Shown here piece after piece: positions 1-64,000 of a stretch of 64,000 nt of DNA (its first letter is position 1; each line of letters opens with the position of its first letter). Source of the stretch: Candidatus Tectomicrobia bacterium (GTDB lineage: Bacteria; UBA8248); NCBI GenBank assembly GCA_016192135.1, contig JACPUR010000017.1, positions 186,001 to 250,000 on the forward strand, written 5' to 3'. A program made the position numbers and the translations under genes. The notes beneath the pieces are model-generated. The model was not told the DNA's origin, ran no database searches, and was given only the letters and a program-made list of their open reading frames with translations.

Positions 1-291
1 GCCCCCGGCCTGAGCCTCCACCTCGTGGGGGGCCACACCCCCGGCCTCCAGGCCGTGCGCGTCCGCACCCGGGAGGGGTGGGCCGTCCTCGCCGGGGACG
101 CCGCCTACGTCCGCCGCAGCCTCGAATCCATGATCCCGCCGGGCATCCACGTGAGGGTGGACGAGTGCCTCGACGCCCTCGACCGCGTCAAGGCCCTGGC
201 CGGCGAGCCCTCCCTCATCTTCCCCGGCCACGATTGGGAGATGGTGGAGCGGTACGAGGAAACCGCGCCGGGGGTGAGGCGGCTGGCCTAG
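1..291 (+). CDS. Metallo-beta-lactamase-fold hydrolase, C-terminal part (5' truncated)
   Basis: The reading frame is open from base 1 and stops at TAG 289-291, so only about 96 C-terminal residues are present. It contains SLHLVGGHTPGLQAV, then VLAGDAAYVRRS and, near the end, IFPGHDW. The order GHTPG ... AGDA ... PGHD is that of the second half of the MBL fold of quorum-quenching lactonase or glyoxalase II-like enzymes, where these motifs supply a metal His, the bridging Asp and the last His. The HxHxDH motif would lie upstream of the window. The substrate cannot be deduced. It reads towards the antiporter gene, with a 231-base gap between them. Confidence 0.75.
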   Translation, partial: APGLSLHLVGGHTPGLQAVRVRTREGWAVLAGDAAYVRRSLESMIPPGIHVRVDECLDALDRVKALAGEPSLIFPGHDWEMVERYEETAPGVRRLA

Positions 292-522
292 CTCCGATTT
301 CGGCGTCAAAAGGCGAAAGATTTAAGATAGAATGGTGAAACGTTCCCGCTGGGGCCGCCCTGGAGGTGCAAGATGATTCCGCGGGGGAGGGTGCGCGGCC
401 GTTCGCCAGCGGGGCACTATGCGCCCGCGTCCCGCCCGCCCCCCCCGCGCGGGGCCCCTACCTGAGGCGGCGCTCCGCAAGGACCGTCCCTCGATTTCCC
501 GCCAGCCCATGGGAGGCCGCAG

Positions 523-1698
523 ATGCACGCAAGCGGGGGTATCCTCGAGAACTGGATCTTCCAGCTCACCTTGATCCTGATCGCCTCGCGCGTCGGGGCC
601 GTCGCGGTCGAGCGGGTCAAGATGAGCGCCGTCATCGGGGAGATCGGGGTGGGCATCATCCTGGGGGCGAGCATCCTGGGGGTGCTCCACCCGAACGAGT
701 TCCTCCAGCGGATCTCCACGATGGGGGTCATCTTCATGATCTTCCTCGTGGGGCTGGAGACCAAGCTCGACCACATCCTCCGCGTCGGCAAGATGGCCCT
801 GGTCGTCGCGCTGGCGGGCGTGGCGGTGCCCTTCGCCCTGGGCTACGGCTTCGGCGCGCTGGCGGGCTACGACTGGAAGACCTCGATGTTCTTCGGCGCC
901 ATCATGACGGCCACCAGCGTGGCCATCACGGCGCGGGTGTTCATGGACATGGGCGTGGTCCGCTCGGGGGTGAGCCAGACCATCCTCGCGGCGGCCGTCA
1001 TCGACGACGTGGTGGGGCTCATCGTGCTCACCCTGGTGCTCGCCCTGACGGGGACGAGTGGGCGCCCCCTATGGGTGGACTTCGGCCTCATCCTGGGCTT
1101 CCTCGCGCTCGTGGTGCCCGCCTTCTGGTGGGGCGTCCTGCGGGCCCACGCCTGGCTCAAGAGCCACACGGGCGAGCGCATGCTCCTCCCCTTCGCCTTC
1201 AGCGCCCTGTTCCTCCTCAGCTTCCTGGCCGAGGAGGTGGGGCTCGCCGCCATCGTGGGCGCCTTCCTCATCGGGATGATGCTGGCCTCGACCCCCGACC
1301 ACATGTTCTTCCTGACCGGGGTGAACCCGGTGAACGTCCTGCTGGCCCCGGCCTTCTTCGTGGTGGCCGGGATCCAGGTGAACATGGGCGCCATGATGAC
1401 CGCCTTCGGCTTCACCCTGGTCTTCTTCGCCCTGGCGGTGCTGGGCAAGATCGGGGGCTGCGGCCTGAGCGCCCTGTGCCTGGGGGCCAACTGGCGGAAG
1501 AGCCTCCTCATCGGCGCGGGCATGATCCCCCGCGGGGAGGTGGGGCTCATCGTCGCCCTCATCGGCAAGCAGGCGAAGCTCCTCGATGACGCCGCCTTCA
1601 CGGCCGCCGCCATGATGGCGGTCCTCACCACCCTCATCGCCCCCCTGCTCCTCAAGCCCATGGCCGGCGCCTGGCCCGACGAGATGAAGGAGGCATGA
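523..1698 (+). CDS. Cation/proton antiporter, CPA2/KefB-like
   Basis: A 391-residue, very hydrophobic protein with about 11-12 predicted membrane segments and no cytoplasmic TrkA-N domain. SVAITARV (about residue 132) and VIDDVVGL (about residue 160) match the ion-binding helices of the monovalent cation/proton antiporter-2 family, in which the paired Asp residues carry protons and cations. The ATG at 523 follows GGGAGG at the usual spacing. Its stop overlaps the start of the CBS gene (ATGA), so the two are probably translationally coupled. The likely role is Na+ or K+ export against protons; the ion is not determined. Confidence 0.85.
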   Translation: MHASGGILENWIFQLTLILIASRVGAVAVERVKMSAVIGEIGVGIILGASILGVLHPNEFLQRISTMGVIFMIFLVGLETKLDHILRVGKMALVVALAGVAVPFALGYGFGALAGYDWKTSMFFGAIMTATSVAITARVFMDMGVVRSGVSQTILAAAVIDDVVGLIVLTLVLALTGTSGRPLWVDFGLILGFLALVVPAFWWGVLRAHAWLKSHTGERMLLPFAFSALFLLSFLAEEVGLAAIVGAFLIGMMLASTPDHMFFLTGVNPVNVLLAPAFFVVAGIQVNMGAMMTAFGFTLVFFALAVLGKIGGCGLSALCLGANWRKSLLIGAGMIPRGEVGLIVALIGKQAKLLDDAAFTAAAMMAVLTTLIAPLLLKPMAGAWPDEMKEA

Positions 1699-2114
1699 CC
1701 ATGCTGGTCGGAGACGCCTGCAAGACCTTCACCCCGCAGACGGAGACCGCCTCCGCCGACTCCTCCATCGAGGACCTCATCCGGGCCGTCGCCCGCGACC
1801 GGGGCACCCGCTACCTCCACATCGTGGACGGCGAGGGCAAGCTCCTCGGCATCGTCGGCGTGCGCGAGCTCATGCGGGTGGTGGGGAGCCAGCACATCAA
1901 CCGGGACATCCGCGTGGCCCTCGCCTTCGCCCGCGCCCAGACCGCGCGCGACATCATGCGCGAGGCCATCTCCGTGCGGACGGACGACACCGTCGAGAAG
2001 GCTCTCGAGGTGGCCGTCAAGAACTGGCTCGACGACCTCCCCGTCACCGACGAGGCGGGCCGCGTCGTCGGCTACCTCGACTGCTTCGAGATTTTGACGA
2101 ATTTGGAGAAGTAG
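1695..2114 (+). CDS. Two-CBS-domain protein, partner of the antiporter
   Basis: A 139-residue protein made almost entirely of a CBS pair: the first repeat holds RYLHIVDGEGKLLGIVGV, the second begins at DIMREAISVRTDDTVEKAL and ends DLPVTDEAGRVVGYLD. CBS pairs bind adenine nucleotides and commonly gate transporters. The four-base overlap with the antiporter suggests that this is its cytoplasmic regulatory subunit supplied as a separate chain (inference). A second ATG six bases downstream (1701) is an alternative start. Confidence 0.85.
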   Translation: MTMLVGDACKTFTPQTETASADSSIEDLIRAVARDRGTRYLHIVDGEGKLLGIVGVRELMRVVGSQHINRDIRVALAFARAQTARDIMREAISVRTDDTVEKALEVAVKNWLDDLPVTDEAGRVVGYLDCFEILTNLEK

Positions 2115-2599
2115 GGGGGGAGCTGCCGGGATGCGGCGGGGCTGAGCGAATCCCGGGGGTCTTCACCCCCTGGAGGCCAGCTTTTCCCTTGCCGCTTCCT
2201 CGATGAGGCCCGGGCGGCTGGTGCCGGCGGCTGCCCGCACATGGTCCAGTCCCTCCGATTTCTCGAAAAAATCCCCCCTCAACCACGAACGTGCGCGAAA
2301 TTGGCGCAAATTGCGGTAAAGGGCTTTCCCTCTCCGCGCCCTACATTGGCACGGGGCCGGGCATCCGGCCGGGTGCGCCGGGCCCCTGCGCGGGTGGCCC
2401 GGCGAGGATGCCCGGTAGTGGAAATAACGGTTAGTAACGCTTATTGAGGGATAAAGCCTATGTAAAGAGGCTTGCGCGTGGTCCGATCAGTACCGGCGGC
2501 GCCGAAAAAATCCCCCGGCTGCGAGGACCGGGGGAGGGTTTTCCGGTGGTTTCCGGGAAATTACGGGGAATTCCGGCTTTTTTCCCGCCGGAGGGCGGC
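2115..2599. other. Gene-free gap with dyads and dispersed repeats
   Basis: This 485-base gap has no convincing gene. It holds a GGGGGT-CTTC-ACCCCC hairpin (2155-2170) without a T-tract, one copy of the ~50-nt dispersed element (2283-2330, minus orientation), a dyad GTTAGTAAC (2430-2438) inside an AATAA...TTATT context, and a cluster of about 10-bp-spaced A/T tracts (2510-2585). The AT-rich stretch 2420-2460 contrasts with the surroundings. Confidence 0.6.
2283..2330 (-). repeat. Dispersed ~50-nt element, copy A
   Basis: Reverse complement reads GGGAAAGCCC then TTTA then a 34-nt core starting CCGCAATTTGCGCC and ending CGCACGTTCGTGG. The same core occurs at 14871-14904 (27 of 34 identical by hand count) and 31376-31409 (29 of 34). 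The left flank GGGAAAGCC is also shared. No coding frame is preserved. Confidence 0.65.
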
Positions 2600-3133
2600 T
2601 CAGGCCTTGGGGGCGGCGGCCTCCATGGCCTTGCCGGAGGCGTACCACTCGGGGCCGGGGCGCTCGGGGGGGTCGTCGTAGCGCTTGATCTCGAGCTCGA
2701 TGTTGTCGGGGTCGTAGAAGTAGGTGGCGTAGCCGACCCCGAAGGCCCCCAGGTTCTTCTCCTCGCCGCGGTGGATGTGGACGCCGTGCTGGCGGCAGCG
2801 CTCGAGGACGGCGCGGTACTCGGCCTCCTCCATGCAGAAGGCGACGTGGTCCATGCCGCCGCGCCACTTGCGCTCGCTGACGCGCGCCTTGCCGGAGACG
2901 ATGTCGGAGATCTGGCGGGAGTCGAAATCCAAGTCCTCGTCGGCCTTCTGGAAGTGGGGGCTGTGGAAGAGGACGAAGATGTCCTCGCCGACGCGGAAGG
3001 CGATCTGTTCGATCTCTCCCCCGGCGATGTGGCGCCGGCCGACGGGCTTGAAGCCCATGATGTCGCGGTAGAAGGCGATGGACTTGTCGATGTCGGTGAC
3101 GCGGATGGCGACGTGCTCGATCATGCGTTTCAT
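2600..3133 (-). CDS. VOC-superfamily (glyoxalase/extradiol dioxygenase-like) protein
   Basis: A 177-residue protein with two beta-alpha-beta-beta-beta modules. The first starts MIEHVAIRVTDIDKSIAFYRDIMGF and the second GMDHVAFCMEEAEY, ending YFYDPDNIELEI. The His of EHVAI, the His of DHVAF and the Glu of NIELEI are at the usual metal-ligand positions. The ATG at 3133 follows GGGAGGG, so it is preferred over the ATG at 3160. It is last in a minus-strand operon behind an ABC importer, 62 bases after the ATPase stop, so it may act on the imported compound. Substrate unknown. Confidence 0.85.
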   Translation of the reverse strand: MKRMIEHVAIRVTDIDKSIAFYRDIMGFKPVGRRHIAGGEIEQIAFRVGEDIFVLFHSPHFQKADEDLDFDSRQISDIVSGKARVSERKWRGGMDHVAFCMEEAEYRAVLERCRQHGVHIHRGEEKNLGAFGVGYATYFYDPDNIELEIKRYDDPPERPGPEWYASGKAMEAAAPKA

Positions 3134-3195
3134 GGCCGATCCCTCCCGGGTTTCCCTCAAGGATGCCGCAGAGCGCGGGGCGGCGCAACGGCCGC

Positions 3196-3966
3196 TCAGT
3201 CGAGCCCCCCGTGGGCCTGGAGCTCGCGGCGGAGCTCACCGACCAGGCGGACGAATTCGGGGGACTCCATGGTCTCGAGGCCGCGGGGCCGGGGGAGCCC
3301 GACCTCGTGGACGGCGCGGATCCGGCCGGGCCGCTTGGAGAGGACGACGACGCGGTCCGCCAGGAAGACGGCCTCGGAGATGCTGTGGGTGATGAAGAGG
3401 ACGGTCTTCCTCCGGTCGAGCCAGATGCGCTGGAGCTCGAGGTTCATGCTCTCGCGGGTCAGGGCGTCGAGGGCGCCGAAGGGCTCGTCCATCAGGAGGA
3501 GCGGGGGATCGTGGATCAGGGCGCGGCAGAGCGAGACGCGCTGCTGCATCCCCCCCGAGAGCTGGAAGGGGTAGTGCTGCTCGAAGCCCTCGATGCCGAC
3601 CAGCCGGATGAGCCCCCGGGCGCGCTCGAGGTGGAGGCGGCGATCGAGCCCCCGCACCTCGGCCTGGAGCATGATGTTGTCGAGGACGCTGCGCCAGCTC
3701 ATGAGGACGGCGTTCTGGAAGACGATGCCCACCCCGGGCGAGGGGCCGCTCACGGGCCGGCCGTTGACGCGGATGCTCCCCCGCCGGGGCGGGAGCAGCC
3801 CGGCCAGGGCCTTCATCAGGGTGCTCTTGCCGCACCCGCTCGGGCCCAGGACTGAGATGAACTCCCCGTCCTGGGCCTCGAGCGAGACCCCCTCCAGCGC
3901 GTGGACCGGGCCCAGCCTGGAGGGGTAGACGATCCTGAGCCCGCTGATCTCGAAGGCGGCGGGCAT
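3196..3966 (-). CDS. ABC transporter ATP-binding protein, NitT/TauT family
   Basis: 256 residues with a complete nucleotide-binding domain: Walker A GPSGCGKST (about residue 42), signature LSGGMQQR, Walker B LLLMDEPFG and the switch His in FITHSISEA. It resembles SsuB/TauB ATPases, which power uptake of sulfonates, nitrate, thiamine precursors or similar small solutes. Its ATG starts immediately after the stop of the binding-protein gene with no spacer, implying coupled translation. It is cytosolic and associates with the permease encoded upstream. Confidence 0.92.
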   Translation of the reverse strand: MPAAFEISGLRIVYPSRLGPVHALEGVSLEAQDGEFISVLGPSGCGKSTLMKALAGLLPPRRGSIRVNGRPVSGPSPGVGIVFQNAVLMSWRSVLDNIMLQAEVRGLDRRLHLERARGLIRLVGIEGFEQHYPFQLSGGMQQRVSLCRALIHDPPLLLMDEPFGALDALTRESMNLELQRIWLDRRKTVLFITHSISEAVFLADRVVVLSKRPGRIRAVHEVGLPRPRGLETMESPEFVRLVGELRRELQAHGGLD

Positions 3967-4986
3967 CTACTTGGCCATTCCCGCCTGCTGGACGCCGGGG
4001 ACATAGTCGTTCGTGAAGAACTCGCCCGCGGGCAGCGCCTTGCCCTTCATGCCGGGGGTGTAGTCGACCAGCACCCTCTGGGAGGAGGCCCAGTCCTTCT
4101 CGCTCATCCAGCCGAGGGGCTTCCCCTTGGTGTTCTCGGTGCCGATCATCTTGAGGCTGAGCTTCATGACCTCCATGAACATGGGCTTGTCCTTCGCCTG
4201 CTTGGGGAAGGACTTGAGGAAGGAGTCCACGGCGGCCTCGGGATTCTTCTGGGCCTCCATCCAGGCGCGCTGGGTGGCCCGGTTGAAGCGCCGCACGGTG
4301 TCCCCGTTCTTGGCGAGGTAGTCGGTGTTCACGAAGACGCCCTTGTGGAGGATGTTCACGCCCAGGTCGGCGAAGGAGAAGTAGCCCACCTTCTTGCCCG
4401 ACTTGACCTCCATGAGGGGGACCATCTTGTTCCAGAGGGTGCCGGTCGCGTGGGCGGTGCCGCCCAGCACGGCGAACACCTTGCCCATGCCGGGCATGTA
4501 GGTCCACTTCACGTCCTCCATCGAGAGGCCGTTCTTGGCCATCACGGCGCGGATGGAGGCGTCCTCGGAGCCCCCCGGCGACATGGCGATGGTCTTGCCC
4601 TTCAGATCCTTGAACGTCTGAATGCCGGAGTCCTTCATGTAGAGGAAGGCGCCCCCGCCCTGCTGCAGCAGCCCCATCACGGCCTTGACCTTGGCGCCCT
4701 GGATGCGGCCGGCGAGGAGGGAGCCGAAATCGGCGAAGCCGAACTCGTAGGAGCCGGCCGACATCACCCGCACGGCGTCGCCCGAGCCCGTGCCGTCCAG
4801 GATCTCGACGTCCAGGCCCTCGGCCTTGTAATAGCCCTTCTCCACCCCGAGGAAGAAGGGCGGGATGTCGCCCGAGACTTCCATCTTCCAGTCCGTGTGG
4901 AGGCGCACCTTCTGGGCTGCGTCCGCGGCGGCGCCCAGCGCGAGCGCCAGGCTGAGAGAGATGGCGAGAATCCGTATGGCCCGCAT
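3967..4986 (-). CDS. ABC transporter substrate-binding protein (NMT1/SsuA-like)
   Basis: A 339-residue periplasmic binding protein. The first roughly 23 residues (MRAIRILAISLSLALALGAA) form a Sec signal peptide. The mature part begins VRLHTDWKMEVSGDIPPFFLGVEKGYYKAEGLDVEI, the typical opening of the NMT1/ABC-type nitrate, sulfonate and taurine binding family. The start at 4986 was chosen because it directly precedes the signal peptide. The gene sits between permease and ATPase in one operon. The ligand cannot be read from sequence. Confidence 0.88.
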   Translation of the reverse strand: MRAIRILAISLSLALALGAAADAAQKVRLHTDWKMEVSGDIPPFFLGVEKGYYKAEGLDVEILDGTGSGDAVRVMSAGSYEFGFADFGSLLAGRIQGAKVKAVMGLLQQGGGAFLYMKDSGIQTFKDLKGKTIAMSPGGSEDASIRAVMAKNGLSMEDVKWTYMPGMGKVFAVLGGTAHATGTLWNKMVPLMEVKSGKKVGYFSFADLGVNILHKGVFVNTDYLAKNGDTVRRFNRATQRAWMEAQKNPEAAVDSFLKSFPKQAKDKPMFMEVMKLSLKMIGTENTKGKPLGWMSEKDWASSQRVLVDYTPGMKGKALPAGEFFTNDYVPGVQQAGMAK

Positions 4987-5054
4987 GTCTATCCCTCCGG
5001 CGGCATGGATCACCCGGCCGGGGCGGGGCCGCCTGGCCGCACCCCGGCCGCAAG

Positions 5055-5906
5055 CTACATGGACATCATCCGCTCCTCGCCCCGCACGGCGACATCCCAG
5101 GGGATGAGGACCTTCTCGAGTTTGACGACGGCGGCGTAGAGCACGATCCCGATGAGCGAGAGGGGCACCAGGGTGGCGAACAGGCGCGGGGTCTCCAGCA
5201 TGGAGTTCGAGACGATGAGCACGTAGCCCAGGCCCTTGTCCGCGCCCACGAACTCGCCCACCACCGCCCCCACCGTCGCGAAGGCGGTGGCGATCTTGAG
5301 CCCGCTGAAGATGAACGGGAGCGAGTTGGGGATCCGCACCTTCTGGAACACCTGCCACTTCGAGGCGTTCATGGACTGGATGAGGTCGATCATGTCCTTG
5401 TCCACCGCCTTGAGGCCGACCGAGGTCGAGATGACGATGGGGAAGAAGGCGATCATCAGGCTGACCAGCACCTTGGGGAAGAGCCCGATGCCGAACCAGA
5501 TGACGAACAGGGGCGCGATGGCGATCTTGGGGATGGTCTGGGAGGTCACGAAGATGGGCATGAGGGTGCGCTCGAGCGTCTTGGACCAGACGATCAGGAC
5601 GCCGGCCGGGACGCCGAGCAGCGCGCTCGCCAGGAAGCCCAGGACCACCTCCGCCCCCGTGATCCAGGTGTGCCAGAGGAGGTACCACCAGTCGTCGGAG
5701 AGGGCGCGCACCACGGCGGAGGGCGGGGGGAGGATGATCGGCTGCACGCGGAACCAGACGACGGCCGCCTCCCACGCCGCGATGATCAAGACGATGAAGG
5801 CGATGGGGTACAGAAGATCCAGGCCGCGCCGGCCGGGGCCCTGCGCCGGGGCGTCCGTCTCTAGGTCTTCCATCGGCAGAGGCGCGGCCTCTTCGTCCTG
5901 GTACAT
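5055..5906 (-). CDS. ABC transporter permease, NitT/TauT (SsuC) family
   Basis: 283 residues with about six membrane helices. The segment from VGLKAVDKDMIDLIQSMNAS to LPFIFSGLKIATAFATVGAVVGEF is the BPD_transp_1 region, including the EAA-type loop that contacts the ATPase. The ATG at 5906 follows a strong AGGAGG; the longer frame starting at 5999 lacks one. It is first in the operon permease, binding protein, ATPase, VOC, and its promoter should lie in the 5907-6293 gap, divergent from marR. Confidence 0.9.
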   Translation of the reverse strand: MYQDEEAAPLPMEDLETDAPAQGPGRRGLDLLYPIAFIVLIIAAWEAAVVWFRVQPIILPPPSAVVRALSDDWWYLLWHTWITGAEVVLGFLASALLGVPAGVLIVWSKTLERTLMPIFVTSQTIPKIAIAPLFVIWFGIGLFPKVLVSLMIAFFPIVISTSVGLKAVDKDMIDLIQSMNASKWQVFQKVRIPNSLPFIFSGLKIATAFATVGAVVGEFVGADKGLGYVLIVSNSMLETPRLFATLVPLSLIGIVLYAAVVKLEKVLIPWDVAVRGEERMMSM

Positions 5907-6208
5907 GACAGGCCTCCTCCGGCGCATGAAACCGGATGATTCACTCGTTTTTTCTTCAAGGATGCCGCCGATTTTAACGTGCATCCCGCCGCCGGGCAAT
6001 CAATTGTTGCGGAGAGGTCCGCGCGCGGACAAGCAAACCGCCTCATGATTGCGGCGGCGTTACCGGCGGATGTCCCGTGCGTTTCGGGGCGAAAAAGGCC
6101 CGACCCCATTATCCCGGAAAGGGCTCGCAGGAAATGGCCGCTCCAAAGGGACTGGCCCGCCGCCATATGGCCTCTCTCCCGGCCGGACGGGGCGCGGATG
6201 CTTTTCGC

Positions 6209-6243
6209 TTGACAGGTCGGCGGTGGACTGTTAAATACTTAAC
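6209..6243 (+). promoter_or_regulatory. marR promoter with overlapping dyad operator
   Basis: A consensus -35 TTGACA (6209-6214) lies 16 bases before TTAAAT (6231-6236). Overlapping the -10 is a perfect dyad, GTTAA-ATAC-TTAAC (6230-6243). A dyad covering the -10 of a MarR gene is the usual place for autorepression. A related sequence lies before doxX at 6782-6795. Confidence 0.6.
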
Positions 6244-6293
6244 CATCGGGGGCGGAGCGGCCGCCCGGAGGCGGGAAAAAGGAGGAAAAGGAA

Positions 6294-6764
6294 ATGGCCC
6301 ATCCGGCGGCGAAGAAGAGGGAGGCGGGCGCCTCCCGCCTCAGGGCCAGCCAGGCCGAGGTCGCCCAGGTGGCCGTGATGCGCGCGGGGGCCCGGCTCAT
6401 CAAGGAGGCCGATTCCTTCTACCGCTCCCTGGGGCTGACGGGCGGCCAGTACAACATCCTCCGCATCCTGGAGGGGGCGGGCGAGCCGCTCTCCCAGCAG
6501 CAGATCGCCCGGCGGCTGCTCGTCTCCCGGGCCAACGTGACCGGCCTGATCGACCGGCTGGAGGAGAAGGGCCTCCTCGAGCGGTGCGCGTGCCCGGACC
6601 GGCGGGTGAACCTGATCTGCCTCACGGCCAAAGGACGAGATCTCCTGGAAAAATCCTTCGCGGACGTGACGGAGCGCTGCGCCCGGTCGATGCGGCGCCT
6701 GGCGGCCCCGGAGCAGCGCGAGCTCGTCCGCCTGCTCCGCAAGCTGGAGGAGCAGCAGGGGTAG
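6294..6764 (+). CDS. MarR-family transcriptional regulator
   Basis: 156 residues with a winged helix-turn-helix: QYNILRILEGAGEPLSQQQIARRLLVSRANVTGLIDRLEEKGLLER (about residues 50-95), then the wing CPDRRVNLICLTAKG. Helices at both ends should dimerise. It follows AAAGGAGGAAAAGGAA, a strong ribosome binding site. A dyad overlaps its own promoter and a similar dyad precedes doxX, so it probably represses itself and the doxX group. The divergent ABC operon could also be a target. The effector is unknown; an aromatic or oxidant ligand would be typical. Confidence 0.9.
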   Translation: MAHPAAKKREAGASRLRASQAEVAQVAVMRAGARLIKEADSFYRSLGLTGGQYNILRILEGAGEPLSQQQIARRLLVSRANVTGLIDRLEEKGLLERCACPDRRVNLICLTAKGRDLLEKSFADVTERCARSMRRLAAPEQRELVRLLRKLEEQQG

Positions 6765-6781
6765 TTTTTTTTCGCCATGTT

Positions 6782-6795
6782 GTTAATCAGATAAC
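6782..6795. promoter_or_regulatory. Candidate MarR operator upstream of doxX
   Basis: GTTAATCAGATAAC matches the dyad in front of marR in 9 of the 10 arm bases (GTTAA-N4-TTAAC against GTTAA-N4-ATAAC). A weaker half-site-like AGTTAGTAAAC follows at 6796-6806. It lies 55 bases before the doxX start. Regulatory use is inferred from similarity and position only. Confidence 0.45.
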
Positions 6796-6849
6796 AGTTA
6801 GTAAACGAATGTTTTTCGGCCTTCGGGCCTCAAGCAAAGGGAGAGAGAA

Positions 6850-7305
6850 ATGCGGAACGCAACGGATCGGATCGCGCAGTCGCTTCATCCCTACGCCCTG
6901 GCGGCCTCCCGGATCGTGCTGGGGTCGGTGTTCCTCTATCATGGATGGGGGAAGGTCATGAACTTCGCCGCCACCATCGGATTCTTCAGCCAGGTGGGCA
7001 TCCTCCTTCCGGGGCCTTCGGCTGCGGCGGCCGCTCTCGCCGAGGTGGCGGGCGGGCTGGCGCTGATCCTCGGAATCGGGGTGAGCTTCGCCGCTCTGCC
7101 GCTGGCCTTCACCGTGGCGATGGCGATCCTGTTCGTCCACCTCGGGGCGGGCTTCGCCGCTCCCAACGGGTACGAGTTCCCTCTGGTCCTCCTCGCGGCG
7201 GTGCTGGCCCAGGGGACGGCGGGGGCGGGAGCGTACGCCCTCGGCGGCCTCCTCGAGGCGAGAGGGCGCGGCGGGGCGGGGGCGCTTCGCCGGCAGGCGG
7301 CCTAG
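6850..7305 (+). CDS. DoxX-family membrane protein
   Basis: 151 residues with four predicted membrane helices. The first contains ASRIVLGSVFLYHGWGKVM, and VGILLPGPSAAAAALAEVAGGLALILGIG follows, the usual DoxX signature (R...FL.HG..K). DoxX proteins are inner-membrane proteins connected with thiol or oxidative stress and sometimes with oxidoreductase complexes. GGGAGAGAGAA precedes the ATG. It heads a plus-strand cluster with a DUF5519 protein and an FMN reductase, which fits a MarR-controlled redox-stress unit. Confidence 0.85.
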   Translation: MRNATDRIAQSLHPYALAASRIVLGSVFLYHGWGKVMNFAATIGFFSQVGILLPGPSAAAAALAEVAGGLALILGIGVSFAALPLAFTVAMAILFVHLGAGFAAPNGYEFPLVLLAAVLAQGTAGAGAYALGGLLEARGRGGAGALRRQAA

Positions 7306-7330
7306 CGGCCGGCGCATGGAGGGGACTCTC

Positions 7331-7678
7331 ATGGCTGTTTTGGATGTCAGGGAGCGGATTGAGAATTCGGTGCTTGCCTGGCCGGGCGTCACGGCGGCTC
7401 CCCATCCCGCCGGGGGCACGGAGTTCCGCCTGGAGCGGCGCGAGATCGGCCACCTGCACGGGGACCGCCTGATCGACCTTCCCCTCCCCCGGAAGATCCG
7501 GGACGACCTGATCGCCGGGGGCTGGGCGGAGCCGCATGCCGCTTGCCCGGACTCCGGATGGGCGAGCTTCTATGTCCGGGCCGAGCCGGACATCCACCGC
7601 GCACTGGGGCTTCTGGAAATCTCGTACCGGCTGGCCCGGCAGGGGCGGCCGGCGGCGCGGGGCGAGAGGAACTGCTGA
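7331..7678 (+). CDS. DUF5519 (luciferase-family domain) protein
   Basis: 115 residues resembling the DUF5519 family: a basic motif FRLERREIGHLHGDRLIDLPLP, then ACPDSGWASFYVRAEPDIHRALGLLEISYRLA. Such proteins are small soluble proteins of unknown biochemical role that I recall often being encoded near DoxX or flavin enzymes. GGAGGGG lies seven bases before the ATG at 7331, so that start is preferred over 7316. Confidence 0.7.
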   Translation: MAVLDVRERIENSVLAWPGVTAAPHPAGGTEFRLERREIGHLHGDRLIDLPLPRKIRDDLIAGGWAEPHAACPDSGWASFYVRAEPDIHRALGLLEISYRLARQGRPAARGERNC

Positions 7679-7739
7679 GGGGGATTCCAGGCCGGGGGAA
7701 TGGGGGCCGCCGCCGCAGCGTTCGAAAGGGGGAGGACAC

Positions 7740-8318
7740 ATGCCATACACACCGCAGATCCTGGCCTTCGCGGGGAGCACGCGAAGGGAATCGTTCAACA
7801 AGAATGTGCTCCGCATCGCCGCCGAGGGCGCGCGGGAGGCCGGGGCGGAGGTGACCTTCCTCGACTTCAAGGAGCTTCCGCTCCCTCTCTACGACGGCGA
7901 CCTGGAGGCGGAGGGGGGCATCCCCCCGAACGCCCTCAGGCTCAAGGCGCTCATGAAGGGCCACCAGGGCTTCCTGATCGCCTCGCCCGAGTACAACAGC
8001 TCCATCACCGCCGTGCTCAAGAACGCCATCGACTGGGCCTCCCGCCCCATGGAGGGGGAGAAGCCGCTGGAGTGCTTCGCCGGGAAGGCCGCCGTCCTGA
8101 TGAGCGCCTCGCCGGGCGCGCTCGGGGGCTTAAGGAGCCTGAGCCACGTGCGCTCGATCCTGATGAACATCCAGACCATGGTGCTCCCGCAGCAGGTGGC
8201 CGTCCCGCGGGCGCACGAGGCGCTCACGGAGGAAGGGAGGCTCAAGGACGCAAAGCAGGAGGCGTCCATCAAGGGCCTGGGGAAGACCCTGGCGGATATG
8301 CTCGCGAAGCTGGCGTGA
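7740..8318 (+). CDS. NADPH-dependent FMN reductase family protein
   Basis: 192 residues with a flavodoxin-like fold. AFAGSTRRESFNKNVL (about residues 9-24) is the FMN-phosphate loop, and SPEYNSSITAVLKNAIDWASRP is the family signature around the isoalloxazine. Members reduce FMN, quinones or azo dyes with NAD(P)H. GGGGGAGG precedes the ATG at 7740. The gene follows doxX and the DUF5519 gene in the same direction with short gaps and is likely co-transcribed with them. Confidence 0.88.
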   Translation: MPYTPQILAFAGSTRRESFNKNVLRIAAEGAREAGAEVTFLDFKELPLPLYDGDLEAEGGIPPNALRLKALMKGHQGFLIASPEYNSSITAVLKNAIDWASRPMEGEKPLECFAGKAAVLMSASPGALGGLRSLSHVRSILMNIQTMVLPQQVAVPRAHEALTEEGRLKDAKQEASIKGLGKTLADMLAKLA

Positions 8319-8368
8319 TAGGCTAGCGGCGCGGGAAGCCAGTTCCCCAGTAGTTGAAGGAAGATGGG

Positions 8369-9298
8369 ATGGACCACGGATCTGGAATCGAGATCGAGCT
8401 GATCAACGAAAAGAGCATCCGGGTCCAGGCGGGCCAGAGTCTCCTCGAAGCGGCGCTCGAGCATGGAATCCCCCACCTGCACGCCTGCGGCGGGAACGCG
8501 CGCTGTTCCACCTGCCGGGTGCTCGTGGAAGAGGGGGAGGAGTACCTGAGCCCGCCCACGGAGGGCGAACGGGCGCTGGCCGGGCGGATGGGTTTCCCAC
8601 CCGGCGTGCGCCTGGCCTGCCAAGCGCAGGTGAGGGGGGCTCCCATGCGCCTGCACCGGCTCATCCGGGACAAGGGCGACATGGAACTCTTCCTCAAGGT
8701 CCAGCGCGGGACCCGCGGCCTGGGCGAGGAGAAGGATCTCGCCTTCCTCTTTCTCGATGTCCGCGATTTCACCCCCTTCGCGGAAACTCATCTCCCCTTC
8801 GATGTCATCCACGTCCTTTCGCGCTTCCATTCTCTGGTGCGGGAGGCCATCGTGGCGGGCGGGGGACGGATCCTTAGCTTAGCCGGGGACGGCGTCTACG
8901 CCGTCTTCGGGCTGGAGGCCCCACTGGCCGAGGCCACCTCTTCGGCCGTCCGCGCGGGACTGCGCATCCTGGAGGAGGTGGAAGCGTTCAACGGCTGCTA
9001 TCTGGAGACTTACTTCGGCCACCGCCTCGCGGTCGGCATCGGCCTGCACGCGGGCGCCGCCATCTGCGGCGAGGTGGGAGCGGGTGAGGGAGGATCGTTC
9101 ACCGCCATCGGTTTCTCCGTGAACGTGGCCTCCCGGCTGGAAAGCGCCACCAAGGAAGTGAACAACAGCTTCCTCGTCTCCGAGGCGGCCTTCAGCTTGC
9201 TGGCCGACGCGCCCCCGGCGGCCGGGACATGCGAGGTGGCTCTGCGGGGCGTCACGGCGCCCTGCCGCGTCTTCCTGCTCGGCCGGCCCTACCGGTGA
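8369..9298 (+). CDS. [2Fe-2S] ferredoxin-adenylate/guanylate cyclase fusion
   Basis: 309 residues. Residues 1 to about 95 are a [2Fe-2S] domain with ligands in HACGGNARCSTC (spacing C-x5-C-x2-C, adrenodoxin type) and a fourth Cys in LACQAQ about 35 residues later. Residues from about 122 are a class III cyclase domain: FLFLDVRDFTPF and LAGDGVYAVFG give the two metal Asp residues, followed by GIGLHAGAAICGEVGAG and NVASRLESAT. Iron-sulfur redox state may therefore gate cyclic nucleotide synthesis. The ATG at 8369 follows GAAGGAAG and is preferred over the TTG at 8354. It is downstream of the FMN reductase, a possible electron source. Confidence 0.88.
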   Translation: MDHGSGIEIELINEKSIRVQAGQSLLEAALEHGIPHLHACGGNARCSTCRVLVEEGEEYLSPPTEGERALAGRMGFPPGVRLACQAQVRGAPMRLHRLIRDKGDMELFLKVQRGTRGLGEEKDLAFLFLDVRDFTPFAETHLPFDVIHVLSRFHSLVREAIVAGGGRILSLAGDGVYAVFGLEAPLAEATSSAVRAGLRILEEVEAFNGCYLETYFGHRLAVGIGLHAGAAICGEVGAGEGGSFTAIGFSVNVASRLESATKEVNNSFLVSEAAFSLLADAPPAAGTCEVALRGVTAPCRVFLLGRPYR

Positions 9299-9299
9299 T

Positions 9300-10313
9300 T
9301 CACACCTTCCGGAGGGCGGGGAGGAGCTCCTTCGAGATCAGCTCCATGCTCTGGAGAGCCATCCCGGCGGGCATGCCGGCCCAGTGGGTGCGAATGACGA
9401 GGTGGTTCACGCCGAGCTCCTCCCAGTAGGGGCGGAGCTGCGCGAAGCACTCCTCCGGCGAACCCAGGATGAAGCGGTCCTCGAGGAGCTCGTCGAGGCC
9501 CTTGTCGAAGGATTCCCCCGCGGGCATGGCCTTGTCCTGCCCCCACGTCGCGTAGTCCTTGTATTTCCCGAGGAGGTAGGGGCCGGCCAGCTCCAGGGCG
9601 CTTCGGCGGTCGCGGCCGCAGAAGACCTCCTTGATGCAGGGGACCTCCTTGGGGAAGGGCTTGCCCGATCGCGCGCGCTCGGCGCGGAAGAGGGCCATCT
9701 GCCGCTTGTTGGTGGCAGTGGTGGCATGCGGATTGATGAACCAGGTGTCGCCCAGCCGGGCGGCCCGCTCCACGGCCTTGTCGTTGTTCGCAGCCACCCA
9801 GACGGGGGGATGAGGCTTCTGCACGGGGCGGATGTTCATCCGCACCCGGTCGAGCTTGCAGACCTCGCTCTCCCAGGTAATCTCCTCACCGGTCCAGAGC
9901 TTCTTCACCAGCGCCAGGCACTCCTCGAAACGGCGCACCCGCTGGCCCTTGGGCACCCGGAAGGCGTCGAACTCCACCTCGCGGTAGCCGAGCCCCACGC
10001 CGAAGACGAAGTTCCCCCGGCAGATCACGTCGAGGGAGGCCACCGTCTCCGCCACGTAAACGGGGTTGTGGAGATTGATGAGGAGGATGCCCAGCCCCAG
10101 GGTCATCGCTCCGGCCTCGGCCTGGAGGCGGGCGAGGAAGGGGACGAGCTGCAGCTGCTGGTTGTTTCCCTCGTTGAGGTAGTGCTGTCCGGTGAAGAGG
10201 GAATCCCATCCGTTTTCCCGGGCGTGGCGCACCATCGCATACTGCTCGTCGAGCGCGGCCACCATGTCCCGATCCAGGCGCTGCTGATTGGTGATGAAGA
10301 GGCCGACCTTCAT
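9300..10313 (-). CDS. LLM-class flavin-dependent oxidoreductase
   Basis: 337 residues, luciferase-like TIM barrel. It opens MKVGLFITNQQRLDRDMVAALDEQ; GLGILLINLHNPVYVAETVASLDVICRGNFVFGVGLGYREVEFDAF is typical of F420- or FMN-dependent monooxygenases and reductases, and PPVWVAANNDKAVERAARLGD is the conserved C-terminal barrel motif. The ATG at 10313 is preceded by a G-rich stretch; the longer frame to 10391 adds an unrelated leader. It converges with the cyclase fusion gene with only one base between stops. Substrate and cofactor are unknown. Confidence 0.88.
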   Translation of the reverse strand: MKVGLFITNQQRLDRDMVAALDEQYAMVRHARENGWDSLFTGQHYLNEGNNQQLQLVPFLARLQAEAGAMTLGLGILLINLHNPVYVAETVASLDVICRGNFVFGVGLGYREVEFDAFRVPKGQRVRRFEECLALVKKLWTGEEITWESEVCKLDRVRMNIRPVQKPHPPVWVAANNDKAVERAARLGDTWFINPHATTATNKRQMALFRAERARSGKPFPKEVPCIKEVFCGRDRRSALELAGPYLLGKYKDYATWGQDKAMPAGESFDKGLDELLEDRFILGSPEECFAQLRPYWEELGVNHLVIRTHWAGMPAGMALQSMELISKELLPALRKV

Positions 10314-10408
10314 GCGCGTCCCCCCCAATGTGCGATCTCGATCTGCCATGACGAGAACCGCCAAGCTAAACGCCCGGCGGAGGGATGACAAGGGGGGTGC
10401 ATGAGGTG

Positions 10409-10990
10409 TCAGGGGGCGGGTTTCCCGGCGGGGTCCTTCGGGCGGGCGTCCCGCCGGGCGGCGTCGAGCTGGAGCCTCATCTCCTCCAGCACGCGCGCCT
10501 GCTTGGCGTTATCCTGCCGGAGGAGGGCGATCTCCCGGGCCCGGTCCTCGGCCTTCGCCCGGGTTTCATCGAGGGCCTTCAGTTCCTCGTCGAGCTTTCT
10601 CTTGCCGCTCTCGAGGATGATCAAGTTCTTCTCCGCGTCGCGCAGCTTATCCCGGACGATGCGCAGCTCCTCCTCGGCCTGCGCGGACCGCTGCTCCACC
10701 CCCTGCGTCTCGACTCCACGGCGCTGCTTCTCCTCCTCGAGCAGGCGCACCTGCTTTTCCTTCTCCCGGAGGCGGAAGCGCAGGGTGATGAGGCTGTCCT
10801 CCTGGCCGTCGAGCGCTCCGGCCAAGGGAGCCACGATGGTCGAGAGGCGCTGGACCTCCGTGGCGAGAAGGCGGATGGAACGGTCCTTTTCGCCGAGCTG
10901 CGCGTAGAGGAAATAAATTTGGAGGCCGAGAGCGAGGCTGAGCGCGGCGATGAGGCCGCCCACGAAGATTCGCGCGCGAGAATGTGGCAT
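10409..10990 (-). CDS. Membrane-anchored coiled-coil protein of unknown function
   Basis: 193 residues. One hydrophobic helix near the N-terminus (about residues 8-30, IFVGGLIAALSLALGLQIYF) is followed by a long Glu/Lys/Arg/Leu-rich region (about 35-180) with heptad character, and then a Pro/Lys-rich tail. This is the architecture of a membrane-tethered coiled-coil spacer. I recognise no named domain. It is transcribed away from the moxR gene, and the roughly 145 bases between the starts probably contain divergent promoters. Confidence 0.7.
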   Translation of the reverse strand: MPHSRARIFVGGLIAALSLALGLQIYFLYAQLGEKDRSIRLLATEVQRLSTIVAPLAGALDGQEDSLITLRFRLREKEKQVRLLEEEKQRRGVETQGVEQRSAQAEEELRIVRDKLRDAEKNLIILESGKRKLDEELKALDETRAKAEDRAREIALLRQDNAKQARVLEEMRLQLDAARRDARPKDPAGKPAP

Positions 10991-11135
10991 TCGCGTCTCC
11001 CGGGCGGCTGCGGAAGAAGCATATCACAGCGCCTGCTCCTCCTGGTCGTTTCTTTTTGGCTTGGGAGGCGGGCGGGCCTTGTGCTAGAGTGAGTCCGCCG
11101 CCTTCAATCCTGACATAGACGACCTCGAGGTGGCC

Positions 11136-12191
11136 ATGTTCCCATCCACCGATAAAGTCCGGACTTCCCTCGCGGGACAGAGCTACATCGCCTCGCGCGA
11201 GATCTGTACCGCCCTTTATCTCGCGGAAGGGATGGGGAAGCCCGTGCTGGTCGAAGGGCCGGCCGGGGTGGGCAAGACCGAGCTGGCGAAAGTGTGGGCC
11301 GCGGCGACGGGGCGCAACCTCATCCGCCTCCAATGCTATGAAGGGCTGGACGAGGCCAAGGCCCTCTATGAATGGGAGTACAGCAAGCAGATGCTCTACA
11401 CCCAGCTCCTGCGGGACAAGCTCCAGCAGGTGCTGTCGGACGCAAGGACGCTCGGCGAGGCCGCGGACCGCGTCGCGAAGGAGGAGGACATCTTCTTCTC
11501 CGAGCGCTTCCTCCTCTCCCGCCCCCTGCTGCGGGCCATCAAGGCCGAGGAGCCGACCCTCCTGCTGGTGGACGAGGTCGACCGCTCCGACGCGGAGTTC
11601 GAGGCCTTCCTGCTCGAGGTGCTGAGCGACTTCCAGGTGTCCATTCCCGAGGTCGGCACCATCCGCGCGCCCAAGCCGCCCGCGGTCGTCCTCACCTCGA
11701 ACAACACGCGCGAGCTCTCGGAGGCCCTCAAGCGGCGCTGCCTCTATCTGTTCATCGGCTATCCTTCCTCCGAGGCCGAGCTCGAGGTGGTGCGCCTCAA
11801 GGTGCCGGGCCTGGCCGCCGAGCTGGCCAAGGAGGTGGTGGCGCTCGTGCAGAGCCTGCGCGAGATGGACCTCAAGAAGCATCCCAGCGTCAGCGAGACC
11901 ATCGACTGGGCCAAGGCCCTGGTGATGCTGAACGTCAAGCACCTCGACGAGGCCACGCTCGACTCCACCCTCACCGTTCTCCTCAAGCACGAGCAGGACG
12001 TCCTCCGCGCCCGCCGCGTCCTCGAGTCCAGGCAAGCGAAGGGCATGGCCGCTGAGGCCATGCGCCGCCAGGGCGCCGGGCGTCCCGACGCGGGGGAAAA
12101 CGGCGAGCAGGAATGGCCTCCCTCGTCCCGCCGCCGCCGGCGGGACCACCGCTTCGAGAATCCCTACCAGCGCGGCCTGCCGGAGGATTAG
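11136..12191 (+). CDS. MoxR-family AAA+ ATPase
   Basis: 351 residues. Walker A is GPAGVGKTEL (about residue 41), Walker B is LLLVDEVDRSD, and TSNNTRELSEALKRRCLY holds sensor 1 and the arginine finger region. MoxR ATPases act with VWA-domain proteins as metal-cofactor insertion chaperones or protein remodelling machines. The ATG at 11136 follows GAGGTG; a GTG six bases upstream is possible. A VWA partner starts three bases after the stop, as in CoxD-CoxE pairs. Confidence 0.9.
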   Translation: MFPSTDKVRTSLAGQSYIASREICTALYLAEGMGKPVLVEGPAGVGKTELAKVWAAATGRNLIRLQCYEGLDEAKALYEWEYSKQMLYTQLLRDKLQQVLSDARTLGEAADRVAKEEDIFFSERFLLSRPLLRAIKAEEPTLLLVDEVDRSDAEFEAFLLEVLSDFQVSIPEVGTIRAPKPPAVVLTSNNTRELSEALKRRCLYLFIGYPSSEAELEVVRLKVPGLAAELAKEVVALVQSLREMDLKKHPSVSETIDWAKALVMLNVKHLDEATLDSTLTVLLKHEQDVLRARRVLESRQAKGMAAEAMRRQGAGRPDAGENGEQEWPPSSRRRRRDHRFENPYQRGLPED

Positions 12192-12194
12192 GCC

Positions 12195-13592
12195 ATGGAC
12201 CGGCGGATGGTGGACTTCGTCCACGCGCTCCGGGCCTCGGGCGTGCGGGTTTCCCTCGCCGAGAGCGAGGACGCCTTTAAGGCCGCCGCGCAGATCGGCG
12301 TCAAGGACCGCCAGGAGTTCCGCAACGCGCTCCGGCTCACCCTCGTCAAGGAAGAGCACCACATCCCCCCCTTCGATCGCCTCTTCCCCCTCTTCTTCGG
12401 CGCGGATGAGCCTCCCGCCATGGATGACGCCATGGACGGGATGGGCGGCGAGGACGCCGATATGCTGAAGGAGGCCCTGGAGAGGCTGGCCGAGATGCTC
12501 GGCCCCGAGGCCCTCAAGAAGCTTCTCGAGCATCTCCTGAAGGGCCGTCCCCTCTCGCGGGGGGAGATGGACGCCCTGGGGCGCGAGGCGGGCCTCCCGA
12601 TGGCGGGGCGCCCCAGCCAGGCGCCCTGGATGGAGGGCCGCATGAAGCGGGCCCTCGGCCTCGAGGAGATGATGCAGGCCCTCATGGAGCTCCTGGCCGA
12701 ACTGGCCGCCCAGGGAATGGGCCAGGAGGCGCTCGAGCGGCTGGCCGAGGCGGCGGGGATCAACCGCGAGGCGCTGGAGGAGCAGATCCGGCGCGAGGTG
12801 GGCTCCTCCATCGCCAGGCGCATGCGCGAGGAATACGAGAAGCAGCCCCCGATGGACGACGTGATGGACCTGCCCTTCAAGGGGTTGGGGGAGCGCGAGA
12901 TCGAGCGCCTCCGGGAGGAGGTGCGGCGGCTCGCCGCGCACCTGCGCAGCCGCGCCGCCCTGCGGCACCGGCGGTCGAAGAAGGGCCGGATCGACATGCG
13001 CGGCACCATGCGGGCGAACCTCCGCTACGGCGGCGTGCCGCTCGAGCTGCGCCGCAAGCGGCGGGTGCTCAAGCCCAAGCTGGTGCTCCTGTGCGACGTC
13101 TCGACCTCGGTGCGCCACTGCGCGGAGTTCATGCTCACCCTCATCTACGAGCTGCAGGACCAGGTGGCGAGGGCCCGGAGCTACGCCTTCATCGACCGCC
13201 TCATTGACATCTCGCACTGGTTCGAGGAGAGCCGCCCCCAGCGGGCGGTGGCGCGGGTGCTCAAGGAGCTGCCGCCCGGCTCCTACAACACGGACCTGGG
13301 CGCCTCGCTCTCCACCCTCTGCCGCGACCACATGGGGGACATCGACCGCCGGACGACGGTCATCTTCCTGGGGGACGGGCGGAACAACTTCAACGACCCT
13401 CGCCTCGACTGCGTCGAGGCCCTGAAGGGCCGGGCGCGCCGGATCGTCTGGATGAACCCGGAGGCGCCCTACCTGTGGGGGACCGGCGACTCCGACATGC
13501 CGGCCTACGTCCCCTACTGCGACGCCCTGCACGAGGTGGGGAACCTCGGCCAGCTCGCCCGCGCGGTGGAGCGGCTCTTCGACGGCCGCTGA
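12195..13592 (+). CDS. VWA-domain protein, CoxE-like partner of MoxR
   Basis: 465 residues. The C-terminal third is a von Willebrand A domain with MIDAS motif LLCDVSTSV (DxSxS, about residue 300), a Thr in YNTDLGASL and an Asp in FLGDGRNNFND. The middle region is helical and rich in Met, Glu and Leu, with LKKLLEHLLKGRPLS. It follows moxR directly. In carbon monoxide dehydrogenase clusters the equivalent pair matures the Cu-Mo site, but no coxLMS genes are visible here, so the client is unknown. Confidence 0.88.
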   Translation: MDRRMVDFVHALRASGVRVSLAESEDAFKAAAQIGVKDRQEFRNALRLTLVKEEHHIPPFDRLFPLFFGADEPPAMDDAMDGMGGEDADMLKEALERLAEMLGPEALKKLLEHLLKGRPLSRGEMDALGREAGLPMAGRPSQAPWMEGRMKRALGLEEMMQALMELLAELAAQGMGQEALERLAEAAGINREALEEQIRREVGSSIARRMREEYEKQPPMDDVMDLPFKGLGEREIERLREEVRRLAAHLRSRAALRHRRSKKGRIDMRGTMRANLRYGGVPLELRRKRRVLKPKLVLLCDVSTSVRHCAEFMLTLIYELQDQVARARSYAFIDRLIDISHWFEESRPQRAVARVLKELPPGSYNTDLGASLSTLCRDHMGDIDRRTTVIFLGDGRNNFNDPRLDCVEALKGRARRIVWMNPEAPYLWGTGDSDMPAYVPYCDALHEVGNLGQLARAVERLFDGR

Positions 13593-13596
13593 TCCG

Positions 13597-14004
13597 CTAC
13601 TTCTCCTCCTCCTTCTCCAGGCTCAGCGACGCGGAGTTGATGCAGAAGCGGAGCCCCGTCGGCGGGGGCCCGTCCGGGAAGACGTGCCCCAGGTGGGCGT
13701 CGCACCGGGCGCAGCGCACCTCGATGCGGCGCATGCCGTAGGTCGCGTCCTCGTGCGCGGCGATGCTCCCTTCCTGGGCCGGAGTCCAGAAGCTCGGCCA
13801 GCCGGTGCCCGAGTCGAACTTCTCGGCAGAGCGGAAGAGCTCCGCCCCGCAGCAGACGCAGCGGTAGAGCCCCGGCTCGTGGCAGTCCCAGTAGGCGCCG
13901 CTGAAGGCGCGCTCGGTGCCCCCCCGGCGGGTCACCTCGTACTGCTCGGGGGTGAGCCGGGAGCGCCATTCGGCGTCGGTCCTGGCGATTTTTTCCGTCG
14001 GCAT
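13597..14004 (-). CDS. msrB: Peptide-methionine (R)-S-oxide reductase MsrB
   Basis: 135 residues, the usual length of a free MsrB. The motifs are [20 protein letters not shown], two zinc CxxC pairs (CVCC and CARC), [21 protein letters not shown] and the catalytic Cys in RFCINSASL. It reduces methionine-R-sulfoxide in oxidised proteins using thioredoxin. The catalytic residue is Cys, encoded normally, which matters because some relatives use selenocysteine there. The start at 14004 was chosen for homology ([13 protein letters not shown]). Confidence 0.95.
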
Positions 14005-14020
14005 GATCGAAACCGAATCC

Positions 14021-14380
14021 TCAGGCGGGCGCCTTCCCGACCTCGGTGAGCACCTGGTTGAGGCGGCCTTGGAACTCCTCCCCCGGGCCGGGAAGCAGGA
14101 GGGCCAGCCCGGTGGACCAGGAAGGCGGCTGGGTGTTGTTCTTGTGCGTCCAGGCCACCCGCACCTTGCACTCCGGGTAGGTCTTCCCCCGCAGCTCAAT
14201 GCTGGAGGTGAAGGTCGAGCCCACCTCGGGCTCCTCCGGAAGGAGCACCTTGAACCCGCCCATGCTGATGTCGTGCGGGTCGAGGGTGAGGTCGGTCAGG
14301 CCCGGGGCGCTGATCAGGACGGGAAACAGGACGAAATTGATCGGGAAACGCGGGAAACGCCGCTGGTCGGAATCTGGCAT
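14021..14380 (-). CDS. PilZ-domain protein (candidate c-di-GMP receptor)
   Basis: 119 residues forming a single PilZ domain. RRFPRF near the N-terminus fits the RxxxR motif and [12 protein letters not shown] fits the (D/N)xSxxG motif, together the c-di-GMP pocket; [20 protein letters not shown] follows in the barrel. The ATG at 14380 follows AAAGGGGG. It lies 16 bases upstream of msrB on the same strand and is probably co-transcribed. With a PAS-GGDEF protein at 26 kb it points to c-di-GMP signalling. Confidence 0.85.
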
Positions 14381-14854
14381 CTGGGCCCCCTTTGCCGAGG
14401 CAATTTGCCGGCTGGACGCACCCGAGGATAGTCCCTCCACCTTACCCCCTGCCCGGAAGGGGTGCAAACCCCGATTTTCGCCGCCCGCCCCTGCCATCCC
14501 CCTCGCGCGCGCGTAAAAAAATGCCGGAATAAGCCTGAATATCCCTGAAAACCCCTGAATATCCCTGAAAAGCCCTGAACCCCCGCGCCGCCCCGCCAGC
14601 CTTTCGGGCCTTGGCCGCGATCCCCCGCGCCGTCCCGCCCCCCAGGGGCAAAAAGGGTGAATCGCGTTTTTTATCGTTGAATATCGTTGAACGGCCCACC
14701 GCCATGCCTTCCCGAAATAGGAGGTATTATGCGGAACGAACGGCAACTCCCCGGTACGCCCCCCTTCCCACGTCCCCAACGCAAGAAAGACCGGGCGCAA
14801 GCCGCCCCAAAGACGGTCCGCCGGGTGCCAATATAGGGCATGGAGGGGAAAAGC

Positions 14855-14904
14855 CACTTACAGCAATTTCGTCCATTTTCGTGCACGTGCGTGGCAGGAG
14901 GAAG
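14855..14904 (+). repeat. Dispersed ~50-nt element, copy B
   Basis: It begins GGGGAAAAGCC, then ACTTA, then the core CAGCAATTTCGTCC through CGTGCACGTGCGTGG. Seven differences from copy A were counted over the 34-nt core. It lies about 120 bases upstream of the toxin gene in the same orientation. Confidence 0.65.
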
Positions 14905-14990
14905 AATTTTGGGGGGCAGTGTCGCCCGGCGGCCTTTGCCCTTGGGTTGTCTTTGGTTTTTCGCATTTCGCTTTTGCTTGGCATTTGGTG

Positions 14991-15019
14991 TTGCCTTCGT
15001 GCATCAAAAAAGATACACT
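14991..15019 (+). promoter_or_regulatory. Promoter of the toxin-antitoxin pair, probably leaderless
   Basis: TTGCCT (14991-14996), a 17-base spacer and TACACT (15014-15019) form a good sigma-70-type promoter. Transcription would start about seven bases after the -10, essentially at the GTG start at 15026, and there is no Shine-Dalgarno sequence. The first mRNA codon would then be the start codon. Confidence 0.5.
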
Positions 15020-15025
15020 CTCTGA

Positions 15026-15412
15026 GTGGACGCGGAGCCGCCCAAATTGCAGGCGAGGTTCTACAGGACTGCCCGGGGCAATGAACCCGTCCGGGAATGG
15101 CTGAAGTCTTTTCCGAAAAAGGACAAAAAACGAATCGGGGAAGACATTTCCACCATTCAATTCGGCTGGCCGGTCGGCTATCCCACCTGCCGGCCCCTGG
15201 CGCATGGGATCTGGGAGGCCAGGACGCATTTAGATGATGTGATTGCGCAGGTCTACTTCTTTGTGGCCGGGGACACGATGTATCTCCTGCATGGAATCAT
15301 TAAGAAGACCCAGGAGACGCCAAAGGCCGCCATCGATCTCGCCCGGAGCCGGAAACAAGAAATAGAAAGCGAATTGGCGAAGCTGCGAAAGCGGCTGGGA
15401 GACAAGGCATGA
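15026..15412 (+). CDS. HigB/RelE-superfamily toxin (phage Gp49-like)
   Basis: 128 residues. ARFYRTARGNEPVREWLKSFPKKDKKRIGEDI and IWEARTHLDDVIAQVYFFVAGDTMYLLHGIIKKTQETPKAAIDLA are diagnostic of the Gp49-like HigB family, ribosome-dependent mRNA endonucleases. The GTG at 15026 has no ribosome binding site and sits where the transcript should begin. A TTG 19 bases downstream is an alternative. The antitoxin gene overlaps its stop by four bases (ATGA). Base composition is lower in GC than the neighbours, consistent with transfer. Confidence 0.88.
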   Translation: MDAEPPKLQARFYRTARGNEPVREWLKSFPKKDKKRIGEDISTIQFGWPVGYPTCRPLAHGIWEARTHLDDVIAQVYFFVAGDTMYLLHGIIKKTQETPKAAIDLARSRKQEIESELAKLRKRLGDKA

Positions 15413-15717
15413 GCAAGAAAACCCACATTGGCTCCTCCTTCGAGGGCTTCCTCGCGGAGGAGGGAATCCTCGAAGAGACCGAGACCATCGCCATCAAGCG
15501 GGTGATTGCCTGGCAGATAAAGCAGGCAATGGAAAAGAAGCGAATCTCGAAGGCCGAGATGGCACAGCGGATGAGGACGAGCCGCCCCGTCGTGGACCGG
15601 CTCCTGGACCCCACGCACAAGTCCCTGACCCTTTCCACCCTCGTCAAGGCGGCCATCGCCCTGGACGGAAAGGCCCAAGTGTCCATCGACGTGAAGAGCA
15701 AGCGGGCCTCGGCCTAA
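15409..15717 (+). CDS. HigA-like XRE-family antitoxin
   Basis: 102 residues with a central helix-turn-helix: KRISKAEMAQRMRTSRPVVDRLLDP (about residues 45-70), then LTLSTLVKAAIALDGKAQVSI. The toxin-first order and four-base overlap are typical of higBA. The antitoxin should neutralise the toxin by direct binding and repress the promoter upstream of the toxin gene. The N-terminal 35 residues (SSFEGFLAEEGILEE) form the region often used for toxin contact. Confidence 0.88.
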   Translation: MSKKTHIGSSFEGFLAEEGILEETETIAIKRVIAWQIKQAMEKKRISKAEMAQRMRTSRPVVDRLLDPTHKSLTLSTLVKAAIALDGKAQVSIDVKSKRASA

Positions 15718-15735
15718 TTCCGGCCGCTGGGCCCC

Positions 15736-16494
15736 TCACCTCCCCCCCGTCTCCTCCCCGTCCACCGTCAGGCTGTCCACCCGCTTGGGATAGAAGCAGA
15801 GGAGGCCGCGGATCTTGGGGCACTCGGGCAGGGGCTCCTCGTAGCTCCAGGCGATGTCCTCGGCGCGCCGGCCGCCGATGTCAGCGCTCCAGTAGGAGGC
15901 GAGCCCCTTGTAGGGGCAGCGGGTGCGGGCGGGGCTGGGGGTGAGGAGCTCCATCCGCACGTCCTCGCGGGGGATGTAGCAGCGCGGGGGGAGGCCCGTC
16001 TCGAAGAGAAGGCGCGGCCGGGCGGTCTCGGCCAGCACGGTGCCGCCGAGCGCGACCTTCACCCGGCGCGTGCTCGGAAGGACGTCCACCCGGACGTAGG
16101 GGTTGCGGGGATGGACGAAGATTTCCTCCTCTTCCTCGAGCCAGGCGTCCACCCGGTCCCAGTAGAAGGCGAGGTGGCTGCCCACGGGCAGAGCCTCCTC
16201 CCGCGGCTGCTCATAGCTCCAGACGGCGTTCTCGGCGGTCCGTCCCGCGGCCGCGAGCGTCCAGTAGGACGCGTCTCCCTTATGGGGTCAGTGGGTGGAG
16301 TGAGCGGTGCGGACGAGGCGCTCCATGCGCACGTCGGCGCGGGGGAAGTAGTAGACCGGGCTCAGGCCGCGCTCGAGCATGAGCTTGACGCGCCGGCTGT
16401 CGGCGACGGTTTCGCCCGCGAACATGACGCGGACGCGGCGGGGGCTGTCCTCGATGTGGAGGCTGGCGCCGGGGGCGAAGGGTCCGACGGACAT
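15736..16494 (-). CDS. Tandem DUF427 protein with in-frame TGA at a conserved Cys (candidate selenoprotein)
   Basis: Reading through TGA 16288-16290 gives one 252-residue protein with two DUF427 domains. Domain 1 (16494 to about 16170) has ADVRMERLV, then TGA-P-H-K-G-D-A-S-Y-W; domain 2 has the aligned EDVRMELLT, then C-P-Y-K-G-L-A-S-Y-W. TGA thus stands where the second copy has TGC. The start at 16494 follows AGGAGG, and the frame after the TGA has no good start of its own. Fifteen nt after the TGA the mRNA can form GCGUCC-UACU-GGACGC. Sec insertion, a nonsense mutation or a sequencing error are all possible. DUF427 function is not established. Confidence 0.6.
16257..16272 (-). promoter_or_regulatory. 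Hairpin after the DUF427 TGA (possible SECIS)
   Basis: In the transcript GCGUCC (16272-16267) pairs perfectly with GGACGC (16262-16257) around the loop UACU. The loop begins 22 nt after the TGA, inside the range usual for bacterial SECIS elements, but it lacks a G in its first two positions, so the match is incomplete. Confidence 0.35.
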
Positions 16495-16712
16495 GGGCTG
16501 GTCCTCCTGGTGAATGGGGAGGGCATTTTCGCCGAAACCGCGGCGCCGTCCAAGGGCGCCCGCGATGGCGGTTTTACTCCCCCCGCGCGCGGTGGTATCT
16601 TTTCCTCGGCCGTTGGCTTTAACCCGCCGCTTTCCCCGAAAATTCCCGCTCCCCGGAAATTCCCGCCCGCCGCTCCGGTTCGCCGCTGCCTTTCTCGCTG
16701 GAGGCAATCATC

Positions 16713-17189
16713 ATGGCCAAGACCACCGGCCCCAAGAAGATCCTCGTCCCCGTGGATTTCTCCGATTACAGCCGCGAGGCCCTGTCGCTGGCGCTGACCG
16801 AGGCGAAAGCGCACGGCGGGGAAGTCTCGATCCTGCACGTCATGGAGGACCCCCTCACGGCCGCGGCCTACGCGGGCGCGGGGATGGAGGGCGTCCCCGC
16901 CGCCGGGGTGGACTGGCTCAAGGTGAAGGAGGAGATCGCCGAGGGGGCCACGAGGACCATGGAGGAGCTGAAGGAGAGCGTGCCGGAGGCGAAGGGAGCG
17001 CGCACCGAGCTGGCCTGGGGCGAGCCCCCCGACACCATCCTCGAGGTGGCCCGGAAGGGGAACTACGATCTGATCGTGATGTCCACCCACGGGCGGCAGG
17101 GGATGTCCCGGCTGTTCATGGGGAGCGTGGCCGAGCGCGTGATCCGCACCACCGACCGCCCCACCCTGGTCGTGCCGCGCAGGAAGTGA
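16713..17189 (+). CDS. Universal stress protein (UspA family)
   Basis: 158 residues. KKILVPVDFSDYSREAL opens the alpha/beta fold with the Asp that contacts ATP. The glycine motif GRQGMSRLFMGSV (G-x2-G-x9-G-S) identifies the ATP-binding subfamily, and TTDRPTLVVPRRK closes the domain. Such proteins are cytosolic dimers induced by stress. It is followed after seven bases by a ferredoxin gene, likely in the same transcript. The region just upstream (16600-16690) contains more A/T-tract repeats. Confidence 0.93.
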   Translation: MAKTTGPKKILVPVDFSDYSREALSLALTEAKAHGGEVSILHVMEDPLTAAAYAGAGMEGVPAAGVDWLKVKEEIAEGATRTMEELKESVPEAKGARTELAWGEPPDTILEVARKGNYDLIVMSTHGRQGMSRLFMGSVAERVIRTTDRPTLVVPRRK

Positions 17190-17196
17190 GGAGGAC

Positions 17197-17751
17197 ATGG
17201 CCAATCCATTGGAGACGAAACTGATCGCGCGCGACGTCTTCATGCAGGTCCCGGGGACCCGGATGTGGCGGAAGCTCTACGGCCCGGAGGAGCTCAAGCC
17301 GGTCGAGGAGGCCGCCCTGGAGTGGCACGCGAAATACCTGGGGGGCGAATGGCTGCCGGACTCCCCGGCGAGGACGGCCAAGAAGCGCCGCCCCCGCCTC
17401 ATGGCCTGGGTCAACGAGTCCTGCACCGGGTGCGAGAACTGCATCCCGTTCTGCCCGGTGGACTGCATCGAGCACACGCCCGCCCCGATCTACCCCGACG
17501 ACCATTCCCCGACGCGGACGATCATGATCCGGTACGAGGAGTGCATCGGCTGCGAGCTCTGCGCGAAGGCGTGCGACTCCGCGAACGCGGGCTACAACGC
17601 GATCTACATGGTGCCGACGGATTCCTTCGAGGAGGAGTTCGGAGTCCGGGTCTCGGATGATCTGCGGCGCCACCCGGCCGGATGGTATTTTCCCGCCTAC
17701 AAGGAAGTCGCGGAGCGCATGCTGCGCGAGAGGTCCGCGCCGGCGGACTGA
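17197..17751 (+). CDS. 2x[4Fe-4S] ferredoxin-type electron carrier
   Basis: 184 residues, longer than a simple ferredoxin. The centre has two clusters: CTGCENCIPFCP (about residue 75) with a further Cys in VDCIEH, and CIGCELCAKAC (about residue 114), in which the usual final Pro is replaced by Asp. About 70 residues precede the clusters and 60 follow, including HPAGWYFPAYKEVAERML. It resembles ferredoxins attached to larger dehydrogenases. GAGGAC lies before the ATG. The redox partner is not apparent. Confidence 0.85.
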   Translation: MANPLETKLIARDVFMQVPGTRMWRKLYGPEELKPVEEAALEWHAKYLGGEWLPDSPARTAKKRRPRLMAWVNESCTGCENCIPFCPVDCIEHTPAPIYPDDHSPTRTIMIRYEECIGCELCAKACDSANAGYNAIYMVPTDSFEEEFGVRVSDDLRRHPAGWYFPAYKEVAERMLRERSAPAD

Positions 17752-17758
17752 GGCTCCG

Positions 17759-18904
17759 CTATGTCAGGAGCTGCTTGAGCTCCAGGAAGCGGACGAGGCC
17801 GGTCTTCGTGATCATCCCTTCCATCGTCCCGTTCCGGATGACGATCAGCCGGCCGGCCTCCGCCTCGTTCATCCGGGGCACGGCGTCCAGCAGCGGCGCG
17901 CCGGGCTCGATCACCATCCGCTCGCTCAACGGCACCATGGCGTCCACCGCCCTTCGGCGGGACCGCTCCTCGCGCGGCACCTGGATCACCTGCTGGATGG
18001 AGATCACGCCCAGCACCCTGCCGTCGTCCGCGACGGGGAAGCCCCGGAAGCCGTGATGCAGGAAATATTCCTCGGCCACCTCCTCCAGGGACGCCTGCGG
18101 CGGCACCGTGACGGGCTCCCGGATCATCACCTCCTCGACCCGCACCCCCTCCAGGGACCGCCGCAGGAGGATCTGCAGGTAGCCCTGCGCGGCCATGTTC
18201 TGCAGGAACATGCCGATGAAGAGGAGCCACAGCCCGCCCAGGAAGTTCCCGAGGGCGAATTCGAACACGCCCAGGATCATGAGGGCGGCCGCGAAGCCCT
18301 TGCCCATGTCCGACGCCCATTTCGTGGCGCGGACGACGTCGCCGGTCCTCCACCAGAGGACGGCGCGGAGGACGCGCCCGCCGTCCAGCGGAAACCCGGG
18401 GAACAGGTTGAAGGCGGCCAGGACCACGTTGATCCAGGCGAGGTAGCCGAAGATGGCCGCCCCGGGGGCGAAGCCTGCGCCGGCGGAGAATCCTCGCAGG
18501 AGCCAGAAGCCGGCGGCCAGGAGGAAGCTGGCGATGGGGCCCGCAATCGCCACGCGGATCTCCGTCTTCGGGTCGGCCACGTCCTCGGACAGCCGGGCCA
18601 TCCCGCCGAAGACGAAGAGGGTGATGGAGGAGATGCGGATTCCCGCCCGCATGGCCACGAGGGAGTGGGCGAGCTCGTGGGCGAGGAGGGAGGCGAAGAA
18701 AAGAAGCGCGGCCAGGGTGCCGGCCGCGAGGTAGGTCCACCCGCTCTCGCCAGGCAGGTAGGCGGGGAAGTACCCCGCCGAGAGGCTCCAGATGAGAAGC
18801 GCGAGGATGATGAACCAGGAGTAGTCGAGCCGGATATCGATCCCGGCGATGCGTGCCAGGGAAAAGCCTTGCGCGGTCTGCCGATCCGCCGCCGTCGCGT
18901 GCAT
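17759..18904 (-). CDS. Site-2 protease (M50) with C-terminal CBS pair
   Basis: 381 residues. The membrane part has about six helices with the zinc motif LLAHELAHSL (HExxH, about residue 68) and the second metal site NLFPGFPLDGGR. A CBS pair occupies about residues 245-380 (VEEVMIREPVTVPPQASLEEVAEEYF; VDAMVPLSERMVIEPGAPLLDAV). Enzymes of this type cut within the membrane, for example anti-sigma factors, and the CBS pair senses adenine nucleotides. The ATG at 18904 was chosen at the beginning of the conserved region, after GGGGGG. It converges with the ferredoxin gene. Confidence 0.9.
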   Translation of the reverse strand: MHATAADRQTAQGFSLARIAGIDIRLDYSWFIILALLIWSLSAGYFPAYLPGESGWTYLAAGTLAALLFFASLLAHELAHSLVAMRAGIRISSITLFVFGGMARLSEDVADPKTEIRVAIAGPIASFLLAAGFWLLRGFSAGAGFAPGAAIFGYLAWINVVLAAFNLFPGFPLDGGRVLRAVLWWRTGDVVRATKWASDMGKGFAAALMILGVFEFALGNFLGGLWLLFIGMFLQNMAAQGYLQILLRRSLEGVRVEEVMIREPVTVPPQASLEEVAEEYFLHHGFRGFPVADDGRVLGVISIQQVIQVPREERSRRRAVDAMVPLSERMVIEPGAPLLDAVPRMNEAEAGRLIVIRNGTMEGMITKTGLVRFLELKQLLT

Positions 18905-19151
18905 CGCGGACCCCCCGAGGCGGCGAGCGATGTCCACTTCCAATTTAGGCCCGTTTGCCGCGGAAATCCAGGATGGCCGCGAGGTACACCTTCGCCGCCG
19001 CCAGGCTCCGCTCGCCCGCCCTTTTTCTTCGCCTCGGGCCCATTCCTCTCCTTGGGGACGCAGGCGCCCGCCGCGCCCGGGCAAATGGATTGTGCTAAGG
19101 TAGGGAAAAGCCAAGCCCCTCGAATCCGCCATCCCGAGAGGAGGGCCTCCC

Positions 19152-19586
19152 GTGCCCGAGATCGTCCACGTTTCCCCCCCGGGCGTTTTCCGCCGGATGA
19201 TCGACGGCCGTCCCCTGTACTCCACCCTGACGGTGATCAAGTCGGCGGAGGGCGCCAGGCTCATCCTGGCCGGGCAGGTGTCGGCCCGGGAGGACGGCCA
19301 AGTGGTCGGCAAGGGCGACATGACGGCCCAGATCCGCCAGGTGTGCGAGAACATCGGCAGGGCCTTGCGGCACGCCGGGGCCGACTTCAAGGACCTGGTG
19401 CGCACGGTTACCTACACCGTGGACGTTCCGGAATACTTCCGCTGCGCCGGCGTGCGCGCCGAATATTTCGGCTCTCCGCCGCCGCCCAGCACCCTCCTGG
19501 GCGTCACGCGCCTGGCGGACCCGGATTTCCTGGTCGAGATCGAGGGGGAGGCGGTCATCCCGCTGGGGCGGCTGCGGAACGCGTGA
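19152..19586 (+). CDS. RidA/YjgF-family protein
   Basis: 144 residues. AGQVSAREDGQVVGKGDMTAQIRQVCENIGRALRHAGADFKDLVRTVTYTVD and FLVEIEGEAVI are typical of the family, trimeric proteins that hydrolyse reactive enamines or imines. The Arg usually found before the last strands of true RidA deaminases is not obvious in PPPPSTLLGVTRLADPDF, so it may belong to a non-deaminating subgroup. GTG start after GAGGAGGG. Confidence 0.85.
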   Translation: MPEIVHVSPPGVFRRMIDGRPLYSTLTVIKSAEGARLILAGQVSAREDGQVVGKGDMTAQIRQVCENIGRALRHAGADFKDLVRTVTYTVDVPEYFRCAGVRAEYFGSPPPPSTLLGVTRLADPDFLVEIEGEAVIPLGRLRNA

Positions 19587-19702
19587 GGGCCGCCGGATGC
19601 GGCGATTGACGCTCCCGGCGATTTGTTCCACCTTAAATGACCGTCGGCCCCTTTCTCGGCGATGACGCCAGTGGTCGTTCGGTAAGGGGGAGGAACCCGA
19701 GG

Positions 19703-19867
19703 ATGCCAGCCTACGACTTCAGATGCGGAAAATGCAGCAAGAACGTCACCCTGATGCTCAACGTCTCGGACTACGAGCGGAAGGCCTTCAAGTGCCCGAA
19801 GTGCGGGTCCAAGAAGCTCGACCGCCGCATCTCTTCCGTCCAGGTCCAGACCTCGAAAAAGAGCTGA
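19703..19867 (+). CDS. Small FmdB-type zinc-ribbon protein
   Basis: 54 residues. Two CxxC pairs, CGKC and CPKC, lie in MPAYDFRCGKCSKNVTL and KAFKCPKCGSKKLDRR, the putative regulatory zinc ribbon of the FmdB family. The tail is Lys/Ser-rich. GGAGGAACCCGAGG precedes the ATG at 19703, which is preferred over the upstream ATG at 19637. Function in this family is poorly defined. Confidence 0.85.
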   Translation: MPAYDFRCGKCSKNVTLMLNVSDYERKAFKCPKCGSKKLDRRISSVQVQTSKKS

Positions 19868-19943
19868 GCGTCCGGGCCGGGGAGAAGAACGCCGGATTGG
19901 ATCATCCGATGGCCGAAACCCTTCCGGCGGAAAATCCGGCCTT

Positions 19944-21317
19944 ATGAGACAGGTGGCGGTCCGAATGCAGATTCAATCCGCCGAGGAGCTCCAGCGGGCG
20001 CGGGAGGATCGCCTGCGCCGCACCGCCTCCCTCTGCGCCCGGGCCCATCCCTTCTACCGCCGGCGCTTCGCCGAGGCCGGAATACCTCCGGACGGCATCC
20101 GGACGCTCGATGACCTCGCGCGGCTCCCCCTCACGCACAAATCCGACTACATGGCGGCCCCGGGGGATTTCATGCTCGACCCGGCGGCGGCGCCGGAGCT
20201 CTCCCTCGAGGAGCGCACCCTCTGGAACGTGGCCTATACCACCGGCACCACGAGCGGCCGGCCCTCCCCCTTCTACAACACGACCCACGACCAGTACCAC
20301 ATCATGCTCCAGGCCCGGGCCTGCAGCGAAACCGAGGGCGTGCGCCGGGGGGACATCTTCGCCAACCTCTACCCGCTCTCCCCCATGCCGCTCGGCGCGT
20401 TCCTGTGCTGCGTCCGCACGGCGGAGATCATGGGCCTTCCCATCGTGAGCACCCTGACGGGGACGCCCCACCCCGAGTACCCGGTCCGGCGGGGGCTGGA
20501 CGAGGCGGTGGACGTGATCGGCGCCGCCCGGGCCACCATCCTATGGGGCATCCCCAGCTTCGTGCGGCGCGTCCTTCAGCGGGCCCGGGAGAAGGAGGTG
20601 CCCTTGCCGGGGGCGCGGATGGTGGTGGCGGCGGGGGAGGCGGTGAGCCCCAGCCTCCGGGAGGAGTACATGGACCACCTCCGGCACTTCGGGGCCGGGG
20701 ACCCCCAGGTGAGGTCCCGCTACTCCGCCACCGAGATGCAGGGAGGGCTGGTGCAGTGCCGGAACGAGGCCGCCCCCCACAACGTGGTGCCGGAGCTCTA
20801 CTACCTCGAGGTGGTGGACCCCGAAACCGGGAAGCAGGTGCCCGAGGGGGAGGAGGGCTGCCTGGCCGTCACGCATCTCCACCGGCGGGGGACGGTTTTC
20901 CTCCGCTACCTCATCGGGGATCTCATCGCCCTCAAGATGGAGCCCTGCCCCCACTGCGGGCGGCTGGGGGAGCGCATCGTCCGGGCGCCCCGGCGGACGG
21001 GGGACCTGGTGAAGGTCCGCGGAGTGCTCATCAACCCCGGCATCGTTTTTGACGTGGTTTCGGCGGACCGGGCGGTCCGGGAGTATCAGCTCCTCATCCG
21101 GAAGGAACGGCCGGGGGACTCCGACTCGCTGGACGAGATGGTCCTCCGCCTGGAGGCCCAGGAAGCGGACCACCCCCGTCTCGCCGCCGAGATGCCCGTC
21201 CGGATCCAGCGGGCGGTGATGGTGAGGCCGCGGGTGGAATTCGCGGCCCCCGGGGAAGTCCACGACCCGCTCAAGAGCGTGAAGGTCCGCCGCCTGGTGG
21301 ACGAGCGGGACCAATAG
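19944..21317 (+). CDS. Phenylacetate-CoA ligase-like AMP-dependent synthetase
   Basis: 457 residues. The P-loop-like motif AYTTGTTSGRPSPFYNT (about residue 95), GIPSFVRRVLQRA, YSATEMQGGLVQCRNE and the C-terminal RTGDLVKVRGVLINPGIVFDVV belong to the PaaK branch of adenylate-forming enzymes. It also has CPHCGRLGERI, the Cys motif common in this branch. It should activate an aromatic or other carboxylate to its CoA thioester with ATP. An ATG at 19965 after AGGTGG is an alternative start. No phenylacetate genes are next to it. Confidence 0.88.
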   Translation: MRQVAVRMQIQSAEELQRAREDRLRRTASLCARAHPFYRRRFAEAGIPPDGIRTLDDLARLPLTHKSDYMAAPGDFMLDPAAAPELSLEERTLWNVAYTTGTTSGRPSPFYNTTHDQYHIMLQARACSETEGVRRGDIFANLYPLSPMPLGAFLCCVRTAEIMGLPIVSTLTGTPHPEYPVRRGLDEAVDVIGAARATILWGIPSFVRRVLQRAREKEVPLPGARMVVAAGEAVSPSLREEYMDHLRHFGAGDPQVRSRYSATEMQGGLVQCRNEAAPHNVVPELYYLEVVDPETGKQVPEGEEGCLAVTHLHRRGTVFLRYLIGDLIALKMEPCPHCGRLGERIVRAPRRTGDLVKVRGVLINPGIVFDVVSADRAVREYQLLIRKERPGDSDSLDEMVLRLEAQEADHPRLAAEMPVRIQRAVMVRPRVEFAAPGEVHDPLKSVKVRRLVDERDQ

Positions 21318-21351
21318 GGAGTCAATATCGGCTCGGCGCGAAAAGAAGGGA

Positions 21352-21381
21352 TTGTCCTTTTTTCGCCTCGCTGGATATAAT
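21352..21381 (+). promoter_or_regulatory. Promoter of the YcgR/PilZ gene
   Basis: TTGTCC (21352-21357), an 18-base spacer and a perfect TATAAT (21376-21381) predict a transcript starting near 21388. This places the ATG at 21403 about 15 bases into the mRNA and argues against the TTG at 21352 as the start codon. Confidence 0.6.
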
Positions 21382-21402
21382 TATACGGGTTTATTGCGGT
21401 TT

Positions 21403-22077
21403 ATGGAGGGCGGCTGCCGGCCTGTGAGGGTTCACGTGTTTCCCGTCGGATCTCCCATCCAGATCATCGGCTATCTCGATAAGCGGAAGCTCAACTCCCG
21501 CGTGATCGGCTGGAGCGAGGGGATGTTCGTCATCATCGAGCACCCGTTCGTCCAGGGGGAGCTGGCCCTGCTTCCCAAGGACGCGGCGGTCGTCTGCCGG
21601 GGGACGGTGGAGGGCAGGACTTACGCTTTCAAGTCCCACGTCCTGCACGTGATGACCCAGCCTTTCAATTACCTCTTTCTCAGGTACCCGCGGGACATCC
21701 AGGAGGTGACGGCGCGGCAGGGCCTGTGGGTGGACATCGAGGCGAAGGCGGCCATGGCGCTGTCGCCGGCCGACGCGCCGGTCCCGCCCGCCGGAGCCAG
21801 GCAGGTGGAAGGAATCGTCCACAACATCAGCACCGGCGGCTGCATCGTCTCCCTCCCCAAGGAAGAGGATGTGAAGGGGACCGCCTGCGTCTTCCTCAGC
21901 TTCGAGCTGCCGAACGGCGTCCCGGTGAAGGACCTCAAGGGAACGGTGCCTTCCGATTCCCCTCTCGACGGGGAGGGCGCGGTCGAGCTGCATTTCGACG
22001 AGGGCGATCCGAATGCGGCGTCCGTGTTCGACTTCCTTCTCCTGGCCAGCAAGATCCTGCAGCCCAACACGGAATAG
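21403..22077 (+). CDS. Flagellar-brake (YcgR)-type PilZ protein with degenerate c-di-GMP motif
   Basis: 224 residues from the ATG at 21403. The N-terminal part (GSPIQIIGYLDKRKLNSRVIGWSEGMFVIIEHP) looks like the YcgR N-domain, and FNYLFLRYPRDIQEVTARQGLWVDI is the junction into a PilZ domain with NISTGGCIV. The RxxxR motif is imperfect: in RQGLW the second Arg is Trp. Binding of c-di-GMP is therefore doubtful. It has its own promoter and lies 80 bases upstream of the large cyclase gene. Confidence 0.75.
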   Translation: MEGGCRPVRVHVFPVGSPIQIIGYLDKRKLNSRVIGWSEGMFVIIEHPFVQGELALLPKDAAVVCRGTVEGRTYAFKSHVLHVMTQPFNYLFLRYPRDIQEVTARQGLWVDIEAKAAMALSPADAPVPPAGARQVEGIVHNISTGGCIVSLPKEEDVKGTACVFLSFELPNGVPVKDLKGTVPSDSPLDGEGAVELHFDEGDPNAASVFDFLLLASKILQPNTE

Positions 22078-22157
22078 GCGAAGAAGATTCCTCTTCCATC
22101 CCGCGGGACGTGCCCTTCCCGCCTTCCTGCGCCGAGCCGATCCGCCATTTGGCCCTT

Positions 22158-25100
22158 ATGGATAACGCCATGCTGACGTGTTCCCGGTGCGGCGGGGAGA
22201 ACCGCCCGGAGGCGCTCTACTGCCGCCATTGCGGGGCGGCGCTGGGGGCGGCGTGCCCGGCCTGCGGTTCGCCCAGCCTGCGCGATGCCGCCTTCTGCGA
22301 CCGCTGTGGCGCGGCCCTGCCGGGGCCCAATGCCGGGGCCGGCCCGGCCCCGGCGGCCAAGCCGGGGAAACTCCAGGCCCCGCCCAAGGGAGAGATTGAG
22401 GGGATACGGCTCGCCTACACGCCCCGGCACCTTCGGGCCGTGGTGGGCCCCGGCGGGGACATCCGGGGGGAGCGAAAGGAGGTCGTCGTCCTGTTCGCGG
22501 ACGTCAGCGGCTTCACCCGGCTCTCGGAGGAAATCGATCCCGAAGAGGTCCACCGCATCATGAACGGGGGCTTCGAGATCCTGACCGCCGAGGTGCACCG
22601 GTTCGGGGGGACGGTCAACCAGTACACCGGCGACGGCGTGATGGCCCTCTTCGGCGCTCCCCGCGCCCTGGAGGGCGCCCCCCGGGACAGCATCCGCGCG
22701 GCGGTCCACATCCAGGAGCGCTTCAAGGAGTTCGCGTCCCAGCTGGAGGCGGAGCGCGGCATCCGTTTCCAGGTGCGCATCGGCCTCAACGCCGGGGAAG
22801 TGGTGGTCGGATCGATCGGCGACGATCTCCGGATGGACTACACCGCCATGGGGGACACCACCAACGTGGCCGCCCGGCTCCAGGCCGACGCGGCGCCGGG
22901 GGAGATCCACGTCAGCGAGAGCCTGTTCCGGCTCACGCGCGAGTGGTTCCGCTTCGAGGACCGGGGAGAGCGGCTCTTCAAGGGCAAGTCCAAGCCCATC
23001 CGGGTGTACCGCGTCCTGGGCCGGGGGAAGGTGAGCACGCGCATCGAGGCCGCCGCGCTGCGGGGCCTCACCCGCCTGCGCGAGCGAGAGGAGGCCCTGG
23101 ACGCCCTGCTCCACCTCTACGGGGAGGTGCGCGAGGGCCGGGGCCAGATCGTCGCGATCACCGGCGAGGCGGGCATCGGAAAGAGCCGGATCGTGTACGA
23201 GCTGAAGGAGGCGCTCAAGCGGGGGGAGGCCGAGCCGCCGCTCTGCCTGGCCGCCAGCGCCACCCACTACGACCGCTATGCGCCGCTCTCGCTCCTTCGC
23301 CGGATCCTCAAGGCCTACGCCCAGGCCGTGGCGGTGTACTGCCCCATCAACCCGGGCGGGGAGGACGGCTTCTGGCAGGACGTGATCCTGACGCGCGCCT
23401 CCCAGCTCCTGCCCGGCGCCGGCGACATCCCCCCCATCCAGCTGATCCTCCGGCGGGACGGCGGCGAGGGGGCCGGAGCGGCGGACGTGCACCGGGGGCT
23501 CGAGGCCGTCCTCGGCCTGTTCATCCGGGAGGCCCGGGAGCGGCCCGTCGTCCTCGCGGTGGACAACATGCGCGACGCGGAGTCCTCCTCCGTCGAGTTC
23601 CTCGATCTGCTGGCGTCCCGGCTCTCGGCCGAGCGCATCCTGTTCATCCCGATCCACCGCCCCGGCTTCGAGAACCCCTGGGCCTCCCGGCGGAACTTTC
23701 ATCAGATCGCGCTCGGGCCCCTATCCCCCCAGGCGGGGGAGGACATGTGCCGGGAGATCCTCGGGCAGCCCGCCTCGCCCGAGCTGCTGGAGGTGGTGCT
23801 CTCCCGGGCGCAGGGGAACCCCTTCTTCATCGAGGAACTGGTGCGGGGCATGCGGGACTCGGGCGCCATCGTGAGCGGGAACGGCCAGATGCGCCTGGCG
23901 GCGGCCGGGGACGCCATATCCTTCCCCCGCACCATCCAGGACGTGCTGCTGGCCCGGCTCGACGCCCTGCCCCGCCACCTGCGGGAACTCCTCCAGGCGG
24001 CTGCCGTCATCGGCCCGCGGTTCGACAGCGAGCTGCTGGCCAGGGTCCTGGAGGACGCGCCGGACCTGGAGGCGCGCCTCGCCGATCTCCAGGAAATGGA
24101 GATCATCTACGCGAGCGAAGGCGGCACGCGGGGGGAATGGCGCTTCTCGAACCGCATGTTCCAGGAGATGGCTTACCGGGAGATGCTCTGGGGCCAGCGC
24201 GCGCTCCTGCACGAAAAGGCGGGAATCGCCATTGAGGCGCAGGGGCCCGCGGCCGTGGAGGAGAACCTCGACCGGCTCGCCTCCCACTTCCAGCGCAGCG
24301 AGAACCTGGGGAAGGCGGCGCACTACCTCATCCGCGCGGGCCGGCGCGCGTACGCCTTCCTCGCCTTCCCCCTGGCCGCCTCCCGGCTGGAGCAGGGGCT
24401 CATCTTCATGGAGACGCTGGAGGAGAAGGAGACGGAGCCCATCCTCGCCGAGCGCATCCGGGTCCGGGGCGCGCTCGCGCTGGCCCTGCTCGCCCTGGGG
24501 ACGGGCGAGGAGCGGGTCGAGACGCTCCTCTCCGAGATGCGGGAGATGGCCGGGTGGGCGGGGGACCTGACCCAGCTCGCGATGGCCGACATCCACCTGT
24601 GCACCCTCCGGTTCCGCCAGGGGAACCAGCCCGCCGTGGTCGAGGCGGCGTCCCGGGCCATCGCGACGGCGGAGCGGGCCGGGGCCTGGGAGCCCAAGTT
24701 CAGGGGCCGCGCCGCCCTGGCGTCGGCCTACCGCCTCATGGCCCGGAACCGGCAGTCGGTCGAGGAGAGCGAGGAGGCCATCCGGATATACGAGGAGCGC
24801 CTCGGGGACCGGGAGAGGCAGAGCCTGGAGCTCATCCACGTCTATGTCGAGGCGCTGGCGACGCTGGGTGCGACGCACGCTCTGATGGGAGAGGCGGGGC
24901 GGGCCGGGGAATGCTTCGCGCGCGCGCGGGGGGCCGCTTCCACGATTCACCTGATGGGGCTCGTGCGCTTTTTCGAGAATTCTCTCCTGGCGGCCCAGGG
25001 AAGATGGCGCGAGTCCGAGGCCTCGATGTCGGCCCTCCTGGACGAGTTCGCGAAGTTCAAGTTCCCCTTCGCCCGGGCGGCCATCGCCGTGTGGCTGGGC

Positions 25101-25646
25101 CGGGCGAAGATCCATCTCGGGCAGGTGGAGGAGGGGCTCCGGCTGGTGGAGGAGGCCACCCGGGAGCGGCAGCGGATCGGCCAGCATCTTCTGATCAGCA
25201 TGAACCACATCGTCCGGGCCGAGGGCCTATGGCGGCTCGGGCGGCGGGAGGATGCGTTCGCCGCCCTGCATGAGGCCCGGGAGGCGGCGCGGAGCGCGGG
25301 AGAGGAATCGGCCCGGCTTCTGGCCCGGGAGCTGGAGGCGCGCATCCGGTGCGAGGCGGCCCCGCCCGGGGAGCTCCGGGCCCGGGCGGAGGAATACGCG
25401 GGGGCGCTCGAGGAGCTCGATCGGTCGGGTTTCAGGCCCGCCGCGATGCGGGGAAGGCTCCGGCTGGCGGCCGCGCTGGAGGAAATGGGCGAAGCCGGGC
25501 GCGCCCGGCGGATGGAACGGGAGGCCCGGGCTTTCCTGAGGTCGGCGGGAGCCCAGGATGCGGAGGCCGCGCCCGGGGGCCCGGCCGGGGAGGGGCAGGG
25601 CGCCGCCTCATTGGGGTCCGATGACGCCCCGCACCGGGTTCCTTGA
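22158..25646 (+). CDS. Adenylate/guanylate cyclase with zinc ribbons, AAA ATPase and TPR-like region
   Basis: 1162 residues. The N-terminus has two zinc-ribbon pairs (CSRCGGENRPEALYCRHCG and CPACGSPSLRDAAFCDRCG). A class III cyclase domain follows (about 110-270): VVLFADVSGFTRLSEE and YTGDGVMALFGAP give the two metal Asp residues, with MDYTAMGDTTNVAARLQ. Next is an AAA/STAND ATPase with Walker A ITGEAGIGKSRI, a Walker B-like VLAVDNM, and EGNPF-type AQGNPFFIEELVRGM. The last ~400 residues are helical repeats. A signalling enzyme integrating protein input is likely; the cyclic nucleotide is not known. A paralogue lies at 54.5 kb. Confidence 0.9.
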   Translation: MDNAMLTCSRCGGENRPEALYCRHCGAALGAACPACGSPSLRDAAFCDRCGAALPGPNAGAGPAPAAKPGKLQAPPKGEIEGIRLAYTPRHLRAVVGPGGDIRGERKEVVVLFADVSGFTRLSEEIDPEEVHRIMNGGFEILTAEVHRFGGTVNQYTGDGVMALFGAPRALEGAPRDSIRAAVHIQERFKEFASQLEAERGIRFQVRIGLNAGEVVVGSIGDDLRMDYTAMGDTTNVAARLQADAAPGEIHVSESLFRLTREWFRFEDRGERLFKGKSKPIRVYRVLGRGKVSTRIEAAALRGLTRLREREEALDALLHLYGEVREGRGQIVAITGEAGIGKSRIVYELKEALKRGEAEPPLCLAASATHYDRYAPLSLLRRILKAYAQAVAVYCPINPGGEDGFWQDVILTRASQLLPGAGDIPPIQLILRRDGGEGAGAADVHRGLEAVLGLFIREARERPVVLAVDNMRDAESSSVEFLDLLASRLSAERILFIPIHRPGFENPWASRRNFHQIALGPLSPQAGEDMCREILGQPASPELLEVVLSRAQGNPFFIEELVRGMRDSGAIVSGNGQMRLAAAGDAISFPRTIQDVLLARLDALPRHLRELLQAAAVIGPRFDSELLARVLEDAPDLEARLADLQEMEIIYASEGGTRGEWRFSNRMFQEMAYREMLWGQRALLHEKAGIAIEAQGPAAVEENLDRLASHFQRSENLGKAAHYLIRAGRRAYAFLAFPLAASRLEQGLIFMETLEEKETEPILAERIRVRGALALALLALGTGEERVETLLSEMREMAGWAGDLTQLAMADIHLCTLRFRQGNQPAVVEAASRAIATAERAGAWEPKFRGRAALASAYRLMARNRQSVEESEEAIRIYEERLGDRERQSLELIHVYVEALATLGATHALMGEAGRAGECFARARGAASTIHLMGLVRFFENSLLAAQGRWRESEASMSALLDEFAKFKFPFARAAIAVWLGRAKIHLGQVEEGLRLVEEATRERQRIGQHLLISMNHIVRAEGLWRLGRREDAFAALHEAREAARSAGEESARLLARELEARIRCEAAPPGELRARAEEYAGALEELDRSGFRPAAMRGRLRLAAALEEMGEAGRARRMEREARAFLRSAGAQDAEAAPGGPAGEGQGAASLGSDDAPHRVP

Positions 25647-25973
25647 CGCCCCCGCCGGCCGGAAGATGGGGATTTTCGCCTCCCGGAGTTCGATTCCCAT
25701 TGATAGGGGGGCTATTTCAGGCTATAAATCTATCTCAATATGAGACATTCGTTGCTTCTTGGCCCTTTTTGCCAATTCTTATGGAATTGGTGGCCATGGA
25801 CACAGGATGCCCAGCCGGTGGCATTTCAATTGCTGGAAATTTCCAGCAGGCGGGGGGAACCCGCGCGGGGCGGAAGGTTTTTTTCCATTGCGCGTGAAGC
25901 GCGGGCGCCCGGCGGCTGAAAAGCTCTGCTATTATCGGTCCGAATCCAACGGTGAAGGGACGGTTCCGCATCC
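25647..25973 (+). promoter_or_regulatory. Strong promoter and 240-nt structured leader before the GGDEF gene
   Basis: TTGATA (25700-25705), 17 bases, then TATAAA (25723-25728) is one of the best promoter matches in the window and points at the GGDEF gene, 240 bases away. The leader is AT-richer and holds three dyads: TCTCA-ATA-TGAGA at the transcript start (25733-25745), CCAATTC-TTATG-GAATTGG (25772-25790) and an 18-bp perfect palindrome centred in GGAAATTTCC (25831-25848). No matching riboswitch class was recognised. A 72-codon frame ending at 25977 overlaps the next start, but its composition looks random. Confidence 0.5.
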
Positions 25974-26897
25974 GTGAAGACGCCTCTGCAAAGGCCCAAC
26001 CCAAAGAAGATCAAGCCCCGCAAGAAGCCGGGGCGGGGGAGCGTGCCGGCCAAGGCGCGGCGCCTCGCGTCCTTGGCCGAGGCCCCGCCGGGCGAGCTGT
26101 TCTCCATCCTCGTCGGCTGCTGCCCCGACGCCCTCATGGCCGTCGATCAGCGCGGGTTCGTCCGCTACATGAATCCCGCCGCCGAGCGGCTCCTCCAGAG
26201 ATCCGCGGCGGACCTGATTGGCCAGCCCTTCTCCTTCCCGGTGGACAGCCTGCGCTCCCAGGAGGTGACGATCTCGAGCTCCGGCTCCGACTTCAAGGTG
26301 GCCGAGATCCTGACGGAGGAGGCCGCCTGGGGCGGCGAGAAGTTCTATGTGGTGAGCCTCCGCGACGTCACCGGCAGCGTGCGCATGCGGGAGCAGCTCC
26401 GCGCCCTGTCGGACGTCGATCCCCTCACCGGCCTGCTCAACCGCCGCGGCTTCTTCGACGCCGCCCAGCGCCAGCTCAGCCTCGCCCAGCGCACCAAGCG
26501 GGACATGACCTTCCTCTTCGTCGACCTGGACGGCCTCAAGAGCATCAATGACACCCACGGCCACATCGAGGGCGATCAGTGCCTCATCGAGGTCGCGAAC
26601 GTCCTGCGGAAGACCTTCCGCCAGCCCGACATCCTCAGCCGCTACGGCGGGGACGAGTTCGCCGTCCTCGCCATCGAGGCCAAGCAGCGCAGCTCGCAGA
26701 AGATCATCGAGCGTCTCGACAAGAACCTCCAGGCCCACAACGCCCGCAAGCGGCCCGACCGGCGCATCTCCTTCAGCCTCGGCCTCGCCCACTTCAATCC
26801 GGCCTCGCCCGCCTCGGTGGAGCAGCTCATCGAGAACGCCGACGAGCGGATGTACCAGAACAAGTACGCCAAGAAGCGCGCCCGCAGCCGCGCCTAG
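25974..26897 (+). CDS. PAS-GGDEF diguanylate cyclase
   Basis: 307 residues. A basic N-terminus (KKIKPRKKPGRG) precedes a PAS domain (about 40-130: CCPDALMAVDQRGFVRYMNPAAERLL). The GGDEF domain starts DPLTGLLNRRGFFD and holds FLFVDLDGLKSINDTHGH and the intact active site RYGGDEFAV (about residue 224). RQPD five residues before it is an RxxD inhibitory I-site. It should make c-di-GMP from GTP under PAS control and be product-inhibited. The GTG at 25974 is used; an upstream GTG at 25952 is possible. Its stop overlaps that of the convergent M20 gene. Confidence 0.9.
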   Translation: MKTPLQRPNPKKIKPRKKPGRGSVPAKARRLASLAEAPPGELFSILVGCCPDALMAVDQRGFVRYMNPAAERLLQRSAADLIGQPFSFPVDSLRSQEVTISSSGSDFKVAEILTEEAAWGGEKFYVVSLRDVTGSVRMREQLRALSDVDPLTGLLNRRGFFDAAQRQLSLAQRTKRDMTFLFVDLDGLKSINDTHGHIEGDQCLIEVANVLRKTFRQPDILSRYGGDEFAVLAIEAKQRSSQKIIERLDKNLQAHNARKRPDRRISFSLGLAHFNPASPASVEQLIENADERMYQNKYAKKRARSRA

Positions 26898-28165
26898 GCC
26901 TTCGCCCGCCGGTCCGCCAGCCTCAGCATCGCCGCCGCCAGCACCTCCGCCCCCCGGACGAGGTGCCGGAAGTGCGTGAACTCCTCCGGCGTGTGCGAGA
27001 GCCCCTTCACCGAGGGGATGAAGATCATCCCCATGGGGCACACCCGGGCCATGCGGCAGGCGTCGTGGACGCCCCCGCTGGCCAGGCTGATCCAGCGGCT
27101 CCCCGTCTCCTCCGCCGCGCGGGCGATGGCGCGGCGCACGGCGGGCGAGGTGGGGCAGGGCGGGAGGATGGACACCTCGGCGAGCCGCCCCGGCACCTTG
27201 CGCTCCCGCCGGATGCGCGCGAGTTCCCGGCGCATCCGCCCGATCATCCGCTTGAGGGCGGGCATCCCGCGGGCGCGGAGGTCGAAGGTGAGCGCCGCCT
27301 CCCCCGGGACGATGGAGATCCACCCCGGCCGCACGTCCACCTCGCCGAAGGTGAGGGTCACCCGCTGGCTCTCCGGCATCCGGCGCACCGCGCGCTCCAT
27401 CTCCACCATGAAGTCCGCCGCCGCCATCGCGGCGTCCCGGCGGTAGGGCATGGGCTGGCCCCCCGAGTGGGCCGTCACGCCCTCGAAAATCGCCTTCCCG
27501 CGCGTGTAGCCCACCACCCGGTCCACCACCCCGATGGGCGCCCTCTCCGCCTCGAGGACGGGCCCCTGCTCGATGTGGAGCTCGATGAAGGCCTTGAGCG
27601 CCTTCTTGGGCAGCACGCACGAGGCGGCGCGCGCCGGGTTCCCGCCCGAGGCCGCCACCGCCTCGTACATGGATTTGCCCGTGGGAGGGTGCACGGCCCG
27701 CCTCATCTCCCTGGGCCCCACCACCCCCGTCATCACGCTGCTCCCGAAGACCGTCATCCCGCCGGCCGACTCCTCCCCCACGAAGGCCACCACCTCGAGC
27801 GGGTGATCGTGGGGCGCGCCCGTCTCCGCGATGCGCCGCACCGCCTCGAGCGCGGCCAGCACGCCCGCCGGGCCGTCGAAGCGCCCGCCCGGGTTCTGGC
27901 TGTCGAGATGCGAGCCCGCCATGACGGCCGGGAGGCCTTTCGCCCGGCCCTCCCTGCGGCCGATGAGGTTGCCCACCGCGTCCACCCGCGTCCTGAGCCC
28001 CGCCTCCTCCATCCAGCGGCGCACCAGGTCCCGCGCGCGGTTGTACTCGGGGGTGAGGGCGATGCGGACGAGGCCCGTCTCGCCGAAGCGCCCGATCCGG
28101 GCCTGGGCGTCGAACTCGCGCTGCATCCGGGCGCGGTTCGCCCGGAGGGGGGATGAGGCGGCCAT
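26894..28165 (-). CDS. M20-family Zn amidohydrolase (hydantoinase/carbamoylase type)
   Basis: 423 residues. AGSHLDSQNPGGRFDGPAGV supplies the first metal His and Asp, FVGEESAG the catalytic and bridging Glu residues, IELHIEQGPVLEAE and VTAHSGGQPMPYRRDA the dimerisation-domain motifs, and SGGVHDACRMA the late His. This pattern is that of N-carbamoyl-amino-acid hydrolases, allantoate amidohydrolases and ureidoglycolate relatives. It cleaves an amide or ureido bond in the cytosol; exact substrate unknown. The start at 28165 fits the family N-terminus. Confidence 0.9.
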   Translation of the reverse strand: MAASSPLRANRARMQREFDAQARIGRFGETGLVRIALTPEYNRARDLVRRWMEEAGLRTRVDAVGNLIGRREGRAKGLPAVMAGSHLDSQNPGGRFDGPAGVLAALEAVRRIAETGAPHDHPLEVVAFVGEESAGGMTVFGSSVMTGVVGPREMRRAVHPPTGKSMYEAVAASGGNPARAASCVLPKKALKAFIELHIEQGPVLEAERAPIGVVDRVVGYTRGKAIFEGVTAHSGGQPMPYRRDAAMAAADFMVEMERAVRRMPESQRVTLTFGEVDVRPGWISIVPGEAALTFDLRARGMPALKRMIGRMRRELARIRRERKVPGRLAEVSILPPCPTSPAVRRAIARAAEETGSRWISLASGGVHDACRMARVCPMGMIFIPSVKGLSHTPEEFTHFRHLVRGAEVLAAAMLRLADRRAKA

Positions 28166-28253
28166 GGGGTCTCCTGGGGAGGGTAGGAATGAAGTCTGAA
28201 CGGGCGTTCGGGGCGCGGGCCGAACATCGTGCGCCCATTCCGGCCGGACGATT

Positions 28254-28339
28254 CTCCCTCCCCCTCCGGGGGAGGGTTGGGGTGGGGGAAGACCACCGGC
28301 GGGATTCCCTCCCCCTGCCCCCTCCCGGAGGGAGGGGGG
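28254..28339. repeat. Paired CTCCC/GGGAG hairpin repeat
   Basis: Two G/C-rich hairpins in opposite orientation (28254-28287, tail GGGTTGGGGTGGGGG; 28307-28339). It belongs to the CTCTCCC...GGGAGAG family found at 29272, 38001, 40696, 59323 and 60321, and fills most of the gap between the M20 and glutaredoxin-DinB genes. Confidence 0.6.
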
Positions 28340-28381
28340 AAAGCGAATCCTCCTCGGAAGCACTCCGCGGCCGGATCCCCC

Positions 28382-29134
28382 TTAGAACAAATCCTCCGGC
28401 ACCGAGACCTCGGCGTAGTCCCCGGGGCGGAGCGGGCGGTCGGGCGCGATCCCCAAGAGGCCAAAGTAGTGGTAGGTCTGGCGCAGGTGCTGCACCGCGT
28501 GGCCCAGGGCCATCTCCATCAGGAGATGCACCGTGATCGGGCCCATGTAGCTCTCGACCCGCCGGGCGAGCCTCTCAGGGGTGCGGCCCAGGTAGTCCTC
28601 CAGCCTGGCCTCCATCATGTCCCCGTAGGCGCAGATCTCCTCCGCCGTCCGGTAGCCCTCCGCCACGGTCTCGTAGCGGCGCACCATCTCCTCGGTGTAG
28701 CGGCCCGTCTCCTCCGCCTCGATGCACAGCGCGGGGCGCTCGAAGATGTGCCAGGTGAGCTGGCGCAGGGTGCGCTTGCGCCCGGGCGACACCCAGTCGA
28801 GCTTCTCCTGGGGGATCTGGCGCACCGCCCGCCGCACCGCCTCGAACACGAGCCGGTAGAGGGCGAGCATCCGCTCCGCCGGGAGGGGGCCCCGCTTGGA
28901 CTCCCCGATCCCGAAGGCGGCCTTCAGCTCCTCGATGTTGAAGCCCACCACCACCTTGTCCCCCCGCACCGAGACGGGCAGGGCCTTGATGCCTATCGCC
29001 CTAAGCTCCGCCTGGGCCTCGGGGTCGTTCGAGCAGTCGCGGTTCACGACCGGCACCCCGTTCGACGAGAGGAACTCCCTCGTGCACGCGCAGGTGTATC
29101 AGCCGTGGCGGGTGTAGACCTTGACGGGCTCCAT
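28382..29134 (-). CDS. Glutaredoxin-DinB fusion with in-frame TGA at the active-site Cys (candidate selenoprotein)
   Basis: The ATG at 29134 follows GGGAGG with ideal spacing. Twelve codons in, TGA (29099-29101) lies in the context KVYTRHG-TGA-YTC, where a glutaredoxin has C-x-x-C. After it come the remaining glutaredoxin features (FLSSNGVPVVNRDCSNDP; IKALPVSV; VVGF). From about residue 95 there is a DinB-like four-helix domain with His residues in LTWHIFE and GHAVQHLRQ that could bind metal. Read with Sec the protein has 250 residues. Without readthrough the first start is an unsupported GTG at 29056 that would remove the active site. I infer selenocysteine; a nonsense mutation is the alternative. 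Confidence 0.72.
29065..29083 (-). promoter_or_regulatory. Predicted bacterial SECIS hairpin
   Basis: In the mRNA, ACGAGGG (29083-29077) pairs with CUCUCGU (29071-29065) in seven base pairs including one G-U, with loop AGUUC. The stem begins 15 nt after the UGA and the loop 22 nt after its last base, with G as the second loop base. These match the bacterial SECIS rules as I know them (loop 16-37 nt away, G among the first two loop bases). Confidence 0.6.
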
Positions 29135-29271
29135 GGCGGGCCTCCCGTGGCGGCGGTGGGATGAGCGTCTGTCCCTTCGGTTTAGCCGATCCTCTCCGCG
29201 TTGTCACCCGGGCGCCGGGTGGGTTTGCCTCCAGTGGATGGGTGGACTTTCGAGCAATCGCGCCCTTCATT

Positions 29272-29387
29272 CCCTCACCCCCATCCCCTCTCCCAAGGGG
29301 AGAGGGGCGCCGTGGCGACAAGGATTCGGCTCCAGATGAGCGGGGACCGCACCTCCCTCTCCCTATGGGAGAGGGCCGGGGTGAGGG
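29272..29387. repeat. Paired CTCTCCC/GGGAGAG hairpin repeat, tails outward
   Basis: Copy 1 (29272-29307) reads CCCTCACCCCCAT then CCCCTCTCCC-AA-GGGGAGAGGGG. Copy 2 (29353-29387) is inverted, CCCTCTCCC-TAT-GGGAGAGGG then CCGGGGTGAGGG. Together they form a roughly 116-base inverted composite in the 375-base gap between the glutaredoxin-DinB and permease starts. The gap also has a TATATT at 29470-29475 that could be a -10 for the permease. Confidence 0.65.
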
Positions 29388-29509
29388 AGGTGCCAACGGG
29401 GAGCCATGAGAGCCGCTTGGCTCATGCACCTGACTCATCTTCCCGCTTCCCCGCCGGCGGGTTCTCGCCTATATTCGGGGAACTCCCCCGCCCGCGGAGC
29501 CCAGGCCCC

Positions 29510-31039
29510 GTGCCCGCGCGCCCGCCCTGGATCGCCAAGGGCGACATCGACGGCTTCTTCGGCCTGTGGATGGACAACCTCGTCCAGCTCCTCCTGATCG
29601 CCTCGCTCTTGAAGGGCGTCTTGGGCTTCCCGGACGCCCTCGTCTTCGGCCGGGTGCTGCCCGGCGCGGCGCTCAGCATCCTCCTCGGCAACCTCTTCTA
29701 CGCCTGGCAGGCCCGGCGGCTGGCGCTGCGCGAGAGGAGAGAGGACGCCTGCGCGCTCCCCTACGGCATCAACACGGTGAGCCTCTTCGCCTTCGTCTTC
29801 TTCATCATGCTCCCGGTGAAGCTCCAGACCGGGGACCCCGAGGCCGCCTGGCGCGCCGGGCTCGCCGCCTGCTTCATCAGCGGGGTCATCGAGACGGCGG
29901 GCTCCCTGGCCGGGGGCTGGGTGCGGCGGGTGACCCCGCGCGCGGCGCTGCTCTCGGCCCTGGCCGGGATCGCCCTGACCTTCATCTCGATGGACTTCGC
30001 CTTCCGCATCTGGGAGAAGCCCCTCGTGGCCATGCTGCCGCTCGGGGTCATCCTCCTCCACTACTTCGGGGGCGCCCGCTTCCCGGGAGGGCTCCCCGGG
30101 GGGCTGGTGGCCGTGGCGGCGGGGACCCTCCTCTCCGCCCTCGTGTACGGCCTCCCGGAGGTCCCGGCCCCGGCCGGGCTCGCGATGCCCGGGCTCTGGC
30201 TGGGGCCCCTCTTCTCGGCCCTGACCGGCCCCCTGGCCTGGGGCCACCTCGCCGTCTCCCTCCCCATGGGGCTGATGACCCTCGTCGGGAGCCTGATGAA
30301 CCTCGAGAGCGCCGAGGCGGCCGGGGACCGCTACCCGACGCGGAGCTCCCTCGCCGTGAACGGGGCGGGCTCCCTCGCGGCGGCCCTCCTGGGGAGCTGC
30401 TTCCCGACCACCCTCTACATCGGCCACCCGGGCTGGAAGGCCCTGGGCGCGCGCTCGGCCTACAGCGCGCTGAACGGCCTGGCCATCACCTTGCTCGTCC
30501 TGACCGGCTCCCTGGCCGCCCTGGCCCGGCTCGTGCCCGAGGAGGCCGTGATCGCCATCCTCCTCTGGATCGGTCTCGTCATGGTGGCCCAGGCCTTCGA
30601 GGCGGTCCCAAGCCGCCACGCCCCCGCCGTGGCGCTGGGCTTCGTGCCCTCGGTGGCCGCCTGGGGGCTCCTGATGGTGCAGGGGGCGCTCCGCGCCACC
30701 GGGAGCGATCTCCAGAAGGCGGGGGAGGCCGCCTTCGCCGCTGCGGGGATGCACCTCCCGGGCATGATCGCCCTCGAGCGCGGCTTCCTCTTCTCCTCCA
30801 TGATCCTGGCCGCCCTGGCCGCCGCCTTGATCGACGGGGAGCGCCGCCGGGCCGCGGGCTGGGCCCTGGCCGGGGCGGTCCTGAGCTGGTTCGGGGTCAT
30901 CCACGCCTACGCCCTCACCCCCGGCGGGCCCGTGAGCCCCTTCGGCTGGGGCCGGGCCCCGGGCCCGGCGCTCGGCTACCTCGCCATGGCGGCGGTTTTT
31001 CTCCTGGCGGGGAGGGGCAGGGAAAGGAAGCCGTCGTAA
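29510..31039 (+). CDS. NCS2/AGZA-like multi-pass permease
   Basis: 509 residues with about 12-13 membrane helices. GLWMDNLVQLLLIASLLKGVLGFP opens the protein, and YGINTVSLFAFVFFIMLPV, VGSLMNLESAEAAGDRYP and GSCFPTTLYIGHPGWKALGARSAYSALNG resemble the xanthine/uracil/hypoxanthine permease superfamily. The GTG at 29510 was chosen because the protein-like sequence starts there, with GGAG 11 bases upstream; this start is uncertain. Substrate probably a nucleobase-like compound (inference). Confidence 0.78.
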   Translation: MPARPPWIAKGDIDGFFGLWMDNLVQLLLIASLLKGVLGFPDALVFGRVLPGAALSILLGNLFYAWQARRLALRERREDACALPYGINTVSLFAFVFFIMLPVKLQTGDPEAAWRAGLAACFISGVIETAGSLAGGWVRRVTPRAALLSALAGIALTFISMDFAFRIWEKPLVAMLPLGVILLHYFGGARFPGGLPGGLVAVAAGTLLSALVYGLPEVPAPAGLAMPGLWLGPLFSALTGPLAWGHLAVSLPMGLMTLVGSLMNLESAEAAGDRYPTRSSLAVNGAGSLAAALLGSCFPTTLYIGHPGWKALGARSAYSALNGLAITLLVLTGSLAALARLVPEEAVIAILLWIGLVMVAQAFEAVPSRHAPAVALGFVPSVAAWGLLMVQGALRATGSDLQKAGEAAFAAAGMHLPGMIALERGFLFSSMILAALAAALIDGERRRAAGWALAGAVLSWFGVIHAYALTPGGPVSPFGWGRAPGPALGYLAMAAVFLLAGRGRERKPS

Positions 31040-31429
31040 TTCCCCGTAATTCCCTGGAAAACGCCGGAAATGCCGGAAGGCGGATCGGCTGCGCTTCTTT
31101 TTGTAGGGGCGGGTCTCAGGCCCGCCCCTACAGACGCAGGCCGCGCCGGGGGGCGGGGGAGGAGGGTGGTCGGACCGCGCCGGGGGGGCTTTATCCATCC
31201 TTTATCCCTCAATATCCCTCAATATCCGCGACGGCAGCCCGGCAGCCACCCGATGCCTCCGGGCTACGGTGGGGCGACCGGCCGGTCGCCCCTACAGATC
31301 TGGCTCGCCAATCCCCGGGACGCGCCAGATCGCGCCCGGAAGGCAATCTAATCCCCGGCGGGAGAAAGGCCGCAGCCGCAATTTCCGCCATTTTCGCGCA
31401 GGTTCATGCTCGGGAAGAAATGTGGAGAG
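31040..31429. repeat. Repeat-rich gap with dispersed element copy C
   Basis: The gap contains 10-bp-phased units (GTAATTCCCC, GTAATTCCCT and so on at 31036-31076), a GTAGGGGCGGG...CCCGCCCCTAC palindrome (31103-31131), CCCTCAATAT repeats (31205-31228), a GACCGGCCGGTC palindrome (31269-31295) and copy C of the dispersed element (31361-31409). No gene is evident. Confidence 0.6.
31361..31409 (+). repeat. Dispersed ~50-nt element, copy C
   Basis: GGAGAAAGGCCGCAGC followed by the core CCGCAATTTCCGCC through CGCGCAGGTTCATGC. Five differences from copy A over the 34-nt core. Confidence 0.65.
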
Positions 31430-31608
31430 AGGGGGCCGCCCAGGGGCGGGAGCTTCAGAGTCGCGTGTGGGGGCGGATGGCGAACCTCGTGGACCCCTTC
31501 GGCAACCCCTTCGACCTCATCGAGCTGGCCCCGGGGGGTACGACCGGATCAAGTATCCGAGAGGTGGGTGAATTACTTGCCTCGATGAAAAAATGGGGCG
31601 GAGCGTAG
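31430..31608 (+). pseudogene. Remnant of a VOC/glyoxalase gene, frameshifted
   Basis: The frame gives WGRMANLVDPFGNPFDLIELAPGG, the last strand and Glu ligand region of a VOC protein. The continuation YDRIKYPRGG-stop is in the neighbouring frame, and one extra G in the run at about 31535-31540 would join them. The N-terminal four-fifths of a VOC gene is missing; upstream are only repeats. It looks like a decayed fragment bordering the AT-rich island. Confidence 0.6.
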
Positions 31609-31613
31609 CGCTA

Positions 31614-32012
31614 TTATATGGACAGTGTGAACTGTCCCAGAGGGCCATTGTAAAAGAGATTGCACGCTTGGAGAACGTCTCGTCCCAAGAGAACAAGAAG
31701 TCCTTGTGCTGCCAGTCCCGCGCCCATTGCACGTGGAGCATTGATGGTAAGGTTGGGCGGCATATTAATCTGGACCGGATAGATGTTGCACTGCTGATTT
31801 GCATGCGTTGCAGAGGTCATCCGCGCAACGTCAATTACCGGAAGACCCAAACTCTGAGCGGCCTGATCATCAATGCAAGTATTGGTAGCCCCCGTATCTA
31901 TCAGGGCTACGCCCGACACGGGCGTGGGAACAGGTTTCCCTTGGGCCAGCAGCCCCTTCCCCACGTTTTCTTCTATGGTTATGGTTACCTGAAGAATGGG
32001 TCCCCGCAACAT
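31614..32012 (-). CDS. Retropepsin-like aspartic protease
   Basis: 132 residues with the retroviral-type active site ALIDTGATNTCID (DTGA, about residue 38) and a later hydrophobic LLVLLGRDVLQA like the second conserved block (G-R-D). Such single-domain clan AA proteases act as homodimers. Its GC content is clearly lower than the surroundings. The ATG at 32012 has no ribosome binding site. In the same frame an open stretch continues upstream to an ATG at 32096, interrupted by one TAG (32064-32066), so the gene may have been longer and is now shortened or damaged. Biological role unknown. Confidence 0.7.
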   Translation of the reverse strand: MLRGPILQVTITIEENVGKGLLAQGKPVPTPVSGVALIDTGATNTCIDDQAAQSLGLPVIDVARMTSATHANQQCNIYPVQINMPPNLTINAPRAMGAGLAAQGLLVLLGRDVLQACNLFYNGPLGQFTLSI

Positions 32013-32058
32013 GAGAGCGACTTGGGGAGGTAAGTTTGTGATCTTACCCGTCGCATCC

Positions 32059-32334
32059 TTAGCCTACGCCCCCAGCTGCATGTTCAGGATCGGCATGAAG
32101 AATCCCCAGGGTTAGGGCGGGCGCTGAAAATTCAATCTGCGCCTCCGATGGCCGTCTGATAAGGACATTATCCAATCCGTGAACAGAGAATGTACCCCTC
32201 AGAGCATCTTCGATGGTGTCGAATGCCCCAAGGACTTCCTCTCCCCGGATCGCCAGAAACTTCCCGCCGTATTGTTTCAGAAGTTCCTCGCGATGGGATT
32301 CTAGAAATGCACGCTCTCTTTCGAGTGCAGGCAT
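32059..32334 (-). CDS. Small DUF5678-like protein upstream of the retropepsin
   Basis: 91 residues from the ATG at 32334, which follows GGGAGGGC. ALERERAFLESHREELLKQYGGKFLAIRGEEVLGAFDTIEDALRG resembles the short DUF5678-type proteins with a 'hold/keep' strand-helix pattern, and NVLIRRP ends the conserved part. I recall such small genes lying next to retropepsin-like genes, where they may form a two-gene unit. Function is unknown. Lower GC indicates shared foreign origin with the protease gene. Confidence 0.6.
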   Translation of the reverse strand: MPALERERAFLESHREELLKQYGGKFLAIRGEEVLGAFDTIEDALRGTFSVHGLDNVLIRRPSEAQIEFSAPALTLGILHADPEHAAGGVG

Positions 32335-32509
32335 ACTTTGCCCTCCCAGTGGGATGGCCCAATGGCTAGGCGCAACCACAGCAAGAGCCATGCCATCCCA
32401 GTCGCAATATAGGCCGGAAAGGCTGGCTTTGTCTATTAATGCTTATCGGCCAAAATGGGAACTACCTTTATGCGCTGTGAGGGTATAGCACCAAATTGTT
32501 TCCACTCCC

Positions 32510-33994
32510 CTACCCCTCCAGCGACAGCAGGAACGGTTCTTCCAAGGCCTCGCAGATCCAGCGGAGGAAGCGGGCGCCGTCGGCGCCGTCGATGAGGCGG
32601 TGGTCGTAGGAGAGGGCGAGGGGGAGGGTGAGGCGGGGCTTGAAGCCCCCGTCGATCCAGACGGCCTCGGTCGCGGAGCGCGCCACCCCCAGGATGGCCA
32701 CCTCGGGCCAGTTCACGATGGGGCTGAACTTGGTGCCCCCGATGCCGCCCAGGTTGGTGATGGTGAAGCAGCCGCCCTGCATCTCGTCGAGGGTGAGCTT
32801 GCGGTCGCGCGCCTTCTGGGCGGCGCTGGCGAGCTCGCGGGAGAGCTGGAGGATGTTCTTCTTGTCCACGTCGCGGATGACGGGGACGAGGAGGCCGCGC
32901 TCGGTGTCCACGGCGACGCCGATGTGGACGTACTTCTTGTAGACGATCTCGCCCGAGGCGGCGTCGATGCTGGCGTTGAACTTGGGGAAGGCCTTGAGGG
33001 CGGCCGCGGCCACCTTGAGCAGCACGGCGGTGACGGTGAGCTTGCCGCCCACGGCCTCGGTCTTGGGGGCGTACTTCTTGCGCAGGTCCTCGAGCTCGGT
33101 CACGTCGGCCTTGTCGTACTGGGTGACGTGGGGCACCACGCTCCAGGAGCGGCTCACGTTGCGCGAGGTGGCCTGGCGGATGCCGTCCATCTGGGCGATG
33201 TCGACCGGGCCCCACTTGGAGAAGTCCGGGAGAGGGGGCTGGACGGCGGCGGCGGGCGGGCCGGCCGGGGCGCTGACGGGGCGCACCTGGCGGGCGTAGC
33301 GCTTCACGTCCTCGGCCGAGATGCGGCCGCCGGGGCCGGTGCCGGGCACCTCCTCGAGGTCCACGCCCACCTCGCGGGCGAGGCGGCGCACCGAGGGGGC
33401 GGCGGGCACGGGCCCCGCCTGGATGCGGGGGCGGGCCGAGGGCGGGGTTTCCTCGCGCCGCTCCTCCTCCATCGCGGGCACCGCGGGGCGGGCCGGGGCG
33501 CCGTTGTCCTTGCGCCCGGGCTTTTGGATGGCCCTCTCGGCCGCGGGGGGTTCCTTGGCCTCCTTCGGGGGGGGCTCCTGGGCCGCCTCGGCCTTGCGCT
33601 CGGGCTCCTTCTCTTTCTCCTTGGGGAGGGCCTTGGCTTCCTCGGGTTTCTTCTCGGCTTTCCCTGCCTGGGGGGGCTCGGCTTCCTTCTTCTCCGCCCG
33701 GGGAGGCTCCTTCTTCTCTTCCTTGGCCTCCTCCTTCTTGGCCTCTGGGGCGCCGTCCCCGGCCTCGACGGTGAGGATGGGCTGGCCCACCCCGGCCTCG
33801 TCGCCCGGCTTGATGTGGATGGCCTTCACCTTGCCCTTCACGGTGGAGGGCACCTCGATGAGGGCCTTGTCGGTCTCCACCTCGATGACGGGCTGCTCCT
33901 CCTCGATGGTGTCGCCCACCGAGACGAGGACGCTGACGACCTTGCCGGCTTTGACGTTTTCCCCTAGCTCGGGGAGCTTGAACTGGTTTTCCAT
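32510..33994 (-). CDS. aceF: Pyruvate dehydrogenase E2, dihydrolipoamide acetyltransferase
   Basis: 494 residues. One N-terminal lipoyl domain with the lipoylated Lys in VETDKALIEVPS (about residue 43), then a long linker (about 80-200) very rich in Glu, Lys, Ala and Pro, an E1/E3-binding domain (PSVRRLAREVGVDLEEVPGTGPGGRISAEDV) and the catalytic domain ending in SYDHRLIDGADGARFLRW. It transfers acetyl groups to CoA and forms the complex core. It follows aceE by 19 bases. No E3 (lpd) gene is in the operon. Confidence 0.95.
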   Translation of the reverse strand: MENQFKLPELGENVKAGKVVSVLVSVGDTIEEEQPVIEVETDKALIEVPSTVKGKVKAIHIKPGDEAGVGQPILTVEAGDGAPEAKKEEAKEEKKEPPRAEKKEAEPPQAGKAEKKPEEAKALPKEKEKEPERKAEAAQEPPPKEAKEPPAAERAIQKPGRKDNGAPARPAVPAMEEERREETPPSARPRIQAGPVPAAPSVRRLAREVGVDLEEVPGTGPGGRISAEDVKRYARQVRPVSAPAGPPAAAVQPPLPDFSKWGPVDIAQMDGIRQATSRNVSRSWSVVPHVTQYDKADVTELEDLRKKYAPKTEAVGGKLTVTAVLLKVAAAALKAFPKFNASIDAASGEIVYKKYVHIGVAVDTERGLLVPVIRDVDKKNILQLSRELASAAQKARDRKLTLDEMQGGCFTITNLGGIGGTKFSPIVNWPEVAILGVARSATEAVWIDGGFKPRLTLPLALSYDHRLIDGADGARFLRWICEALEEPFLLSLEG

Positions 33995-34013
33995 GGAGCG
34001 GGCCTTCCCCGGG

Positions 34014-36851
34014 TCATGAGGTCATGGGATTGCGCTTCTGGAGGTCGATGTCGAGGTCCTTGGCGGCGCGCTTCACGAGGTCCGCGTGGACCTGCTTGTC
34101 GCGGGCGAGGCTGTGCAGGGCGGCCATGGCGATGTAGCGGCGGTCGATCTCGAAGAAGTCGCGCAGCGACCCGCGCGACTCGCTGCGGCCGAAGCCCTCG
34201 GTCCCCAGCGAGACGAGGGGCCGGGGGATCCACTTGGCGACGGAGTCGGGCAGCGCCTTCATGAAGTCCGAGGCGGCCACCACGGCGCCGGGGGACCTGG
34301 AGAGGCACTGGGTGACGTAGGGCACCCTGGGGGCCTTGCCGGGGTTCATGAGGTTCCAGCGCTCGGCCTCGAGGGCGTCGCGGCGGAGCTCCTTGTAGCT
34401 CGTGACGCTCCACACGTCGGCCGCCACCGCGTACTTCTCCTCGAGGAGCGCCTGGGCCTTGAGGGCCTCGTTCAGGATGGTGCCGCTCCCCAGGAGCTGC
34501 ACCCGCAGGGCCGAGCCCTTCATGCCCGAGGGCTTGAACAGGTACATGCCCTTCAGGATGCCCTCCCGGGCGCCCTCGGGCATGGCGGGCATCGAATAGC
34601 TCTCGTTGTAGGCGGTGAGGTAGTAGAAGACGTTGTCGCCCGCCTCGTACATCCGCCGGATGCCGTCCTCGATGATGACCGCCAGCTCGAAGGCGAAGGC
34701 GGGGTCGTAGGCCGCGAGGGTGGGCACCGGGTAGGCGAGGAGGTGGCTGTTGCCGTCCTGGTGCTGGAGGCCCTCGCCCGCGAGCGTGGTGCGGCCCGCC
34801 GTGCCCCCCACGAGGAAGCCGCGCGCCCGCATGTCGGCCGCCGCCCACATGAGGTCGCCGATGCGCTGGAAGCCGAACATCGAGTAGTAGATGAAGAAGG
34901 GGATGGTGTTCACCCCGTGGGTGGCGTAGGCCGTGCCCGCGGCGATGAAGGAGGCCATGGAGCCCGCCTCCGTGATGCCCTCCTCGAGGATCTGCCCGTC
35001 CTTCGCCTCCTTGTAGTAGAGGAGGCTGTCGCGGTCCACGGGCTCGTAGTTCTGCCCCTGGTGGGAGTAGATGCCGATCTGGCGGAAGAGGGCCTCCATC
35101 CCGAAGGTGCGGGCCTCGTCCGGCACGATGGGCACGACGAGCCTGCCCAGCTCCTTGTCGCGCAGCAGCTTCGAGAGGATGCGCACGAAGACCATGGTGG
35201 TGGAGACCTCTCGGTCCTCGGTGCCGCGCCGGAACTCCTCGAAGATCTCTCCCGTGGGGGCCTTGAGGGGGGAGGCGGTGATGCGGCGGCAGGGCACGAA
35301 GCCGCCCAGCGCCTTGCGGCGCTCGAGCATGTAGCGGATCTCGGGGCTCGTGTCCGGGGGCCGGTAGAGGGGCGCCTGGGACACCTCCTGGTCCGAGATG
35401 GGGATGCCGAAGCGCGTGCGGAAGAGGGCGAGCTCCTCCTCGTTCATCTTCTTCTGCTGGTGGGTGATGTTCTTGCCCTCGCCCACCTCGCCCAGGCCGT
35501 AGCCCTTGACCGTCTTGGCGAGGATGACGGTGGGCGCGCCCTTGTGCTCGACCGCCGCCTTGTAGGCCGCGTAGACCTTCTCGGGGTCGTGGCCGCCGCG
35601 CCGCATGCGGTTGAGCTTGTAGTCCGGGATGGATTTCGCCATCTCCTCGAGCCTGGGGTCGCCCGCGAAGAAGTGGTCGCGCAGGTAGGAGCCCTCCCGC
35701 ACCTTCTCGACGCTGTACTTCTGGTACTGGCCGTCGATGGTCTCGTCCATGCGCTTGATGAGCACCCCGTCCACGTCCATCTCGAGGAGGGGATCCCAGT
35801 CGTCGCCCCAGATGACCTTGACGACGTTCCAGCCGGCCCCCCGGAAGGCGGCCTCGAGCTCCTGGATGATCTTGCCGTTGCCGCGCACTGGGCCGTCGAG
35901 CCGCTGGAGGTTGCAGTTGATGACGAAGACGAGGTTGTCGAGCTTCTCCCGCGCCGGGAGGGTGATGGCGCCGAGCGACTCGGGCTCGTCCATCTCGCCG
36001 TCCCCGAGGAAGGCCCAGACCTTCTGGTCCGAGGTGTCCTTGAGGCCCCGGTCCTCCAGGTAGCGGTTGAAGCGCGCCTGGTAGATCGCCATGAGGGGCG
36101 CGAGGCCCATCGAGACGGTGGGGAACTCCCAGAAGTCCGGCATGAGCCAGGGGTGGGGGTAGGAGGAGAGGCCGCCCTCGGGCCTGAGCTCGCGGCGGAA
36201 GTTGTTCATCTGCGTCTCGGTGAGCCGCCCCTCCAGGAAGGCGCGGGCGTAGATGCCCGGGGTGGAGTGCCCCTGGAAGTACACGTGGTCGCCCCCGCCG
36301 GGATGGTCCTTGCCCCGGAGGAAGTGGTTGAACGCGACCTCGTACAGCGTGGCCGCCGAGGCGTAGGTGGAGATGTGGCCGCCGATGGAGCTGTCCTGGC
36401 GGTTGGCCCGCACCACCATGGCCATGGCGTTCCACCGCACCAGGCTCTTGATGCGGCGTTCGAGCTGGCGGTCGCCCGGGAAGGGCGGCTGCTTCTCCCG
36501 CGGGATGGTGTTGATGTAGGGCGTGTTGGCCGAGAAGGGCAGCACCACGCCGTGGCGGTGGGCGTAGATCTGGAGCTCCCGGAGGATCTCCTTCACCCGC
36601 TCGGGGCCGCGCGTCTTGAGGACGTAGTCGAGCGACTCCATCCACTCCTGGGACTCGACCTGGTCGACGTACTCGTCCTCGTCCTCCGGGGAGGCCGCGG
36701 GCGCGGCCTGCCCGGCCTGCAGGGCGCCGCCGTTGCGCCCGTCGCTCCCGGTGCGGAAGGCCGGGCCGTCCGGGGCGCCGGGGGACTCCTGCCCTTTCTC
36801 CTCCCGGGCTTTCTCCGTCCGCTCTTCGGCCTTGGTCCGGTCGTCGTTCAT
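34014..36851 (-). CDS. aceE: Pyruvate dehydrogenase E1, homodimeric type
   Basis: 945 residues, slightly longer than E. coli AceE because of an acidic N-terminal extension of about 55 residues (MNDDRTKAEERTEKAREEKG onwards). SSIGGHISTYASAATLYEVAFNHF, the thiamine-diphosphate motif FLGDGEMDEPESLGAI...VFVINCNLQ and RTTLAGEGLQHQDGNS identify the family. It decarboxylates pyruvate and acetylates the E2 lipoyl group. AGGAG precedes the ATG. First gene of the aceE-aceF operon, which supplies acetyl-CoA. Confidence 0.96.
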   Translation of the reverse strand: MNDDRTKAEERTEKAREEKGQESPGAPDGPAFRTGSDGRNGGALQAGQAAPAASPEDEDEYVDQVESQEWMESLDYVLKTRGPERVKEILRELQIYAHRHGVVLPFSANTPYINTIPREKQPPFPGDRQLERRIKSLVRWNAMAMVVRANRQDSSIGGHISTYASAATLYEVAFNHFLRGKDHPGGGDHVYFQGHSTPGIYARAFLEGRLTETQMNNFRRELRPEGGLSSYPHPWLMPDFWEFPTVSMGLAPLMAIYQARFNRYLEDRGLKDTSDQKVWAFLGDGEMDEPESLGAITLPAREKLDNLVFVINCNLQRLDGPVRGNGKIIQELEAAFRGAGWNVVKVIWGDDWDPLLEMDVDGVLIKRMDETIDGQYQKYSVEKVREGSYLRDHFFAGDPRLEEMAKSIPDYKLNRMRRGGHDPEKVYAAYKAAVEHKGAPTVILAKTVKGYGLGEVGEGKNITHQQKKMNEEELALFRTRFGIPISDQEVSQAPLYRPPDTSPEIRYMLERRKALGGFVPCRRITASPLKAPTGEIFEEFRRGTEDREVSTTMVFVRILSKLLRDKELGRLVVPIVPDEARTFGMEALFRQIGIYSHQGQNYEPVDRDSLLYYKEAKDGQILEEGITEAGSMASFIAAGTAYATHGVNTIPFFIYYSMFGFQRIGDLMWAAADMRARGFLVGGTAGRTTLAGEGLQHQDGNSHLLAYPVPTLAAYDPAFAFELAVIIEDGIRRMYEAGDNVFYYLTAYNESYSMPAMPEGAREGILKGMYLFKPSGMKGSALRVQLLGSGTILNEALKAQALLEEKYAVAADVWSVTSYKELRRDALEAERWNLMNPGKAPRVPYVTQCLSRSPGAVVAASDFMKALPDSVAKWIPRPLVSLGTEGFGRSESRGSLRDFFEIDRRYIAMAALHSLARDKQVHADLVKRAAKDLDIDLQKRNPMTS

Positions 36852-37021
36852 GGCGTATCTCCTACGCTGCCGGCGGGGCCGGCCCCTGGGGCCGGGGCGG
36901 GCAGAAAAGGCCTTGCCGGGCGTCTCTCCACCCTTTCAGTCTCTTGCTCTCATTGTAAACCTTCCAGGCGAAATAATCCTCCCCCCGCGCGCGGGAAGTT
37001 TCCGAATTGGCGCTCCGGTTT
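36852..37021. other. Gap upstream of aceE
   Basis: About 170 bases that should contain the aceE promoter reading leftwards. No clear -35/-10 pair was identified. No gene or repeat seen. Confidence 0.4.
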
Positions 37022-37936
37022 TCACTTGCGGGCGCGCCGCGCCGCCTTCCGCCGCTTCTCGCGGTCCAGGTACACCCGGAAGACCGCGCCGCTGTCGAGG
37101 GGCCCGTAGCCCGAGCGCTCCGCCTCCTCGAAAAGCGGCAGGCTCGCCTTGCCGACCGGCGCCTCGGAGCGGGTGCGGGCGGCCAGGAGCAGGCCCAGGC
37201 GGATGTCCTTGGTGATGACGGCCATCGTGCTCGCCGGGCGGGTGAAGCGGCGGGCCAGCATCCGGGGGCCCCGGTTCCGCACCTGGCGGCTGTCCGAGGC
37301 GCTGCGCGTGATGGCGTCGAGGAGGAGATGGCCGCCGATGCCGCAGCGCTCCCCCAGCCGGAGCGACTCCGCGATGGCGCAGCGCTCCATGCTCGCCAGG
37401 TAGTTGATGATGATCTTGATGACCGAAGCCGTGCCCACCGCTCCGGTGTGCACCTGGTCCGAGAGCAGGCGCCCGAGCAGGGGCTTGGCCAGGCGGTAGG
37501 TCTTGGCGTCCCCCCCCGCGACGAAGAGGCCCTGCCGCTGCGCCACCATGGCGCTGCTCCCGCTCACCCGGGCCTCGAGGAAGGGCACGCCCTTCCTCTT
37601 GCAGAGGGCCTCCATGCGCTTGGCATCCTCGGGGTCGGCCGTCGTGGTGTCGAGGATGAGCCGGGGGAGCCTCCGCGCCGCGAGGAGGCCGTCCTTCCCC
37701 TCCAGGCAGGCGAGGGCGATCTTGGAGTTCGGCACCGAGATGAAGACGGTCGAGGCCGCCTCGGCCACTTCCCTCGGGGAATCGGTGGCGATGCCCCCCA
37801 TCTTCTTGAACTTGGCGCGCGCGGCGGGGGAAGGGTCCGTCCCCACCACCGCGTGGCCGTCCGCCAGGAGGCTCCCCGAGAAGGCCCGGCCCATCAGGCC
37901 CAGGCCGACCATGCCGATTGTCTCGCGCTTCGCCAT
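37022..37936 (-). CDS. 3-hydroxyisobutyrate dehydrogenase-family NAD(P)-dependent oxidoreductase
   Basis: 304 residues. IGMVGLGLMGRAFSGSLLADGHAVVGTD is the Rossmann nucleotide-binding motif. VSGSSAMVAQRQGLFVAGGD is the substrate loop, and the catalytic Lys region is GTASVIKIIINYLASME. The family includes 3-hydroxyisobutyrate, tartronate semialdehyde and beta-hydroxyacid dehydrogenases as well as imine reductases. The start at 37936 gives MAKRETIGMVG; the frame further upstream is repeat sequence. Basic C-terminal tail (EKRRKAARRARK). Confidence 0.88.
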   Translation of the reverse strand: MAKRETIGMVGLGLMGRAFSGSLLADGHAVVGTDPSPAARAKFKKMGGIATDSPREVAEAASTVFISVPNSKIALACLEGKDGLLAARRLPRLILDTTTADPEDAKRMEALCKRKGVPFLEARVSGSSAMVAQRQGLFVAGGDAKTYRLAKPLLGRLLSDQVHTGAVGTASVIKIIINYLASMERCAIAESLRLGERCGIGGHLLLDAITRSASDSRQVRNRGPRMLARRFTRPASTMAVITKDIRLGLLLAARTRSEAPVGKASLPLFEEAERSGYGPLDSGAVFRVYLDREKRRKAARRARK

Positions 37937-38000
37937 GACGCCCCCCGGATGATGAAGGATGAAAGGATCGCTTGAACCCTCACTGCAGGTTGGAGTGATT

Positions 38001-38090
38001 CTCCCTCTCCCTTTGGGAGAGGGCAGGGTGAGGGCCGAGCCGCCGGTGGATTCCCCCTCATCCCAACCCTCTCCCAAAGGGAGAGGGGGG
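38001..38090. repeat. Paired CTCTCCC/GGGAGAG hairpin repeat, tails inward
   Basis: Copy 1 (38001-38034) is CCCTCTCCC-TTT-GGGAGAGGG then CAGGGTGAGGG. Copy 2 (38053-38090) is CCCCCTCATCCCAA then CCCTCTCCC-AAA-GGGAGAGGG. Confidence 0.65.
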
Positions 38091-38107
38091 ATTCGGCGCC
38101 TGCGTCC

Positions 38108-38219
38108 GTAGGGGCGGCCGGCCGGCCGCCCCTACAGATCTGCCCAGCCGGTGGCGTTTCCGTAGGGGCGGCCCCCCGTGGCCGCCCTTGCCGGGGCAGG
38201 CACAGGGGCCTGCCCCTAC
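38108..38219. repeat. Cluster of GTAGGGGC palindromes
   Basis: The first (38108-38135) is a perfect 28-bp palindrome, GTAGGGGCG at the left, CCGGCCGG at the centre, CGCCCCTAC at the right. A damaged copy starts at 38162, and 38191-38219 has GGGGCAGGC...GCCTGCCCCTAC. They sit directly after the alcohol dehydrogenase stop, about 20 bases away. Confidence 0.65.
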
Positions 38220-38238
38220 GGATTCGACCTCGTTCGCC

Positions 38239-39291
38239 TCAACGGTCCATCCTCGGCGCCAGCACCACCTTGATGGCGCCGCCGATGCGCTCGCGCATCA
38301 TCTTGAGCCCGCGCTCCACCTCCCGGAGCGGGAGGACGTGGGTGATCATGGGCCGCACGTCGAGGCGGCCCGCCGCCGCGTGCGCGATGCAGGCGCGGAA
38401 GGTGTTGGGGTGGCCCCGGCTCCCGAGGACGTCCTTCTCCTGGTCCTGGAGCTCGACCACGGGGAGCGGCACCTCCTCCGCCCCGGCGAAGTGGCCCACC
38501 ACCACCGCCCGGCCCCCCCGGCGCGCCATCTTGACCGCCTGGCGCACCGTCTCCTTCTGGCTCCCCCCCACGGCCTCGATCACCGCGTCCGCCCCCAGCC
38601 CGCCCGTGAAGCGCGCGGCCGCCTCCAAAGGGTCCTCCTCCCGGACGTTCACGGCCTCGTCCGCCCCCATCGCCCGCGCCGCGGCGAGGCGCTCGGGCAG
38701 GGCGTCCAGGGCGAGGACGCGCGCTCCCGCCAGCTTGGCCGAGGCCAGGGCGCAGAGCCCGACGGGCCCCATCCCCAGGATGACGCAGGTCTCCCCGGGC
38801 TCCAGGCGCGCGCGGGCCACCGCCGCGTGGTAGCCCGTCCCCAGGGTCTGCATGACCGAGCCCGCGGCGTCCTCCACCGCGTCCGGGAGCGGGATGACGC
38901 ACCGGGCCGGCGCGATCATGTGCCGGGCGTAGGCGCCGTCCGCGTTGAAGCCGATGGAGCGCGCCTGCCGGCAGAGGTTCTCCCGCCCCCCCCGGCAGAA
39001 ATCGCACTCGCCGCAGGCCACGTGGTTCTCGATGCAGGCGCGGAGGCCGATCTCGATGCCCTCCACGCCCGGGCCGAGCGCGATCACCCGGCCCATGATC
39101 TCGTGGCCCGGCACGACGGGGAACCTCGCGCGGGGGAAGTGGCCGTCCAGCAGGTGCAGGTCGCTCCCGCAGATGGCGCAGGCCCCCACCTCGACCAGCA
39201 CCTCGCCGGGGCCGGGCTCGGGGACCGGGCGCTCCTCGAGCCTCAGGTCGCCCGGCCCGTGCAGCACGGCGGCGAGGGAATAGGAGGGCAT
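38239..39291 (-). CDS. Zinc-dependent alcohol dehydrogenase family protein (MDR)
   Basis: 350 residues. CAICGSDLHLLDG holds the catalytic zinc Cys, GHEIMGRV the His and Glu, and CGECDFCRGGRENLC the four structural-zinc Cys residues. The Rossmann motif is LGMGPVGLCALASAKLAGARVLALD. The overall pattern resembles threonine, sorbitol or cyclohexanecarboxylate-type dehydrogenases. It oxidises or reduces a secondary alcohol with NAD(P). The start at 39291 has GGAG 11 bases upstream. Not obviously part of an operon. Confidence 0.9.
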   Translation of the reverse strand: MPSYSLAAVLHGPGDLRLEERPVPEPGPGEVLVEVGACAICGSDLHLLDGHFPRARFPVVPGHEIMGRVIALGPGVEGIEIGLRACIENHVACGECDFCRGGRENLCRQARSIGFNADGAYARHMIAPARCVIPLPDAVEDAAGSVMQTLGTGYHAAVARARLEPGETCVILGMGPVGLCALASAKLAGARVLALDALPERLAAARAMGADEAVNVREEDPLEAAARFTGGLGADAVIEAVGGSQKETVRQAVKMARRGGRAVVVGHFAGAEEVPLPVVELQDQEKDVLGSRGHPNTFRACIAHAAAGRLDVRPMITHVLPLREVERGLKMMRERIGGAIKVVLAPRMDR

Positions 39292-39320
39292 GGGGGCGTT
39301 CTCCGCGGATGATGTCTTTT

Positions 39321-39402
39321 GTAGGGGCGTTCCATTGAACGCCCCTACAGACCCGCCGTGCCGGTGACGTTTCCGCAGGGGCGGTTCGCGAACCGCCCCC
39401 GC
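39321..39402. repeat. Two GTAGGGGC-type palindromes
   Basis: 39321-39348: GTAGGGGCGTTC-CATT-GAACGCCCCTAC, complementary arms of 12. 39375-39402: GCAGGGGCGGTTCG followed by its near-perfect complement CGAACCGCCCCCGC. Both are variants of the same family, lying between divergent genes. Confidence 0.65.
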
Positions 39403-39545
39403 ACAGGCGTTCGCAATCATAGGCATCGTCGATCAGGCCACTATACGGGCGAACCCCGCGCGCGCGCCAGCGGAGAGGCCCTCGTCTCCTTGCCCCCGCC
39501 GGATGCCGCTGTTAGGATCGCGCGTCCCGTCCACCGGAGGATCGC

Positions 39546-40643
39546 GTGGCCCTCGGCAAGGAGCGCATCGGCATAGGCGTCATCGGCTCGGGCCGCATCG
39601 GCTCCCTGCGCGCGCACCTGGCGGGGGGCTCGCCCCGGGTGGGCTTCCTCGCCGTCTCGGACATCGATCCCGCCCGGGCCCGGGCCGTGGCCCAGCAGGC
39701 CGAGGCGGCCTTCCACACCGCCGACAACCGCGCCGTCATCGAGCACCCCGAGGTGGACGCCGTCATCGTCTCCACCCCCGAGGGGGACCACGCCGAGGCC
39801 GTCTGCCTGGCGCTGGAACTTGGCAAGGCGGTGCTGGTGGAGAAGCCCATCGCCCTCACCCTGGCGGAGGCCGACCGCATCCTCGCCGCCCAGGCGAAAG
39901 GCGGGGCCGACCTCTTCGTCGGCTACACCCAGCGGCTCAGGCGGCGCTTCCTCTCGGTCAAGGAGCACATCGCGGCGGGGCGCCTGGGCGAGGTGTTGGC
40001 GGGCCGGCTCACCATCCACACCCCGCGCTCCGTCGCCCGGCAGGTCTACGCCCGGGCCCCGCGCGCCAACCCCTTCACCGACGAGATCACCTACATGGCC
40101 GACATGGCGCTCTGGTTCTTCGAGCCGCGCCGGCCGGTGCGCGCCTGCGCGGTGGCGGGGAGCGAGGTCTTCCCGGACCACCCGGACAAGATGGGGGACT
40201 ACGGCTGGGGCATCGTCACCTTCGAGGGGGGCGCCGCGGCCAGCATCGGGGGCACCTGGATCCTCCCCGAGAAGTGGCCCGCCGCCGTCGCCTCGATCAG
40301 CCTCGACCTCTTCGGGAGCGAGGGGGCCATTCGCATCGACGACTCCCACAAGGACGTGATGATGGTGGGGAACGAGCGCTTCCCCTCGCCCTACGCGCCG
40401 GACGCCTCGGCCGAGGTGGCCTTCCTGGGCTCGGCCATGCCGGGGGACTGGGCGCTCGGGGACTTCGTGGGCCCGATGCGGGAGGAGACCCGGCTCTTCC
40501 TGGAGCGCGTGGCGACGGGGCGGGAGGTGCCCCTCTGCGGCGCCCGGATGGCGCGCGACGTGCTGGAGGTCACCCTCGCCATGGAGAAGAGCGCCCGGGA
40601 GGGAGGGTCGGTGGTGGAGTTGCCGTTGGAGGAGGGGGATTAG
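39546..40643 (+). CDS. Gfo/Idh/MocA-family oxidoreductase (first paralogue)
   Basis: 365 residues. IGIGVIGSGRIGSLRAHLA is the nucleotide-binding motif, EVDAVIVSTPEGDHAEAV and the conserved VEKPIAL (about residue 98) follow, and the C-terminal half is the alpha/beta dehydratase-like domain. Such enzymes oxidise inositols or sugars with NAD(P). The GTG at 39546 is the likely start. A second copy of the same family follows 204 bases downstream and shares IGYTQRLRRRFL-type segments (here VGYTQRLRRRFLSVKEHI), so they arose by duplication. Confidence 0.9.
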   Translation: MALGKERIGIGVIGSGRIGSLRAHLAGGSPRVGFLAVSDIDPARARAVAQQAEAAFHTADNRAVIEHPEVDAVIVSTPEGDHAEAVCLALELGKAVLVEKPIALTLAEADRILAAQAKGGADLFVGYTQRLRRRFLSVKEHIAAGRLGEVLAGRLTIHTPRSVARQVYARAPRANPFTDEITYMADMALWFFEPRRPVRACAVAGSEVFPDHPDKMGDYGWGIVTFEGGAAASIGGTWILPEKWPAAVASISLDLFGSEGAIRIDDSHKDVMMVGNERFPSPYAPDASAEVAFLGSAMPGDWALGDFVGPMREETRLFLERVATGREVPLCGARMARDVLEVTLAMEKSAREGGSVVELPLEEGD

Positions 40644-40695
40644 CGTGGAGCCCAGGCAGCGCGGCCGTCTGGCCGGGGCGGGCGTTCCGGCTCTT

Positions 40696-40810
40696 CCCTC
40701 ACCCCGGCCCTCTCCCATAGGGAGAGGGAGAAGGAGGGTTCTTCACCGGCAGCGAGATTCCCGCGTCCCTGGCGCCCCTCTCCCCTTGGGAGAGGGGATG
40801 GGGGTGAGGG
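40696..40810. repeat. Paired CTCTCCC/GGGAGAG hairpin repeat, tails outward
   Basis: Copy 1 (40696-40730) CCCTCACCCCGGCCCTCTCCC-AT-AGGGAGAGGG; copy 2 (40775-40810) inverted, CCCCTCTCCCC-TT-GGGAGAGGGG then ATGGGGGTGAGGG. It lies between the two paralogous dehydrogenase genes. Confidence 0.65.
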
Positions 40811-40847
40811 ATGGCTCGGTGGTCGATCTGCCCTTGAAGGAGGGGGC

Positions 40848-41921
40848 GTGAAGCGCATCGGGGTGGGCATCGTGGGCGCGGGGCGCATCGGCCGCCTGAG
40901 GGCCTACCTCGCGGCGAATTCCCCCGAGGTGCGCTTCCTCGCCCTGGCGGACCAGGACCCGGCCCGGGCGGCGCTCATCGCGAAGGAGACCGGCGCGCAG
41001 TTCCACTCGGGGGACAGCGAGGCCGTTCTCAGCCACCCCGAGGTGGACGCCGTCATCGTCTCGACCCCCGAGTTCGCCCACGCCGATCCCGTCTGCCGGG
41101 CGCTGGAGCTGGGCAAGCCCGTCCTGTGCGAGAAGCCCATCGCGCTCTCGCTGGCGGACGCGGACCGCATCCTCGAGGCCAGGCGCCGCCGCCGGGGCAC
41201 CCTCTTCATCGGCTACACCCAGCGGCTCCGGCGGCGCTTCCTGAACGCCAAGGAGCAGATCCGCCAGGGGCGCCTCGGCCGCCTCCAGACGGCGCGCGCC
41301 ACCCTCTACAACATCCGCTCGAACGGGGCGGAGATCTACAAGCGCGCCCCCCACGCCGGGCCCGTGACCGACACCCTGACCTACATGGTGGACATCGCGC
41401 TCTGGTACTTCGAGGGGCGCACCCCGGCCCGCGTCTACGCCCAGGGCGGGAGCCAGATTTTTCCGCATCACCCGATGGGCTGCGGGGACTGGGCCTGGGC
41501 GCTCCTCTCCTTCAAGGAGGGGGGTACGGTGAGCCTCGGCTGCTCCTGGATCCTCCCCGACAACTGGCCCGCCCACATCACCTCCATCGATCTCGAGGTG
41601 CTCGGGTCGGAGGGGGCCATCGCCATCGACGACTCCCACCGCTCGGGCATCCTCGCCACCTCGAAGGGGGTGCCCTCGCCCTACGTGCCGGGGGGCAGCT
41701 CTAACGTGGTGTTTCTCGAATCCATGATGGCCGGGGACTGGCTCGTGGGGGACTTCTGGGGGCCCATGCGGGACGAGACAAGGCTCTTCCTGGAGCACGT
41801 GACGCGGGGGCGCGCGGTGCCCCTCACCACCCCCGAGGAGGCGCGGGCCACCCTCGAAGTCACCCTGGCCATCGAGCGGAGCGCCAAGGAGAACCGGCCC
41901 ATAGAGCTGCCGCTCGGGTGA
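40848..41921 (+). CDS. Gfo/Idh/MocA-family oxidoreductase (second paralogue)
   Basis: 357 residues. GVGIVGAGRIGRLRAYLA, EVDAVIVSTPEFAHADPV, CEKPIALSLADADRI and IGYTQRLRRRFLNAKEQI mirror the first copy closely. The C-terminal region has HITSIDLEVLGSEGAIAIDDSHR. GTG start. It is translationally linked to the downstream STAS gene, whose GTG overlaps its TGA. The two paralogues probably handle related cyclitols or sugar derivatives (inference). Confidence 0.9.
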   Translation: MKRIGVGIVGAGRIGRLRAYLAANSPEVRFLALADQDPARAALIAKETGAQFHSGDSEAVLSHPEVDAVIVSTPEFAHADPVCRALELGKPVLCEKPIALSLADADRILEARRRRRGTLFIGYTQRLRRRFLNAKEQIRQGRLGRLQTARATLYNIRSNGAEIYKRAPHAGPVTDTLTYMVDIALWYFEGRTPARVYAQGGSQIFPHHPMGCGDWAWALLSFKEGGTVSLGCSWILPDNWPAHITSIDLEVLGSEGAIAIDDSHRSGILATSKGVPSPYVPGGSSNVVFLESMMAGDWLVGDFWGPMRDETRLFLEHVTRGRAVPLTTPEEARATLEVTLAIERSAKENRPIELPLG

Positions 41922-42292
41922 GGGCGCCCGAGGTCCTGGCCGGGGGAGAGGCCTTCCGCCTCGCGCGGGAGGAGATATCCACAGGCGCGCGCTTCACCCT
42001 CTCGGGCGACGTGGACGCCGCCTCGGCCGAGATGATTCTTCGCGCCCTGGAGGAGAAAGCCGGGGAGGGGGAGGCGGCGGAGTTCCTCCTGGAGGAGGCC
42101 GAGATCACGGACGGCCCGGCCGCGGCGCGGATGGTGGACGCGGCGCGGCTCCTGCTCGCGCGCTTCCGGCGGGTGCGCCTCGTCCGCGCCCCCCAGGCCC
42201 TCGCCCATTCGCTCTACCGGGTGGGGATGCTCCGGCCCGGGAGCCGCATCGAGATGGTGGAGCCCCGGGAGGAGGAGGGACGGGCGAACTGA
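41918..42292 (+). CDS. STAS-like domain protein
   Basis: 124 residues. ARFTLSGDVDAASAEMILRAL, EITDGPAAARMVDAARLLLARF and VRLVRAPQALAHSLYRVGML have the strand-helix pattern of the STAS fold (anti-sigma-factor antagonists). The Ser or Thr that is phosphorylated in SpoIIAA would be in EITDGPAA; Thr is present. GTG start overlapping the previous stop. Partner kinase not seen in the window. Confidence 0.65.
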   Translation: MRAPEVLAGGEAFRLAREEISTGARFTLSGDVDAASAEMILRALEEKAGEGEAAEFLLEEAEITDGPAAARMVDAARLLLARFRRVRLVRAPQALAHSLYRVGMLRPGSRIEMVEPREEEGRAN

Positions 42293-42341
42293 GGCGCGCC
42301 CCCCCGTTTCATCGGCCCGTTTTCATCAGGAGGTGCATAGG

Positions 42342-43226
42342 ATGAGTGGAATTTCCGCGGCCGACCCCTATCCCCGCAAGCGCGTGAAGGTGGGCGGGGC
42401 CGAGATGGCTTACGTCGAGACGGGCAGGGGCGATCCCATCGTCCTCCTCCACGGCAACCCCACCAACTCCTACCTGTGGCGGAACGTCATCCCCCACCTG
42501 GAGGGCCTGGGCCGCTGCCTGGCGCCCGACCTCATGAACAGCGGCGGCTCGGGCAACATCCCCGGCGGCGGGCTCCGCTACCAGGACCACATCCCCTACC
42601 TGGACGCGTGGTTCGAGGGGGTGGGGGCGGCGAAGGACGCCGTCTTCGTGCTCCACGACTGGGGCGGGGCGCTGGGCTTCAACCGCCTCTGCCGTTTCCC
42701 GGAGCAGGTGCGAGGCGTCGCCTACATCGAGGCCATGGTGCGGCCGCGCTTTTGGTCCGACATGCCGGAGGACCGGGTGGCGCAGTTCAAGAAGCTGCGC
42801 GGCCCCGAGGGCAGGAAGATGGTGATGGAAACCAACTTCTTCATCGAAACCATGCTCTTCGACCGGGGGATTATCCGCGAGCTCTCGGAGGAGGAGAAGG
42901 CCGCCTACCGCAAGCCGGCCGAGGACCCCCAGAAGCGCCAGCAGACCCACCAGTGGGCCTGCGAGATCCCCTTCGAGGGGGAGCCCGCGGACAACTTCGC
43001 GCTCGTGAAGCGCTACAGCGACTTCCTCTGCGCGAGCGCGGACCTGCCCAAGCTCTTCGTCAACTGCGAGGAGGGCCACGCCCTGGCCGGGGCGGCGCGC
43101 GAGTTCTGCCGCAAGTGGCCGAACCAGACCGAGGTCTCGCTGCCCGCGCGCCACTACGTGCAGGAGGACTACCCCCACGAGCTCGGGGAGGCGGTGGCCG
43201 CCTTCATCCGGCGCGTCCGGGGCTAG
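42342..43226 (+). CDS. Haloalkane dehalogenase-like alpha/beta hydrolase
   Basis: 294 residues. VLLHGNPTNSYLWRNVIPHL carries the oxyanion and halide-stabilising Asn, FVLHDWGGALGF the nucleophilic Asp followed by the halide-binding Trp, and LPARHYVQEDYPHELG the catalytic His. This is the HLD-II type pattern; Asp instead of Ser as nucleophile separates dehalogenases from esterases. LMNSGGSG replaces the usual D-x-x-G-x-G-x-S loop (DLIGMGDS). It should hydrolyse haloalkanes to alcohols and halide. AGGAGG precedes the ATG at 42342. Confidence 0.87.
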   Translation: MSGISAADPYPRKRVKVGGAEMAYVETGRGDPIVLLHGNPTNSYLWRNVIPHLEGLGRCLAPDLMNSGGSGNIPGGGLRYQDHIPYLDAWFEGVGAAKDAVFVLHDWGGALGFNRLCRFPEQVRGVAYIEAMVRPRFWSDMPEDRVAQFKKLRGPEGRKMVMETNFFIETMLFDRGIIRELSEEEKAAYRKPAEDPQKRQQTHQWACEIPFEGEPADNFALVKRYSDFLCASADLPKLFVNCEEGHALAGAAREFCRKWPNQTEVSLPARHYVQEDYPHELGEAVAAFIRRVRG

Positions 43227-43256
43227 GCGGAGAGCCCACCGGCGGGCATGGAATCC

Positions 43257-43280
43257 GCAGGGGCGGCCGGCCGCCCCCAC
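43257..43280. repeat. Short GCAGGGGCGGCC palindrome
   Basis: GCAGGGGCGGCC followed by GGCCGCCCCCAC, a 24-base member of the GTAGGGGC family. A degenerate CTTCTCCC/GGGGAGAAGG hairpin follows at 43301-43330. Confidence 0.5.
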
Positions 43281-43357
43281 GGACGGGCGCCCTGATTTCC
43301 TCCTTCTCCCTTGGGTAGAGGGGGGAGAAGGTTCGGTTTTCGATTGGAGGAAAGGCC

Positions 43358-44164
43358 ATGCCCACGCTGCGCGCGCCGGACGCCGACATCTACTACGAGG
43401 AGGAAGGCTCGGGCGTCCCCCTGGTGATGGTGGGAGGGTTCACCGCCACGGTCGAGGTCTGGGGCAGGCTGCGGGGGCTCCTGGCCGCGCGCCACCGCGT
43501 CGTCATGTTCGACAACCGGGGGAGCGGCCGCACGAAGGTGGAGAACGACGACGGCGACCGCCGCCCCGCCCGCCTCGCGGGGGACGTGTTCGCCCTGGCG
43601 GAGGGCCTGGGCCTCGGGCGCTTCCACCTCATGGGGGGCTCTTTCGGGGGGATGATCGCCCAGGAGGCGGCCCTCGCCCGGCCGGAGCGGGTGCGGAGCC
43701 TCATTGTCGCCTGCTCCCACTTCGGCGGGAAGGAGAGGGCCGAGCCCGCCCCCGGGGTGCGCGAGACCCGGGTGCGGGGCGGGGTCAAGGAGGCGACGGA
43801 GGCGGAGCGCCGGGCGGCCCTCGAGACCATCTTCCACCCCGACACGGTGCGCAGCCGCCCCGAGGTGGTGCGCCACTACGACGAGAACAAGCGCCTCTTC
43901 CCCCACGGCAAGGAGGAGCTCGCCCGCCGGACCGAGGGCATGGCGCGCTTCGACGCCTCGGGGAGGCTCCCGGGCCTCAAGGTGCCCGCCCTCGTCATCC
44001 ACGGCTCTCACGACCGGCTCGTGCCCACGGCGAACGCGCGCCTCATCGCCGGGCGCATCCCCGGCGCCGAGCTCGTCATCGTCGAGGGCGCGGGCCACCA
44101 CTTCTACTCCGAGCGGCCCGAGGCCTCGGCCGAGGCGGTATTGGGGTTTTTGGAGAGGCACTAA
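43358..44164 (+). CDS. Alpha/beta-fold hydrolase
   Basis: 268 residues. VMFDNRGSGRTK, the nucleophile elbow MGGSFGGMIAQEAALARPERV (Ser in GGSFGG), PALVIHGSHDRLVPTANARL with the acid, and GAGHHFYSERPEA with the His form a complete catalytic triad. It resembles 3-oxoadipate enol-lactonase and related esterases, but specificity is open. GGAGG lies upstream of the ATG. It follows the dehalogenase gene by 131 bases in the same direction. Confidence 0.88.
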   Translation: MPTLRAPDADIYYEEEGSGVPLVMVGGFTATVEVWGRLRGLLAARHRVVMFDNRGSGRTKVENDDGDRRPARLAGDVFALAEGLGLGRFHLMGGSFGGMIAQEAALARPERVRSLIVACSHFGGKERAEPAPGVRETRVRGGVKEATEAERRAALETIFHPDTVRSRPEVVRHYDENKRLFPHGKEELARRTEGMARFDASGRLPGLKVPALVIHGSHDRLVPTANARLIAGRIPGAELVIVEGAGHHFYSERPEASAEAVLGFLERH

Positions 44165-44195
44165 CGCCGGTTTCTCGCGGCGCGGTTTGCCCTGC

Positions 44196-44331
44196 GCAGG
44201 GGGCGTTCAATCGAATGCCCCTACGGATGGCGCGGGGGGATTCCCGTAGGGGCGGTTCGCGAACCGCCCCTACGCCGGGCATCTAATCAATGGGTCGGAA
44301 TTCGTAGGGGCGACCGGCCGGTCGCCCCTAC
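44196..44331. repeat. Cluster of three GTAGGGGC-type palindromes
   Basis: 44196-44224 is degenerate (GCAGGGGGCGTTC...GAATGCCCCTAC). 44246-44273 is a perfect 28-bp palindrome with TTCGCGAA centre. 44304-44331 is a perfect 28-bp palindrome with ACCGGCCGGT centre. The ends are the same, the inner arms differ and stay complementary. Confidence 0.7.
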
Positions 44332-44387
44332 AGGTTGTCACCCGCTAACGAGTCGCCTCCCGCCCCTTCGGCTCCGTTTCCCTCCCC

Positions 44388-45521
44388 TCACCCGTACACC
44401 GCCAGGAAATACAGGATCAGGACGAAGAGGCCGAACATCGCGGCCGCGTCGAAGTTCGAGAGGGTGTGGCCGTCCTGCATGAGCTCGAAGAGGACGAAGA
44501 AGACCGGGAAGAGCATCATCATGATGAGGGTGACGGTGTTGTCGATGGGGATGCCGACGAAGCCCTGGGGGACGTCCCCGAGCCACTGCATCAGCCCGAT
44601 GATGAGGAGGGTGAAGGGGAAGACCAGGAACTTCACCTGGGTGATGCCGCCGAAGGCGTTCGAGAGGGCGATCTCGTAGTCCCCCTTCCGGTGGCTGTCC
44701 ACCAGGATGAATATCTCGGCGATGCCGGCGAAGAAGGCGAGGACCAGGGCGGCGCGCACGGGGGAGAGGTGGATCTGGTGGAGCATCTTCTCGGCGAAGG
44801 TCGAGACCATGTGCCCGCCGAAGAAGGCGGCCCCCGTCCCGAGGGCGAAGAGGAGGAGCATCCGGGAGGGCGGCTCATGGCCCCGCTCCTCCGGGCGCAG
44901 GGCCTCGTGGACCTCGTTCACGCTGTAGTGGGCGATGAGCGAGTGGAGGTAGAGGGCGAAGATGAAGAGCATCGTCACGCCGATGACGATGATCTCGTAG
45001 CCGGCGAGGCTCTGCTTCGGCGGCACGTTCAGCCGGCTCGCGACCAGGAAGAAGCCGAAGATGAGCGCCACGGCGCTCCCCACGATCAGGATCTCCCGTC
45101 CGATCTTGAAGATGGGCGAGGGCAGGGCGTAGAGGCCGTCGCCGGCGGTCTTGGGCAGGAAGAAGGAGTAGATCGAGAAGATCACGGCGTTGTTGTAGAT
45201 CGTGATGACGGCGATGAGGAACGCGGCCACGGGGTCGATCGGCACCACGAAGATGATGACGACGATCTCGGGCAGGGTGGAGATGATCTCCCCCACCGTC
45301 CCCCCGACGAAATGGTTCCAGTTCCGCCGCGAGGAGAGGATCTCCGAGGCGTGGACGAGCGATTCGCTGGCGGCGTTGATGAGCGCCACCCCGCCGAGCA
45401 GATAGAGGAGGCCGAAGGTCCAGGGCGAGGCCATGACCGTGTGGCCGGGGAGGAGGGCGAGGACCGCCGCCAGGAGGATGCCCAGGAACAGGGACCAGAC
45501 CCACAAGGGAGCCTTTTTCAT
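44388..45521 (-). CDS. CaCA-family cation exchanger (sodium/calcium antiporter-like)
   Basis: 377 residues with about 10-11 membrane helices. The two alpha-repeat-like segments are GGTVGEIISTLPEIVVIIFVV (about 92-112) and FFAGIAEIFILVDSHRKGDYEIALSNAFGGITQV (about 265-300); each has the acidic residues typical of Ca2+/cation exchangers. It also has long hydrophobic helices at both ends. Ion selectivity is not readable. It converges on the alpha/beta hydrolase gene across a repeat cluster. Confidence 0.82.
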   Translation of the reverse strand: MKKAPLWVWSLFLGILLAAVLALLPGHTVMASPWTFGLLYLLGGVALINAASESLVHASEILSSRRNWNHFVGGTVGEIISTLPEIVVIIFVVPIDPVAAFLIAVITIYNNAVIFSIYSFFLPKTAGDGLYALPSPIFKIGREILIVGSAVALIFGFFLVASRLNVPPKQSLAGYEIIVIGVTMLFIFALYLHSLIAHYSVNEVHEALRPEERGHEPPSRMLLLFALGTGAAFFGGHMVSTFAEKMLHQIHLSPVRAALVLAFFAGIAEIFILVDSHRKGDYEIALSNAFGGITQVKFLVFPFTLLIIGLMQWLGDVPQGFVGIPIDNTVTLIMMMLFPVFFVLFELMQDGHTLSNFDAAAMFGLFVLILYFLAVYG

Positions 45522-45571
45522 GCGCGCGCTCCCGGGCGGAGGAAGGGGGCATTATAGCACCGGAGCGGGCC

Positions 45572-46069
45572 TCATTTCCTCAGATTCTCCCGCTCCCACG
45601 CCTCGATGTCGTAGGTGGCCTCGGGGTTGCCGAAGAGGCCGCCGCGCTTTCGGACCTCCTCCTTGGCGCGCTCCCAGGTGCCGGCGTCCATCCCGATCTC
45701 GAAGAGGTAGCCGGCCGGGTCGTGGAAGTAGAGGGAGAGGGAGCTGGTGCCCCCGTGGCCGTAGGGGCCGGAGTGGGGCACTCCCTCGCGCTTGAACGCC
45801 TCGGCCCAGGCGTCCAGGTCCTCGATGCGGCCCTTGAGCGCGTAGTGGACGAAGTGGCCCCGGGGCGGCTCAGGCGGCGCGCCGTTCAGGGCGAAGGTGA
45901 CGCCCCCCAGCCGCACCCACACCTGGGGGGTGCGGGCGAGGGTTTGGTCGCCCGTCTCCGCCCCGATGCGGCGCACCACCTCGCCCCCCAGCACGCGGGT
46001 GTAGAAGTCCTCGGCCCGCCGGATGTCGCCCTGGGCCAGGGCCAGGTGGTGGATGCCGTCGAGCCGCAT
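45572..46069 (-). CDS. VOC-superfamily (glyoxalase-like) protein
   Basis: 165 residues. DGIHHLALAQGDIRRAEDFYTRVLGGEVVRR is module 1 with its His, and GHFVHYALKG plus SLYFHDPAGYLFEIGMD is module 2 with His and Glu. The C-terminal tail (EEVRKRGGLFGNPEATYDIEAWERENLRK) is hydrophilic. The fold fits fosfomycin-resistance, glyoxalase or dioxygenase-like enzymes; the reaction is unknown. Confidence 0.85.
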   Translation of the reverse strand: MRLDGIHHLALAQGDIRRAEDFYTRVLGGEVVRRIGAETGDQTLARTPQVWVRLGGVTFALNGAPPEPPRGHFVHYALKGRIEDLDAWAEAFKREGVPHSGPYGHGGTSSLSLYFHDPAGYLFEIGMDAGTWERAKEEVRKRGGLFGNPEATYDIEAWERENLRK

Positions 46070-46116
46070 GGGGAGCTCCTTCGGAAGAGCGCAAAAGGGC
46101 GAGGCCTGGCGCCGCT

Positions 46117-46208
46117 GTCATTCCGAGAGCCGAAGGCGCGAGGAATCTGCTTTTGCTTGAGAAGCAGATTCCTCGGTCGCCCCTTTTCATGGGCTCCCTC
46201 GGAATGAC
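46117..46208. mobile_element. Nested inverted-repeat element (MITE-like)
   Basis: Terminal arms GTCATTCCGAG (46117-46127) and CTCGGAATGAC (46198-46208) are perfect inverses. An internal hairpin CGAGGAATCTGCTT / AAGCAGATTCCTCG (46139-46152 and 46162-46175) lies inside. It is 92 bases long without coding capacity. Similar GTCATTCCGAG...GAATCT repeats are, from memory, common in environmental genomes. No clear target duplication was found. Confidence 0.7.
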
Positions 46209-46212
46209 AGCC

Positions 46213-46289
46213 GGGCGTATTGCGATACGCCCCTGTTTTTTCGCCGCCGGGTTTTCCGTCCGTAGGGGCGGTTCGCGAACCGCCCCTAC
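46213..46289. repeat. Two palindromes of the GTAGGGGC family
   Basis: 46213-46232: GGGCGTATTG followed by CGATACGCCC, an inner-arm variant. 46262-46289: perfect 28-bp palindrome with TTCGCGAA centre, identical to the copies at 44246 and 59278. Confidence 0.65.
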
Positions 46290-46448
46290 ACCGTGACGTG
46301 CGCTGGATGGGAACCCCGGGGGCGCATGCCCTGCGCCCCTGCCCCTCGATCGGGTTTGGTGTATCATAGCCGAACTTGTCTCCGCGGAAGCCCCGGGCCA
46401 TCCCCCGGGGCGCGCCTTTGTCTTTTTTCCGAACGGGAGGATTCGCAC

Positions 46449-47018
46449 GTGGCCGACATCCATCCGGTCCTGAAGAACCGCCAGAGCCGGCGCAGCTTCA
46501 GCAGCCAGCCGGTCGAGCCCGGCAAGCTCGAGACCCTGCTCGAGGCCTTCCGCTGGGCGCCCTCCTCGAACAACCGCCAGCCCTGGCGCATCGTCGTGGT
46601 GCGCTCGCCCGATGCCCACAAGCGCTTCGACGAGTGCCTGAGCGAGTCCAACCGCCAGTGGGCCACGGCCGCCCCGGTCAAGATGATCATCCTGGGCCAC
46701 CCCGAGGAGCAGCCCGAGCGCAACGGCCAGCAGCGCTACCTCCTGGACGTGGGGCTCGCCATCGAGAACCTCCTCATCCAGGGCTGCGCCCTGGGGCTCA
46801 CCTCCCACGCCATGGCCGGCTGGGAGGAGGAGAAGGTGATCGAGCTCTTCCACGTCCCCAAGCCCTTCCGGGTGGCGGCCCTCTTCGCCGTGGGCTACCC
46901 GGGCACGCTCGAGGAGCTGCACCCCGAGGTCCAGAAGAAGGAGCAGGCGCCCCCCAGCCGGAAAAGCCCTGACGAAATCTTCTTCTTCGACGACTTCGGG
47001 AAGAAGGGGAAGGCGTAG
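46449..47018 (+). CDS. Nitroreductase-family protein
   Basis: 189 residues. IHPVLKNRQSRRSFSSQPVEPGKLETLLEAFRWAPSSNNRQPWRIVVV is the FMN-binding N-terminal half; LLDVGLAIENLLIQGCALGLTSHAMAGW is the conserved middle, and FRVAALFAVGYPG the C-terminal strand. These homodimeric FMN enzymes reduce nitro groups, quinones or enones with NAD(P)H. GTG start eight bases after GGGAGG. A strong terminator follows. Confidence 0.9.
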   Translation: MADIHPVLKNRQSRRSFSSQPVEPGKLETLLEAFRWAPSSNNRQPWRIVVVRSPDAHKRFDECLSESNRQWATAAPVKMIILGHPEEQPERNGQQRYLLDVGLAIENLLIQGCALGLTSHAMAGWEEEKVIELFHVPKPFRVAALFAVGYPGTLEELHPEVQKKEQAPPSRKSPDEIFFFDDFGKKGKA

Positions 47019-47035
47019 CCGTTCCCTCGCCATGA

Positions 47036-47070
47036 AAGAAGCCCCCGGGTTTCCCCGGGGGCTTCTTTTC
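47036..47070. terminator. Bidirectional rho-independent terminator
   Basis: GAAGCCCCCGGG (47038-47049), loop TTTC, CCCGGGGGCTTC (47054-47065) and then TTTT; AAA precedes the left arm, giving a U-tract on the other strand too. It lies between the nitroreductase stop and the convergent permease stop. Confidence 0.85.
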
Positions 47071-47104
47071 TCTCCGCTTTTTTCTTCTTCTTTGCCCTTC
47101 CCCC

Positions 47105-48028
47105 CTACACCTTCTTGTTCTGGGCGCCGACGGCCTCCATCATCCCCCAGCGGACGACGGTGCGGCTCTCGAGGGGCATGAAGATGGCCCGCTCGAGGGA
47201 GTAGCCGATGAGGCCCAGGGTGGCGATCGAGACCATCATGAAGGCGATGTCGAGGGACTCCTGGGAGTCGAAGATGCCGGCCGAGAGCCCCCAGCGGATG
47301 CCGGCCAGGGCCTCGGCGCCGACCATGGCGATCCAGGCGCGGGCCAGCCCGATGCGCAGGCCGCCCAGGACGAGGGGGAGCGAGCCGGGGAGGACGACGG
47401 TGACGAAGATTTTCAGCCTGCTCGCGTTCATGGACTGCGCCGCCCGGAGCCAGACCGGGTTGACGGTCTTCACCCCCATCCAGACGGCTTGCGAGATGGG
47501 GAGGAAGGCGGCGAAGGAGGAGACGACGATGACGGTGTGGTCGCCCAGGCCGAACCAGATGACGGCGATGGGGGTCCAGGCCAGGGCGGGGATGGGGGTC
47601 AGCGTGGCGAGCAGGGGGACGAAGAACGACTCCCAGAAGGAGAAGCGCCCCATCATGATGCCGATGATTATGCCAACGGTGGCGGCGATGGTGTAGGAGA
47701 AGGGGAGCCTCCAGGCCGTGGCCATGGTGTGCAGCCAGAGCGGGCCCAGGGCGACCGCGTGCAGGAAATCCCACAGCCCCGCGATCTTGCCCGCCATCCA
47801 GCCGTCGACCGCGCGCGCGAAGGTGAGCTCCCAGGCCCGGACCAGGACTTCGAGGGGGGTCGGGAAGAGCTGCTTCAGGTTGCCCGTGATCTGCATGGCG
47901 GCGAACTGCCAGAGCGCGATGATGGCCGCGAAGGGATAGAGGGGCCGCAGCTTGACCAGGAGCGGGGTCTTCTGGGGCTCCCGGGGGTGCAGGGCCGCCG
48001 GGATGGTCTGCGCCTGTTCCTGGGTCAT
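47105..48028 (-). CDS. ABC transporter permease, NitT/TauT family (orphan)
   Basis: 307 residues with about 6-7 membrane helices. ATLTPIPALAWTPIAVIWFGLGDHTVIVVSS and TVNPVWLRAAQSMNASRLKIFVTVVLPGSLPLVLGGLRIGLARAWIAMVGAE form the ATPase-contacting region. The ATG at 48028 follows GAGGGAG. No ATPase or binding protein adjoins it here, so it is either an orphan or its partners are elsewhere. It is a clear relative of the permease at 5055-5906. Confidence 0.88.
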   Translation of the reverse strand: MTQEQAQTIPAALHPREPQKTPLLVKLRPLYPFAAIIALWQFAAMQITGNLKQLFPTPLEVLVRAWELTFARAVDGWMAGKIAGLWDFLHAVALGPLWLHTMATAWRLPFSYTIAATVGIIIGIMMGRFSFWESFFVPLLATLTPIPALAWTPIAVIWFGLGDHTVIVVSSFAAFLPISQAVWMGVKTVNPVWLRAAQSMNASRLKIFVTVVLPGSLPLVLGGLRIGLARAWIAMVGAEALAGIRWGLSAGIFDSQESLDIAFMMVSIATLGLIGYSLERAIFMPLESRTVVRWGMMEAVGAQNKKV

Positions 48029-48318
48029 CGAACTCCCTCGCATGGGCGACTGTCAGGCGCCGCGCGCGCCCGCGCGGGAATGCGGCGGTGGCCCTCGGCT
48101 GCGCGGGGCAGGCGGCGTCAAGTGCGCGGTGGCTGGGAGCCCGAGGGCTCCCAGAAGCCCAAGGCCGCGATATTAGCAGAAAAGGCGCGGAAGGAGAAAA
48201 TCCTCATTTGCGGCTCCCGGGGGGCGTCCCCGGCGGGGGCCGGGCCGGAAAAGGCGCCCCTTCCGGCCCGCTTGCCCCCCACCCCCCGGGCCAGTAAGCT
48301 AGCGGGGTTTTCGGGGGG

Positions 48319-48341
48319 AGGGAGGCTCGTCCTCCCTTTTT
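48319..48341 (+). terminator. Terminator-like hairpin just upstream of the M50 gene
   Basis: AGGGAGG (48319-48325), loop CTCGT, CCTCCCT (48331-48337) followed by TTTTT. It ends only 28 bases before the GTG start at 48369, so it could be a terminator of upstream transcription or an attenuator. The rest of the 340-base gap (48029-48368) is G/C-rich without a recognised gene. Confidence 0.5.
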
Positions 48342-48368
48342 CCGTCCTCCGCCTCGCGAAAGGAAACG

Positions 48369-49040
48369 GTGTTCGATCCCGGCTACCTCCAGCAGCTCGT
48401 CATCGCGCTTCCGGCGATCCTCCTGGCGCTGACCCTCCACGAGGTCGCCCACGGCTGGACGGCCGACAAGCTGGGGGACCCGACGGCGCGCTACATGGGG
48501 CGGCTGACGCTGAACCCCCTCGTGCACTTGGACCCATTGGGCACCCTCGCCTTCGCCGTCTCGCTGGCGGCGGGGGTGGGCTTCGGGTGGGCCAAGCCCG
48601 TGCCGGTGGACCCCCGGCACTTCCGGCACCCGCGGCGCGGCATGATGTGGGTGGCGCTGGCGGGGCCGGCGACGAACTTCGCGCTGGCCATCGCGAGCGT
48701 CATCCTCTTCTTCCAGATGCGGCGCCTGGGGCTGGGGGCCGGGTTCGTCGGGGAGCCCGTGGCGCTCATGCTCCAGGCCAGTTTCGGCATCAACACCGCG
48801 CTGGCGGCCTTCAACCTGATCCCCATCCTCCCCTTCGACGGGGGGCGGATCGTGGCGGGCCTGCTGCCCGCGCGGCTGGCGTACACCTACTCCCGGAGCG
48901 AGCCCTACGGTTTCTTCATCGTCCTGGGGCTCATCCTCCTGGGCTGGTTGCACGTCGTCTTCTGGCCGATCTACACCACCCTGCGGGCCGCCGAGCTGGC
49001 GCTCGTGCGGAACCTGCTTGGGATCCTGGGCCTCGACTGA
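48369..49040 (+). CDS. Site-2 protease family protein (M50, compact type)
   Basis: 223 residues with about five membrane helices. LALTLHEVAHGWTADKLGDPTARYMGRLTLNPLVHLDPLGT contains the HExxH zinc motif (about residue 25), and FNLIPILPFDGGRI the third ligand Asp. It lacks PDZ and CBS domains. This compact type is often encoded next to tRNA synthetase genes. GTG start. It begins a run with trpS, ileS, lspA and rluD, all on the plus strand with short gaps. Confidence 0.9.
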   Translation: MFDPGYLQQLVIALPAILLALTLHEVAHGWTADKLGDPTARYMGRLTLNPLVHLDPLGTLAFAVSLAAGVGFGWAKPVPVDPRHFRHPRRGMMWVALAGPATNFALAIASVILFFQMRRLGLGAGFVGEPVALMLQASFGINTALAAFNLIPILPFDGGRIVAGLLPARLAYTYSRSEPYGFFIVLGLILLGWLHVVFWPIYTTLRAAELALVRNLLGILGLD

Positions 49041-49065
49041 GCCCGGGGAGAGCGAGGAAGGCGCG

Positions 49066-50091
49066 ATGGCGGACCAGGCGAAGCGGGCGCGGTTCCTCTC
49101 CGGGGTGCAGCCCTCGGGGAGGCTCCACCTGGGCAACTACTTCGGCGCGCTGAGGCAGCACATCGCCCTCCAGGACGAGGGCGAGGCCTTCTACTTCATC
49201 GCCAACTACCACGCCATGACCACGGTTCAAGACCCCGGGGCGCTCTCCCGGGCCACCCTGGACGTGGCGCTGGACTACCTGGCCCTGGGCCTCGACCCCC
49301 GGAAGGCCGTCTTCTTCCGCCAGTCCGACGTGCCCGAGGTGGCGGAGCTGGCCTGGGTGCTCTCCTGCGTGACGGGGAAGGGCCTCCTCGACCGGGCCAC
49401 CTCCTACAAGGACAAGGTCGCGCGCGGCATCACTCCCTCCATGGGCCTCTACGCCTACCCGGTGCTCATGGCGGCGGACATCCTCATCTACCGCTCGAAC
49501 GTCGTCCCGGTGGGGGAAGATCAGGTGCAGCACATCGAGATGACGCGCGACATGGCCACCGCCTTCAACACCGCCTACGGGGAGGTGTTCCCCCTGCCCG
49601 CCCACCGGCTGGACGCGGGGGCCAGGGTGCCGGGGCTGGACGGCCAGAAGATGAGCAAGAGCTACGGCAACACCATCGAGATCTTCGAGGAAGGGGGCGC
49701 CCTCAAGAAGAAGGTCATGTCCATCGTCACCGACTCGACCCCCCTCGAGGCCCCCAAGAATCCCGAGACGTGCAACGTCTTCGCCCTCTACCGCCTCGTC
49801 GCCCCGCCGGCCGGGGCCGAGGAGATGGCCCGGCGCTACCGCGCCGGGGGCTTCGGCTACGGGGACGCCAAGAAGGCCCTCCTCGCCGCCATCAACGACT
49901 GCTTCGGCCCTTTCCGCGAGGAGCGAAAGCGCCTGGCCAGGGAGCCGGCCTACGCCGAGGGCGTCCTGGCCGAGGGCGGCGCCCGGGCCCGGGCCGAGGC
50001 CCAGGCCACCATGCGGCGGGTGCGCGAGGCGGTGGGCCTTCCCCCCATGCCGGTCGAGGCGGCCGAGGCCTCCTCGCCGCGAAAGGGCTGA
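49066..50091 (+). CDS. trpS: Tryptophanyl-tRNA synthetase
   Basis: 341 residues, the normal bacterial length. [18 protein letters not shown] holds the HIGH-type motif (HLGN) and [16 protein letters not shown] the KMSKS loop. GVTPS-like segments [41 protein letters not shown] are diagnostic of TrpRS. GAGGAAGG precedes the ATG at 49066. It charges tRNA-Trp in the cytosol. Confidence 0.97.
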
Positions 50092-50101
50092 TCCGGAACC
50101 C

Positions 50102-52975
50102 ATGGCCACCGACTACAAGAAGCTCCTGAACCTCCCGAAGACCGCCTTCCCGATGAAGGCCGACCTCCCCCAGCGTGAACCCCGGATGCTCGCCGAGTGG
50201 GAGGGCGAGGGCCTCTACGCCCGGCTGCGCGCCGCCTCGAAGGGGAGGAAGAAGTACATCCTCCACGACGGCCCCCCCTACGCGAACGGCCACATCCACA
50301 TGGGGACGGCGCTGAACAAGGTCCTGAAGGACATCGTGGTGAAGTCGAAGCAGATGGCCGGCTTCGACGCTGCCTACGTCCCCGGCTGGGACTGCCACGG
50401 CCTGCCCATCGAGCACCAGGTGGACCGCGAGCTGGGCGCGCGCCGGTTCGAGGTGGGCCCGGTCGAGAAGCGCCGCCTCTGCCGCGCCTACGCCGACAAG
50501 TTCATCGGGGTCCAGCGCGGGGAGTTCAAGCGCCTGGGCGTCCTGGGGGACTGGGAGCGGCCCTACCTCACCATGAGCTACGAGTACGAGGCGGCCACCG
50601 TGCGCGAGCTGGCCCGCTTCATGGAGAAGGGGGGCGTCTACCGGGGACTCAAGCCCGTCCACTGGGCGCCCGGCCTGCGCACCGCCCTGGCCGAGGCCGA
50701 GGTGGAGTACCAGGAGGTCACGACGCCCACCGTCTACGTGCGCTTCCCGCTGACGGAGGCCCAGGCCGCCGAGTGGGAGGCGCACGTGCCCTCCCTCCGG
50801 GGCGTCCTCAAGGGGAAGCGGGCGAGCGTCCTTATCTGGACGACCACCCCCTGGACGCTGCCCGCCAATCTCGCCCTCGCCTTCCACGGGGAGCTCGGCT
50901 ACGCCGCCTTCCGGCACGGGGAGGAGGTCCTCATCTTCCACGAGCACTTCATGCCCCGCATGGCCGAGCTGGCCCGGAAGGAGGGAGACGCCGCCCCCTT
51001 CGAGAAGGTCGCCTCCTTCCCGGGCGGCGCCGTCGAGAAGCTCGCGGCGCGGCATCCCTGGATCGAGCGGGACTCCCTGGTGGTGCTGGCCGGCTACGTC
51101 ACCCTGGAGCAAGGGACGGGCGTGGTGCACACCGCCCCCGGCCACGGGCGGGAGGACTACGAGACCGGCATCCAGTACGGCCTCGAGGTCTACAGCCCGG
51201 TGGACGACGACGGGAAGTTCACCCCCGAGGTCGAGCACTTCGCCGGCCAGTTCGTCTTCGACGCCGACCCCAAGATCATCCAGTTGCTGCGGGAGCGGGG
51301 GAGGCTCCTCGCCGTCGAGGACTACACCCACCCCTACCCCCACGACTGGCGGAGCCACCGGCCCACCATCTTCCGGGCCACGCCCCAGTGGTTCATCTCG
51401 ATGGAGCACAACGATCTCCGCCGCCGCGCCCTGGCCGAGATCCGCAAGGTGAAGTGGGTGCCCCCCTGGGGCGAGGAGCGCATCTACGGGATGATCGAGA
51501 ACCGCCCCGACTGGTGCATCTCGCGCCAGCGCGCCTGGGGGGTGCCCATCGTGGCCTTCCACTGCGAGGGCTGCGGCCGGGTCGCCGCGGACCCCCAGGT
51601 GGCGCACCGCGTCGCCGACCGCATGGAGACCGAGAGCGGGGCCGACCTCTGGTTCGAGAAAGAGGCGGCCGATCTCCTCCCGCCGGGCTACAAGTGCCCC
51701 GGTTGCGGCGGCTCCTCCTTCCGGAAGGAGGGGGACATCCTCGACGTGTGGTTCGACTCGGGGGTGAGCCAGGCGGCCGTCCTGGAGAAGAACCCGGCGC
51801 TCGAATGGCCCTGCGACATGTACCTCGAGGGGAGCGACCAGCACCGCGGCTGGTTCCACAGCTCCCTCCTCGCCGCCGTCGGGGTGAAGGGCGCCGCCCC
51901 CTACCGCGAGGTGCTGACCCACGGCTACGTCGTGGACGGCCAGGGCCGCAAGATGAGCAAGAGCCTGGGCAACGCGATGGAGCCGGAGGAGGTCATCAAG
52001 AAGTACGGCGCCGAGGTGCTGCGCCTGTGGGTGGCGGGGGAGAACTACCGCGAGGACATCCGCATCTCCCCGCAGATCCTGGAGCGCCTGGCCGAGGCCT
52101 ACCGGCGCATCCGCAACACCTGCCGCTTCCTCCTGGGGAACCTCCAGGACTACGAGGCCTTCGACCCGAGGACGGATACGGTGCCCCTGGCCGGGCGCCC
52201 CGAGATCGACCGCTTCATCCTGAGCCGGCTGGACCGCCTCGTCGAGCGGGTGAGGCGCGCCTACGACGAGTACGAGTTCCACATGGTCTTCCACGCTCTC
52301 AACAACTTCTGCTCGGTGGACCTCTCGGCCTTCTACCTGGACGTAGTGAAGGACCGCGTCTACATCTCCCTCCCCCGTGACAAGGGCCGCCTCGCCGGCC
52401 TCAGCACCATGCACGAGATCCTGGACGCCCTCCTGCGCCTCATGGCCCCCGTCCTCTCCTTCACGGCGGAGGAGGCCTACCGCCTCACGCCTCGGATGTA
52501 CGGCAGCAGCATACATTTAGCACCATTTCCTGAGCATTCTGGCGCCGGCACTGGGATGACCTTTGAGGAATTGGAACTATATGCGCATTGGAACCCTCTC
52601 ATGCGTGTGCGTGGGGAAGTGCTGAAGGCTATCGAGCAGGTTCGCCAAAGCCAGCAAGGTAAGGGGAAAGGCAGTTCTCTGAATTATCAGGTGGAGCTTT
52701 TTGTCCCGAAGTTATTGCGAGAAGACATAGAGCCGGTCGCGGATCAAATGGCGGACGTATTCATTGTTTCCAAGGCATTCCTTGCACCCGCAGGAAAAGA
52801 AGCCCCTGCTGACGCTTTCGGGAGCGAAGAGATCGAGGGCCTGGCCGTCCTCGTCTCCGAGGCCCGGGGCAGGAAGTGCGCCATGTCCTGGAAGGTCACC
52901 GAGGACGTGGGCTCGGACCCGCGCTTCCCGGACCTCTCGGCCCGCTGCGCCCGCATCGCGGCGGCCGCCTCGTGA
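50102..52975 (+). CDS. ileS: Isoleucyl-tRNA synthetase, with an atypical low-GC C-terminal patch
   Basis: 957 residues. [20 protein letters not shown] contains the HIGH motif, WDCHGLPIE follows, the editing domain has [15 protein letters not shown], and [18 protein letters not shown] is the KMSKS loop. About 52505-52830 (C-terminal anticodon-binding region, [16 protein letters not shown] onwards) uses AT-rich codons unlike the rest, then native usage resumes. The C-terminal zinc finger of long IleS is reduced: only GRKCAMSW and LSARCARI remain. The protein frame stays intact. GTG of lspA overlaps its stop. Confidence 0.95.
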
Positions 52976-53493
52976 GCCCTGAGCTTGTGGAGCGGCCGCG
53001 CCTGGGGCCCCTCTTCCTCTTCGCCGCGTGCTTCGCCCTGGCGGATCAGCTCCTGAAGTGGGCGGTCGCCGCCACCTTCCGGCTGGGGGAGAGCGTCGCC
53101 GTCGTCCCGGGCCTCCTCAACCTCACCTACCTGCGGAACCGGGGCGGGGCCTTCAGCCTCCTCGCGAGCCTGCCGGGGGCGTGGGGGAGGGTGTTCTTCC
53201 TCGTTGCCACGCTGATCGCCCTGGGCTTTGTCCTCTACCTCCACCGCTGCTCGCCCCCCGCCACCCGATGGGGGCGCTTCGGCCTGTGGACCATCTTCGG
53301 CGGCGGGATCGGGAACCTGATCGACCGCCTCCTCCACGGCGAGGTCATCGACTTCATCGACTTCCACTTCCGGGGCTGGCACTGGCCCGCCTTCAACCTC
53401 GCGGACTCGGGCATCACGGTGGGGGTGATCCTCCTCGCCGCCGACCTCTTCTTCAGCCGCGCCCCCGCGCCCCGCGACGGCGCGGAGGCCTGA
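52972..53493 (+). CDS. lspA: Lipoprotein signal peptidase (signal peptidase II)
   Basis: 173 residues with four membrane helices. [28 protein letters not shown], the catalytic Asp in [20 protein letters not shown] and the second in [12 protein letters not shown] are all present. It removes signal peptides from diacylglyceryl prolipoproteins in the inner membrane. GTG start, overlapping the ileS stop by four bases (GTGA); an ileS-lspA pair is a common bacterial arrangement. Confidence 0.95.
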
Positions 53494-53506
53494 GCGGCCG
53501 GACGCC

Positions 53507-54475
53507 GTGGCGGGAGAGCTTCTTCACCTCATCTGCGCCGAGGGCGCCGCGCGCCTCGACGTCTTCCTGGCCTCCCGGCTCCCCGACCTCTCGCGCTCGC
53601 GCCTCCAGGCCCTCATCAAGGAGGGCCGGGTGCGGGTGAACGGCAGGCCCCCCGCCAAGGCGGGCCAGCCCGTGCCCGCCGGGGCGAGCATAGAGGTGGA
53701 GGTGCCGCCCCCCGAGCCCTCCTATCTCCTCCCCGAGGCCATCGCCCTCGACGTGCGCTACGAGGACGCCCACCTCCTCGTCGTGAACAAGCCGCCCGGC
53801 CTCGTCGTCCACCCCGGCGCGGGGCAGAAGACGGGCACCCTCGCGGCGGCGCTGCTGCACCACTGCCGGGGCCAGCTATCGGGCATCGGAGGAGTCGAGC
53901 GGCCCGGCATCGTCCACCGCCTGGACAAGGACACCTCGGGCCTCCTCCTCGCCGCCAAGACCGACCGCGCCCACCGAAGGCTCTCCGCGGACATGAAGGC
54001 CCGGCGCGTCCGCCGCGAGTATCTGGCGATCGTGCGCGGCGTCCCCGCCCGGGCGCAGGACGCGGTGGACGCCCCCATCGGCCGCCACTCCACCCGCCGC
54101 ACCGAGATGGCGGTCATCGAGCGGGGGAGACCCGCCGTCACGAGGTTCAAGGTGCGGGAGCGCTTCAAGGGGGCCGCCCTGCTGGAGGTCACCCTGGAGA
54201 CGGGGCGCACCCACCAGGTGCGGGTGCACCTGGCCCACATCGGCCACCCGGTGCTCGGGGACCCGGTCTATGGCCGGAGCCGGGTCGCCAAGAAGGGAGA
54301 GGAACTCCCGCCCGATCTCATCGCGCGCCAGGCGCTGCACGCCTTCAGGCTCCGCTTCACCCACCCCGAGACGGGGGAGGAGAAGGTGATAGAGGCCGCG
54401 CCCCCGGAGGATTTCATGCGGGCGGTGGAGCGGTTGCGGGGGCAGGGCTTTGACCCTGACGATTTCAAGATATAA
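53507..54475 (+). CDS. RluD-family 23S rRNA pseudouridine synthase
   Basis: 322 residues. An S4 RNA-binding domain (ARLDVFLASRLPDLSRSRLQALIKEGRVRVNG, about 12-60) precedes the catalytic domain with the active Asp in GIVHRLDKDTSGLLLAAKT (about residue 138), REYLAIVRG and TGRTHQVRVHLAHIGHPVLGDPVYG. RluD-type enzymes modify helix 69 of 23S rRNA. GTG start 13 bases after lspA. A promoter for the next gene is embedded in its 3' end. Confidence 0.93.
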   Translation: MAGELLHLICAEGAARLDVFLASRLPDLSRSRLQALIKEGRVRVNGRPPAKAGQPVPAGASIEVEVPPPEPSYLLPEAIALDVRYEDAHLLVVNKPPGLVVHPGAGQKTGTLAAALLHHCRGQLSGIGGVERPGIVHRLDKDTSGLLLAAKTDRAHRRLSADMKARRVRREYLAIVRGVPARAQDAVDAPIGRHSTRRTEMAVIERGRPAVTRFKVRERFKGAALLEVTLETGRTHQVRVHLAHIGHPVLGDPVYGRSRVAKKGEELPPDLIARQALHAFRLRFTHPETGEEKVIEAAPPEDFMRAVERLRGQGFDPDDFKI

Positions 54476-54476
54476 A
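54450..54476 (+). promoter_or_regulatory. Candidate promoter inside the end of the rluD-type gene
   Basis: TTGACC (54450-54455), 15 bases, TATAAA (54471-54476). Transcription would begin near 54483, about 50 bases before the cyclase start at 54534. The spacer is short, so strength is uncertain. Confidence 0.4.
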
Positions 54477-54533
54477 CTCGTCTTATCCTAATTGCCTTCC
54501 TTCGGGCTGGATTGTACCGGGGGGGGCGGGGGC

Positions 54534-57500
54534 ATGCGGTGTCCCCGGTGCCAAGCGGAGAACCGTGAAGGGCGGCGCTTCTGCGCCGAGTGCGGGGTTC
54601 CGCTCGCCCTCCCGTGCCCCTCTTGCGGCTTCTCGAACGAGCCCGGCGAGAAATTCTGCGGGGGGTGCGGCCAGCCCCTGGGTGCGGTCCCCCCAACCGC
54701 CGAGTCGAAGTTCGCCTCCCCCCGCTCCTACACCCCCAAGCATCTGGCCGAGAAGATCCTGACTTCCCGGAGCGCCCTCGAGGGGGAGCGCAAGCAGGTG
54801 ACGGTCTTTTTCTGCGACATCGCGAACTCCACACCATTGGCCGAGCGCCTGGGTCCCGAGGCGATGCACGCCCTGTTGAGCCGCTTCTTCGAAATGGCGC
54901 TGGATGAGGTCCACCGCTACGAGGGCACGCTCAACCAGTTCCTGGGGGATGGGTTCATGGCGCTCTTCGGCGCCCCCCTCGCTCACGAGGATCACGCCCG
55001 CGAGGCAATCCTCGCCGCTTTGGGAATTCAACGCGCCCTGCGCGAGGGCGGAGGCGACCTCGGGCTCCCATCCGGCGAGGGGTTGGCCCTGCGCATGGGG
55101 CTGAACACGGGATTCGTCGTGGTGGGGAAGATCGGCGACGACCTGCGCATGGACTACACGGCGGTCGGCGACACGACGAACGTGGCGGCCCGCCTCATGC
55201 AAGGGGCTGAGCCAGGGGGGATCGTGATCTCCGAGACGACCCACCGCCCGGTCGCGGGCTACTTCCACACCCGGCCCCTCGGAGCCCTCTCCCTCAAGGG
55301 GAAGGGCGGGGCGGTTCGCGCCTGGGAGGTGATTTCCGATCGGTCGGCCCGGACCCGCCTGGAGGTGGGGGCCGAGGAGGGGCTCACCCCCTTCGTGGGC
55401 CGGGAACGGGAGCTTCGGCTCCTCGCGGAGTGCTTCGAGAAGGCCAGGGCGGGGCACGGGCAGGTCGTCTTCATCGTGGGCGAGCCGGGCATCGGCAAGT
55501 CACGCCTGCTCCTGGAGTTCCGCCGACGGCTCGGAGAGGAAGCGACCTGGCTGGAGGGGCACGCCATCTCCTTCGGGCGCTCCATCGCCTTTCACCCCCT
55601 GACAGACCTCCTCAAGCGCACCTTCCGGATCGAGGAAGGGGACACCGAGGGCACGGTCGTGAAGAAGATCGAGGGGGGCGTCCTGCGCCTGGGTGACGAC
55701 CTCCGGCCGGCTCTGCCCTACTTGCGCTATCTCCTCTCGGTGGACCCGGGCGACCGCGCCGTCCTGGCCATGGACCCGCAGCAGCGCCGGGGGGAGGTCT
55801 TCGGCGCCCTGCGGCACCTGATGCTGCGGGCCTCCGAGGTGCGCCCCCAGGTGGTCGTGTACGAGGATCTCCACTGGATGGACAAGGCGACGGAGGAGTA
55901 CCTCCTCTTTATGGACGACAGCATCCCGGCCAGCCGGGTCCTGCGAATTCTCTCCTACCGCCCGGGCTACGCCCATCCCTTCGGGGACCGGACCTACCAC
56001 ACGCGGACCACCCTGGACGCCCTCCCGACCGGGGAGAGCGTGCAGATGGCCCAGGGGCTGCTGGCGGCGGAGAGCCTCCCGGAGGACCTCAAGGCCCTCA
56101 TCGTCCGGAAGGCCGAGGGGAACCCCTTCTTCGTCGAGGAGGTGGTCAAGGCCCTCAGGGAGGTCGGGGCCATCCAGCGGGATGGAGGAGGCTACGTCCT
56201 GGCGAAGCGGCTGGACGAGGTCGTCATCCCCGACACCATCCAGGACGTGATCATGGCCCGGATCGACCGGCTGGATGAGGCTCCCAAGAAGACCCTCCAG
56301 GTCGCCTCCGTGATCGGCCGGGAGTTCACCCGCCGCCTCCTGGACCGGCTCGCCGAGGTCCAGGAGCGGACCGAAGAGCTCCTGCGGGAGCTCAAGGCGA
56401 TCGAGCTGATCTACGAGAAGAGCCTCTTCCCCGAGCGGGCGTACATGTTCAAGCACGCCCTCACCCAGGATGTGGCGTACAACTCGCTGCTCCTCCAACG
56501 GCGGAAGGAACTTCATCGCCTGATCGGCCTGGCCATCGAGGAGCTCTACGCGGAGCGGCTGGCCGAGCAGTATGAGGTCCTCGCCCATCACTTCTCAAAG
56601 GCGGAAGAGCCGGCCAAGGCGGTCGAGTATCTGACGCGCTCCGCCGAGAAGGCCGCCGGAAGCTATGCCCATAGCGAGGCGGCCACAGCGCTGGAGGAGG
56701 CCCTCACTCACGCGGAGCGGCTCCCGGTTGAGGGACGAGATCGCCGCTTCCTGGAGTTGATCGTTCGCCGGGCGGAGTCCCTCCATTTCCTGGGCCGCCG
56801 CCAGCAGATTGTGGAACTCCTTCTCCAGCACCGCGACCGGCTGGAGCGGCTCCAGGATCCCGCGCTCGCCGGCCGGTACTATTTCTGGCTTGGCTGGGCC
56901 CATGCCTGGCTCGGACACCGGGCGGAGGCAGCCGAGAATTTGAGCAGAAGCCTCCAAGAGGCAACGCGGTCGGGCGACGAAGCCCTCATGGGGAGAGTCC
57001 ATCGCGCCCTTTGCCTGGAGTGCACCTATTCGGGGCGGCCGATGGATGAAGCGGTCGCCCATGGCCGGAAAGCGGTGTCGTTCCTGGAGCGGACCGACGA
57101 CCGCCTCTGGCTCAGCCAGGCTCTGTTCGCCCTGAGTTACTCCTACTACTACACCGGGGATTTTGACTCGGCCGTGGAGGTAGCGGCCCGTCTCGATGCC
57201 CTCGGAGAGGCCACGGGCGACCGCCGCGCCCGGGCCGAAGCGGCGATGGGCGGTCTCAGCTACGCCACCCGGGGAGACTGTGAGGCGGGGATTGAGGTGT
57301 GCCAGCGGGCCCTTGAGTTCGCGCCGGACCCTTTTGAGACCGCTTTCGCCCTCGCGTGCCTTGGCAAGGCGTATTCGGAAGCGGGGGACGCGGGCCGCGC
57401 GGTCCCCACGCTGGAGCAGGCCGTCGAGTTGGCAGACCGGGTGCGCTCCCTGCAGTGGCGCCAGTGGTTCCGGACGTGGCTGGGAGAAGCCTATCGCCTG

Positions 57501-57872
57501 GGAGGCCAGCTCGACAGGGCCCGGGAGGTGGCGCGCCAGACGTTGGAGGTCTGCACGGATGTCAAGTATTTGGTGGGGGTCGGTTTCTCGCATCAGGTCC
57601 TGGGACGGATCGCCCTGGCCGAGGGGGACCTGACGGAAACGTGGGGTCATCTCCAAGAGGCCCTCCGGACCTTCGCCGCAATCTGCTCGCGCTTCGAGCA
57701 GGGGCGCACCCACCTGGACCTCGCCGCGCTCGCCCACGCCCAGGGGAAGCGTGAAACCGTGGCGGTTCACCTTAAAGAGGCCCGTTCCCTTTTCATGGCG
57801 CTGCGCATTCCGAAGTATGTGGAGCGGACCGAGGTGCTCGCCAGGGAGCTTGGGCTGCCCATTTCAGGGTAA
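54534..57872 (+). CDS. Adenylate/guanylate cyclase with zinc ribbon, AAA ATPase and TPR region (second copy)
   Basis: 1112 residues. CPRCQAENREGRRFCAECG and CPSCGFSNEPGEKFCGGCG are N-terminal zinc ribbons. The class III cyclase domain (about 85-265) has VTVFFCDIANSTPLAERLG and FLGDGFMALFGAPLAHEDHA with both metal Asp residues, then MDYTAVGDTTNVAARLMQ. The ATPase has Walker A IVGEPGIGKSRLLLEF and EGNPFFVEEVVKALRE; the C-terminal ~500 residues are TPR-like. It is a paralogue of the protein at 22.2 kb. The ATG at 54534 follows a G-rich stretch; a TTG at 54492 is less likely. Confidence 0.9.
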   Translation: MRCPRCQAENREGRRFCAECGVPLALPCPSCGFSNEPGEKFCGGCGQPLGAVPPTAESKFASPRSYTPKHLAEKILTSRSALEGERKQVTVFFCDIANSTPLAERLGPEAMHALLSRFFEMALDEVHRYEGTLNQFLGDGFMALFGAPLAHEDHAREAILAALGIQRALREGGGDLGLPSGEGLALRMGLNTGFVVVGKIGDDLRMDYTAVGDTTNVAARLMQGAEPGGIVISETTHRPVAGYFHTRPLGALSLKGKGGAVRAWEVISDRSARTRLEVGAEEGLTPFVGRERELRLLAECFEKARAGHGQVVFIVGEPGIGKSRLLLEFRRRLGEEATWLEGHAISFGRSIAFHPLTDLLKRTFRIEEGDTEGTVVKKIEGGVLRLGDDLRPALPYLRYLLSVDPGDRAVLAMDPQQRRGEVFGALRHLMLRASEVRPQVVVYEDLHWMDKATEEYLLFMDDSIPASRVLRILSYRPGYAHPFGDRTYHTRTTLDALPTGESVQMAQGLLAAESLPEDLKALIVRKAEGNPFFVEEVVKALREVGAIQRDGGGYVLAKRLDEVVIPDTIQDVIMARIDRLDEAPKKTLQVASVIGREFTRRLLDRLAEVQERTEELLRELKAIELIYEKSLFPERAYMFKHALTQDVAYNSLLLQRRKELHRLIGLAIEELYAERLAEQYEVLAHHFSKAEEPAKAVEYLTRSAEKAAGSYAHSEAATALEEALTHAERLPVEGRDRRFLELIVRRAESLHFLGRRQQIVELLLQHRDRLERLQDPALAGRYYFWLGWAHAWLGHRAEAAENLSRSLQEATRSGDEALMGRVHRALCLECTYSGRPMDEAVAHGRKAVSFLERTDDRLWLSQALFALSYSYYYTGDFDSAVEVAARLDALGEATGDRRARAEAAMGGLSYATRGDCEAGIEVCQRALEFAPDPFETAFALACLGKAYSEAGDAGRAVPTLEQAVELADRVRSLQWRQWFRTWLGEAYRLGGQLDRAREVARQTLEVCTDVKYLVGVGFSHQVLGRIALAEGDLTETWGHLQEALRTFAAICSRFEQGRTHLDLAALAHAQGKRETVAVHLKEARSLFMALRIPKYVERTEVLARELGLPISG

Positions 57873-57992
57873 CCGGCCCGCCGACTCCCGGATCGAGTGG
57901 CGAAATAACCTTTCCCATCCTTGCCCCGCCCCCGGCCGCTGTGCCATAAGCAAAAGAGCCCTCCTCGCCGCATCCATGAGAGGTGACCGCCC

Positions 57993-59177
57993 ATGCGAGA
58001 TGTCGTCATCCTGAGCAGCGTCCGCACGGCCGCCGGCGCCTTCGGCGGGGCGCTGAAGGACCTCTCCGCGCCCCAGCTGGGCGCCGTGGCGGCGCGCGAG
58101 GCCATCCGCCGCTCGGGCGTCGCGCCCGAGCACTTCGACGAGACCGTCTTCGGGAACGGCTGGCAGGCCGGGGTGGGTCCCAACGCGGCGCGGCTCGTCT
58201 CGGTCCAGGCGGGGCTCCCCAAGGAGGTGCCCGCCTTCACGGTGAACAAGCGCTGCGGGTCGAGCTTGAAGGCCGCCGCGCTGGCGGCCCAGGCCATCCG
58301 CGCCGGGGACGCCGAGGTGGTGCTCGCCGGGGGCACCGAGAGCACGAGCGGCGTGCCCTACATCCTGCCGGGGGCCCGGTGGGGGGTGCGCTTCGGCCAC
58401 GCCGAGTTCCTGGACCTCATCTACAAGGACGGCTACATGGACCCGCTCTCGGGCCAGCTCATGGGCGCGACGGCGGAGAACCTGGCCGAGCGCTACAACC
58501 TCACGCGCGAGGAGCAGGACGCCTTCGCCCTCGAGAGCCAGGAGAAGGCCCTGGCCGCGCTCAAGGGCGGCCGCTTCGCCTCTGAGACCGTGGCGGTCGA
58601 GCTGCCGGGCAAGAAGGGGGAGCCCGCGGCCTTCGGGGCGGACGAGACCCCGCGCGAGGGGCTCTCGATGGAGAAGCTCGGCAGGCTCAAGCCCGTCTTC
58701 AACAAGGAGGGATCGGTCACGGCCGGGAACTCCTGCTGCCAGGCGGACGCGGCGGCGGCCCTCGTGGTGGCCTCGCGCGAGCAGGCCGAGGCGCTGGGCG
58801 CCCGGCCCATCGCCATTTTGCGCGGCTACGCCTCGACCGGGGTCGAGCCCAAGCACATGGGGCTGGGCCCGGTGACGGCCATTCCTAAGGCGCTGGAGCG
58901 CGCGGGCCTCGCGCTCGCCGACATGGACCTCGTCGAGGTGAACGAGGCCTTCGCCGCCCAGGTCATCGCCTGCGAGCGCGAGCTCAAGTGGGACCGCAAG
59001 AAGCTCAACGTGCACGGCGGGGCCATCGCCCTGGGCCATCCGGTGGGGGCGACCGGGGCCAAGCTCATCGCCACGGCGCTGAGCGCCCTGGAGCGGCGCG
59101 GCGGGGAGCTCGCCGTGGTGAGCGCCTGCATCGGGGGCGGCCAGGGGGTCGCGGTGGTGCTCCAGCGCGTGGCGTAG
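57993..59177 (+). CDS. Acetyl-CoA acetyltransferase (thiolase)
   Basis: 394 residues. The nucleophilic Cys is in VNKRCGSSLKAAALAAQ (about residue 88), NEAFAAQ, GGAIALGHPVGATGAKL and the second catalytic Cys in SACIGGGQG complete the thiolase signature. GNSCCQADAAAAL replaces the usual GNASGINDGAAAL, an unusual loop. It condenses or cleaves acetoacetyl-CoA. A hydroxyacyl-CoA dehydrogenase and an acyl-CoA dehydrogenase follow, suggesting short-chain acyl-CoA oxidation or its reverse. Confidence 0.94.
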   Translation: MRDVVILSSVRTAAGAFGGALKDLSAPQLGAVAAREAIRRSGVAPEHFDETVFGNGWQAGVGPNAARLVSVQAGLPKEVPAFTVNKRCGSSLKAAALAAQAIRAGDAEVVLAGGTESTSGVPYILPGARWGVRFGHAEFLDLIYKDGYMDPLSGQLMGATAENLAERYNLTREEQDAFALESQEKALAALKGGRFASETVAVELPGKKGEPAAFGADETPREGLSMEKLGRLKPVFNKEGSVTAGNSCCQADAAAALVVASREQAEALGARPIAILRGYASTGVEPKHMGLGPVTAIPKALERAGLALADMDLVEVNEAFAAQVIACERELKWDRKKLNVHGGAIALGHPVGATGAKLIATALSALERRGGELAVVSACIGGGQGVAVVLQRVA

Positions 59178-59277
59178 GGGGAGAATTTCCTCCAGGTTGC
59201 CTCGCCCGATAACCTGGAGGCGAATCCTGCCCTTCGTGCGGCGCGGCCCCCTCCCTCCCCGGGCGAGGGGGCGATTT

Positions 59278-59357
59278 GTAGGGGCGGTTCGCGAACCGCC
59301 CCTACGGCACGGCAGCGTGCCTCCCTCACCCCGGCCCTCTCCCAAAAGGAGAGGGAG
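59278..59357. repeat. GTAGGGGC palindrome plus CTCTCCC hairpin
   Basis: 59278-59305 is the perfect 28-bp palindrome with TTCGCGAA centre. 59323-59357 is CCCTCACCCCGGCCCTCTCCC-AAA-AGGAGAGGGAG, an unpaired member of the second repeat family. Confidence 0.65.
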
Positions 59358-59398
59358 AAGGGCGTACAGAGCCAGCGGCATGATGCAAGGGGTTCACC

Positions 59399-60262
59399 AT
59401 GGACGTCCGCAAGGCGATGGTGGTCGGGGCGGGGACGATGGGGGCGGGCATCGCCCAGCTCTTCGCCCAGAGCGGCATCCCGGTCCTGCTGACCGACTGG
59501 AGCGAGGACCTGGTGGCGAAGGCCGTGGCGGGGCTGGAGTCGCGCCTCGCCAAGCGGGTGGAGCAGGGGAAGCTCCAGGCCTCGGAGAAGGACGCCATCC
59601 TGGGGCGCATCGCGCGCGGGTCGGGCTGCGCCGGGGCCAAGGACGCGGACGTGGTCGTCGAGGCCGTGTTCGAGGACATGGGGATCAAGCGGAAGATCCT
59701 CGGCGAGCTGGACGGGCTGGCCCCGCCCCACGCCATCTTCGCCTCGAACACCACGTCGCTCTCCATCACCGAGATGGCCGCCGCCACGGCGCGCCCCGGG
59801 AAGGTGGTGGGGGTGCACTTCTTCAACCCGCCCCTCGTGATGAAGCTGGTCGAGATCATGCCGGGCCTGGCCACCGCCCCCGAGACGGTGGAGGCGGTGA
59901 AGGCCCTCGCCAGGCGGCTGGGGAAGGAGCCCGTCCTGGCGCGCTTCGACAGCCCGGCGGGCATCGGGAGCCGCATCCTGGCGGGGCTCTTGAACGAGGC
60001 GGTCGAGGTGTACGCCCAGGGCCTGGCCTCGGCCGAGGACATCGACAAGGCGATGAAGCTCGGCGCCGGGCTCCCGATGGGGCCGCTCGAGCTCATCGAC
60101 CTGATCGGGGTGGACATCCACCTCGCCAAGACCGAGACCCTCTTCCGGGAGCTGGGCGACCCGCGCTACCGGCCCAACTTCCTCCTGCGCAAGATGGTGC
60201 GGGCCGGGCATCTCGGGCGGAAGACGGGCCGGGGGTTCTTCACGTACGAGGGGAAGGGGTAA
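59399..60262 (+). CDS. 3-hydroxybutyryl-CoA dehydrogenase
   Basis: 287 residues, the size of a free short-chain enzyme. VVGAGTMGAGIAQLFAQSGIPVLLTD is the NAD-binding motif. VVVEAVFEDMGIKRKILGEL, FASNTTSLSITEMA, GVHFFNPPLVMKLVEI (catalytic His) and DSPAGIGSRIL with the C-terminal dimer domain follow. It interconverts 3-hydroxybutyryl-CoA and acetoacetyl-CoA, feeding the thiolase encoded upstream. Confidence 0.94.
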   Translation: MDVRKAMVVGAGTMGAGIAQLFAQSGIPVLLTDWSEDLVAKAVAGLESRLAKRVEQGKLQASEKDAILGRIARGSGCAGAKDADVVVEAVFEDMGIKRKILGELDGLAPPHAIFASNTTSLSITEMAAATARPGKVVGVHFFNPPLVMKLVEIMPGLATAPETVEAVKALARRLGKEPVLARFDSPAGIGSRILAGLLNEAVEVYAQGLASAEDIDKAMKLGAGLPMGPLELIDLIGVDIHLAKTETLFRELGDPRYRPNFLLRKMVRAGHLGRKTGRGFFTYEGKG

Positions 60263-60284
60263 CGTCGCGGGAATGCGGGATTGT

Positions 60285-60411
60285 GCAGGGGCGTTCCATG
60301 GAACGCCTTGCAAGTTTTTACCCTCTCCCTCCGGGAGAGGGTAGGGTGAGGGCGGGTTTGAACGGCGGATGGCTTTTCCCTCGCCCCATCCCTCTCACAG
60401 GGGGAGAGGGG
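60285..60411. repeat. Degenerate palindrome and paired CTCTCCC hairpins
   Basis: 60285-60311: GCAGGGGCGTTC-CAT-GGAACGCCTTGC. 60321-60352: CCCTCTCCC-TCC-GGGAGAGGG then TAGGGTGAGGG. 60378-60411: CCCTCGCCCCATCCCTCTC-ACAG-GGGGAGAGGGG. They fill the gap between the two dehydrogenase genes. Confidence 0.6.
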
Positions 60412-60487
60412 GCCGGGCGCGTCCTGATTCTTGCCGGTTCCATGGCAGCGTGAATGACTGCGTGATTTTTGGCCGCCGGAGGCCCGC

Positions 60488-61639
60488 TTGGACTTCGAGC
60501 TGAACGAAACCCAGCGCCTCATCCGCCAGCAGGCGGCGGACTTCGCCGCCCAAAAGATCGCCCCCTTCGCCCGTCAGAACGACATCGAGGGCCGCGTCCC
60601 GGTTGAGATCATCCAGGAGATGGGCGCGCTGGGGATGTTCGGGGGGGTGGTGCCGGAGGAATACGGCGGGGCGGGGCTCGACTACATCGCCTTCGCTCTC
60701 CTGTGCGAGGAGATCGGCAAGGCCGACAGCTCGGTGCGCACGGTGCTCTCGGTGCAGATCTCGCTCGTCGCGGCACCCATCCTCAAGTTCGGGACCGAGG
60801 CGCAGAAGAAGAAGTACCTGCCGAGGCTCTGCAAGGCGGAGTGGATCGGCTGCTTCGCCTTGACCGAGCCGGACGCGGGCTCGGACGTGCAGCAGATCAA
60901 GACCTTCGCCCGGAAGACCTCCGCCGGCTGGAAGCTCGACGGCCGCAAGCTCTGGATCAGCAACGGGGGCATCGCCCAGCTCGCGATCATCATCGCCCAG
61001 ACCGAGCGCGGCAACCCGCGCGGGATGGCGGCCTTCCTGGTCGAGACCTCGACGCCCGGCTTCTCCTCCCGGGACATCCACGGCAAGCTGGGCCTGCGCG
61101 CCTCGAACACGGCCGAGCTCGTCCTGGATGGCGTCGAGGTGCCGGACGAGGCCCTGCTGGGGGAGGTGGGGCAGGGCTTCCCGGTGGCGATGGCGGCCCT
61201 CGACAACGGGCGCTACTCCGTCGCGGCGGGCTGCCTGGGGATCGCCCGGGGCTCGCTCGAGGCCTCAGTGGCCTACGCCAAGGAGCGCCACAGCTTCGGC
61301 AAGCCCATCGCGGCCCACCAGATGGTGCAGGACATGATCGCCCGCATGGTGGTGGACGTGGACGCCTCCCGGCTCCTCCTCTACCGGGCCGGGGAGCTCA
61401 AGAACCAGGGCAGGCCCAACACCCTGGAGACCTGCATCGCCAAGTATTACTGCACCGAGGCGGCCTTCCGCTGCGCCAACGACGCCATCCAGATCCACGG
61501 GGGGATGGGCTACAGCAACGAGTACCCCGTGGAGCGCTACCTCCGCGACGCCCGGGTGGCCACCATCTACGAGGGCACCAGCCAGATCCAAAAGCTCATC
61601 ATCGGGGGCTTCGCCACCGGCATACGCGCCTTCGGCTAG
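60488..61639 (+). CDS. Acyl-CoA dehydrogenase
   Basis: 383 residues. MDFELNETQRLIRQQAADFAAQKIAP, CFALTEPDAGSDVQQIKT (FAD and substrate contacts), YAKERHSFGKPIAAHQMVQDM and the catalytic Glu region VERYLRDARVATIYEGTSQIQKLIIG are all present, as in short/branched-chain acyl-CoA dehydrogenases. TTG start after GGAGG. It introduces the alpha-beta double bond and passes electrons to ETF. Confidence 0.95.
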   Translation: MDFELNETQRLIRQQAADFAAQKIAPFARQNDIEGRVPVEIIQEMGALGMFGGVVPEEYGGAGLDYIAFALLCEEIGKADSSVRTVLSVQISLVAAPILKFGTEAQKKKYLPRLCKAEWIGCFALTEPDAGSDVQQIKTFARKTSAGWKLDGRKLWISNGGIAQLAIIIAQTERGNPRGMAAFLVETSTPGFSSRDIHGKLGLRASNTAELVLDGVEVPDEALLGEVGQGFPVAMAALDNGRYSVAAGCLGIARGSLEASVAYAKERHSFGKPIAAHQMVQDMIARMVVDVDASRLLLYRAGELKNQGRPNTLETCIAKYYCTEAAFRCANDAIQIHGGMGYSNEYPVERYLRDARVATIYEGTSQIQKLIIGGFATGIRAFG

Positions 61640-61720
61640 GGGTGCGGACCCCTTGAATTTCGCGGCGGGAGGGAGTAAGCCAGCCGGGGACTCCGGTTCT
61701 TCCACCCGCGAGAGGCTTCC

Positions 61721-62830
61721 ATGACCGAGCCCTCGGGCGCCCTCCGGCGCACGACCCTATATGAGACCCACGTGGCGGCGGGGGCGAAGATGGTGCCCTT
61801 CGCCGGGTACGAGATGCCGGTCCAGTACACCGGCGTCATCGAGGAGCACCACGCCGTGCGCCGCGCGGCGGGCCTCTTCGACGTGAGCCACATGGGGGAG
61901 TTCGAGGCCGAGGGGCCGGGCGCCGCCGCCTTCCTCCAGCGGCTCGTGACGAACGACGTCTCCCGCCTGGAGGCGGGGCGGGTGATGTACTGCGCCATGT
62001 GCAAGGAAGACGGCGGGATCGTGGACGATCTCACCGTCTACCGGCTGGCGGAGGCGCGCTACATGGCGGTGGTGAACGCCGCCAACATCGAGAAGGACTG
62101 GGCCTGGATGTCCGCCCGGAGGGTTCCGGGCGTTGAGTTCCGCAACCTCAGCGAGGAGACCGGCCTCCTCGCCCTCCAGGGGCCACGGGCCGAGGCTATC
62201 CTGGCCCGGCTCATTCCCGGCGGCGGGGACCTGGGCGCCATCCCCTACTACGGCGCCGGGGGGCGGGATGTCGCGGGGCGCCGGGCGCTGGTTTCCCGCA
62301 CGGGCTACACCGGGGAGGACGGCTTCGAGCTCTACTGCGCCGCCGCGGACGCCCCCGCCCTGTGGGGGGCCCTGATGGCCGAGGGCGCGGGGGAGGGCCT
62401 CAAGCCCTGCGGGCTGGGGGCCCGGGACACGCTGCGGACCGAGATGAAATTCGCCCTCTACGGGAACGACATCGATGAGACCACGAATCCCCTCGAGGCC
62501 GGGCTGGGCTGGGTGGTGAAGTTCAAGTCGGGCGATTTCATCGGCCGGGAGGCCCTGCTGCGGATCAAGGAGGCCGGGCTCTCGCGCAAGCTGGTGGGAT
62601 TTGAGATGGTGGACCGGGGGATTCCCCGCCACGGCGCGGAGATCCTGGCGGGAGGGAGGAAGGCCGGGGCGGTCACCAGCGGGACGATGAGCCCTTCCCT
62701 TGGCAAAGCCATCGGCATCGGCTACGTTCCCTTGACGCATGCGGCCGAGGGGTGCGAGATCGCCGTGGACATTCGCGAGAAGGCCCGGGCCGCCCGCGTG
62801 GTGAAGACTCCGTTTTACCGCCGGGGGTGA
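61721..62830 (+). CDS. gcvT: Glycine cleavage system T protein (aminomethyltransferase)
   Basis: 369 residues. TLYETHVAAGAKMVPFAGYEMPVQYTGVIEEHHAVRRAAGLFDVSHMGE is a classic GcvT opening with the catalytic Asp in DVSHMGE; RTGYTGEDGFELYC, LRTEMKFALYGNDIDETTNPLEAGLGWVV and GTMSPSLGKAIGIGYV follow. It transfers the methylene group from the lipoyl arm of GcvH to tetrahydrofolate. First of the gcvT-gcvH-gcvP set. I did not find a convincing glycine riboswitch in the 81 bases upstream. Confidence 0.96.
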   Translation: MTEPSGALRRTTLYETHVAAGAKMVPFAGYEMPVQYTGVIEEHHAVRRAAGLFDVSHMGEFEAEGPGAAAFLQRLVTNDVSRLEAGRVMYCAMCKEDGGIVDDLTVYRLAEARYMAVVNAANIEKDWAWMSARRVPGVEFRNLSEETGLLALQGPRAEAILARLIPGGGDLGAIPYYGAGGRDVAGRRALVSRTGYTGEDGFELYCAAADAPALWGALMAEGAGEGLKPCGLGARDTLRTEMKFALYGNDIDETTNPLEAGLGWVVKFKSGDFIGREALLRIKEAGLSRKLVGFEMVDRGIPRHGAEILAGGRKAGAVTSGTMSPSLGKAIGIGYVPLTHAAEGCEIAVDIREKARAARVVKTPFYRRG

Positions 62831-62904
62831 AACCCCAGCCGCCTGGGCGGCGGGGAAGGGCAGCGCAGGTTTTTTTTCCCTATTCTCGGGGAGGCGCCGG
62901 ATTA

Positions 62905-63297
62905 ATGGAGAAGTTTCCAAAGAACCTCAAGTACTCCAGGGAGCACGAGTGGGTGAAAGTGGACGGCAACATCGCCCAGGTCGGGATCACCGACTACGCC
63001 CAGTCCGAGCTCGGCGACGTGGTCTACGTCGAGCTGCCCGAGGTGGGGGCCGACGTGGAGGCCAACAACACCTTCGGCGTGGTCGAGTCGGTGAAGGCGG
63101 TTTCGGACCTCTTCGCGCCGGTCACAGGGTCCATCACCGAGATCAACCCGCAGCTCGAGGAGGAGCCCGAGCTGGTCAACAGCGATCCCTACGAGGACGG
63201 CTGGATGATCAAGATCGAGATGAGCGACACCTCCGAGCTGAACGACCTTCTCGACGCCGACGAGTACAAGACCTTCGTCGAGGAAGAAAGCAAGTAG
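62905..63297 (+). CDS. gcvH: Glycine cleavage system H protein
   Basis: 130 residues. LKYSREHEWVKVDGNIAQVGITDYAQSELGDVVYVELPEVG and the lipoylation site VVESVKAVSDL (Lys about residue 65) followed by VNSDPYEDGWMIKIEM are diagnostic. It shuttles the aminomethyl group between P, T and L proteins. GGGGAGG precedes the ATG at 62905. Confidence 0.97.
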   Translation: MEKFPKNLKYSREHEWVKVDGNIAQVGITDYAQSELGDVVYVELPEVGADVEANNTFGVVESVKAVSDLFAPVTGSITEINPQLEEEPELVNSDPYEDGWMIKIEMSDTSELNDLLDADEYKTFVEEESK

Positions 63298-63387
63298 GGA
63301 GCCGGGTCCGGGGCGGGCCGAATGGGCGGCCCGGCGCCCGGGTGCGCGTCCGCGGGCTCCCTCCGCCCGCCTTGAGGATTTCTGGAT

Positions 63388-64000
63388 ATGCCGGGTTCGC
63401 CGGAAACGCTGCTCGACCTGGAGCACAGGGGGGAGTTCATCCGCAGGCACATCGGCCCGGCGGAGGAGGACGCGCGGGAGATGCTCCGCCTCCTCGGCCT
63501 CGGCTCGCTCGATGAGCTGACGCGGAAGGCCATCCCCGCCTCCATCCTCTCCAAGGCGCCCCTCCGGCTCCCCGAGCCCCGCACCGAGCAGGCCGCCCTC
63601 GCCGAGCTGCGCGCCATGGCGGGCAGCAACCGCGTGCTGCGCTCCATGATCGGCATGGGCTATTCGGACTGCCACACCCCGGCCGTCATCCTCCGCAACG
63701 TCCTGGAGAACCCCGGCTGGTACACGGCCTACACCCCCTACCAGCCCGAGATCTCCCAGGGGCGCCTCGAGGCCCTACTCAACTTCCAGACCATGGTGAT
63801 TGACCTGACCGGCATGGAGATCGCCAACGCTTCTCTCCTGGACGAGGGGACGGCGGCGGCCGAGGCGATGACCATGTCGCGCGCCCTGAGCAAGGCGAAG
63901 GGCGGGGTCTTCTTCGTCTCGAACCTTTGCCACCCCCAGGTCATCGAGGTGGTGGGCACCCGGGCCGAGCCGCTCGGCATCGAGGTTGCCGTGGGGGATC
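63388..64000 (+). CDS. gcvP: Glycine dehydrogenase (decarboxylating) P protein, N-terminal part
   Basis: 204 codons are present before the window end. [22 protein letters not shown] is the N-terminal motif of the single-chain P protein; [75 protein letters not shown] is nearly invariant in the family. The PLP Lys lies in the missing part. The ATG at 63388 follows GAGG at 10-12 bases. It decarboxylates glycine and loads GcvH. Confidence 0.95.

Follow-up and report, generated by a model that had tools for sequence, protein, structure and literature searches.

A predicted selenoprotein family that joins a selenocysteine glutaredoxin to a DinB domain

An in-frame TGA in a glutaredoxin gene

Does a TGA codon near the start of a glutaredoxin-like gene end translation, or does it encode selenocysteine (Sec)? 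The question is raised by a gene, here called grx-dinB, at 28382..29134 on the minus strand of the window, by which we mean the whole 64,000-nucleotide stretch of DNA analyzed. With TGA translated as Sec (U), the frame comprises 250 codons and a TAA, running from an ATG at 29134-29132 to the TAA at 28384-28382 with a single internal TGA, and orthologues have a matching layout. Direct reading places a ribosome-binding site, GGGAGG, at 29141..29146 on the same strand, 6 nt before the ATG. The TGA is codon 12 (29099..29101, minus strand), and 238 open codons lie between it and the TAA. The original prediction had described the ribosome-binding site, the ATG at 29134, a TGA after 11 codons and the open codons beyond it, and its coordinates were exact on re-reading.

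It had also assigned the TGA to the first Cys of a glutaredoxin C-x-x-C motif in the context RHG-TGA-YTC, and we confirm this placement. Redoxin sequence on both sides of the TGA forms one in-frame glutaredoxin domain of the NrdH/YruB/Uxx-star-like kind (residues 4-56; 28967..29125, minus strand), and the Pfam match spans the TGA (PF00462, 1.2e-9; 38.6 bits against a gathering score of 22.9). Codon 12 is the first position of the UxxC motif; in the context RHG-U-YTC this motif reads U-Y-T-C, and its second Cys is Cys15. When the codons after the TGA were compared with a gene from the same genus, 38 had changed synonymously and 33 nonsynonymously, with 48 changes at third, 19 at first and 20 at second codon positions. 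By this substitution pattern, the sequence 3′ of the TGA is evolving as coding sequence.

Conservation of the TGA and cysteine homologues

The same TGA was found in about 70 genomes (about 72) from at least three distant lineages. Full-length orthologues with 54-86% identity and a TGA at codon 12 are present on seven GTDB contigs, mostly from Tectomicrobia and Nitrospinota MAGs, and 17 of the 18 family genomes also have one. A profile built from 15 sequences was used to search for the fusion in other lineages. Within the class of G112 it recovered the fusion in all five genomes, and within the G102 phylum it did so in 51 of 95, with a single match there covering the DinB part only. Each match that contains the redoxin carries one TGA, and one truncated match has a TAG in addition. 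Codon-by-codon reading gave G-TGA-x-x-C in 53/53 loci, with 234-243 codons following and Cys in none, and no Cys form was seen in any of the genomes searched by profile (the family, the class of G112 and the phylum of G102). Separately assembled genomes of the same genus and the same family likewise read TGA, and neither TGC nor TGT, at the codon corresponding to 29099-29101. Because all full-length relatives from Sec-using lineages share the TGA at this column, and because the sequence after it shows coding-type evolution, we consider that it is not there by chance.

A different gene model would start translation at an internal GTG at 29056, yielding a DinB protein that retains half of the redoxin domain and making the upstream ATG and TGA irrelevant. 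For this gene, mechanical ORF calling gives no more than the 224-residue ORF from this GTG, and automatic annotation might call it in the same way. This model is nevertheless very improbable, since the sequence MEPVKVYTRHG and the position of the start codon are conserved in orthologues, relatives have other codons, ATC or ATT for example, in place of the GTG, and a protein begun there would lack the first strand and the active site of an otherwise complete domain.

A tblastn search against plasmids turned up full-length homologues in Variovorax, Caballeronia and Roseomonas, five in all, with 24-29% identity. Each of the five carries the sequence GCSSC, which puts Cys in the Sec column, so the original proposal to ask whether this column is Cys in relatives has a positive answer among full-length proteobacterial proteins. 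Where annotation is present, these proteins are called glutaredoxin domain-containing or DinB family proteins. The Cys-type proteins of Pseudomonadota (WP_162571355.1, WP_207446294.1 and WP_244817409.1) have the same two domains and share the conserved residues with the window protein; they differ in carrying Cys for Sec, in lacking the SECIS-type hairpin described below, and in being annotated by domain only. In a maximum-likelihood tree, which is unrooted and has several long branches, the Cys forms make up one group (support 100/97) whose branch lies between two Sec groups, an arrangement that does not fix the direction of change.

The SECIS-type hairpin and the selenocysteine machinery

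A SECIS-type hairpin, ACGAGGG-AGUUC-CUCUCGU, lies inside the coding sequence at 29065..29083 on the minus strand, and is supported by folding, compensatory changes and synonymous-codon shuffles. Its 7-bp stem begins 15 nt after the UGA, its 5-nt loop, AGUUC (29076-29072), lies 22 nt downstream of the UGA and has G as its second nucleotide, and its folding energy is -11.6 kcal/mol. The published bSECIS model asks for a loop of 3-9 nt, a stem of 4-16 bp, G within the first two nucleotides of the loop, a spacing of 16-37 nt and an energy of at most -7.5 kcal/mol (PMC13188914), and the window hairpin agrees with these rules for loop, stem, spacing and energy.

The register of the hairpin, from 15 nt after the UGA, is common to nearly all sequences. 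Across 22 sequences, hand-picked from 45 distinct ones with the non-fitting L042 and L057 left out, 94% of cells pair, compared with 39-60% when the partner strand is slid, and both-sided changes number 11, whereas shuffling gave a mean of 3.9 (0/500 shuffles). Folding energy was below that of synonymous recodings (p<=0.05) in 34 of 45 sequences, with a median z of -2.2, a count to which related sequences contribute non-independently. No advantage over recoded controls was seen for the hairpins of L042, L057 and L076; L042 and L057 (in G112 and G250) are Sec forms without a well-folding family hairpin and may use a different SECIS shape. On folding, the family hairpin did not form in the Cys genes.

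The genome that carries the window (3.92 Mb, 96.8% complete) encodes one tRNA-Sec, which scores 74.8 bits, above the Rfam cut-off, and has the anticodon TCA by ARAGORN. SelB (389 bits) is above its cut-off, and selA (SelA, 540 bits) lies directly before selB on one contig. The absence of selB and selC from the genome, which would have spoken against Sec, is thus not what we found. The original prediction had listed selA, selB, selC and selD as genes to look for, and the first three are present; no selD, on the other hand, was detected in the assembly, which is 96.8% complete. The best SelD match (contig C13, 83.5 bits) looks ThiL-like and was not counted. As SelD is above the cut-off in 14 of 18 family genomes, each time with one in-frame TGA and including both same-genus genomes, a gap in the assembly probably accounts for the missing selD. 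SelB passes its cut-off in most family genomes and also in G102 and G112 outside the family; it did not reach the cut-off in the fragmented same-genus assemblies G001 and G002 or in G016.

These results bear on two further readings of the TGA. If it were a real stop, the gene would be a pseudogene or the product of a sequence error, and an early stop after 11 codons in a single assembled genome would indeed look the same. This reading has almost nothing left to recommend it: the same TGA recurs in independent assemblies of distant lineages, the frame downstream is under coding constraint, homologues that do not use Sec have Cys at this position, and a SECIS hairpin is present. The other reading, in which UGA has been reassigned or readthrough inserts a different amino acid such as Trp, is just as hard to sustain, for although the frame is open whatever TGA encodes, the homologous column is Cys and never Trp, Sec machinery and a hairpin are present, and TGA is the true stop of grx-dinB in more than half of the distant-group loci, which argues against global reassignment of UGA. 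In L031 and L035, TGA serves as both the Sec codon and the gene's own stop, providing a natural within-gene control for SECIS dependence.

Conservation of the TGA, Cys homologues, the hairpin and coding constraint together led us to reject a pseudogene, a sequencing error, code reassignment and an internal start. The same TGA conservation, Cys homologues and hairpin support the earlier judgment that a random stop is less likely here than an exchange of Cys for Sec. We conclude, from the sequence data, that grx-dinB is a real selenoprotein family, and that the window gene almost certainly encodes a 250-residue selenoprotein in which UGA codon 12 is read as Sec. Decoding would be carried out by SelB and tRNA-Sec and directed by the hairpin 15 nt downstream, a step for which sequence support is strong.

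Domain architecture and relation to known families

The C-terminal part of the protein matches a DinB_2 four-helix domain (residues 96-219; 28478..28849, minus strand; PF12867, 1.9e-8, 35.3 bits against a gathering score of 24.8), an assignment also supported by Foldseek and by His conservation. At the N terminus, the NCBIfam redoxin models match below their cut-offs only, namely YruB-type TIGR02196 (44.8 bits), Uxx-star NF041212 (41.4 bits) and NrdH TIGR02194. An AlphaFold2 model made with 15 sequences has a mean pLDDT of 91.9 and a pTM of 0.86, and both domains fold well. With Foldseek, the N-terminal part retrieved NrdH and cGrx1, and the C-terminal part retrieved the DinB/YfiT proteins DR0053 (TM 0.82 by target), YjoA and mycothiol S-transferase.

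Across 58 proteins, the redoxin residues G11, U/C12, C15 and P53 are kept. In the DinB part His129 and His216 are invariant, His212 is present in 57/58, and R119, R121, Q215 and R218 are nearly always kept. Among the S-transferases of B. subtilis, full conservation is limited to three histidines, and the enzymes depend on metal for activity; these histidines are the likely metal site of the bacillithiol transferases (PMC5815605). Judged by residue conservation, the predicted three-histidine metal site of the DinB domain is retained in the family.

A close precedent for the redoxin half is the selenoprotein Grx (PF00462, UxxC; Clostridium oremlandii Grx1; PMC13188914, Table 1 and its ref. 85), which has the same redoxin fold with Sec first in UxxC near the N terminus. 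Structures of C. oremlandii cGrx1, 7c10 and 7c12, are the best PDB sequence matches to the window protein; however, the known selenoprotein Grx is single-domain, whereas the window protein adds a C-terminal DinB domain. The Uxx-star (seleno)proteins (NF041212, NF041211 and NF047338) and the HUGP/GUXX-star fusion (NF045501) belong to the same redoxin branch and also have Sec first in the motif. The window protein scores 41, 26 and 24 bits with the three Uxx-star models, below their cut-offs of 66, 100 and 97, and 24 bits with NF045501, for which the cut-off is 325; the Uxx-star models cover about 70 positions (236 for NF045501) and have no match in its DinB part. Outside the window, the genome has a stand-alone glutaredoxin-like relative (contig C19, 35138-35386, minus strand) that is 38% identical to the redoxin half, contains two in-frame TGA codons and is probably an ordinary Uxx-star-type selenoprotein.

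The DinB/YfiT S-transferase-like superfamily (BstA-H, mycothiol S-transferase and DR0053) has the four-helix fold and three conserved histidines seen here, but these named members lack the redoxin domain that the window protein has. For other two-domain members of the superfamily, it has been proposed that the co-substrate is determined by the second domain (PMC5815605). Four genomes (G441, G443, G444 and G445; for example G443, contig C6, 15183-15680) have DinB-only paralogues that match query residues 83-249 without a stop and occur beside the Sec fusion.

The 119 selenoprotein families listed in a 2026 review do not include a Sec glutaredoxin-DinB protein, nor does any NCBIfam model cover one. 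An earlier listing may exist in Deng et al. 2026, who are cited as reporting 63 selenoprotein genes in one Methylomirabilota MAG (as cited in PMC13188914). In the literature searched, which covers the relevant papers in part, the only work linking a selenoprotein with DinB was an unrelated E. coli mercury study. The earlier suggestion that this is not a known selenoprotein family appears to stand for the Sec form, given its absence from the 119-family table, and has to be narrowed for the glutaredoxin-DinB architecture, which was already known. The window gene appears to be a Sec variant of this known but uncharacterized architecture, with the Sec form alone being new.

Gene neighborhood and possible function

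Immediately downstream on the same strand is a gene for an M20 hydantoinase/carbamoylase-family amidase (26894..28363, minus strand, start codon uncertain; TIGR01879, 343 bits). This gene (cluster c3) occurs in seven compared loci and adjoins the fusion in the window, L109-L112 and L116; it is a neighbor kept in several genera of the family. It is not kept in the other lineages compared, so the adjacency is weak evidence for function, and the comparison of neighbors across lineages gave no partner common to all. Genes for PDH E1 and E2 also lie near grx-dinB in the window. The divergent neighbor (29201-31039, plus strand) encodes a long hydrophobic protein that is a conserved neighbor in the family and has no Pfam match at 1e-5. 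Imperfect inverted repeats of the CCCTCTCCC/GGGAGAGGG type flank the gene (28249-28345 and 29286-29393) and resemble a dispersed intergenic repeat family.

With regard to thiol pathways, BshC (bacillithiol synthesis) was found in 0/18 family genomes, and GCS2 (glutathione synthesis) in only one other genus among the same 18, with none in the window genus. Because genes for glutathione and bacillithiol synthesis were not detected in the genus, any thiol partner could be an unknown low-molecular-weight thiol.

One reading of the selenoprotein, which has a modest chance of being correct, is that its DinB part only binds a metal or a partner, making the protein a redox or metal sensor or a helper of the neighboring metal-dependent amidase. 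In its favor, the M20 carbamoylase-family gene is adjacent and co-directional in several genera, the Cys form of Roseomonas lies among isochorismatase, AtzG-like and amidase genes, and the BshC and GCS2 searches found no known low-molecular-weight thiol pathway in the genus. However, the amidase neighbor was not seen in the other phylum or at the Variovorax and Caballeronia loci, and the full metal triad and S-transferase fold are retained.

In the mechanism that we consider most likely, though just as tentatively, the protein could be a self-contained thiol transferase or dethiolase for stress or detoxification, the coupling to selenol redox being suggested by the domains. The N-terminal domain, of glutaredoxin/NrdH-type fold, would supply the Sec-x-x-Cys active site, and the C-terminal domain a DinB/YfiT (S-transferase-like) four-helix bundle with a three-histidine metal site. 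The selenol might attack a substrate held by the metal site of the DinB domain, which could be a disulfide, a thiol adduct or an electrophile; Cys15 might then resolve the selenenyl-sulfide, and an outside reductase could recycle the redoxin arm. At its most specific, and equally tentative, this proposal would make grx-dinB the first selenoprotein of the DinB/S-transferase-like superfamily, a single-chain selenium-dependent thiol transferase or dethiolase in which a tethered selenol arm exchanges thiol adducts with the DinB metal site.

The predicted family is widespread and strongly conserved, and simple ORF calling truncates it to a DinB protein starting at an internal GTG. It would place Sec beside a metal domain of the thiol-transferase type, and its natural Sec/Cys pairs of the full two-domain protein would be a good system in which to study the benefit of selenium. 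Should the DinB half prove to be an S-transferase, the family may point to small-thiol chemistry in little-known lineages in which glutathione and bacillithiol synthesis have not been detected.
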